From Anaerolineae bacterium (GTDB taxonomy: Bacteria; Chloroflexota; Anaerolineae; JAADDB01), in NCBI GenBank assembly GCA_015490995.1, contig WFWT01000108.1:1-39648 (forward strand): a stretch of 39,648 nucleotides of DNA, given 5' to 3'. Shown here in pieces: positions 1-39,648 of this stretch. Position numbers and translations under genes: made by a program. Under the pieces are notes generated by a model. It ran no database searches. It saw only the letters and a list, made by a program, of their open reading frames with translations, and was not told where the DNA came from. Within the stretch, counting starts at the first letter, position 1. Every line of letters starts with the position of its first letter.

Positions 1-152
1 CCCCGGGACCGGCCGTTGATTTAGGCCTCAACCTGCCCCCGGTAGGCAGGAAATGGGCAGTTTTGGTGTCCCCAAGAGCAAAACAGGGCAGGGTTTCTTA
101 CCTTTGGGGACGCCGTGGCGTCGGTGTTTATTCTTTTCTCTGCTCTCCTCTC
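1..152. other. Non-coding or unassigned left edge
   Basis: No gene can be supported here. One forward frame ends at a TAG at 22-24, which could be the tail of a gene starting outside the window, but too little is present to judge. Two small inverted repeats are visible: CCTGCC/GGCAGG at 32-50 and GTCCCCAA/TTGGGGAC at 68-111 (28-base loop). Neither is followed by a T run, so they are not convincing terminators. Confidence 0.4.
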
Positions 153-161
153 TGCTATAAT
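153..161 (+). promoter_or_regulatory. Extended -10 promoter candidate for the first + strand genes
   Basis: TGCTATAAT at 153-161 is a perfect TATAAT with an upstream TGn extension. No good -35 box lies 16-18 bp upstream; that stretch is only T-rich. Extended -10 promoters can work without a -35. Transcription would begin near 168 and give a leader of about 190 nt before the start codon at 356. Confidence 0.45.
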
Positions 162-220
162 GCTTTGGGTGCATTGTCCGGCCCGGCGAAGCGCCTTAAG
201 TCTACCTGATGAAGGGATGT

Positions 221-341
221 TCTTCTCGAATCGGTGTCGCATGGGTGTTGCTGTATTAAACGGGCCGGTTTTCTCGTTCTGTCTGTTTGTGAGAGGTGGG
301 GGTGAGGGGCGAAAGGCGAAGCAAGTTTCTGAACGTTCTCC
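221..341 (+). repeat. Dispersed intergenic repeat, copy A
   Basis: This 121-bp segment shares parts, in the same order and orientation, with 23053-23226. An internal GC-rich box (264-311) aligns over about 49 bp with 23103-23150, with most bases identical. A right-end motif at 325-341 (AGTTTCTGAACGTTCTC) matches the right-end motifs of the other copies at about 14 of 17 positions. A weak inverted left-end match lies at 221-236. It sits directly upstream of the first gene. The element boundaries are an interpretation. Confidence 0.4.
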
Positions 342-355
342 AGAAAGAGTACACG

Positions 356-994
356 ATGAAACGTCAACACGTGGTGATCCTTTTGATCCTGGCAGTGTTG
401 GCCGGCGCGCTGGTGGTCTTGCCCCCGGAACGGAGATTAGGGCGATTACTGGTGCTTATCTACTTGCACGGCGCGTTGGTCCGCACCGCGGTAGTCTTCT
501 TCCTCGCCGCTGCCGTTGCAGGGGGACTGGCGTTGGCACGCTCCCGGACGTCCCTGTTTCGGTGGAGTGAAGCCCTATACCTGACTGCTGTGAGCAGTTG
601 GACGTTGGGCTTTGTGCTGAGTTTTTATCCATCGTATGCCGCGTGGGGGACCTTCATCGCGTGGAGCGAGCCTCGCACCCAAATGGCGGTGCGTGTGCTG
701 TTGTTATCGCTTCTGTTTTTGATCGTCGCTCGCTGGGTGGCTGACCTGCACTGGCTGGGGATCGTTCATCTCCTGATGGGCTTTCTGGTGCCGGTATTGG
801 TGGCCCGCACGGGGGTTGTGCTTCATCCCCTGGATCCTATTGGTACGTCGCCTTCGGTGATCTTGCGCACCATTTACCTGGTTGTACTGGCATGTACGCT
901 TGCCCTGGGTGTGTTCCTGAGCCGGTGGTGGTACCGGCGCCCCTTCCTTCTTTCTGTACACCTCCAGACCGTAGAAGGAGGGCGATTCACGTGA
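356..994 (+). CDS. Polytopic membrane protein of unknown function
   Basis: The product has 212 residues from the ATG at 356, which follows an AGAAAGAG ribosome binding site. An in-frame start at 296 adds a hydrophilic stretch without a better site, so 356 is preferred. Six or seven hydrophobic segments fill nearly the whole chain (roughly residues 6-23, 30-42, 44-60, 72-92, 110-128, 133-155 and 169-190), with Arg-rich short loops. I do not recognise the family and see no catalytic motif. The stop codon overlaps the GTG start of nnr (GTGA), so the two genes are probably translationally coupled. Function unknown. Confidence 0.7.
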   Translation: MKRQHVVILLILAVLAGALVVLPPERRLGRLLVLIYLHGALVRTAVVFFLAAAVAGGLALARSRTSLFRWSEALYLTAVSSWTLGFVLSFYPSYAAWGTFIAWSEPRTQMAVRVLLLSLLFLIVARWVADLHWLGIVHLLMGFLVPVLVARTGVVLHPLDPIGTSPSVILRTIYLVVLACTLALGVFLSRWWYRRPFLLSVHLQTVEGGRFT

Positions 995-2706
995 TCCGGG
1001 TGGTAACCGTTGAACAGATGCGTGCCCTAGAGGCCGCGACCGACGCGCGGGGACATACGTATCGGGACATGATGGAGTTGGCCGGGCGCAGCGTCGCGGA
1101 AGCTATCCTGGAACGGTGGTACGGTGATCCGTTACAGGTGCTCATCCTGGTCGGACCGGGCAACAACGGTGGTGATGGGTTGGTAGCGGCTCGCTACCTG
1201 GCGGAAGCCAACGCTCAAGTGACGGTGTACCTGTGGAAGCGCGCACAGGCCGATCCTGACCTCGTACAGGAAGCGCCGATCTCGGTGATCCATCACCGGG
1301 ATGACACGGACCTCTCCCGGTTGCGTAGTTGTCTTGCGAACGCGGACGTCATTGTGGATGCGTTGCTGGGTACGGGGGCTAATCGGCCTATTACGTCCTC
1401 CCTGGCTGATATTCTGGACTGTGTGCGCGAGCATGTCCAGCGTCGACGTGTTCCGCGTCCGGCCCGGCTTATAGATCCCCATGTGCGGTCTCGCTCCGAT
1501 GCTGCTCCGGTGGTCGTGGTCGCGGTGGACTGTCCCAGCGGGTTGAACAACGATACCGGTGCTTTGGATCCCCACGCGGTGCCGGCGGATATGACGGTCA
1601 CGTTTGCCTGTGTGAAGCGCGGTCAACTGCACTTTCCGGGCGCGGCCGCGTGTGGGGAACTGGTGGTCGCGGACATCGGCATTGAGCCGCCCACCGACAT
1701 GGACACACCGGTGTTGATTACGGCCGATTGGGTGAGCGAACGACTTCCCCCACGGCCGCCGGACGCGCACAAGGGCACCTTTGGCAAGGCACTCATTGTG
1801 GCCGGGTCGGTCAACTATACAGGAGCGGCTTGGCTGGCCGGTGCGGCGGCCTGTCGGGTGGGTGCCGGTCTGGTGACCCTGGCCGTTCCTCGTCCGTTGC
1901 AAGCTACCCTGGCCGCCACCCTTCACGAGACGACGTGGGTATTGCTCCCCCATGACATGGGTGTGATTGCCGAAACGGCGGTGGAGACCGTGTTGGAACA
2001 CGTGAACGGTTATGATGCCTTGCTGGTGGGTCCCGGCCTCACCCGGGAGAAAACCACGGTTGCCTTTGTGGCGGAGCTGCTCTGTCCGACCGCACCCCGT
2101 CCTCGCCGGGGAACGGCACATTTTGTGCCCACGGAAGCGCCTGCTCGCCCCTCCCCGCGGAGGGCTTTGGGCTTTGTGCCCACCGCGGCCACTGCCGGTG
2201 AGGCCTCTGCGCGCCCCACGCTGCCGCCCCTGGTGGTGGACGCGGACGCGCTGAACGCCCTGACCCAGGTGGAAAATTGGCATGCACACCTGCCCGCGCC
2301 CAGCATCCTTACCCCTCATCCGGGTGAGATGGCCCGCTTGTGTGGCCTTTCTACCCGGGAGGTTCAGGCACAACGCTGGGAGCTTGCCCGGTCGAAAGCC
2401 CGGGAGTGGGGACACATCGTGCTTCTCAAGGGGGCGTACACCGTTATCGCTGCCCCCCAAGGTCCATTAGCGGTGTTGCCCTTTGCCAATCCGGCGTTGG
2501 CCACCGCGGGCAGTGGCGATGTGTTGGCCGGAGCGATTGTAGGCCTGTTGGCCCAAGGGCTTACACCCTTTGACGCCGCGGTGTGTGCTGCTTTCCTGCA
2601 CGGATTGGCCGGGGAGTACGCCCGAGCCGACATGGGGGCTGCAGGGGTCGTGGCCGGCGACCTGCTCACTTACTTGCCAAGAGTCATTGAAGACCTGCGG
2701 GGTTAG
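991..2706 (+). CDS. nnr: Bifunctional NAD(P)H-hydrate epimerase / ADP-dependent NAD(P)H-hydrate dehydratase
   Basis: This cytoplasmic repair enzyme (571 aa) restores damaged NADHX and NADPHX. The N-terminal YjeF_N domain interconverts the R and S epimers: GPGNNGGDG lies near residues 55-64, DALLGTG follows, and VDCPSG lies near 179-184. The C-terminal ribokinase-like domain dehydrates the S form with ADP: GTFGKALIVAGS, VDADALNAL, TPHPGEMARL and the GSGD motif at 507-510 are present. The GTG start at 991 follows GAAGGAGGG and overlaps the preceding stop; longer starts only extend into that gene. An unusual insert of about 49 residues (365-413), rich in Pro, Arg and Ala, interrupts the dehydratase domain just before VVDADAL. 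It contains an imperfect 51-bp tandem duplication. Confidence 0.95.
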   Translation: MIRVVTVEQMRALEAATDARGHTYRDMMELAGRSVAEAILERWYGDPLQVLILVGPGNNGGDGLVAARYLAEANAQVTVYLWKRAQADPDLVQEAPISVIHHRDDTDLSRLRSCLANADVIVDALLGTGANRPITSSLADILDCVREHVQRRRVPRPARLIDPHVRSRSDAAPVVVVAVDCPSGLNNDTGALDPHAVPADMTVTFACVKRGQLHFPGAAACGELVVADIGIEPPTDMDTPVLITADWVSERLPPRPPDAHKGTFGKALIVAGSVNYTGAAWLAGAAACRVGAGLVTLAVPRPLQATLAATLHETTWVLLPHDMGVIAETAVETVLEHVNGYDALLVGPGLTREKTTVAFVAELLCPTAPRPRRGTAHFVPTEAPARPSPRRALGFVPTAATAGEASARPTLPPLVVDADALNALTQVENWHAHLPAPSILTPHPGEMARLCGLSTREVQAQRWELARSKAREWGHIVLLKGAYTVIAAPQGPLAVLPFANPALATAGSGDVLAGAIVGLLAQGLTPFDAAVCAAFLHGLAGEYARADMGAAGVVAGDLLTYLPRVIEDLRG

Positions 2707-2979
2707 CGTGAACACGCGAGGCATGGACCCACAGGTGATGACGCGGATACCCCCTCGTTTGAGGCGATGTAGCAGGCCGGCCACCGACCGGCTGACGGCT
2801 ATTGTTCGGCCTACCACGCCCATTGCCTTCTCCCGCCAGTGCCCCCTCTTCTCTGAGCCCCGCGTCCACAGGTGTGGGCACATTGACCGCAAGCACCCTC
2901 CATGGAGACACGCTGGTGAACACCTTAATCGTCCGTGGGTTGGCAGACCTCAACACCACAGGGGAAGGAGGTTATGCGC

Positions 2980-4200
2980 ATGACCACTGCCAAGACAACC
3001 GACTGGCCCGGAGTAGACATCTTTGCCAAGGTGCAAGAGTTCACCATCGCCAAGGAAGCCATGGCCGGCGGCTATTACCCGTATTTCATCCCCCTGGATG
3101 AAAACGAGGGGACCGAGGTGACCTACAAAGGCCACCGGTTGATCATGTGTGGCTCTAACAACTACCTGGGGCTTACCACTCATCCCAAGGTACGTGAGGC
3201 CGCGATAGAGGCCATCCGCAAGTTCGGGACCTCAAACACCGGCTCCCGTTTCCTCAACGGGACCTTGCGTCTACACAAGGAATTGGAGGAAGAGTTGGCC
3301 GACTTCGTCGGTAAGGAAGCGGCCCTGGTGTTCAGTACCGGATATCAGACGAATTTGGGCACCATTCAGGCCCTGGTAGGCCGCCAGGACACGGTGATCT
3401 TGGACAAGGATGATCACGCCAGCATCGTGGATGGGGCCATTCTCTCTCAGGGGCGCATCTTGCGCTTCAAGCACAGCGACATGGCCGACCTAGAACGGGT
3501 GCTGCAGAAGGCCGATCCGGCGCGTGGGCGTCTGGTGGTGGTGGACGGTGTGTACAGTATGGGTGGGGATATTGCCCCCCTGCCGGAAATTGTACAATTG
3601 TGCCGCAAGTACGGCGCTCGCCTCATGGTGGATGACGCGCACAGCATGGGTGTGCTCGGCCCACAGGGCAACGGCACTGCTGCACACTTCGGCCTCACCG
3701 AAGAGGTAGACCTCATCATGAGCACCTTCAGCAAGTCGTTTGCCTCCTTGGGTGGTTTTATTGCGGGAGATTATGACGTTATTCACTACATCCAGCATTT
3801 CGGGCGTTCCATGATATTCAGTGCCAGTATCCCGCCCGCGAACGTGGCCGCGGCACGCGCGGCCCTGCACATCATCAAAGAAGAGCCGGAGCGCCGGGAG
3901 CGTCTGTGGGCCATTACCCGTCGCATGAAACGAGAACTGACGGAGATGGGGTTCAACACCGGCGACAGTGAAACGCCCATTATCCCCATCATTATCGGAG
4001 ATGATATGCTGACCGTCTACGTGTGGAAGTACCTTTTTGACGAAGGGGTCTTTGTCAACCCGGTTTTGCCTCCCGCGGTGCCTCCCAACAAGGCGTTGCT
4101 CCGCACTTCTTACATGGCCACTCACACCGACGAGCAGCTGGACCGAGTGTTGGAGATTTTCTACAAAGTGGGGAAGGAAACCGGGCTTATCGGGCGATGA
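2980..4200 (+). CDS. Serine palmitoyltransferase-like alpha-oxoamine synthase (PLP-dependent)
   Basis: This 406-aa protein is a fold-type I PLP enzyme of the family that condenses an amino acid with an acyl-CoA (serine palmitoyltransferase, AONS/BioF, KBL). SNNYLGL opens the core, GSRFLNGT and DDHASIVDG follow, DDAHSMGVLG carries the PLP aspartate and histidine, and K252 in TFSKSF is the predicted Schiff-base lysine. The GSRFLNGT loop, the ETPIIP stretch and the C-terminal MATHTDEQ segment resemble, from memory, serine palmitoyltransferases of Bacteroidetes more than BioF or KBL. The ATG at 2980 is chosen because AAGGAGG ends 8 nt before it. The 273 bp upstream hold no gene I can support. The next gene encodes a reductase, which fits sphingoid-base synthesis. 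A 2-amino-3-ketobutyrate ligase role remains possible. Confidence 0.85.
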   Translation: MTTAKTTDWPGVDIFAKVQEFTIAKEAMAGGYYPYFIPLDENEGTEVTYKGHRLIMCGSNNYLGLTTHPKVREAAIEAIRKFGTSNTGSRFLNGTLRLHKELEEELADFVGKEAALVFSTGYQTNLGTIQALVGRQDTVILDKDDHASIVDGAILSQGRILRFKHSDMADLERVLQKADPARGRLVVVDGVYSMGGDIAPLPEIVQLCRKYGARLMVDDAHSMGVLGPQGNGTAAHFGLTEEVDLIMSTFSKSFASLGGFIAGDYDVIHYIQHFGRSMIFSASIPPANVAAARAALHIIKEEPERRERLWAITRRMKRELTEMGFNTGDSETPIIPIIIGDDMLTVYVWKYLFDEGVFVNPVLPPAVPPNKALLRTSYMATHTDEQLDRVLEIFYKVGKETGLIGR

Positions 4201-4306
4201 ATTCATCCGCCGTGCTGAAATTGCCTATTTCGTGATGTCGCTGCGGCACGTGCCCGCGAAGGACGATCAGAAGACCGATGATAACAGGCCCGATCTGGAG
4301 GCAAAG

Positions 4307-5299
4307 GTGAAGGCACTGGTCACAGGGGCCACCGGTTTGGTGGGCGCTAATCTCGTGGAAACACTGAACACCGCCGGATGGCAGGTGCGTATCCTGCGAC
4401 GACGGACCTCCCGTCTGGACGCCCTGTCCGATCTGGCATACGAAGAAGCGATAGGGGATATTCTGGACGAGGCCAGCCTTGTCGCGGCGATGAAGGGCAT
4501 AGATGTGGTGTTCCACGTGGCAGGCGCGGCGGATTACTGGCGCAAACCACCCGCTCACCTCTACCGGGTGAACGTGGACGGAACGCGCTGCGTGGTGCAG
4601 GCCGCCTTACAGGCAGGTGTGGAGCGGCTGGTCTACACCAGTTCCGTAGCCGCCATCGGCCCGGCGCCGGACCCCCAGCATCCCGTGGACGAAACGCACC
4701 CTTTTACCTTACCCCCTCACGTCTTTCCATACGGCCACAGCAAATGGCTGGCCGAGCAGGAGGTGCAGCAGGGTATCTCGGCCGGGCTGGACGCGGTTAT
4801 TGTCAATCCGAGCATCGTGATCGGTCCCCGAGATGTGTACCTGACGTCAGGAAGTTTGTTCAAGGGCATGGAACGGGGCATGCCGTTTACCCCGCGTGGC
4901 GGCTCCGGTGTGGTGGACGCGCGGGACGTTGCGTTAGGCCATGTGCGGGCTGCCGAACACGGACGGCGCGGTGAACGGTACATTCTCAGTGCGGTGAACC
5001 TGTCACACCTGGCTTTGGCACGCGAGATCTCCCGGGTGCTACAGGTCCCACCCCCACGCTGGGAGCTTCCCCCGTGGAGTGCCGGCGTGGTGGCCTGGGT
5101 CGTAGACGTGCTTCGCCGCCTGGGCGTGCGCCTGCCTGCGGATGGCAACACCATCCGGTTGGGAACGTATTGGTTTTATGTGGATAACCGGAAGTCCAGG
5201 GAACAGCTCCATCTCTCTTACCGTCCTGTACAGGAAGCGATTCAGGATGCTGTGGCCTGGTTAAAAGCGCACGGCTATCTCCGGCAGCGGTCACGATAG
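4307..5299 (+). CDS. NAD(P)-dependent epimerase/dehydratase-family reductase
   Basis: This extended short-chain dehydrogenase has about 330 residues. The GTG at 4307 follows GGAGG and begins directly at the Rossmann motif TGATGLVG; an upstream in-frame ATG at 4235 would add 24 residues with no visible role. TSSVAAIG provides the catalytic serine region and YGHSK the Tyr-x3-Lys pair. It resembles HpnA-like and dihydroflavonol-reductase-like proteins. It lies 106 bp after the oxoamine synthase. In Caulobacter, a member of this superfamily acts in ceramide synthesis with serine palmitoyltransferase, so reduction of a 3-keto-sphinganine-type product is a reasonable inference. A sugar-nucleotide substrate cannot be excluded. 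Confidence 0.85.
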   Translation: MKALVTGATGLVGANLVETLNTAGWQVRILRRRTSRLDALSDLAYEEAIGDILDEASLVAAMKGIDVVFHVAGAADYWRKPPAHLYRVNVDGTRCVVQAALQAGVERLVYTSSVAAIGPAPDPQHPVDETHPFTLPPHVFPYGHSKWLAEQEVQQGISAGLDAVIVNPSIVIGPRDVYLTSGSLFKGMERGMPFTPRGGSGVVDARDVALGHVRAAEHGRRGERYILSAVNLSHLALAREISRVLQVPPPRWELPPWSAGVVAWVVDVLRRLGVRLPADGNTIRLGTYWFYVDNRKSREQLHLSYRPVQEAIQDAVAWLKAHGYLRQRSR

Positions 5300-5331
5300 T
5301 TCAAACTTGGGCAAAGGAGGGCACAGGAACG

Positions 5332-6441
5332 ATGTTTGATTCACGATTTCAACACGTAGCAGAGGTGTTGGTGCGCTATTCCCTTGAAGTACAACCTGGC
5401 CAGCACATCCTCATCCGCTCGACCACTTTGGGTACCCCTCTGGTCCGTGAGGTGTACCGGGCGGTATTGCGAGAAGGAGGGTATCCCCATATTCAGTTGA
5501 CCCTCCCCGACGAGGAGGAGATTTTCTACAAAGAAGCTCCCGATTCGATCCTGCGGACTTACTCCCCCTTACGGGAGTGGGTGATCGAACACATGGACGG
5601 CATTGTTCACATCCTGGCCGAAAGTAACACCAAACGTCTGTCCCACGTCGACCCACAACGGATAGCGGTGCACCAAGCAGCCAATGCGCCGTTGTTCAAG
5701 CGTTACATGGAACGGGCAGCCCAGGGCGATCTGCGGTGGGTATTGACCCTGTTCCCCACCGAAGCGTACGCCCAGGACGCGGGAATGTCCCTGACCGAGT
5801 TCGTCGAGTTCGTGCTCACTGCGTGCCTGCCCGACGCGCGCGATCCCATTGGCTACTGGCGCCGTGTGCGTGAAGAACAGGCTCGTATCGTACGTTGGCT
5901 TTCCCAAAAGGACGAAATTCACGTCCAGGGACCGGGCACAGACCTCCGCCTGCGCGTGGGAGGACGCACCTGGATTAGCGCAGACGGCACCAATAACTTT
6001 CCTGACGGTGAGGTGTTCACCGCACCGGTGGAGGATTCGGTGGAAGGCCATATCACGTTCTCCTATCCGGCGGTTTATCAGGGTCGGGAAGTGGAAGGGG
6101 TGGAGCTCTGGTTTGAGAAAGGGCAGGTGGTGAAAGCCAGGGCACGCAGAGGGGAGGATCTCCTGCATCACCTGCTGGACACGGACCCGGGTGCTCGGTA
6201 CGTGGGCGAGTTTGCCATCGGACTCAATCCGGCCATTCAGCAATTCACCCGTAACATCCTGTTCGATGAAAAGATCCGGGGCACCGTTCACTTGGCCTTG
6301 GGGCATGGTTATCCCGAATGCGGGAGTCGCAACGAATCCGCCATTCACTGGGACATGATCTGTGATCTGCGGCAAGGGGGGCGGATGTTTGCCGACGGTG
6401 AACTCTTCTACGAAAACGGGGAATTTATCGTGTCCTTTTAA
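5332..6441 (+). CDS. M29-family metallo-aminopeptidase (AmpS/AmpT-like)
   Basis: The 369-aa product fits the thermophilic aminopeptidase family M29, which removes N-terminal residues from peptides with a two-metal centre in the cytoplasm. Conserved blocks include the N-terminal VQPGQHILIR region, the FPDGEVFTAP block, a metal-binding Glu in GEFAIGLNP, and the His/Asp cluster in GHGYPE...IHWDM near the C terminus. Length is slightly below the usual 400 or so. The ATG at 5332 follows AAAGGAGGG. It starts 32 bp after the reductase gene, so co-transcription is likely, but its function looks like general peptide turnover. Confidence 0.9.
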   Translation: MFDSRFQHVAEVLVRYSLEVQPGQHILIRSTTLGTPLVREVYRAVLREGGYPHIQLTLPDEEEIFYKEAPDSILRTYSPLREWVIEHMDGIVHILAESNTKRLSHVDPQRIAVHQAANAPLFKRYMERAAQGDLRWVLTLFPTEAYAQDAGMSLTEFVEFVLTACLPDARDPIGYWRRVREEQARIVRWLSQKDEIHVQGPGTDLRLRVGGRTWISADGTNNFPDGEVFTAPVEDSVEGHITFSYPAVYQGREVEGVELWFEKGQVVKARARRGEDLLHHLLDTDPGARYVGEFAIGLNPAIQQFTRNILFDEKIRGTVHLALGHGYPECGSRNESAIHWDMICDLRQGGRMFADGELFYENGEFIVSF

Positions 6442-6557
6442 CCCTCGCCTTATGGCCTGTAGGAAGTGTGTTCTTTAGAGGGGCTTCTTTACCCGGTCCG
6501 GGTCTTTAGGGGCGGGGAAAGGGCGGCAGAACACGGCACGGCAACAGGGTAGGGAAG

Positions 6558-6920
6558 ATGATGCGCGTTGTTACCTGGTGTCTGTTGAACATTCTGGCGT
6601 TTTACGGCGCGGTGGTGGCCGTGCCCGGCCTGAACTCCCAGACGTTAACGGACATTGCCATTGGTGGGTTTATGTTGGCGGCCATCACCGGCATTGGTGG
6701 TCCTATTGCCCGGTTTGTGACTTTTCCCGTGCGGTTGCTCACCCTGGGCGTGTTCACGGTGGTGGTGAATTTCACCTTGGTGGTCATTGCCTTTTGGCTA
6801 AGCACCCGCATCGGTTTGACCATTAACGCGGCCAGCACGGGAGCCCTGTTTACAGGCGCAGCCGTGGCCACGTTGTTGGTCAGTCTGGGCAACATCATCC
6901 GCAAGGGGTTGCACGCATGA
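6558..6920 (+). CDS. Small four-helix membrane protein (phage holin family 4-like)
   Basis: This 120-aa protein has four hydrophobic segments (about residues 4-22, 31-50, 56-80 and 88-112) separated by short loops, and PVRLLTLGVFTVVVN in the third. Length, spacing and the PVRLLTLG motif match the widespread holin superfamily IV / YvlD-like proteins. Most such proteins are chromosomal, with no proven lysis role. The ATG at 6558 follows TAGGGAAG; an ATG at 6561 is equally possible. Its stop lies two bases from the stop of the opposing methyltransferase gene, so there is no room for a terminator between them. Confidence 0.8.
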   Translation: MMRVVTWCLLNILAFYGAVVAVPGLNSQTLTDIAIGGFMLAAITGIGGPIARFVTFPVRLLTLGVFTVVVNFTLVVIAFWLSTRIGLTINAASTGALFTGAAVATLLVSLGNIIRKGLHA

Positions 6921-6922
6921 GC

Positions 6923-7510
6923 TCACCGGCAATCCAGGAGGACCACCTGCCACGGGAAGGCTATCTGATGGGCTATCACCTGACCGTAGCGGTCAAGCCA
7001 TCGTCGAAACGCGGTGCCTGTCCAGTGATGTACATGTTCCGGGTCATCACCCCAGCGGCTCAGGTTTTTAAAGCGTAAGGCGTTAGCCACCCGGAACCAG
7101 GGTTCCCAGGGAACGCTGAGGATGAGCCAGCGCCGGCTTACCCGGCAGAGTTCGACGAGCGCTTGCTCTGCAGCGGGGATATGTTCCAGCACTTCGGTGC
7201 AGACCACGGCGTCTACCACCGCGTCCGGGAAGGGCAGTGTGAGCGCGTCCCCCCCGGCCAGGACGAGGCTTGGGTGAAGTTGGCGCCCACGCGCCAGGGC
7301 CGTCAGATCACGATCCAGGCCATACACCTGCAGGGATGGGTGTTGACGACGCAAGTAAGAGGCCACGAAGCCCTCTGCACATCCCACATCCAGCACGGTG
7401 CGCGCGGCAGTTACAGCAAGCAGGTCGGCTACCCGGTACAGAAAGCGACGGATAAGCCAGCGTTGAAGTGGGTTCCGGCTCGTGTATTTCTGGTAGTTGC
7501 CGTGTGCCAT
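6923..7510 (-). CDS. Class I SAM-dependent methyltransferase
   Basis: The 195-aa product is a Rossmann-fold methyltransferase. Motif I is VLDVGCAEG at residues 39-47, the acidic end of strand 2 is GLDRD, and CTEVLEHI is the post-motif usual in methyltransferase type 11 proteins. The ATG at 7510 follows GAGGGGAAACGGC, which overlaps the stop of the preceding glycosyltransferase gene; a longer frame has no good site. As the last gene of a surface-polysaccharide cluster it may methylate a sugar or lipid intermediate, but the substrate cannot be read from the sequence. SAM would come from the operon at 20,450-26,639. Confidence 0.85.
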   Translation of the reverse strand: MAHGNYQKYTSRNPLQRWLIRRFLYRVADLLAVTAARTVLDVGCAEGFVASYLRRQHPSLQVYGLDRDLTALARGRQLHPSLVLAGGDALTLPFPDAVVDAVVCTEVLEHIPAAEQALVELCRVSRRWLILSVPWEPWFRVANALRFKNLSRWGDDPEHVHHWTGTAFRRWLDRYGQVIAHQIAFPWQVVLLDCR

Positions 7511-7521
7511 GCCGTTTCCCC

Positions 7522-9750
7522 TCACGGTGCGGGTTCCACGGTTAGCACAAGCAAGGTGGCGGCCTCTGGTACCCAGGCATTGCCTGGACCGTCGGTCAGG
7601 GGCAGACGCTGCAGCGTGGGCCACTGGTAGAGGCCGGCTATCAAATTGTATTCTCCAGGCAGCGCGTCCTGCGGTACGACAATGCGGTACGTGTCCACCA
7701 CCACTTCACCGGGCGCCCAGGCCAGAGTGGGGTAATCACCGTCCAGGGGCACCTTATCCTGCTGGGCCACCGGTGTGGGATCACCGGTTCGGATCAGGTG
7801 GGTGAACACAGTGTAGGAGGCGCGCGCGGGCCGTAGCGTTTTCCAGTAGAGGCGAAAGGTGAGCTCTTCGCCGGGACGCACGCGTTTGGGGGGAGGATCA
7901 ATCCCTACCAAGGCCAGCTCGTCTCCGAACACCGCGCGTAACGGCACCTGTGGGACAAGTTTCTGGGGCTCACGAGCTACCAGGCGCAACGAGCCCACCC
8001 AGGGGGTCACCGGTTGCCCTGTCACTGTACGGGCCGGTAATTGCGTTCCCGTCCAGTAGTTAAAAAAGCCTACCGACACGCGTAACAGAGTAGGCGTGCG
8101 GGCCGTGGGGGCAATGCTCACTTGGTATCGGTCTACGATAACCTCGCCATCTTGCCACAGGCGGGTAGGGTAGGTGCCCCATCCGGGGAACGTGTTAATC
8201 TGCCCAACCTTCTCCATTTCCCGACCGAACAGGTGGATGCTCAGGGAGTAATCGACCGGCAATGGGCCGGCCTTGCTCAGGTACAACGTGATGTCCACTG
8301 TGTCGCCGGGATAAACGGTAATCTGTTGAATATCCACGGCCCACAGACGGATGCGGTCGCCAAAGAGGATGTTGACCTCGCGGGCGGTGTCCGGTATTTC
8401 GGCAGGGGTGATGCGCGGGGGGTACGCGTATGCGGGAGCGATCCATCGCCCCGGCGCGATGGCGGCCAGCAGTAACAACCCTGTGGGCAATACGGCGGCC
8501 CACAGGGCCCGCCAGCGCGAGGGCACCCATTGCACCCATCCCCACACCAGCAGGGCGGCAATAGCCGCTATAGCGGGAAAGAGCAAGCGTCCCTGGGCGC
8601 CCAGAGTGAGCGTCACCCAGCGCCATAAGCTGGCAAAAATCAGGCCGACCCAGACCCCCAGCACCATCACTCCCCGGCCGGCAACAGAGGGCTCTCGCCG
8701 ACGACGCCACAGGGCCACTCCCCATCCCAGGGCAATGAAAAGGGTGATCGCGTCCAGCAGACGGTACGTGCGCAGGCCCATGGGCACGTTAAACCAGCCG
8801 AACAGCCCCCAGAACGACCAGCGCATGCCGCGCCATTCCCCCAACACATTATCCCACGTGAGGGAGAACGAACGATAACCTACATACGCGAGCATCTGGT
8901 TCAGCCCGGTGGGATCACCGTAGAGACGCCAGTTGCGGACATACCACCATCCCGCCACGCCTACCACCGCCAGGACGAATAGCACTAACGAGCGGCCCAC
9001 AGGACGACGCCATTGCCCTCGGTAGGAAGCCCAGAGAAGAATCGCCCCTCCCAAAGGGAAGAGGGCCAGGCCGCTCAACTTGCTGAGCATGGCCAGTCCT
9101 ACCCCCAAGCCCAAAAGCAGGGCATGGCCATACCCGCCCCCCCGCCGCAGGCAGCGAATTCCCCACCACAGCGTCCAGGTCGCGGTTGTGGCGATCATCA
9201 CGTCGTTACTAACCGCGGAGCTGATGAACACGAACTGGGGGATGAAGGCGACCACCGCGGCAGCGGCCAGACCCAAGTATGGCATGTGGGGCCACACTTC
9301 ACGGACCAGCAAGTATGTTCCAGCCACCGTAAGCGTGCCCAGCAACAGGGAAAGCCAGCGCGCGAGGTGAACGGCCAGGGGCAAACCACGGTAAGGCCAG
9401 CGTTCCTTCTCCGTGTGCACAAGGTAGTTCTTGTTGCCCGGCTCAAAAGGCACGCCTACGTTGCGGTGGGGGTTCTCCCAAAGGTAGTCGGCGATCCGTT
9501 CTACGGGAACGGGGGCGATCACCACGGCCGCCAGGAGGTAATATAAGGGCGGCTGACTCCCTTCCTGCGCCCAGAGCGCGGGCGCGTCCGGGTTCTGAAC
9601 CGGCAATTGCCCTGTTGTGGCCACATGATAGGCGAAGAAGAAGTGATAGAGCTCGTCGGGCGCTTCAAAGAGGGGCACCGTTACGGAATAATATACGCCC
9701 AACCCCAAGTACAATAACAAGATAAGCGCCAGAATCACCCGATGTCGCAC
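7522..9750 (-). CDS. GT-C membrane glycosyltransferase with tandem C-terminal beta domains
   Basis: The protein has about 742 residues. The N-terminal half has around 10 membrane helices and, in the first outer loop, the acidic motif EAPDE (residues 29-33) typical of GT-C enzymes (DUF2142/GT39-like) that use polyprenyl-phosphate sugars outside the membrane. The C-terminal 300 or so residues are soluble and contain two copies of a beta module, each with FGD at the start, PG..L, a DY/SY..F.HL segment, YPT..W and GE.(I/V)VD.Y. The GTG at 9750 follows GAGGG and directly precedes the first helix; a TTG at 9846 would overlap the upstream gene. The donor could be the polyprenyl sugar made by the DprE-like pair, by inference. 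Confidence 0.85.
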   Translation of the reverse strand: MRHRVILALILLLYLGLGVYYSVTVPLFEAPDELYHFFFAYHVATTGQLPVQNPDAPALWAQEGSQPPLYYLLAAVVIAPVPVERIADYLWENPHRNVGVPFEPGNKNYLVHTEKERWPYRGLPLAVHLARWLSLLLGTLTVAGTYLLVREVWPHMPYLGLAAAAVVAFIPQFVFISSAVSNDVMIATTATWTLWWGIRCLRRGGGYGHALLLGLGVGLAMLSKLSGLALFPLGGAILLWASYRGQWRRPVGRSLVLFVLAVVGVAGWWYVRNWRLYGDPTGLNQMLAYVGYRSFSLTWDNVLGEWRGMRWSFWGLFGWFNVPMGLRTYRLLDAITLFIALGWGVALWRRRREPSVAGRGVMVLGVWVGLIFASLWRWVTLTLGAQGRLLFPAIAAIAALLVWGWVQWVPSRWRALWAAVLPTGLLLLAAIAPGRWIAPAYAYPPRITPAEIPDTAREVNILFGDRIRLWAVDIQQITVYPGDTVDITLYLSKAGPLPVDYSLSIHLFGREMEKVGQINTFPGWGTYPTRLWQDGEVIVDRYQVSIAPTARTPTLLRVSVGFFNYWTGTQLPARTVTGQPVTPWVGSLRLVAREPQKLVPQVPLRAVFGDELALVGIDPPPKRVRPGEELTFRLYWKTLRPARASYTVFTHLIRTGDPTPVAQQDKVPLDGDYPTLAWAPGEVVVDTYRIVVPQDALPGEYNLIAGLYQWPTLQRLPLTDGPGNAWVPEAATLLVLTVEPAP

Positions 9751-9812
9751 GTCGTTATCCCTCGTTTTTCCCGATAGAACTTTGGGTTCTCGTGCCGGTA
9801 GCGTTGTCGTTC

Positions 9813-11012
9813 TTAGGGAGCCGATCCGTGTGCCGGCGATTGCCAAAGTCGGGCGTAGAGATCCTCATGTTGACGGGCTATGCGTTCCCAGGAGAAAAGT
9901 TCTGCTAGCCGTCGCGCCCGACGTTGTAGCTCACGCCGCATGGTCTCGTCGTCTAAAAGACGCTGTATGGCCCTGGCCAGTGCCGACGAGTCACCGGGCG
10001 GTACCAGGACTAGGGCCCCCGTCTCGGTGAGGGCCGGCACTGCCACGCGGGGCTCGGTAGTCACCACCGCGGCCCCGTGGACCAACGCAGCCTGTAACGT
10101 TCCCCGTCGTAGGGAAACACCATCTCGATAAGGTAACACAACCACTTCACACGCAGCAAACCCACAGGAAAGCACCTCATCGGGCAAGAAACCGGTCCAG
10201 TGCACCCGTTGGCCCAAGTTCAAGCGCTGAATCAGGGCCTCCACTTCAGCCCGGTACACCTGGTTGGTGGGATCGCTGGTCCCTACCGGTTCGCCCAGCA
10301 TGAACAGGTGCACGTTGTAGCCCGTGGCTACCAGTTGGGCGAGTGCTTCTATCAGGTTGGTCACACCCTTACTGCGGTTGAGAAAACCGAAGTAACCGAT
10401 CACCCGTGCGTCGGGGGGGATGTCCCATTGCTGACGCCAGCGCATTACCTCCTCCGCGGGCACGGCGTGGGGGTGTACGTTGGCACCGATCGGAATGCAC
10501 GTCGGGTGCAGCCCGGCCTTTTGCAGGATAGCTTCGTCCTCGGGGTTGGTGACGATAATCCCGTGCGCCAGTCGGGCCGGCAGGAGGGTCACCCACCGTC
10601 GCACCGGTCCAGCTTTGGGGAAGAGATAAGGCACCCGCAGGTCGTGGTACGTGAGCACGGTCCGCGCGTGGGGCAGCCATCGGCGCACCCACCAGGGCAG
10701 GGTGTTGATAGCCGGGTGCATTCCATAGGCAGCAGTTTGATACTGAAGGTGAACAATGTGTGGTCGCACGGTTTGCAAAATGTGTTTCAAGTGGAACAGG
10801 GCGCGCCAATTCCAGCCTGCGACCTTGGGGTGCACCTGCAGCTCGGGAACGGAGGGTGGCTCAGTCGCCGGGGAAGGGGGAAGCTGCCGTGTAATAACGT
10901 GCACTTGGTGTCCTCGCCGTGCCAGCGCGATGCCCAGCTCGCGGGTATAATCCCCCAGCCCACCCCGCAGTGGGGGAAACTCGCCGGCAATGAAGCATAA
11001 CCGACAGCTCAT
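9813..11012 (-). CDS. GT4-family glycosyltransferase
   Basis: The 399-aa product has the GT-B fold. The N-terminal glycine-rich motif GEFPPLRGGLGDYTREL is the acceptor-side signature of GT4 enzymes; IGYFGFLNRSKGV starts the C-terminal nucleotide-sugar domain, and the region LPYRDGVSLRRGTLQAAL holds the donor-binding segment. It probably acts at the inner membrane face using a nucleotide sugar such as GDP-rhamnose, which the same cluster makes. The ATG at 11012 has GGGGAGAG upstream. It lies 60 bp after the DprE2-like gene. Donor and acceptor are not determined by sequence alone. Confidence 0.88.
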   Translation of the reverse strand: MSCRLCFIAGEFPPLRGGLGDYTRELGIALARRGHQVHVITRQLPPSPATEPPSVPELQVHPKVAGWNWRALFHLKHILQTVRPHIVHLQYQTAAYGMHPAINTLPWWVRRWLPHARTVLTYHDLRVPYLFPKAGPVRRWVTLLPARLAHGIIVTNPEDEAILQKAGLHPTCIPIGANVHPHAVPAEEVMRWRQQWDIPPDARVIGYFGFLNRSKGVTNLIEALAQLVATGYNVHLFMLGEPVGTSDPTNQVYRAEVEALIQRLNLGQRVHWTGFLPDEVLSCGFAACEVVVLPYRDGVSLRRGTLQAALVHGAAVVTTEPRVAVPALTETGALVLVPPGDSSALARAIQRLLDDETMRRELQRRARRLAELFSWERIARQHEDLYARLWQSPAHGSAP

Positions 11013-11072
11013 TCACTCATCTCTCCCCTTCTCCTCCCCCTCTTGACGCCCGTCACGTCCTGCCGGTTTGGG

Positions 11073-11810
11073 TTAAAGGCGGAGGTATTTGAACACCCGC
11101 TCCGGAATGTGGACGATCACACCCATAATGAGGCGCCAGTACCACGGCGTGTACACCACGTCTTTGCCCTTCAGAATGGCCTGATAAATATCCTGACCCA
11201 CCCGTTCGGGACTGGCGAAGAGGGGACCTTTGCGCATATGAGCGGTCATGGGGGTGTCCACCATGCCGGGCTTAACCGTAATGACCTGCACCCCGCGACG
11301 GGCCAGACGGTTGCGCAACCCCTGGCTGAAAATGGAAACGGCCGCTTTACTGGCACCGTACACGTAATTGCTCTGACGCCCGCGGTCACCGGCTACCGAG
11401 GAAATGACCACAATGGTGCCCCGGCCACGGGCTTCAAAGTCGTTGGCGATAAGGGTGAGCAGGGCCATCGTGCTCACCGCATTGGTTTGGAAGGCTTGAA
11501 GCATCTCGTACACATCTTGCTCACACGCTTTCTGGTCAGGTAACACGCCGTGAGCGATGAGGGCTACATCCACCGGCCCAAAAGCAGCAGTCGCTGCGGC
11601 CAACATGTCGGCGTGGCGTTCCAGGTCGTTGACATCCAGCTGATATGTCTGGACCTGGGACGCGCCGTGCACCCGAAGGTCGTCGGCCACAGCCGTCAGT
11701 TTCTCCGGGTTACGTCCGACCAAGAAAAGGTTATCGCCCGCAGCCGCAAAGTGACGCGCGACCGCGTGGGCAATAGCCGATGTCGCTCCTACGATCAGCA
11801 CGTTCGTCAT
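11073..11810 (-). CDS. DprE2-like short-chain dehydrogenase (polyprenylphosphoryl-2-ketopentose reductase candidate)
   Basis: The 245-aa product is a classical SDR: VGATSAIA nucleotide motif, SSVAGDRGR with the catalytic serine, YGASK with the Tyr-Lys pair. The C-terminal stretch VKPGMVDTPMTAHM, then a KGKDVVYTP segment and HIPERVFKYL match the layout of mycobacterial DprE2. DprE2 reduces decaprenylphosphoryl-2-keto-erythro-pentofuranose to the arabinose form. The preceding gene encodes the DprE1-like oxidase, so the two-step epimerase is probably complete. The ATG at 11810 follows AAGGGAAC; longer reading in this frame runs into the upstream gene. It acts at the inner face of the membrane by analogy. 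Confidence 0.85.
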   Translation of the reverse strand: MTNVLIVGATSAIAHAVARHFAAAGDNLFLVGRNPEKLTAVADDLRVHGASQVQTYQLDVNDLERHADMLAAATAAFGPVDVALIAHGVLPDQKACEQDVYEMLQAFQTNAVSTMALLTLIANDFEARGRGTIVVISSVAGDRGRQSNYVYGASKAAVSIFSQGLRNRLARRGVQVITVKPGMVDTPMTAHMRKGPLFASPERVGQDIYQAILKGKDVVYTPWYWRLIMGVIVHIPERVFKYLRL

Positions 11811-11901
11811 CCGAACTGTTCCCTTTTCCCTTGGTATGACCTCTTTATGCTGGTGTTCCCACCGACGCGGGGCAGTGGAAAGGAGTTGTGCCCCAGCTTG
11901 T

Positions 11902-13275
11902 TCAATTCTCGGCAGGACGGGAGACGGCCGGTGTGTGGAACACAGGCACCGATGAGAGATCCTGCCCTCGGGTGACCCGCCGCCAAAAGCTGGAAGAAAA
12001 GTGTGGGTCCACATACCGCGCGAAGGTCTCCCATTGCGGGTAAGAGACGTGAAAGTCTTGCGGGGACATGTGGGCGTCCTTGGCCGGGTAAAAGGCACCG
12101 CCCGCTTCCCGTACCAGAGCATGCAGGTCATCAAACAAGTGCAATGTGCGCACCCCTTCAAAGGGGAAGTCCAGGGTCAACGTCACCCCGGGGCGGGGGA
12201 AGGACATCAGGCCGGGGGAGGGCACGTCTCCGAACTCCTTCAGCACGGCCAGGAAGGATGCCCGTCCACTACGGGCGATGCGCTCCACAATGGCCCGGAT
12301 GACTTCCCGGTGATCGCCTACCGGTACCACACACTGAAACTGGAGCATGCCCCGCCGGCCGTAAATGCGGTTCCACTGGCGAACCATGTCCAGCGGGTAG
12401 AAGAACGGTTCAAAGTGTACCAGGCGGCGTTCCCGCTTGTGGCGCAGTCGATGGTAGTACAGAGCGTTGAACAAACGCATGGAAAAGGGGTTTAGCACGC
12501 AGTCCGGGAAGTCAATGGGCACCGTCAGACGGGGGGTGCTATCAGGGGTGAGGATGGGCACCCCTTCCGCGTGATTGCCCCGCATGAAAATACCCCGGCC
12601 AAGGTGACGGTTCTGGGCAAGGCAGTCCACCCACGCCACCGTGTACTCGTAGTCCTCATCGGAAGCGGCCGAGATCTCAAAGAATTCGTCCAGGTGGTCA
12701 AACCGGATAAGTTCCTCCTCGATGTACGCGGAGGGGATACGCCGCAACCGAAATTCTGCCCAGAGGATCAGGCCGGTTAAACCCATCCCGCCAATGGTGG
12801 CCCGAAACAACTCCACGTTTTGGGTAGGCGAGCAGATCACCCGTTCACCGGAGGAGCGCAGCAGTTCCAGCTGGGTGACATATCGGCCGAAGGTGCCCGC
12901 GTGGTGGTGGTTTTTGCCGTGTACGTCATTGGCAATCGCGCCGCCCACCGTCACGTACTTTGTGCCCGGCGTGACGGGCAAAAACCACCCGCGCGGCACA
13001 ATGAGGCGCAAGATCTGATCCAGGGTGACCCCCGCTTCACACCGGAGCACCCCTTGCTCCGGATCAAAGTCAATAAACCGGTTGAGGGGCCGTATGTCCA
13101 ACAGGACGCCGTTCTCGTTCAGACACACGTCGCCATAACTGCGCCCCATGCCGTACGCCAACACCGGCGCGTCCAGACGGTCCAGGGCGGGTATCTCATT
13201 ACGCCACCGGATCGGGATGACCGTTTTGTGACGTACTTTGGGATATCTGCCCCAGGACTCGTACGTTTGGGACAT
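11902..13275 (-). CDS. DprE1-like FAD-dependent oxidase (polyprenylphosphoryl-ribose 2-oxidase candidate)
   Basis: The 457-aa product is a VAO/PCMH-type flavoprotein with a D-arabinono-lactone-oxidase-like C-terminal part. Matches to mycobacterial DprE1 are close: GRSYGD at 44-49, PGTKYVTVGGAIAND at 103-117, HGKNHH at 119-124, SFPRPG at 358-363 and AKD at 398-400. H119 and K399 correspond to the His132 and Lys418 positions. The cysteine attacked by benzothiazinones in Mycobacterium (Cys387) aligns with T367. The ATG at 13275 follows AGGAAGG; the TTG at 13305 lacks support. A small CCACCG/CGGTGG hairpin lies at 13341-13355 in the leader. Confidence 0.9.
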   Translation of the reverse strand: MSQTYESWGRYPKVRHKTVIPIRWRNEIPALDRLDAPVLAYGMGRSYGDVCLNENGVLLDIRPLNRFIDFDPEQGVLRCEAGVTLDQILRLIVPRGWFLPVTPGTKYVTVGGAIANDVHGKNHHHAGTFGRYVTQLELLRSSGERVICSPTQNVELFRATIGGMGLTGLILWAEFRLRRIPSAYIEEELIRFDHLDEFFEISAASDEDYEYTVAWVDCLAQNRHLGRGIFMRGNHAEGVPILTPDSTPRLTVPIDFPDCVLNPFSMRLFNALYYHRLRHKRERRLVHFEPFFYPLDMVRQWNRIYGRRGMLQFQCVVPVGDHREVIRAIVERIARSGRASFLAVLKEFGDVPSPGLMSFPRPGVTLTLDFPFEGVRTLHLFDDLHALVREAGGAFYPAKDAHMSPQDFHVSYPQWETFARYVDPHFSSSFWRRVTRGQDLSSVPVFHTPAVSRPAEN

Positions 13276-13423
13276 AGGTTTAACCCTTCCTGGGTTGTGG
13301 CTCAAAGGTGCCGGGGAACGCCGAACTCACCCTGCCGACGCCACCGTGACGGTGGACCATGCCCGGCTGTACCCGTTGTTCCCGATTGTTTTACACGGTA
13401 GAAGGCAGGCAGTCTTGCCCATT

Positions 13424-14350
13424 TTAACGTACTTCACGGATAACTGCCCAATAGGCTCGAACCCGTTGTGCGCGTAAGGGCCGTTTATGTCCCACCAGCC
13501 ATTTACACCCTTCAACCAACAGCTCACCTGCGTATTGAAGGCGTATTCCCCAGCGCACCAGCGCGGCAGCCCATGGGCCGTGGTGTTTGTGGAAGTACCG
13601 TACTTTACTGCGGTTGAAGTACACGTGGCGGGCGGTGGCTACTTGTTGGCTGGATTTGCCTTCGTGGTGGATGACCACAGCCTGGGGAACGTACACGACT
13701 CGCCAGCCTGCCTCTCGTGCCCGCCGGCACAGGTCCATTTCTTCAGAATACATGAAAAAGCCCTCATCAAATCCGCCAATCGTTTCCAGCACCTCACGGC
13801 GGACTACCAGACAGGCGCCGTTCAGCCAGTCCACTTCCTGCTCTTGGTCAACGGGACGATCGGCACAGTGATAGCGACGGGCCCAGGGATTGTTGGCCCA
13901 TCGCCACGCGATAGGCGTACTCTCCAGGAGGGCGGTGAGCACGGTGGGAAAGCGGTATCGCGAGGGCTGCAGGCTCCCATCGGGATACCGGAGTTGAGGC
14001 CCGACAATGCCCACATCAGGGTGGGTGTCCAGGTAACGGACCAGGGAGGTCAAGCTGCCCGGCTGGGGGATGGTGTCCGGGTTTAAAAAGCACACATGTC
14101 TCCCGCGGCTGAGGGTTATCGCCTGGTTGTTGGCGCGAGAGAAGCCCACGTTGACGGTGTTCTGCAGCCAGCGGACGTGTGGGAATACCTCGCGCAACGA
14201 CGTACTGTTGTCTGTGGAGGCGTTGTCCACCACGATGGTCTCGGCGGTCAGACAGACCGTCGCATCCGGGAGGGCGAGCAGGCACTGGTGCAGCAGCGGA
14301 CGGACATTCCAGTTGACGATACAAACGGATAGGTCCGGCCTCATGAGCAT
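13424..14350 (-). CDS. GT2-family glycosyltransferase (rhamnosyltransferase-like)
   Basis: The 308-aa product has a GT-A domain: VDNASTDNS near residues 41-49, a donor-site LNPDT, NGACLVVRREVL, and SEEMDLCRRAREAGW, the ED-type catalytic region seen in WbbL-like rhamnosyltransferases. With GDP-rhamnose synthesis encoded at the head of the cluster, rhamnose transfer to a lipid-linked glycan is a sensible guess. The ATG at 14350 follows the stop of the prenyl synthase gene without a gap (TAA then ATG), so translation is probably coupled; an ATG two codons later is possible. No transmembrane segment is obvious. Confidence 0.88.
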   Translation of the reverse strand: MLMRPDLSVCIVNWNVRPLLHQCLLALPDATVCLTAETIVVDNASTDNSTSLREVFPHVRWLQNTVNVGFSRANNQAITLSRGRHVCFLNPDTIPQPGSLTSLVRYLDTHPDVGIVGPQLRYPDGSLQPSRYRFPTVLTALLESTPIAWRWANNPWARRYHCADRPVDQEQEVDWLNGACLVVRREVLETIGGFDEGFFMYSEEMDLCRRAREAGWRVVYVPQAVVIHHEGKSSQQVATARHVYFNRSKVRYFHKHHGPWAAALVRWGIRLQYAGELLVEGCKWLVGHKRPLRAQRVRAYWAVIREVR

Positions 14351-15328
14351 TTAGTACGTGCGTTCGACCACGTAGTTTGCCATATCGTGCAGTGCATCCC
14401 GGTACGGGGTCGCAGGGACCACAGCCAGGGTCTCCTGGGCCCGGCGTGCAAAGTGCCAGGCTTCCTCACGGGCTCGCTCAATGGCCCCCGAGGTGCGAAT
14501 CGCCTCTAGGGCCGTCGCCAGCGCATGGTCTCGCGCGGCCGTGTCCTGGGCGTTAAACACGCGCAGGATGACTTCCTGGTCTCCTCCGTCCTGGAGGTAA
14601 TAAAACACGGGCAGAGTAATTGTCCCCTGCCGAAGATCGCTGCCCACCGGCTTCCCCAGCACGTCCTCGGTGCTGACAAAATCCAGGATGTCGTCCACGA
14701 TCTGAAAGGCCATGCCCAGGTTGTGGCCGTATTCGCGGAAAGCGATCACGTGCTCTTCGGGAGCTTCTGCCAGAAGGGCGCCCAATTCCGCTGAGGCGGA
14801 GAACAGGGAGGCGGTTTTGGCGTAGATGCGTTCGTAGTATTCTTGCTTGGATTGGTTCAGGTCGTAGTACTTGAACATCTGACGCAGTTCACCGTTACAG
14901 ATGACGGCTAGGGTGCGGGCGAAGAGGCGCACGACCGGTACGCTCCGGGTGTCCGCGGCGAAGATCGCTGCCCGTGCAAAGATGTAATCCCCTGCCAGGA
15001 CGGTCGCGCCGGCGCTCCAGCGGGCATTTAACGTGGGATTCCCACGCCGGAGGAGGGCACCGTCGATGACATCGTCGTGGACCAGGGTGGCCGTGTGGAG
15101 CATTTCCACCGCCGCAGCCAGGGAGACTAGCGCGTCCTCATCTACGGTGTAATGGCGGGCCGTGGCGATGGTCAGAGCGGGGCGAATGCGCTTGCCCCCA
15201 CTGCTCAAGAGATAAAGAATGGCATCGCCTAATGGGCCTTCCGCTTCCCGACCGGCCTGGCGCATCTTCTCTTCGACTCGGGCCAGGTCCTCCTGTACGA
15301 GTTCAAAAAGGGTGATCACGTTGCTCAT
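14351..15328 (-). CDS. Trans-polyprenyl diphosphate synthase
   Basis: The 325-aa enzyme elongates an allylic diphosphate with isopentenyl diphosphate. GGKRIRP lies at 44-50, the first Asp-rich motif DDVID at 85-89 and the second DDILD at 212-216. Residues just before the first motif are small (Ala80, Thr81), which usually permits long products, so a C35-C50 chain for quinones or glycan carriers is more likely than farnesyl. The ATG at 15328 follows AAAGGAAC. The gene abuts a GT2 and precedes the DprE1/DprE2-like pair, which fits supply of the carrier lipid. An equally good role is a menaquinone tail. Confidence 0.92.
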   Translation of the reverse strand: MSNVITLFELVQEDLARVEEKMRQAGREAEGPLGDAILYLLSSGGKRIRPALTIATARHYTVDEDALVSLAAAVEMLHTATLVHDDVIDGALLRRGNPTLNARWSAGATVLAGDYIFARAAIFAADTRSVPVVRLFARTLAVICNGELRQMFKYYDLNQSKQEYYERIYAKTASLFSASAELGALLAEAPEEHVIAFREYGHNLGMAFQIVDDILDFVSTEDVLGKPVGSDLRQGTITLPVFYYLQDGGDQEVILRVFNAQDTAARDHALATALEAIRTSGAIERAREEAWHFARRAQETLAVVPATPYRDALHDMANYVVERTY

Positions 15329-15547
15329 GCGTTCCTTTCACTCGCCTGTCGTTTTTCGGATGAGCCCTGTCGGCCCGTCCCCTTCGCCTCATGGCCTTCG
15401 GCGCCCAGACCGTTCCGGGACACTGTGAGTTTCCCGGGTGACGAGGGTGTACGTCTTACCCCCCGGCCTCATGTGCATCACCTCGCCAGCGCCTGTTCAG
15501 TTTACCATATTCACCAGAAGAGCCTTAAAATGCGCTTTTTCCGTGGC

Positions 15548-16426
15548 TCACAGGGACATGGTTTGTCCGGCCTCTTCCCCTTGTTCGGCCAAACGGTGTT
15601 GGACGTAGGTGGCAAAACCTTTTCCGAACACCCGACAGGCAGTAGCCGTGGTGATGTGGGCTACCTCGGCGACTGTCACTCCGTGCAGTTGCGCAATGGC
15701 CGCGGCGATGAGGGGGAGACGGGCGGGCTCATTGCGTTGCCCTCGGTATGGGTGGGGGGAGAGAAAGGGCGCGTCCGTTTCTAGCAAGAGTCGGTCCAAG
15801 GGTATGTGGGACACGAGGGCGCGGAGCTCCCGTGCGTTCTTGAAGGTTACCGGCCCACCCAGGGAGATACAGAATCCCAGGTCGAGCACCCGGTACGCCA
15901 GAGTGCGGTCTCCTTGAAAGCTGTGCCAGACCCCCTTGAAAGGCCGCGTCGCGAGGGGTAAGTTGCTCCGTTCCACCTCGCGGGCCCACGCAGCCAGAAT
16001 GGTGTACGTTTCTTCCGGCGCCTGACGGCTATGAATAACCACCGGGACTCCTTCTTCCGCGGCCAGTTCCAGCTGGGCGCGGAACGCAGCGGCCTGTACC
16101 TCCGCCGGGTGCACGTTCCAGTGATAGTCCAGCCCGATTTCCCCGACGGCGACAACTTTGGCGTCCGTGAGCGCGACGCGCAGCTCGGCAAGCCCTGCCG
16201 CGTTGACCTCTGTCGCGCTGTTAGGGTGAACGCCCACTAAGGCGAAGACCGAGGGGAAACGATGGGCCAACGTTCGTGCCTCCCGGGAGGTGCGTAAATC
16301 CACCGCCGGGTTGATGAATGCGATCACGCCGGCCGTTTCCGCCCGACGGATAACCTCTTCCCGGTCGGCTGCAAATTGCTCAAAGTTCAAGTGACAGTGT
16401 GTGTCTACGAAGCAATGACATGTCAT
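15548..16426 (-). CDS. TatD-family metal-dependent hydrolase (YcfH-like)
   Basis: The 292-aa product is a TIM-barrel hydrolase. DTHCHL at 8-13 supplies the first metal ligands, GEIGLDYH begins near 95, VIHSR and HSFQG give two more histidines, and ETDAPFLSPHPYRG contains the conserved Asp. TatD proteins are reported as DNases or D-aminoacyl-tRNA deacylases; the specific activity is unclear. The ATG at 16426 has a moderate AGAGG site. Flanks of 240 and 219 bp separate it from its neighbours, so it may be transcribed independently of the glycan genes around it. Confidence 0.92.
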   Translation of the reverse strand: MTCHCFVDTHCHLNFEQFAADREEVIRRAETAGVIAFINPAVDLRTSREARTLAHRFPSVFALVGVHPNSATEVNAAGLAELRVALTDAKVVAVGEIGLDYHWNVHPAEVQAAAFRAQLELAAEEGVPVVIHSRQAPEETYTILAAWAREVERSNLPLATRPFKGVWHSFQGDRTLAYRVLDLGFCISLGGPVTFKNARELRALVSHIPLDRLLLETDAPFLSPHPYRGQRNEPARLPLIAAAIAQLHGVTVAEVAHITTATACRVFGKGFATYVQHRLAEQGEEAGQTMSL

Positions 16427-16575
16427 CTTGCCTCTGACCTGGTAAGTTGGTCCCTATGGCTAAGCTTGTTCACATGCAGGTGTAGGTAGGTCCGGTTTCG
16501 AAACGCCCCGTACAAAGGCCTAAGGTGACAGGAAGCCTGCAGGTGCATGGAAATGCCGGCAGGGGTGATGAGGTG

Positions 16576-16620
16576 ACCTGTGGGACGTTGGGTGTGGAAC
16601 GGAACGGAGGTCCCACAGGT
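16576..16620 (-). terminator. Perfect 11-bp hairpin downstream of the phosphohexomutase gene
   Basis: ACCTGTGGGAC at 16576-16586 pairs perfectly with GTCCCACAGGT at 16610-16620, leaving a 23-nt loop. It begins 46 nt beyond the stop at 16667. No T run follows in the direction of transcription, so it is not a classical intrinsic terminator. It could be a U-less terminator or a 3' stabilising structure, or part of the leader of the next gene (start 16426). Confidence 0.4.
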
Positions 16621-16666
16621 CCTTTGCCGGTTTGGATGACCGGACCATGGGCTTGGTTTCAACATA

Positions 16667-18109
16667 TCAGGGTAGAATGCCGGCCAACCGCTGGCCTTCG
16701 GCCAGCAGGTCATCCACTTTATCCTCAAACGTGGTTTCGCAGTAGATCCGGATCAGCGGTTCGGTGCCCGAGAAACGCACCAGCAGCCAGCCCCGATCCT
16801 CCAGTACAAACTTATACCCATCGATGGTCACCTTGTCCACTACCCGCAGGCCGGCAAGTCGCTCTGGTCGGGCATCGTCCAACCGTTGACGGGCGGCCTC
16901 TTTGCTCCGCTCGCTTTCCAGTGGGATGTCCACGCGTTTGTAGTAAAAAGCTGCCCCCACCTCTTCGAACAGCATATCCAGCAATTGCGAAGGGCGTTTG
17001 CCTGTTTGGACCATGAAGTCCAGCAGGTAGAGACCCGCCAGGATGCCATCTCGCTCGGGAACATGACCGCGGAAGGCGTATCCTCCAGATTCTTCCCCGC
17101 CGATGAGCGCGTTGGTTTCCAGCATTTTGGGCGCCACGTACTTAAACCCGACCCCGGTGTGGTGCACCGGAACGCCGTACTTTTCACCGAGGATATCCAA
17201 CATCGAAGTGGTGGACAGGGTTTTGACAATGGGTCCCCGTTCCCCGCGTACTTTGAGGAAATAAAGGGCAAGAAGGCCGTACACCCGTAGCTGGTCGACG
17301 AATTCCCCGTGCTCGTCGCCCAACCCAACACGGTCCGCGTCCCCATCGGTGATGATGAGCGCGTCGGCACCGATACGTCGGGCGAAGGCCAGTCCGGCGT
17401 CCACGTTGGGTGGAATGGGTTCCGGCCGTTTCATTTCGGGGAAGATGGGGTTGCGTTCGCGGTGGATTTCGTGCACTTCGGTGGTGTCACCGTCGAGCAA
17501 GCGGGGAAACCATCCTGCACCGTTGCCCCACATGGGATCCACGGCGATCTTCAGACCGGCTTGGCGGATGGGGGTCACATCGATCAACGTCCGCAGGTGC
17601 GCCAGATACGCCGGTGCGGGATCGAAACGGCGTACCAGGCCCACGGCTTCGGCAAGGGCCAGCGGGATGCGTCTTACCTCTTGCATGTCGTTGGGGATAC
17701 GCCGTTCTATCTCCTTTAAACCCTGGGGATCGATGGCTCCCCCGTGCTCGTCCCGTACCTTGAACCCGTTGTCGGTGGGGGGGTTATGGCTGGCAGTGAT
17801 GTTCACACCGCCCAGGGCTTTTTGAGCCACAATGCTGTATGAGATCACCGGCGTGGGGGTGGCGGTTTCGGTGAGCCAGACCGGAATCCCGTTACCTGCC
17901 AGCACTTCGGCTACGGCGGCCGCGAAATGTTCCGAGTTGAACCGTCGGTCATAGCCTACCACCACGCCCCGGGCCAAGACATCCGGCCGTGGGACGTAGT
18001 CCCACAGGTAACGGGCAAAGCCCTGGGCGCACCGGCGTACGTTGTCGAAGGTGTATTCCTCCGCGATGCGCCCACGCCATCCGTCAGTGCCAAACTTGAT
18101 TGCAATCAC
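16667..18109 (-). CDS. Alpha-D-phosphohexomutase (phosphoglucomutase/phosphomannomutase)
   Basis: The 480-aa enzyme moves phosphate between C1 and C6 of a hexose. All four active-site loops are present: TASHNP with phosphoserine S107, the metal loop DGDADR at 254-259, the sugar loop GEESGG at 337-342 and the phosphate loop RFSGTEP at 444-450. The GTG at 18109 follows GGAGGTGAC with ideal spacing. It lies 78 bp after gmd in the same orientation, which suggests supply of mannose-1-phosphate for GDP-mannose, though glucose specificity cannot be excluded. No mannose-1-phosphate guanylyltransferase is seen in this window. Confidence 0.93.
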
Positions 18110-18187
18110 GCGTCACCTCCTATGGACGGCAGAGATCTGGGACGAGGCATGTTTCCCGGGCGTGGGGTTTATGACCCCGCCGCGGGA

Positions 18188-20195
<2,008 letters not shown>

Positions 20196-20296
20196 CGGTT
20201 CCCTCAAGGTGTATGTGATGATGGCCGTTCTCCCGGGGGTACGTTCGGTGTTTGGCCCGATAGGACATCCTCGGAAGCCGACCATCGGTCCCCTAC

Positions 20297-20302
20297 ATTC
20301 TA
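20297..20302 (-). promoter_or_regulatory. Weak -10 candidate upstream of rmd
   Basis: TAGAAT on the minus strand matches TATAAT at 5 of 6 positions. The best -35, TTAGGC 18 nt upstream, is poor. Transcription would start near 20290 and give a leader to the GTG at 20195. It lies between the metK terminator-like hairpin and rmd, where a promoter for the glycan cluster is expected. Confidence 0.3.
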
Positions 20303-20386
20303 CCCATTCAAGGGTCAGGTGCCTAATGCGATGGACGCGTGTACTGGGTTGATTTGTTTTCCTATGGTCGGTGACAGGTTGACGCG

Positions 20387-20432
20387 CGAAAGGGCCGGTC
20401 AGGCACGTCGTCTTTCCTGACCGACCCTTTCG
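20387..20432 (-). terminator. Long hairpin at the 3' end of the SAM-cycle operon
   Basis: The arms at 20387-20403 and 20416-20432 form a 17-bp stem with a 12-nt loop. In minus-strand RNA every position pairs, with one U-G wobble; read as plus-strand RNA the same position is an A-C mismatch. This asymmetry suggests it works on the metK transcript, whose stop is 17 nt upstream. No T run follows, so termination would need Rho or another mechanism. Confidence 0.6.
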
Positions 20433-20449
20433 GCGGCGCTTGACGTGGG

Positions 20450-21697
20450 TTATCGTGCCGGTTCGGAGATCACCTGAGGCACCGGTCCCTTCAGGCCCGC
20501 TTCCTCTCGCAGGAGGGCGGCCTTGTCCGTGCGCTCCCAGGGGAGGTCCAAGTCTGGGCGACCGAAGTGCCCATACGCCGCCACCTGTCGGTAAATGGGA
20601 CGGCGCAGGTCCAGGTCTCGAATGATCGCGGCCGGCCGCAGGTCGAAGTGCCGTTGCACCAGGTCAAGGATGACTTCATCGGGTACACGGCCGGTGCCAA
20701 AGGTTTCGATGCTGAGGCTGACGGGCCGGGCCACTCCGATGGCGTACGATATCTGAAGCTCGACCCGGTCGGCCAGGCCTGCAGCGACGATGTTCTTGGC
20801 CACATAGCGAGCCGCGTACGCGCCGGAACGGTCCACCTTTGTGGGGTCTTTGCCGGAGAAGGCGCCCCCGCCGTGACGGGCAACGCCGCCGTACGTGTCC
20901 ACCATGATTTTACGGCCGGTGAGGCCGGCATCGCCCATTGGCCCGCCGGTGACAAACCGTCCGGTGGGATTGACGAAGATGCGGGTCTGGTCGTCCATCC
21001 ACCGGTTGACCACCGGTTTGATCACGTGTTCAATGACCGCTTCACGAATTTGCTCCTGGGTTATGTCAGGAGCGTGCTGGGTGCTGATGACAATGGTGTC
21101 CACACGCACGGGCTTACCGTAGCTGTATTCCACCGTAACTTGGGACTTGCCGTCTGGGCGGAGGAAGGGCAGGATGCCCTCCTTGCGGACTTGGGCCAGG
21201 CGTCGGGTCAGAGCATGGGCCAGGCTGATGGAGAGGGGCATCAGCTCGGGGGTTTCGTTGCACGCAAACCCCACCATCATGCCCTGGTCACCGGCACCGA
21301 TGGCCTCAATGTCTGCCTCATCCATCTGGCCGGTTTTGGCCTCTAGCGCCTTGTCTACCCCCATGGCGATGTCGGGGGACTGTTTGGCAATGGCCACCTG
21401 CACCGCGCAGGTCTCCGCGTCGAAGCCGTAATCGCTGCTGGTGTACCCAATCTCCTGGATCACCTGGCGGGCGATCTCGTCATAGTTCAGCTGGGCCGAG
21501 GTGGTGATTTCACCGAACAGGAGCACAAAACCGGTCTTTGTCGCGGTCTCACACGCCACCCGGCCGTACGGGTCCTGGGCCAGCACCGCGTCCAGGACCG
21601 CGTCGGAGATCTGGTCACACATCTTGTCCGGGTGACCTTCCGTCACCGACTCACTGGTGAAAAGCAATTTGGCCGAACGCATGAACGTTGTGCTCAT
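20450..21697 (-). CDS. metK: S-adenosylmethionine synthetase, bacterial type
   Basis: The 415-aa enzyme makes SAM from methionine and ATP. GHPDK at 21-25 and the [10 protein letters not shown] helix open the first domain, GAGDQG is the ATP loop, and [16 protein letters not shown] carries the P-loop-like phosphate-binding residues. All core motifs are intact, so it should be active. The ATG at 21697 follows AAGGGAG; the longer in-frame extension starts inside the ahcY end. It is the last gene of the riboswitch operon, 41 bp after ahcY, and duplicates the reaction of the archaeal-type MAT two genes upstream. Confidence 0.96.
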
Positions 21698-21738
21698 TGC
21701 CGTACTCCCTTGCTGTGAGATGTGTCCACTTACGTGGG

Positions 21739-23226
<1,488 letters not shown>

Positions 23227-23229
23227 CCC

Positions 23230-24438
23230 TTACCAGACGGTAAATTCCCCCCGCGCCAGGCGCTGGGTGAACGTGTCAATGTTGGCCAACTCCTCTTGCA
23301 CCAGAGTTTCCACGGCCGAAGCCACGTCGGCCAGCGTTGTACCCGGTGCCAGAATGACTTGCGCGGCGGCGATCAAGGGATCGTCAATGGGCCGCCCGAT
23401 TTGACTGCACAGCCAGATGTACACTTCTTCTATGCCCTCCACCTCCTCGTACACCCGGGCCGCGATGTGATGGGCCAGGAGGTTGTAGATTTTGCCCACG
23501 TGAGCTACCGGATTTTTCCCGGCTGCCGCCTCGGTGCCCATCGGTCGGTTTAGGGCAATGACCCCGTTCACCCGGTTACCCCGTCCCACCTGACCACAAT
23601 CTGCTCCTTCGGCCGAAGTGCCCAACACAGTGAGGTACATGCCCGCCGCGCCGCGGCCTGGCACGTCCAGAGTGTTCAGCTCGACCCGAATGTGGGCGAA
23701 ATAAGGCGCACCCTCGGCCTGTACGAAGGCCTGGAGTGCGGCCAGAACCTCTTCCTTGCGTTGAAAGTATGCCTGTTCGGTGGTGAAGAACCGGTCCAAG
23801 AACGCCGCAGCCACCGTCAGGATGACCTCGTCCCCCTGTCGAACGCCCATCACCTTGATGTCTTCTCCCACTTCGGGAAAGCGGTCTTTAAAGGCACTGC
23901 TGTTCATGAACCGTTCCGTACGGTATACCAAGCGCTCGAGGGGGCTCAGGGGCGCATATCCGACCGCTGCCGAGGTGTCGTTCGCGCCCACCCGTTCCCG
24001 GTGAAAGATGTCGGTCAATTCCGGGGAGCCGGGTTTCAACGCGTTGTGAATTACCAGGTGCCGTTCCGGGTCTACATACCGGAGGTGTTGCTTTACCCAT
24101 CGGCCCACGGTCTCGTGAACAATGTCGTCCACCGGAATGCGCACCCCTTTGTACTCGAGCACGGCCCGGTCGCCGATGATCAGCTGCATGGGCTCCACGA
24201 CCCGTCCACCCCCCAGGGCGGGTTCGGTCACACCTGCTGCCAGCAGCCCTTTGTCCACGTTGTGGTGCAGGATGCCGCCGAACAACTCGTTGTAAACCCG
24301 GCACAGGGCCAGGGAGATCTCTTCGGCGATGGCATCGCAAATGGAATCAGGATGCCCTGTGCCCTTTCGTTCTACGATTTCCGCTCGTTGTTTAGGCACA
24401 GGCAGCGCGTTCAGTTGTTCTACCGCTACACGGCTCAT
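23230..24438 (-). CDS. Methionine adenosyltransferase, archaeal type
   Basis: The 402-aa product belongs to the archaeal AdoMet synthetase family (PF01941 type), which catalyses the MetK reaction but is very distant from MetK in sequence. ERKGTGHPDSICDAIAE lies at 23-39 and HHNVDKGLL near 58; VGANDTS, GTSAEGADCG, GRGNRVNG and AAGKNPVAHVGKIYN follow. Length matches archaeal enzymes (about 400 aa) and no core motif is missing. The ATG at 24438 follows AAGGAG. It sits between the PfkB kinase gene (34 bp upstream) and ahcY in the riboswitch operon that also carries metK, an unusual redundancy. Horizontal acquisition is plausible but base composition does not stand out. Confidence 0.95.
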   Translation of the reverse strand: MSRVAVEQLNALPVPKQRAEIVERKGTGHPDSICDAIAEEISLALCRVYNELFGGILHHNVDKGLLAAGVTEPALGGGRVVEPMQLIIGDRAVLEYKGVRIPVDDIVHETVGRWVKQHLRYVDPERHLVIHNALKPGSPELTDIFHRERVGANDTSAAVGYAPLSPLERLVYRTERFMNSSAFKDRFPEVGEDIKVMGVRQGDEVILTVAAAFLDRFFTTEQAYFQRKEEVLAALQAFVQAEGAPYFAHIRVELNTLDVPGRGAAGMYLTVLGTSAEGADCGQVGRGNRVNGVIALNRPMGTEAAAGKNPVAHVGKIYNLLAHHIAARVYEEVEGIEEVYIWLCSQIGRPIDDPLIAAAQVILAPGTTLADVASAVETLVQEELANIDTFTQRLARGEFTVW

Positions 24439-24472
24439 TGCCGCGCGCTCCTTCGCTCGTGGTGTAAGTTGG

Positions 24473-25456
24473 TTACGCTCGGCCCGGCGCGCTCACCTGG
24501 GCTCGCAGTTGCTCCAGTTCCGGCGTGGGGCCGAAGGTTTGGACGTAGCGGGAGATGAAATCGTCCAGGGTATACGTGTGTTCCTGAGGGCCGGCGTGTT
24601 CCAGCACGTACGTAGCGGCCAGACTGCCCAGACGACCGGCTATCTCCCAAGAGAAGCCCCGCAACCGTCCCGCGATCAGGCCGGCGCGGTAAGCATCTCC
24701 CACCCCGGTTGGGTCTACCACCCGCTGTGGCGGTGCGGGGGGAATAGTGATCCTGCGACCTTCCACATAGATACTGGAGCCTCGCTCCCCTTCGGTCACT
24801 ACCAGGACCCCTGCCCGGGCCACAAGATCCGCGTCAGGGAGCCCGGTCTTGTGTTTGATAAGGGTGTACTCGTAATCGTTGCAAATCACGATATCGGCCA
24901 CTTCGATGCCTTCGACCAAGTCGGTGCCCTCTAAGCGCACAATCTGTTGACTAGGGTCATACATCAAGGGCAGGTTGAGTTCAGCGCATTCCCGCACATA
25001 CCGGCGCATGGCTTCCGGGTCGTTGGGGCTGACAACCACCAGCTCCACGTCGCTTAGATCCACATCGTGGAAGGAAAGTTCCCGGGCGCGGGCCATAGCC
25101 CCCGTATAAAAGCTCGCAATTTGGTTGTTTTCCTGGTCGGTGCTCACAAAGAAGGAGGCAGTGAATTCATCGTGATACACCCGTATCCAGGACACATCTA
25201 TTCCCTGTACCTCCAGCCATCGGCAATAATCGGTAAAGTCCTGTCCGGCAGTGGCCATAATGCGCACCGGGATGCCCAGCAACCGCAGGCTGTAAGCGAT
25301 GTTCGGCGCGCAGCCGCCCCGGCGCCGGGTCATGGAATCGACCAGGAAGGAGAGGCTCAGGTTTTCGATGTTCTCCGGCAGGATGTGATCTCGGAACCTG
25401 CCAGGGAAAGACATGATGTAGTCATAGGCAATGGAGCCCGTTACTACGACCGTCAT
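24473..25456 (-). CDS. PfkB-family kinase, probable adenosine kinase
   Basis: The 327-aa product has the ribokinase fold: a GG.APNIAYSL motif at 47-56 and the anion-hole motif DPTGVGDAYRAG with catalytic D254. The substrate is not fixed by sequence. Context points to adenosine: the operon also encodes S-adenosylhomocysteine hydrolase, which releases adenosine, and a kinase would return it to AMP. A methylthioribose or other sugar kinase is an alternative, because mtnA is the neighbour upstream. The ATG at 25456 follows AGGGAGCG. Confidence 0.85.
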   Translation of the reverse strand: MTVVVTGSIAYDYIMSFPGRFRDHILPENIENLSLSFLVDSMTRRRGGCAPNIAYSLRLLGIPVRIMATAGQDFTDYCRWLEVQGIDVSWIRVYHDEFTASFFVSTDQENNQIASFYTGAMARARELSFHDVDLSDVELVVVSPNDPEAMRRYVRECAELNLPLMYDPSQQIVRLEGTDLVEGIEVADIVICNDYEYTLIKHKTGLPDADLVARAGVLVVTEGERGSSIYVEGRRITIPPAPPQRVVDPTGVGDAYRAGLIAGRLRGFSWEIAGRLGSLAATYVLEHAGPQEHTYTLDDFISRYVQTFGPTPELEQLRAQVSAPGRA

Positions 25457-25532
25457 GGCACTGCGCTCCCTGTTGACGTGAACACACCGGCACGGCCCAT
25501 GTGCCTTCCGGCGTTGTTCCGCTTGATGTAGA

Positions 25533-26639
25533 TCACTTCCCCCGTTTCAGCATGGCCTGTCGCGCGGCAAGGCGTGTTTTGCGCCGTTCCGCGATCCGCT
25601 GTTCTGCCAGCGCTTTAACCCGTCGTAGGTTCACGTCAAAGGGCGGGTACACGATGCCCTCTTCCGTGATGATGCCCGTCAAGTACCGGTGCGGTGTGAT
25701 GTCGAACGCCGGGTTGTAAACGGGCACGTTGTCGGGTGCGATTTGACAATCCCCCACCTTGGCTACTTCCTCCCATCCCCGTTCCTCGATGGGGATGTGT
25801 TCTCCGGAGGGGATAGACAGGTCAATGGTCGAGGTGGGCACCACCGCGTAGACGGGAATACCGTTTTCCCGGGCCACGACGGCCAGCTTATAGGTGCCGA
25901 TCTTGTTGGCCACATCACCGTTGGCAGCCACCCTGTCCGCGCCGAAGAGGACCACATCTACCTTGCCGGCCCACATGAGGTAACCGGCCGCGTTGTCGGC
26001 GATGAGGTGCATGGGGATCTCCTCTTGCATGAGCTCCCAGGCGGTGAGGCGGGCGCCCTGCAGTCGCGGCCGGGTTTCGTCCACCCACACGTGGATGTTC
26101 TTGCCCGCTTCGTGGGCCGCCCGAATGACCCCCAACGCAGTGCCATAGTCTACCGTCGCCAGACTACCCGTGTTGCAATGGTGCAGGATGTTGGCATTAT
26201 CGGGGATGACGCTCAAGCCATGCTGCCCCATCCGGCGGTTAATTTCAATGTCCTCCTCCGCCAGGGCCTCGGCCTCGTCCAACAAAATGGCCCGGAGAAG
26301 GTCCAGGTCCTCGGTATTGACCTCCTGAGCGGTGGTCAGGATACGCTGCGTGCCCCAGGAGAGGTTGACAGCGGTGGGGCGGGCATTGTCCAGAACCGCT
26401 TTGGCCTGGGCGAGGTCGGCCAGCAAGGCGTCACGCGCGGTAGCCTGGCTCTGGTAAGCTGCCAGGACCATTCCGTACGCGCCGGCCGCTCCGATAGCCG
26501 GTGCACCTCGAATGACCATTTCCTTAATAGCCCACGCGACCTGTCGGTAGTCGCTGAAAGACTGCACCACCAGTTCTAGGGGCAGGCGTCGCTGATCGAT
26601 CATCTTAACCTGCCCCTCTTCCCACCAAACCGTGCGCAT
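25533..26639 (-). CDS. mtnA: S-methyl-5-thioribose-1-phosphate isomerase
   Basis: The 368-aa enzyme converts methylthioribose-1-phosphate to methylthioribulose-1-phosphate in methionine salvage. Motifs are RGAPAIG, HHCNTG with the catalytic cysteine, [36 protein letters not shown] with the catalytic aspartate, and NPAFDITP. The ATG at 26639 follows GAGGAG. It is the first gene after the SAM-I riboswitch. No methylthioadenosine phosphorylase or later salvage gene is in the window. The eIF2B-like ribose-1,5-bisphosphate isomerases are related, but the motif set favours MtnA. Confidence 0.95.
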
Positions 26640-26678
26640 ACAGGTTTCTCCTCACGTCTGGATATGGTGGCGTATCAC

Positions 26679-26704
26679 AAAAAATGCGCTCCCCGATGGA
26701 GCGC
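26679..26704 (-). terminator. Riboswitch-controlled intrinsic terminator
   Basis: On the minus strand GCGCTCC pairs with GGAGCGC around a 5-nt loop (26686-26704), and a run of six T residues follows at 26684-26679. It lies between the SAM-I aptamer and mtnA, 40 nt before the start codon. In the S-box mechanism, bound SAM allows this hairpin to form and stop transcription of the five-gene operon. Confidence 0.9.
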
Positions 26705-26723
26705 GCTGTTAAATGAGAGTCGC

Positions 26724-26864
26724 CTCTCATCTCCCAGGCGGGCGCACCCCACCTGCCGGAATTGGCACCTGGGTCCGGGGAGCCTGCAGGTGGCCTTTCC
26801 ACCTGCACCGGACCTGGTTGCCAGGGGTTCACAGGGCCGGTCCCTCCCCCCTTCTTGATGAGAG
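26724..26864 (-). promoter_or_regulatory. SAM-I (S-box) riboswitch aptamer
   Basis: Read on the minus strand this 141-nt leader has the SAM-I core in order: CTCTCATCAAG (P1 5' side and J1/2), GGGGGGAGGGACCGGCCC, GTGAACCCCTGGCAACC, GGTGCCAATTCC and GAGATGAGAG closing P1. P1 pairs CTCTCAT (26864-26858) with ATGAGAG (26730-26724). The P3 arm is long: GGTCCGG/CCGGACC plus TGCAGGTGG/CCACCTGCA. It is expected to lower expression of mtnA, pfkB, MAT, ahcY and metK when SAM is abundant. A third P1-like strand (CTCTCAT) lies at 26719-26713, just before the terminator. Confidence 0.97.
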
Positions 26865-26896
26865 CGTTAGCCCTCTGTGCAATTGTTCGAGGGTCC

Positions 26897-26925
26897 ATCA
26901 TATCACGGCCCTGGAATTTTGTCAA
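26897..26925 (-). promoter_or_regulatory. Sigma-70-type promoter of the SAM-cycle operon
   Basis: On the minus strand a perfect -35 TTGACA (26925-26920) is followed after exactly 17 bp by -10 TATGAT (26902-26897). Transcription should begin near 26890, about 25 nt before the riboswitch P1 helix. Confidence 0.9.
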
Positions 26926-27041
26926 AACATTTGAGCAAAATATGGATACCTCTCTGCCTTGTGTCCCCTCTCCGGACGGCCGTAACCGTCGAAGGAAACG
27001 CAAGATGTCCACCCGTTGCAAGATAGGACGGGCCGGTGGGT

Positions 27042-29306
27042 TCAGTCGGTCGTTTGGACGATGGGTATGGGCCCTATGAGCACCCGGTTGGCTTCCTGGC
27101 CATCTACGAGCAGTGGAACCCGTTCGCCGCTTGCGGGGTCGTACATCCCTACTTCCAGGAAGTATTCTCCGGGGGGCAGGTCGGCCGGCACCATCAAGGC
27201 TTTTCGGTCCACGACCTCTTGGCCAGGAGACCAGCGTGTTGTGGGCAGATAGCCATTCACCGGAGGAGCATCAATACCGCTAATGTACCGGTCATCCGGC
27301 GTCAGGAGGTGGACAAAGGCGGTGTAATCCACGGTCGGTTGGGCGGGGCTCTGCCAGCGGACTTCAACGCGCAGCCAGCGTCCTGTTTGGCCCGGCCAGT
27401 CGACGACCCGGACGGCCAGGGGACCGGGGGCTTGGGGATTTACTGCGTTCAGGGGAAAGCGGATACCGGTGTTGGGAGCGGCCGGTGGCGCAAAGGATAA
27501 CAGACGCAGGTCCCCCACCCACTGGTGGGACAGGAGAAACGCCCGTTGGGAAAGCCAGCGCTCGGCCAGGAGCTCAGGATGCGCGGGGGGCATCCGGGCT
27601 ACCAGGACCCAGAGACGTCCCGTGGCCTGGGTTGTGGTTTGTGTCAGCAGGCGCGCCTCCTCAGGGCGTAGCGGTGGAGGATGGGGCGCAAATCCGAGGG
27701 TGTACCACCGGCCGTGCGCCCAATTCATAATGCTCGGGTAGTCAAAGGGGGCAATGGTGATGAGCACGTCCTCAGCGGTGCCCTCCGCCCGAACGCGTTG
27801 GAGGGCGGTGTGCACGGCCTGTTCAAAGGGTTGGCGTTGCGCCCAGGCACTGTACCGGTCTAAACCGAGAATACCGGTCAGGCCAAGGAGAAGGGCTGCC
27901 AGCAGGTAACCGCCCCGGCAGAACATTGTACGCCGCTGTCGGACGGCCCAGGTCGCGGCGGCCAGGGCGAGCCCACTGCCCAAGACGATTGGCCAGGCAT
28001 CGCGACCCACCCGCACCCACGCGATGTCCCAAAAGCCCTGCCGGAGGTGGATCGCCTGCAACACCAAGGGGGACCACCGGGGGGACAGGAGAACCGACCA
28101 TGCCTCCCGAGGCTCCCCAAACTGCATTTCCAGAACCGTTTCACCCAGGGTGAAGTCCGCGGTCACGGCCAGCACCTGGACGGCGGTGGAGACGACAGCG
28201 AGGATAAGGACCCAGCGTCGTCGGTGAGCCGTTTCCCACGCTGCTGCCACAAATGGCATGAGCACAGGCAATACCGGCAACAGGAAGCGAGGTCCCCAGG
28301 CAAACTCGCCGGACCAGCTCCACCAAGTGCTGTAAAAGAGGGTGTACGTCGCGAACATCCCCGCGAACACGCGAGCACTGTGAGGATCTCTACGGTAGAA
28401 AGGACGTGCTCCCATCAGGACGGCCCACACGATGGGCGAAAACCACGCGAGGCCTCGAAAGGGGCTAAGCAACAGGCCATACGCGCCCAGCCATACCGGT
28501 GTGCTAAAGGCTTCACGCAGGCTGACCTGGTATCCCGTGTACCAGGGCGCTCCAAACCGCACGACGTTGTACAACGCGTAGCCACCCCCGCCCAGAACCA
28601 AGGCCGATCCCGCCCAGAACAGGGTGCGTCGCCACGGGCGGGGGGAGGTGTGGGTAGCGCCGAGGTAGAGGACGAAAAAGGGCCATAGGAGGAGATTCAC
28701 CGCACGAGCCCACACCGCGAACGCGAAGAGCAACGCGCTGAGCAACAGCCATCGAACACTGTTTGTCTCTCGGCCACGATGTGCCGCGTAGAGCGCTCCG
28801 ACGAGCCCCAGGGTGGCTACCGGTTCACCGAATAGCAATCGGCTGTAAGGCCAAGCCAAGGTGCCTACCCCGTATATCAACGCAGTCCAGGTTGCCGTGC
28901 GCGCGGTGAATCCCAGTTGGTGGAGGAACGCGGCTAACCCTACCGCGGTGAGGGCTGTAAGGGGTATGTTGGCGAAGAAGGCCGCGAAGACCAGGCCCCA
29001 GCGGTCCACCGGCAAAGCAAGGGCAACCAGGGTTGCAGGTAGGAGGGCAGTAGGCCAGCCCTTCTGAGAATACACATGGCCTCCGCGACCGAAGTCCCCT
29101 TGCACTTCCCGTGGGGGACGGGCCCACTGGCTCCATAGGATCTGGTCCGTGTCCAGTGCGCCGCGCTTGGCCAGGTTTTCGGCCAACGCGTAAATGGAGA
29201 CTTCATCAATGACGTGAAAGCGTCCTGTGTAAGTCAGGAGATAGATGGCGACCAGGGCCAGGAAAAGCCATCCGTACGCCGGTCCTGTTGCCCGCTCACG
29301 CGTCAC
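27042..29306 (-). CDS. Polytopic GT-C-like membrane protein with C-terminal beta domain
   Basis: The product has about 754 residues, with around 10-12 membrane helices in the first 500 or so and an acidic outer-loop segment (FHVIDEVS) after the first helix, as in GT39/PMT-like GT-C transferases. The C-terminal domain (DYTAFVHLL, YLPTTRW, PG.EVVDR, PPGEYFLEVGMYDP) matches the repeated beta modules of the GT-C protein at 7522-9750, here in one copy. The GTG at 29306 is preferred: GGAGG lies 9 nt upstream, and the gene then overlaps the ybaK-like stop by 11 nt. The donor is presumably a polyprenyl-phosphate sugar; the acceptor is unknown. Confidence 0.8.
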   Translation of the reverse strand: MTRERATGPAYGWLFLALVAIYLLTYTGRFHVIDEVSIYALAENLAKRGALDTDQILWSQWARPPREVQGDFGRGGHVYSQKGWPTALLPATLVALALPVDRWGLVFAAFFANIPLTALTAVGLAAFLHQLGFTARTATWTALIYGVGTLAWPYSRLLFGEPVATLGLVGALYAAHRGRETNSVRWLLLSALLFAFAVWARAVNLLLWPFFVLYLGATHTSPRPWRRTLFWAGSALVLGGGGYALYNVVRFGAPWYTGYQVSLREAFSTPVWLGAYGLLLSPFRGLAWFSPIVWAVLMGARPFYRRDPHSARVFAGMFATYTLFYSTWWSWSGEFAWGPRFLLPVLPVLMPFVAAAWETAHRRRWVLILAVVSTAVQVLAVTADFTLGETVLEMQFGEPREAWSVLLSPRWSPLVLQAIHLRQGFWDIAWVRVGRDAWPIVLGSGLALAAATWAVRQRRTMFCRGGYLLAALLLGLTGILGLDRYSAWAQRQPFEQAVHTALQRVRAEGTAEDVLITIAPFDYPSIMNWAHGRWYTLGFAPHPPPLRPEEARLLTQTTTQATGRLWVLVARMPPAHPELLAERWLSQRAFLLSHQWVGDLRLLSFAPPAAPNTGIRFPLNAVNPQAPGPLAVRVVDWPGQTGRWLRVEVRWQSPAQPTVDYTAFVHLLTPDDRYISGIDAPPVNGYLPTTRWSPGQEVVDRKALMVPADLPPGEYFLEVGMYDPASGERVPLLVDGQEANRVLIGPIPIVQTTD

Positions 29307-29775
29307 GGTGTGAGGCCTCCACAATCGTGGCCTGGGTCACGCGAACCAGCTCGGCCGGATCAAGCCGCACCATGGTGTGTTCATCTCCACCCCCGGCAAA
29401 GGCCTCCGGCAGCGTGAGGACTTGGGCGTCCACCAGGACGGGCAAGGGCGTACGGTGACCAAAGGGGGGAACGCCACCGGGCGGGTAGCCCGTTAGGGCC
29501 AACACGGTGGTCGGATCGGCCAATTTCACCTTCTTTCGTCCCACGCCGAAATGGCGGGCCAGCACGCGCGGGTCCACGCGTGCCGGCCCGTTGGTGATGT
29601 AGATGACCGGCCGGCCATCCACCAGGAACACCAGCGATTTGAGGATGCGGTCCGGTGGTACTCCCAGCGCCCGGGCGGCCGCTTCCACAGTGGTCGTATC
29701 CCCGAGCTGCCGGAAAAGTTGGGCGCGCAGTCCCTGTTCCTGAATGTACTTTTCGAGGTCATCCGGCCCGCGCAT
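29296..29775 (-). CDS. YbaK/EbsC-type aminoacyl-tRNA editing protein
   Basis: The 159-aa single-domain protein fits the YbaK/ProX editing superfamily, which hydrolyses mischarged tRNAs such as Cys-tRNA(Pro). The conserved lysine is K46 in ILKSLVF, and GGVPPFGH is the glycine-rich loop of the family. The ATG at 29775 overlaps the upstream oxidoreductase gene by 17 nt. Overlap at both ends suggests strict co-translation with genes that have no obvious functional link. The exact tRNA substrate cannot be called. Confidence 0.9.
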
Positions 29776-31906
29776 GGCTTTCCTCTCCGTTCAGGGGCGC
29801 GACGTACACGGCTACGTCGTAATACGTGGCCCCACCTCCCATGTCCGCTTCCGCTTGGGAGGTTAACACATTGACACTCTGCCCGTCCGCGGCCTGAGTA
29901 CGCCACCAGATGCTGGGCGTATAACACACACCGGGCCGCACATCCGGGCGGACGCGGGCGCGCAGTCGCAGGCTGCCGCGCGCGTTCCACACCCGCACCC
30001 AATCCCCGTCTTGTATGCCCCGTGCCGCTGCGTCCTCAGGGTGTAACAGCAGGTACGGCTCTCCCTGACGGCGTTGTAGTCGGGGCACGTTGGCGAAGTT
30101 GGAGTTTAAGTAGTAGTGCGCTGAAGGGGAAAGCAAAGCCAGCGGTTGCTGGGCTGAAGCGCGACTGCTCTCGGCTGAAGCCGGAAGAGGCGTCTCGTGG
30201 GGAGGGGTGAACGTGGGCAAGGGGTCGTATCCGTCATGAGCTGCCTGGGCGCTGTAGAACTCACATTTACCTGAGGGCGTGAAGAAATCTCCTTCGGCAA
30301 AGGGCAGGAACGGGTCTGGGAGGTTGAGGCGCACAAAGCCTTCATCCAGCAAACGCTCGTAGGTGATACCCGTCATCCAAGGGTGTTTTACGGACAAGGC
30401 CTGGCGGATAAGATCCTCATCGCTGTCGCGGAGGGCGGGATGGTCTAGACCCAACCGTTGGGCCAGGAGGCGGAAGATCTCGGTGTTAGGTTTACTCTCT
30501 CCCACGGGGGCAATGGCGGGGCGGTTTAGGGTGAGGTAATAGTGGCCATAAGCTGTGTGCAGGTCCCAATGTTCTACTTGCGTCGTGGCCGGCAGGATAA
30601 TGTCCGCGTACAGGGCCGTGTCGGTAATAAAGTGCTCCAACACTACTGTAAAGAGGTCTTCGCGGGCCAGACCCCGTAATACCGCGTTTTGGTCGGGCGC
30701 GGTGACCGCCGGGTTGCTGTTGTACACGATAAGCGCGTGTACCGGAGGATGGGGATCGCCCTGCATTACCGCGCGCGCTCGCATGTGGGCGTCAAGGCTT
30801 AACGCGTCGCCCAGTCGGGCGGCGTTGATGAGGCGGGTAGGGTGGGGCTGAAGGTCCGTCCGGCGGAGGGCCTGGCGGTTAACGGGAAACGCGCCACTGG
30901 TGCTCAGGAGGACACCCCCGCCCTGTTCGCGCCAGGCACCAACGAGTGCGGGCAACATGGCGATGGCGCGTACGGCCATACCCCCTCCGCCGTGGCGTTG
31001 CATGCCGTAATTGATGCGGATAACTGCCGGCCGCGTTGTGGCGTATTCCCGCGCCAGGGTCTCAATGCGTTCGGCGGGTAGCCCTGTTATCGCGGCCGCT
31101 CGTTCGGGGGGCCACGCCTCCAGCCGCTCCCGCAGGTGGGAGAAACCGAGGGTGTAGCGGCTCACGTATGCCTCGTCCCAGAGGCCATCCCGCACGATCA
31201 CGTGCATCATGGCCAGGGCGAGGGCCGCGTCGGTGCCGGGCATGATGGGCAGCCATTCAGCCGCCTGTCGTGCGGTACGGGTCCTGGCCGGATCAATGAC
31301 CACTACCCGGGCGCCCTGACGGCGAGCTTCCAGGATGAAGGGCCACAGGTGCATGTTGCTGGTCAGCGTGTTGGTGCCCCATAGAAGGATCAGGCGGGCA
31401 TAGGCAAAGTCCTCCGGAGGGGTACCCACCGTTGCGCCAATGGTGTACACGTATCCCTGCCATCCGGCCTCTGCGCAGAGGGTGCGGGCCAGTCGTGAGG
31501 CCCCTAGCGCGTGGAAGAAGCGTCGATCCATGCTCTCCCCTTGCAGGAGTCCCAGCGTGCCGCTGTAAGAGTAAGGCAGCACTGCCTGAGGGCCGTAACG
31601 TTCCACCACATCGCTCAGTCGGGCCCCGATCTCGGCCAGGGCCTCCTCCCAGGTGATGCGTTTGAATTGTCCACTTCCTTTAGGCCCCACGCGCTTCAGG
31701 GGGGAGACCACCCGTTCGGGGTGGTATGTGCGTTCCAGGTAATGCGTGACCTTTGTGCACAGCACCCCGCGGGTGAACGGATGGTCAGGGTGCCCGCGCA
31801 TGGCGCGAGCGGTGCCGGTAGCGTCCACCATAACTTGCCAACAGCACGTGTCCGGACAATCCAAAGGGCAGGCGCCCGTGACGTACCGCACTTCCGGCGT
31901 GTTCAT
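29759..31906 (-). CDS. Molybdopterin-dependent oxidoreductase, DMSO-reductase superfamily
   Basis: The 715-aa product has an N-terminal [4Fe-4S] motif, C13-x3-C17-x3-C21-x28-C50, then the bis-MGD-binding domains ([61 protein letters not shown]) and a C-terminal molydopterin dinucleotide-binding domain. No Tat or Sec signal peptide is present, so it is probably cytoplasmic. No iron-sulfur or membrane-anchor subunit gene lies nearby, so electron partners are unknown. The molybdenum ligand and substrate cannot be assigned with confidence. The ATG at 31906 follows GGAGGAAGG. A weak TACAAT-type -10 lies upstream. Confidence 0.92.
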
Positions 31907-32028
31907 GTTCTGCCTTCCTCCTCCCTTTCCACGCCGCCAAGCCTTTCACCGCGGATCTTGGCGCTTTTAATTGTACACGGAGCACAGGGTCTTTCCGAGG
32001 CAGGATAAGGACCCGGCACGGCACGATA

Positions 32029-34176
32029 TCAAGGCCTCGGCTCCTCTGTCGGCATCTCCAAAGTGAGCCGGTAGGGCACATCCGGTGGCAGGGCGTGGTG
32101 TAGGTGGCCTTCCACGAACAGCCCGGCCCGAATGCCGATGGTGTCCCCGGCGTACAGGCCCAGATCTGCCAGAGGCAAAGCCAGTTCCATCACGGGCGGA
32201 CGGTGCTGCCACCGCAAAGCGATGGTGACTTGGTGCCCGTATCGCCAGAAGGTGGGGGGACTTTTGGGGGGGATCACCACGTCCCCCAGCGCGCCGGCGG
32301 GACCGGTTAAGGAGATAACGATGTCCTGGGACACGGGCGTGCTAAGTTCCAGGCGAATGTACAGATGGGTGCGATCATACCCCACGCGCATGGCTTGTAT
32401 AGGCACTTGTGCCGGTTGCATGGCACCTGTCGACAGACGGGGACGTACCACATGGGCTGTGGCCCAGTCCGGCTGAGGAGAAGGAGAGGCGTTTAACCGA
32501 GGGGTCAGGAATGGTGGAGGAAGGGGGGAAAGGGTAGCAGAAGATTGCACGGTCACCGTGCGTTCTAAAACAGGAGGCACGCTTTCGCCCAAAACCCGGT
32601 AGACCGCGATAAGGTTCTCCCGAAAAAGGGCATCGTACAGCGCGTCCTGGGCCGAGGTGTTGCGGCGGGAATACCACCAGAACCAGTCACTCCCCTCCGC
32701 GATGTAGAGGTGGGTCCACGCTTCGCGCACCGCGTGTGCCCGTTCGTGGTTGTTCTGCCAGGCCGTAGCCCGCCGCATAAGGGCCGTGCGGGTGTCCCGC
32801 ACCAGGGACCAGGCCACCGTGTGTTCCGGGTCGCCGATCCACGTGCTCAGGTCGCCGTTGATCCAGGAACCGGTGGCCAGAGAGGGGAGTTCGTCGGTCA
32901 CCGGGAAGCGTTCAATGAATTCGGACACTGTCACAGGTTGCAGGTGGGTTTCTTCGCCCAAACGACGGTACAGGGTTTCCAGAAACGGGGCGCCGTTGGC
33001 CTCGTAATGCTCCCAGGCGTTTTCTCCGTCCAGAGCGATTACCACCAGGTAGGGGTGCTGCGAAGCCTTCAGTCGCTGATAGATGACCAGTAACCGTTGG
33101 ATCAGGTCCTCGGCCGCTTGCCGGGGAGGGTGATGCATGTAGACGAAACCTATCTTGTCGGAGAGGGTGTGGTCCCGAAAGACGCCGATGATAGGCCCGT
33201 GGGGAGTGTGAATTCGATATGGTCGGTACAAGAGGTGAGGGTCTTGGACTTGTTCCTGCGCATCGCGGTGGAAGTAATGGTTCAGGCTGCGCCCTAACAC
33301 TGCCTCGTCGCTGACGAACCAGCGAGCCCCGATGTCGGCCAGCATTGCGGCCACTTCGGGGGAGACGGCCTGCTCGGAGGGCCATACGCCGGTCAGGGGG
33401 GTGTGAAACACCGTTTCACACAAGGTTCGCCCCATAACCAACTGGGCGCGAGCATCTTCGGCCGCGTTGAGCGGTGGCGAAGGTACTGTAATGCCCGGGT
33501 TCGCCCGTTGGGCATGGTCGGTGTTGACCAGAAGGGGCAAAATCGGGTGATAGTAGGGGCTAAAGGTGAGTTCGATCTGTCCGGCTTCTGCCAGGGCTGC
33601 GTACGCTTCCAGTGTACGGCGGCAAAGATCCCGGTGAACCGTGGTGAGGGTGTGCATGTCCTCAGGGGTGAAATCGCGCCCGCGCGCGGCCAACGCCTGG
33701 AGGGCCGGATATTCCTGAATGTACCGCTGCTCCGTCCACGCCAAGTTGAAAAGGACAATCAGGTCCATGTAGTCCTGAGTGCTGAAGGTGTCAGGATCGC
33801 GCAGGGCGGTATCGCGGCGACTGATAAGATCGCGGTAGCGGGGGTAGCGAAAGGCAAGGCGTTGCCAGTGGATGCTAAACCCCAGGTTCAGGATAAGGCG
33901 CTTTTCCTCCTCGCTCCAGCGATCTTTGTAGCCCAGGAGGGTCATCGGATCTTCTGCCGTTCCCTGGGCGTAGGCCTGAAGTTGTTCCACCAGCGCGGGC
34001 ACAAGGTTGAAGGTGGCCCGCATGTGGGGAAACATGCGCAGGAGCTCGGCCATGTGCAGGTAATCTTTGGCCGCATGGACCCGCACCCAGGGCAGGACGT
34101 ACACGTCGCGACCGGGCTGGCGGTAGTAAGGCTGGTGGTGATGCCAGATGAAGGCCACGTACAGTGGATGGTTCAT
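32029..34176 (-). CDS. GH57-family alpha-glucan-acting enzyme with C-terminal beta domain
   Basis: The 715-aa product starts with the GH57 barrel: WHHHQPYY at 11-18, the nucleophile motif GVWPSE with E268, the acid/base motif ALDGENAWEHY with D383, and GSWINGDLSTW. GH57 enzymes cleave or transfer alpha-glucan bonds (amylase, amylopullulanase, glucanotransferase, branching enzyme). The last 170 or so residues look like a beta-sandwich, possibly glucan binding. No signal peptide is visible, so a role in internal glycogen turnover is likely. The ATG at 34176 has a poor ribosome binding site. It lies 83 bp after lysS. Confidence 0.9.
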   Translation of the reverse strand: MNHPLYVAFIWHHHQPYYRQPGRDVYVLPWVRVHAAKDYLHMAELLRMFPHMRATFNLVPALVEQLQAYAQGTAEDPMTLLGYKDRWSEEEKRLILNLGFSIHWQRLAFRYPRYRDLISRRDTALRDPDTFSTQDYMDLIVLFNLAWTEQRYIQEYPALQALAARGRDFTPEDMHTLTTVHRDLCRRTLEAYAALAEAGQIELTFSPYYHPILPLLVNTDHAQRANPGITVPSPPLNAAEDARAQLVMGRTLCETVFHTPLTGVWPSEQAVSPEVAAMLADIGARWFVSDEAVLGRSLNHYFHRDAQEQVQDPHLLYRPYRIHTPHGPIIGVFRDHTLSDKIGFVYMHHPPRQAAEDLIQRLLVIYQRLKASQHPYLVVIALDGENAWEHYEANGAPFLETLYRRLGEETHLQPVTVSEFIERFPVTDELPSLATGSWINGDLSTWIGDPEHTVAWSLVRDTRTALMRRATAWQNNHERAHAVREAWTHLYIAEGSDWFWWYSRRNTSAQDALYDALFRENLIAVYRVLGESVPPVLERTVTVQSSATLSPLPPPFLTPRLNASPSPQPDWATAHVVRPRLSTGAMQPAQVPIQAMRVGYDRTHLYIRLELSTPVSQDIVISLTGPAGALGDVVIPPKSPPTFWRYGHQVTIALRWQHRPPVMELALPLADLGLYAGDTIGIRAGLFVEGHLHHALPPDVPYRLTLEMPTEEPRP

Positions 34177-34259
34177 CGTTTGCGCGAGGTAGTGCCCCCT
34201 TTCGGTTCAGGTTCAGCCGTTGGTTTGGAAGGAGCTGCCCCGGTGCGTTTCCTCGGTGT

Positions 34260-35795
34260 TCATTGTTCCTGCTCTTCCACTACGGACACTTTTGAAGCCG
34301 GATGGCTCAGGCCGCGCAGCTGTGTGCGCAGGTGCGGGAAGAGAATCACCTCCCGAATGGAAGGCTTATCGGTCACGATCATGGTCAAACGGTCGATGCC
34401 CATGCCGAAGCCGCCGGTGGGGGGCATGCCGAACCGGAGGGCGAGGATAAAGTCCTCATCCACCGGGTGGGCTTCCTCGTCGCCGGCCTCCAGCGCGCGG
34501 CCCTGTTCCAGAAAGCGTTCCAGCTGGTCTAACGGGTCATTGAGTTCGCTAAACGCGTTGCAGATTTCCATGCCCCCGATAAACCCTTCAAAACGCTCCA
34601 CAATTTCCGGGTTGTCCGGAGAACGCTTGGCCAGCGGTGAGATGTCCACCGGATAATCGATGATGAAAGTAGGTTGAATCAGGGTTTCCTCCACGTAGGA
34701 GGAGAGCAAGCTATCTACCAGCTTGCCCCATCCGGCCTGAGGGTTAGGGTTACCACCGATGTCCTGGATGGCACGACGCAGCGCGTCCGGATCCCGGTAC
34801 TGGAAAATGTCGATGCCGGTACGTTCTTTAATGATGTCGGCCAAGGGCACGCGTGGCCAGGGAGGTGTCAGGTCGATATCATGGCCTTGGTACGTCAGGC
34901 AGAGGCTTCCGTTTACTTGTTCTACCGCGTAGGTTATCAGCTCCTCGGCCCGGCGCATGACCCCGTGATAATCGGTATACGCTTCGTAGAATTCCAGCTG
35001 GGTGAACTCGGGATTGTGTTTGAAGGAAACCCCCTCGTTGCGGAAGTCTCGGCCAATTTCGTAGACCCGCTCATAACCGCCCACGATAAGGCGCTTCAGA
35101 TAGAGTTCGAAGGAGATGCGCAGGTACAATTCCTGGTCCAGCTCGTTGTGATACGTGACAAAGGGACGTGCTGCAGCACCGCCATAAATAGGTTGCAGGA
35201 TTGGGGTCTCCACCTCGATGAACCCCTCACTATCGAGGTAATCCCGTATGGCGCGTACCAGGCGGGCCCGTTTGATGAAGATCTCCCGCACATCGGGGTT
35301 GACCATCAGGTCCACATAACGGTGACGGTAGCGGGTTTCCACGTCGGTCAGGCCATGCCACTTGTCGGGGAGGGGGTGCAGGGTTTTGGCCAGGAGGGTT
35401 AACTCGCGCACTTCGCAGGTGATCTCCCCGGTGCGTGTGCGAAAAATGGGGCCTTTCACCCCGATAATGTCGCCGATGTCCAGCATTTTCTTGAAGAACC
35501 AGTTGTACGTTTCTTCGCCCAAACGGTCGAGTCGCAGGTGGATCTGAATACGGCCGCTGCCGTCCTCGATGTGGGCAAAGGACGCCTTGCCCATGACACG
35601 GCGGGTCATGATGCGCCCCACCAGGGCGACCATGTCATCTGGCCCCAGCTCTCCCCGTTCAAACGCGGCCTTCGCCTGTTTGGTTGTGTGGGTGCGTTCA
35701 CACCGGGCCGGGTAGGGGTCAATGCCCCGTTCATACAACGTAACCAGTTTTTGCCGCCGAACCCGCTCCTGTTCGGTGATGGTGTGCAGGTCCAT
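34260..35795 (-). CDS. lysS: Lysyl-tRNA synthetase, class II
   Basis: The 511-aa enzyme charges tRNA-Lys. An N-terminal OB-fold anticodon-binding domain (about residues 55-150) precedes the class II core. Motif 1 is GFIEVETPIL, motif 2 FRNEGVSFKHNPEFTQLEFYEAY and motif 3 GFGMGIDRLTM. Full length. The ATG at 35795 follows AAGGGA and is 14 nt after the greA stop, so the two form an operon. No lysine riboswitch or T-box is seen in the leader. Confidence 0.97.
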   Translation of the reverse strand: MDLHTITEQERVRRQKLVTLYERGIDPYPARCERTHTTKQAKAAFERGELGPDDMVALVGRIMTRRVMGKASFAHIEDGSGRIQIHLRLDRLGEETYNWFFKKMLDIGDIIGVKGPIFRTRTGEITCEVRELTLLAKTLHPLPDKWHGLTDVETRYRHRYVDLMVNPDVREIFIKRARLVRAIRDYLDSEGFIEVETPILQPIYGGAAARPFVTYHNELDQELYLRISFELYLKRLIVGGYERVYEIGRDFRNEGVSFKHNPEFTQLEFYEAYTDYHGVMRRAEELITYAVEQVNGSLCLTYQGHDIDLTPPWPRVPLADIIKERTGIDIFQYRDPDALRRAIQDIGGNPNPQAGWGKLVDSLLSSYVEETLIQPTFIIDYPVDISPLAKRSPDNPEIVERFEGFIGGMEICNAFSELNDPLDQLERFLEQGRALEAGDEEAHPVDEDFILALRFGMPPTGGFGMGIDRLTMIVTDKPSIREVILFPHLRTQLRGLSHPASKVSVVEEQEQ

Positions 35796-35809
35796 GTCCG
35801 TTTTTTCCC

Positions 35810-36313
35810 TTAGGTGATCTCTATGATGCGCAACTTCAACACCCCACCGGGTGTCTTCACCTCCACCACGTCGCCAACCTTACGCCCCATGAGAGCGCTG
35901 CCTACGGGCGATTCGTTGGAGATGTGATTGTTGAAGGGATCGGCTTCCACCGACCCCACAATGGTGAACGTCTCCTCTTCCCCGGTGTCCTCGTAGCGCA
36001 CCCGAACGCGGGAGCCCAAGCCTACTTCGTCCTTTGGCCCTTCCTCGTCGATGATGACCGCGTGTTTTAACTTCCACTCAAGTTCCATGATCTCGCCTTC
36101 CAGGAAGGCTTGGGCGTTTTTAGCTTCATCGTACCCCGCGTTTTCCGAAATATCCCCCATGGACTTGGCTTCGTGGATTTGTTGGGCGATCTCCGGTCGC
36201 TTGACCTTGATCAGGTACTCGAGGCGCTGTTTCAAGCGTTCGTACCCGGCACGGGTGAGATACACCACGGGCTCTTTCGATTCCGTGGGGTGAGTTTTGG
36301 TGTTCTGCGTCAT
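35810..36313 (-). CDS. greA: Transcription elongation factor GreA
   Basis: The 167-aa factor rescues backtracked RNA polymerase by stimulating transcript cleavage. The N-terminal coiled coil spans about residues 18-88 and its tip GDISENAGYDEAK holds D54 and E57, which match the catalytic acidic pair of E. coli GreA. The C-terminal FKBP-like domain ends in GGVLKLRIIEIT. The ATG at 36313 follows GAGGGAG. The leader carries a promoter followed at once by an intrinsic terminator, suggesting control by early termination. Confidence 0.97.
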   Translation of the reverse strand: MTQNTKTHPTESKEPVVYLTRAGYERLKQRLEYLIKVKRPEIAQQIHEAKSMGDISENAGYDEAKNAQAFLEGEIMELEWKLKHAVIIDEEGPKDEVGLGSRVRVRYEDTGEEETFTIVGSVEADPFNNHISNESPVGSALMGRKVGDVVEVKTPGGVLKLRIIEIT

Positions 36314-36382
36314 CGGTACTCCCTCTCTCTTAATTCTGCTGGGTTAGTGTTCCGGTCCCACCATGGATAGTCCACCACAACT

Positions 36383-36465
36383 TGCCTGAAAATCCGTATC
36401 TCAAAGGCCACACAGCCAAAGGGCCGGAAGTTGACGGACCGAGGAAAGCCGTGAATTTCCGAACG
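36383..36465. repeat. Dispersed repeat with inverted ends, copy C
   Basis: The right end, CCGTGAATTTCCGAACG at 36449-36465, closely matches the right end of the copy at 23053-23226. The left end at 36383-36398 (TGCCTGAAAATCCGTA) matches the other left end at 10 of 16 positions, and all six differences are transitions. At 83 bp it would be an internally deleted or decayed copy, placed in the greA leader. Confidence 0.4.
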
Positions 36466-36472
36466 CTCTCAT

Positions 36473-36513
36473 GCAAAATAAACTGAGGGTCCCGGTGGGT
36501 TACCCTCAGTTCG
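36473..36513 (-). terminator. Promoter-proximal intrinsic terminator in the greA leader
   Basis: On the minus strand ACTGAGGGT (36510-36502) pairs with ACCCTCAGT (36490-36482) around an 11-nt loop, and TTATTTTG follows. Outer A-T pairs extend the stem. It begins about 7-10 nt after the predicted start of transcription. Terminated RNA would be about 43 nt; read-through gives a leader of about 205 nt to greA. Confidence 0.8.
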
Positions 36514-36523
36514 GACGGGGAGT

Positions 36524-36552
36524 ATTGTACGGCAGGGACGGCGGGTCGTCAA
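36524..36552 (-). promoter_or_regulatory. Promoter of greA-lysS
   Basis: On the minus strand -35 TTGACG (36552-36547) and -10 TACAAT (36529-36524) are separated by exactly 17 bp; each matches consensus at 5 of 6 positions. Predicted transcription start is near 36517. Confidence 0.85.
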
Positions 36553-36607
36553 GTTTCCACCGAGCAGCCCCTGCCACCGAGGGAGAGCAAATAGTGCTTT
36601 TGGGGGA

Positions 36608-36636
36608 TGGACACCCCCATCACAAATGGATATCAT
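36608..36636 (+). promoter_or_regulatory. Promoter of the histidine kinase gene
   Basis: -35 TGGACA (36608-36613) and -10 TATCAT (36631-36636) are separated by 17 bp, each matching consensus at 5 of 6 positions. The -35 overlaps the loop of a hairpin, TGGGGG/CCCCCA at 36601-36619, which may be an operator. It is divergent from the greA promoter, with 55 bp between their -35 boxes. Confidence 0.7.
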
Positions 36637-36725
36637 GCCCCATGCAGGGTGCGTGGCCCTGAACCATTCCGTGTGCCTTGGAGTGGAGGGGATGTTGGGT
36701 ACATGGTGAGTGAGGAGCCCCATCC

Positions 36726-38639
36726 ATGGGTAAAGGAACAACGTTGCGGGCATCCTTGCGTTTGTCCCGGATGTCATCCCGACGCTATTACATTGTGGTG
36801 GCTTTGACCGTCACCCTGTTCATTACCCTGGTCGCCGCCGTTGGATCCCATCGGATGGCCGTCCAGCAGTTGATCCGGGTTAACGAGCAGGACAGCGTGA
36901 CCTTTGCCCAGCATGTGTGGGTAGAGATTTGGCCTCAGCACATGTCGGTTAGTGAGCTCCGAGATCCGGAGTTCCTGGCCGCGCTGGAACGCAATTTGCG
37001 CCTGCACATGCAGACGGCTGAAGTGATACTGGCACGGGTGTACGACACTCAGGGGCAGGTGGTGCTCTCCATTCCGGAGAGCGTGGCCGAAAAACCTGAA
37101 CCGCCCGAGATCGTGGTACGGGTGCTCCAAGGTGAGGTCATTGCCAAGTTTGTGGAAGCGGAAAAGCTGGTGGCCGAGGGCCACATTGAGCCGGGTGTGC
37201 TCCCCCCCTACGTGGTTGAGACGTGGCTACCCATCCGGATCGCGCCGGACGCGCCCCCGGTAGGGGTGTTAGCCCTGTACCGTGATGTCACAGATATTTA
37301 CCTGTGGTCTCAACAGTCCGCCGACCGGTTGTTGCTCTTTCTCCTCTCGGTCATCGGCCTCGTTTTCCTCAGCCTATCCGTTGTCGCGTACCGGGTACAG
37401 GCCATGCTGGACCGTCGTACCGATATCCTGGAGTCCCTGCTGCGATTGATCGCCATTGCTCATCGGGTGGAAAACTTAGATACCCTTACCCGAGACATAC
37501 TGGAGATCGTCGTCTCGGTGCTGGACGTCCCGATGGGCGCGCTGTGGATTCGTGGTCATGTCGCGTTGCACGGATTCCCCCCGCAGGCGCGAGAGGTGGC
37601 CCGTCACCTGATTCAACAACGGACAGATATCGATATTCGTAACACGGTCGTGGTAAATAATGTATCCCGGGCCTCCTTACCATCTCCCCAGGACGTGGTT
37701 ATTCGCACGTATGCGGACCGCTTTGATCTGAAGGCGGTCATTGTGGTGCCTGTCTGCACCCATGATGGCACGCGAGTGGGAGGATTGGTTGTGGCCGACC
37801 GTCGTCCTCGTCGTTGGCTCCCGGAACAAATTTACTTCCTGGAAGTTACGGGCCAAGAGCTCGGAGTGCTGGCCGAGCGCCTGCACCTGATCGGCCGGTT
37901 GCAAGAGGCGCTGGAGGTACGGGAGGCCATGATCCGCAACGTCTCCCACGAGTTGCGCACCCCCCTCGCCCTGATATACGGCTATCTGGAGCTCCTACAG
38001 GACGGAATGCTAGGCTCCCTTAACGAGGAGCAGCGTGAGGCCGTGGACATCATGCTCCGGAACGCGGAGCGGTTGCACTTTATGGTGGAGCGTCTGGTGC
38101 AGATGCGCCTTCTGGAAGCGGCCACTCTGGAGAAGACCACCTTTGACCTGGCAGGGTGGCTGCGGAACATCGTCGATGAGTGGAAGGTGCGGGCGGAGAA
38201 CGCCGGGATTGCGTTGCAGGTGGCGCTCCCTGCCGATACCCTGCCTGTACACGCGGACCCGAAGTTGCTCTACATGGTTGTTCAAAATTTGCTGGACAAC
38301 GCGATCAAGTTCAGCCCTCAGGGGGGGACGATAACGGTGCGGGCATGGTCGGAAAATGACAACGTCCACATCACCGTTTCGGACGAAGGCATCGGCATTC
38401 CTCCCGACAAGCTGGAACGCATCTTCGAAAAGTTCTACCAGGTGGACCTTAGCACGACCCGTCGGTTTGGGGGTATGGGGATCGGTCTGGCGTTGTGCAA
38501 GGAGATCGTGGAATTGCACGGAGGCCGGATATGGGCGGAAAGTGAAGGTGAAGGGCGTGGCGCGACGTTTCATGTGGTGCTGCCCCGCCGTCACGTGTCC
38601 GTGGCCACCTCGGCGGTGGAATCTCTCGGATCATCGTGA
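36726..38639 (+). CDS. Membrane sensor histidine kinase with GAF domain
   Basis: The 637-aa protein has a first helix at about 21-40, an outer sensor region of about 160 residues, and a second helix at about 201-223. A GAF domain (about 240-390) and the kinase core follow. The H-box is NVSHELRTP with phospho-acceptor H408, the N-box NLLDNAIKFS begins at N521, and DEGIGI, EKFYQVD and GMGIGLAL complete the ATP-binding domain. No response regulator gene is adjacent, so it is an orphan kinase in this window. The ATG at 36726 follows GAGGAG. The GAF domain has no visible haem or chromophore cysteine that I can assign. Confidence 0.93.
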   Translation: MGKGTTLRASLRLSRMSSRRYYIVVALTVTLFITLVAAVGSHRMAVQQLIRVNEQDSVTFAQHVWVEIWPQHMSVSELRDPEFLAALERNLRLHMQTAEVILARVYDTQGQVVLSIPESVAEKPEPPEIVVRVLQGEVIAKFVEAEKLVAEGHIEPGVLPPYVVETWLPIRIAPDAPPVGVLALYRDVTDIYLWSQQSADRLLLFLLSVIGLVFLSLSVVAYRVQAMLDRRTDILESLLRLIAIAHRVENLDTLTRDILEIVVSVLDVPMGALWIRGHVALHGFPPQAREVARHLIQQRTDIDIRNTVVVNNVSRASLPSPQDVVIRTYADRFDLKAVIVVPVCTHDGTRVGGLVVADRRPRRWLPEQIYFLEVTGQELGVLAERLHLIGRLQEALEVREAMIRNVSHELRTPLALIYGYLELLQDGMLGSLNEEQREAVDIMLRNAERLHFMVERLVQMRLLEAATLEKTTFDLAGWLRNIVDEWKVRAENAGIALQVALPADTLPVHADPKLLYMVVQNLLDNAIKFSPQGGTITVRAWSENDNVHITVSDEGIGIPPDKLERIFEKFYQVDLSTTRRFGGMGIGLALCKEIVELHGGRIWAESEGEGRGATFHVVLPRRHVSVATSAVESLGSS

Positions 38640-38647
38640 ACAACACC

Positions 38648-38680
38648 CCGGCCTCTGACTTGTGGAAGGGGCCGGTTTGC
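38648..38680 (+). terminator. Candidate terminator after the histidine kinase gene
   Basis: CCGGCCTC (38648-38655) pairs with GGGGCCGG (38668-38675), including one T-G wobble, around a 12-nt loop, and TTTGCTTG follows. The T-run is short, so this is moderate evidence. It starts 8 nt after the kinase stop. Confidence 0.5.
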
Positions 38681-38747
38681 TTGCTCGGGCAAGGTACTAT
38701 ACCCTACCGACATCCTCTGCACATTTTAGGGTTGAGGTCACTGCCAA

Positions 38748-39524
38748 ATGGGCCAACCAAGGGACACGACGGCTGCCACCGGAGCTCCGTCCAATGAACG
38801 GTTTTTGCCCGCGGACGTTCTGGCGCAGTGGCCGGCGTTGCGGGAAAAAGCGCGGTGGATTTACGAGCGCCTTCTGGCCTTTTACGGCATGCCGGACTGG
38901 CGTCCCCATTATCCACCGTTGGAGGAGCTGATTATTACCACCCTGGCCCAAAACAGCACGGACCGCAACGCGCTAAAGGCGTATCAGCAGTTGCGGGAAC
39001 GCTTTCCTACCTGGGAAGATGTGCTGCGGGCACCGGTGGAAGAGGTCATTGAAGCGGTACGGCCTGCGGGATTGGGCAACCAGAAAGGCCCGCGCATCCA
39101 GGCGATCTTGCGTAAAGTGTGGGAGGAGCAAGGACGCTTCGACCTCTCCTTTCTCGGTGAGATGAGCACTGAGGAGGCCGAAGCGTGGCTCACCGCCATT
39201 AAAGGGGTGGGCCACAAGACGGCTTCCATTGTGCTGCTCTTCTGCTTTCAACGGCCCACCTTTCCGGTAGATACTCACGTTGCCCGCGTGAGCCAGCGGC
39301 TCGGCATCGCACCTCCCCGCGCGTCCACCCGCCAGATCCGAGCCATTTGGGAGGCCCTGGTTCCTTCGGAATGGTATTACCCGCTGCACTTAAACTTGAT
39401 CCGGTTGGGACGAGAGATCTGCCAGGCGCGTCGCCCTCGTTGTGAACGTTGTCCGTTACAGCCACGGTGTGATTACTACCGGCAGCAAGCTGCCTCGCCG
39501 GGGGCAGAAGAGACGCAATCATGA
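38748..39524 (+). CDS. nth: Endonuclease III-family DNA glycosylase/lyase
   Basis: The 258-aa base-excision repair enzyme removes oxidised pyrimidines. The helix-hairpin-helix motif IKGVGHKTAS holds catalytic K157, the second catalytic residue is D175 in PVDTHVARV, and the iron-sulfur loop is C225-x6-C232-x2-C235-x5-C241. It is longer than E. coli Nth (211 aa), mostly through an N-terminal extension of about 30 residues. A relative with another glycosylase specificity is possible. The ATG at 38748 has a moderate GAGGT site. The stop overlaps the next start (ATGA). Confidence 0.92.
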   Translation: MGQPRDTTAATGAPSNERFLPADVLAQWPALREKARWIYERLLAFYGMPDWRPHYPPLEELIITTLAQNSTDRNALKAYQQLRERFPTWEDVLRAPVEEVIEAVRPAGLGNQKGPRIQAILRKVWEEQGRFDLSFLGEMSTEEAEAWLTAIKGVGHKTASIVLLFCFQRPTFPVDTHVARVSQRLGIAPPRASTRQIRAIWEALVPSEWYYPLHLNLIRLGREICQARRPRCERCPLQPRCDYYRQQAASPGAEETQS

Positions 39525-39648
39525 CCCTCCGACCCGCGATGCTCTACATCATCCTGGGCACATGGTTGGTGCTGGCAGGGTGCGCGCCGGAGACTAAAAC
39601 GGTATTCCCGCCGACACGTCTTTCGGTATCCCCAACACCGACGGCTAC
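39521..39648 (+). CDS. Putative lipoprotein, N-terminal fragment
   Basis: The gene runs off the window. The first 42 codons encode a short charged start, a hydrophobic stretch (residues 7-19) and a lipobox VLAGC with the lipidated cysteine at position 21. A Thr/Pro-rich linker (SPTPTA) follows, typical of surface lipoproteins. The ATG at 39521 overlaps the endonuclease III stop, so translation is coupled. The functional domain lies outside the window. Confidence 0.75.
   Translation, partial: MTLRPAMLYIILGTWLVLAGCAPETKTVFPPTRLSVSPTPTA

Follow-up and report, generated by a model that had tools for sequence, protein, structure and literature searches.

A conserved promoter-proximal terminator hairpin in the greA leader of Chloroflexota, a probable GraL-like attenuator

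The window, a stretch of 39,648 nt from an Anaerolineae bacterium (contig WFWT01000108.1), carries greA and lysS on its minus strand behind a leader that holds a promoter and a hairpin. The features considered here are listed below.

34260-35795, minus strand: lysS, lysine--tRNA ligase, 14 nt past greA and presumed to share its operon
35810-36313, minus strand: greA, transcript cleavage factor
36314-36473, minus strand: remaining greA leader; GGGAG at 36323-36319 is the ribosome-binding site
36474-36480, minus strand: T-rich tract TATTTTG, extending the TT of the 3' arm
36475-36517, minus strand: predicted terminated leader RNA of about 43 nt, placed from the -10 position and the T-tract
36481-36490, minus strand: 3' arm of the hairpin, ACCCTCAGTT, with the conserved core CYCTCAG
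36491-36501, minus strand: loop region AACCCACCGGG, in which CCC/GGG extends the stem inward by 3 bp; the loop length varies in relatives
36502-36511, minus strand: 5' arm of the hairpin, AACTGAGGGT, with the conserved core CTGAGRG
36524-36529, minus strand: -10 element TACAAT, whose counterpart in relatives is mostly an exact TATAAT
36547-36552, minus strand: -35 element TTGACG, 5/6 to consensus, with a 17-nt spacer
36726-38639, plus strand: histidine kinase gene, the upstream neighbour, divergent to greA

The initial annotation had placed a minus-strand promoter here, followed by a hairpin and a T-tract, and this arrangement was confirmed. A promoter scan of the minus strand (36552-36524) scored TTGACG-17-TACAAT as 10/12; the hairpin starts 12 nt past the -10 element, its arms AACTGAGGGT and ACCCTCAGTT form 10 perfect pairs, and TATTTTG follows. 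The predicted start at ~36517 and the predicted end at ~36475 give an RNA of 43 nt, in agreement with the length of about 43 nt expected earlier. The 33-nt hairpin has a dG of -19.3 kcal/mol (z = -4.56), and none of 200 dinucleotide shuffles was equally stable. It remains intact in the predicted fold of the 205-nt greA leader, where the end of its 3' arm lies 167 nt from the greA start codon; a mechanical terminator scan misses it because only loops of up to 8 nt were allowed. The pattern CTGAGRGN{3,16}CYCTCAG occurs once in the 3.04-Mb genome of the window, at the greA leader. Because the core is unique in the genome and the hairpin is kept before greA across the phylum, we consider that the hairpin exceeds chance.

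The intergenic space contains divergent promoters and is without the 3' end of another greA-strand gene. Since the upstream histidine kinase gene is divergent, the terminator belongs to the greA-lysS leader, and the idea that it is a property of the upstream gene is ruled out; among relatives, the longest nearby upstream ORF was on the opposite strand at 44 of 67 motif loci. Control specific to lysS was rejected as well, since the greA-lysS operon is frequent whether the motif is present or not (lysS after greA in 67/76 motif loci and in 48/68 others). The greA leader of the window matched no Rfam family, which rules out a T-box or other known riboswitch. As for the gene product, two residues at the coiled-coil tip of GreA (D and E of GDISEN) align with E. 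coli GreA and, since these tip residues are conserved, a cleavage-competent GreA in this genome is plausible. Two further observations were made in the window. A SAM riboswitch lies at 26724-26864 on the minus strand (RF00162, 84.6 bits, E 9.4e-19). Just past the terminator, 26 nt (36448-36473) are 92% identical to G000:C61:17425-17450 (L102:1501-1526; E 6.3e-4), a copy flanked by a 93-aa ORF on one side and, on the other, by an ORF resembling DNA polymerase I by eye; this repeat is possibly due to chance.

Comparison of greA leaders across Chloroflexota, which had been proposed as a check, was positive: CTGAGRG...CYCTCAG followed by a T-tract lies before greA in many members of the phylum, among them Chloroflexus, Oscillochloris, Dehalococcoidia and Anaerolineae. 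A search of same-class greA leaders for hairpins that run into a T-tract showed the same CTGAGRG-loop-CYCTCAG core in several families. Among 66 unselected class leaders, a terminator-like element was present on the greA strand in 33, compared with 4 on the antisense strand and 1.2 in shuffled copies, and the best terminator contained the CTGAG core in 14 of these 33. Not every leader has the motif: a clear terminator is lacking in about half of the unselected leaders, and two genomes of the same family have no such motif in their greA leaders (L003, and L002, whose sequence begins at the end of a contig). Genomes with two full GreA copies (e.g. G025, G038, G049, G339, G129, G293, G087, G337) carry it at one copy only. 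In two greA leaders of family f14 (L011, L016), the CTGAG hairpin is closely followed in tandem by another terminator-like hairpin, which has a T-tract of its own. At the contig end of L002 (positions 1-83), about 83 nt form an almost perfect inverted repeat, which is probably an artefact of assembly and adjoins a promoter-like TTGGAC...TACAAT.

The anatomy of the element was analysed in 78 hairpins from relatives, or 72 after removal of duplicates. Because these rows were chosen for CTGAG...CTCAG and a T-rich tail, selection accounts for part of the constancy of CTGAG here; it does not account for the location of the hairpins before greA, for the promoter ahead of them, or for the finding of the core in leaders that were not selected. 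Among 72 leaders with sufficient upstream sequence, an exact TATAAT was found within 60 nt upstream of the hairpin in 57/72 versus 1.55 in shuffled sequence and 0/37 in a downstream control, and a 5-of-6 match in 68/72 versus 15.25 and 1/37, respectively. The -35 element is often TTTACA or TTGACA-like. The segment before the hairpin core has a median of 19 nt (66 leaders with a -10), and the predicted short RNA measures 35-85 nt (median 49). The loop varies in length, the total core spans 17-27 nt, and the outer stem pairs covary: position -3 is paired in 50/72 leaders versus at most 46 in shuffles, position -2 in 66/72 versus at most 64, and position +5 in 66/72 versus at most 65. T occupies 78-92% of positions 4, 5, 9 and 10 past the core, a T-rich tail having been a selection criterion. 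Pairwise identity is 0.26 in the 5' flanks versus 0.80-0.88 in the stem, the latter partly by selection; no conservation was seen in the 5' segment or the downstream part of the relatives' greA leaders. No conserved antiterminator, alternative pairing or third copy of the arm sequences was found in the 72 leaders.

To what extent the element belongs to greA is shown by two kinds of genome search. The first used a covariance model (R2) of 42 positions, built from 16 greA leaders (A1), which carries no information on the greA gene itself. Run against 396 class genomes, the model listed 22 distinct places with E <= 7.9e-5. Every one was directly upstream of greA, nine of them in genomes outside the training set (G339, G188, G068, G114, G069, G086, G129, G293, G095), and seven more non-training genomes had a match before greA at higher E (G062, G105, G087, G337, G175, G132, G078). 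The first listed place away from greA (G213:C382) had E = 8.1e-5, and the window's own match reached an E of only 6.0e-4. These searches applied strict filters by which weak cases are missed, and matches with E above 1e-4, mostly elsewhere in the genomes, were treated as chance. In a sample of 400 genomes of the phylum, 36 of 39 listed places precede greA; the three exceptions (G489, G551:C77, G628:C74) are in genomes that have greA elsewhere. At one of them (L154, in G489), a GACTGTGAG...CTCACAGTC hairpin and then a run of eight T come after a TATAAT, with no greA in the 3-kb locus; this is perhaps the promoter-proximal terminator of another transcript.

The second search scanned 84,980 species genomes for the strict exact pattern CTGAGAGN{3,9}CTCTCAGTTNTTNNT and located GreA by tblastn. 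It returned 74 stretches, 37 of them beside greA, and in 36 of these 37 the motif is 43-229 nt upstream of the GreA match; in the stretch L226 the palindrome, likewise adjacent to greA, was hit on the other strand. All 36 exact matches titled Chloroflexota adjoin greA, and the titles of the greA-adjacent stretches include Chloroflexus, Oscillochloris, Kouleothrix, Roseiflexaceae, Dehalococcoidia, Anaerolineae and Chloroflexi. The sole greA-adjacent match titled as another phylum (L183, JAAUTF010000445.1, Gracilibacteria) has a GreA 82% identical to that of Chloroflexus, and is probably mislabelled or from a mixed bin. In the other 37 stretches no greA was seen; one of these (L250) has too little downstream sequence, and another (L218) has a title that gives no phylum. 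Judged from these searches, the Chloroflexota element is near-exclusive to greA.

We propose, with a probability of about 0.6, that the element is a GraL-like, promoter-proximal transcription attenuator of the greA-lysS operon, most likely read by the transcription machinery and perhaps subject to feedback by GreA. On the evidence of sequence, greA is probably throttled by early termination in Chloroflexota. RNA polymerase would start at ~36517, and the 10-bp hairpin would be complete once ~37 nt had been made. At the T-tract, ~43 nt from the start, some polymerases would stop and release the short RNA, while the remainder would read through into greA and lysS. That the stem core is conserved beyond the needs of an intrinsic terminator suggests that some factor reads it, most likely the transcription machinery and above all GreA. 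By analogy with E. coli GraL, it is plausible that GreA exerts negative feedback on its own operon through the leader. One conceivable mechanism is that polymerases which have backtracked at the T-tract are put back at the terminator by GreA-stimulated cleavage. Since no conserved antiterminator partner was found, control is more likely to act on the efficiency of termination than by switching of RNA folds. A more specific version is put forward only tentatively: the Chloroflexota terminator would be ancient and exclusive to one gene, the polymerase-GreA complex would read its stem sequence, and GreA would thereby set its own supply through a cis signal evolved independently of E. coli GraL.

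A simpler account is that the terminator cuts greA-lysS expression by a fixed factor and senses nothing. Such a constitutive brake would agree with the very short 5' segment and with the want of a conserved antiterminator partner, and other greA leaders of the class have terminators of unrelated sequence, so that termination alone may be what is selected. A fixed brake, however, requires no conservation of the stem sequence, whereas the same core is found from Dehalococcoidia to Chloroflexus between 5' flanks that are unrelated, even if selection contributes to the stem identities. We regard this account as unlikely, though a serious one.

The short RNA could instead act chiefly in trans, attenuation of greA being secondary; GraL of E. 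coli has been reported to be active in trans too (PMC6829880, PMC2965389). In the Chloroflexota leaders, however, the bases that are conserved are taken up by stem pairing, and the loop and 5' segment that would pair with targets are not conserved, which makes a mainly trans-acting role very improbable. The palindrome, a near-perfect inverted repeat just past the start point, might also be taken for the DNA operator of a repressor. The fixed half-site spacing of an operator is not seen, as the whole core ranges over 17-27 bp, a range to which a dimeric DNA-binding protein is poorly suited; the T-tract is on the greA side of the palindrome, the outer pairs covary, and the site is found at almost no other gene in the searched genomes. 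We give an operator hardly any credence. Least credible is that the hairpin, which begins a few nucleotides into the predicted RNA, mainly guards the read-through mRNA against decay or shapes translation with an incidental T-tract, since T-rich tracts occur throughout (78-92%, with the T-rich tail selected), are unneeded for protection and give a pattern that fits an intrinsic terminator.

The element bears on whether elongation factors regulate themselves via a terminator. Early termination before greA in distant phyla with unrelated sequences suggests that throttling GreA in this way has been repeatedly favoured. As the terminator is compact, conserved in sequence and tied to one gene, the role of the conserved stem is directly testable, and the element may merit an entry as a new RNA family.

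Several known systems resemble the Chloroflexota leader. NusG-dependent pausing in B. subtilis uses the motif TTNTTT (PMC12288461). The T-rich tract past the hairpin is similar: TTNTTT occurs in 51/72 tails versus a shuffled mean of 40.5 and maximum of 49, a weak enrichment by which a NusG-type T-rich pause signal at the greA leader is weakly indicated. The NusG of the window reads RHTPGVTGF at what we take to be the place of N81-T82 in B. subtilis NusG, and recognition of the T-tract by NusG is uncertain because of this difference.

The closest parallel is GraL of E. coli, where ~2/3 of greA transcripts stop at GraL and about one third pass, the short RNAs having imprecise 3' ends with partial read-through (PMC6829880). 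GreA raises this termination, and the effect needs the catalytic activity of GreA and the GraL sequence in cis (PMC6829880). The likeness to GraL noted in the initial annotation is supported by sequence features. An intrinsic terminator is present between the greA promoter and greA, and both leaders have a promoter, a short 5' segment, a terminator hairpin, a U-tract and a divergent upstream gene, with a short RNA of ~40-60 nt and greA expression by read-through, both of which are predictions in our case. E. coli differs in having two greA promoters, whereas one is visible in the window, and its hairpin GACCTGGG...CCCGGGTC is unrelated in sequence to that of Chloroflexota. The covariance model of the E. 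coli-type greA leader, RF01769, scored 127.5 bits in E. coli and had no match up to E = 1 in nine Chloroflexota loci (L101, L016, L025, L137, L142, L024, L023, L006, L157). It had been left open earlier whether the likeness is convergent or conserved. Both terms hold in part, the comparison pointing to convergence in relation to E. coli and showing conservation within Chloroflexota, and the best reading would be that the element is GraL-like by convergence and not a member of RF01769.

More broadly, Naville and Gautheret (2010, PMC2965389) place the greA/rnk family seventh among families under attenuation, and greA and rnk attenuators are known in Proteobacteria, bacilli and Clostridia; Chloroflexi are not mentioned in the text of that paper (PMC2965389), and our literature searches found nothing on Chloroflexota greA leaders. 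As in the attenuators defined there, the terminator of the window is nearer to the downstream than to the upstream gene and within 300 nt of the start codon, and it shares with the greA/rnk attenuators a premature terminator before a greA-family gene. The attenuators of that study have antiterminator structures, whereas none that is conserved was seen in the Chloroflexota leaders. The kind of attenuator is thus already known, and what is new is a greA-family attenuator in a new phylum with a conserved sequence of its own.
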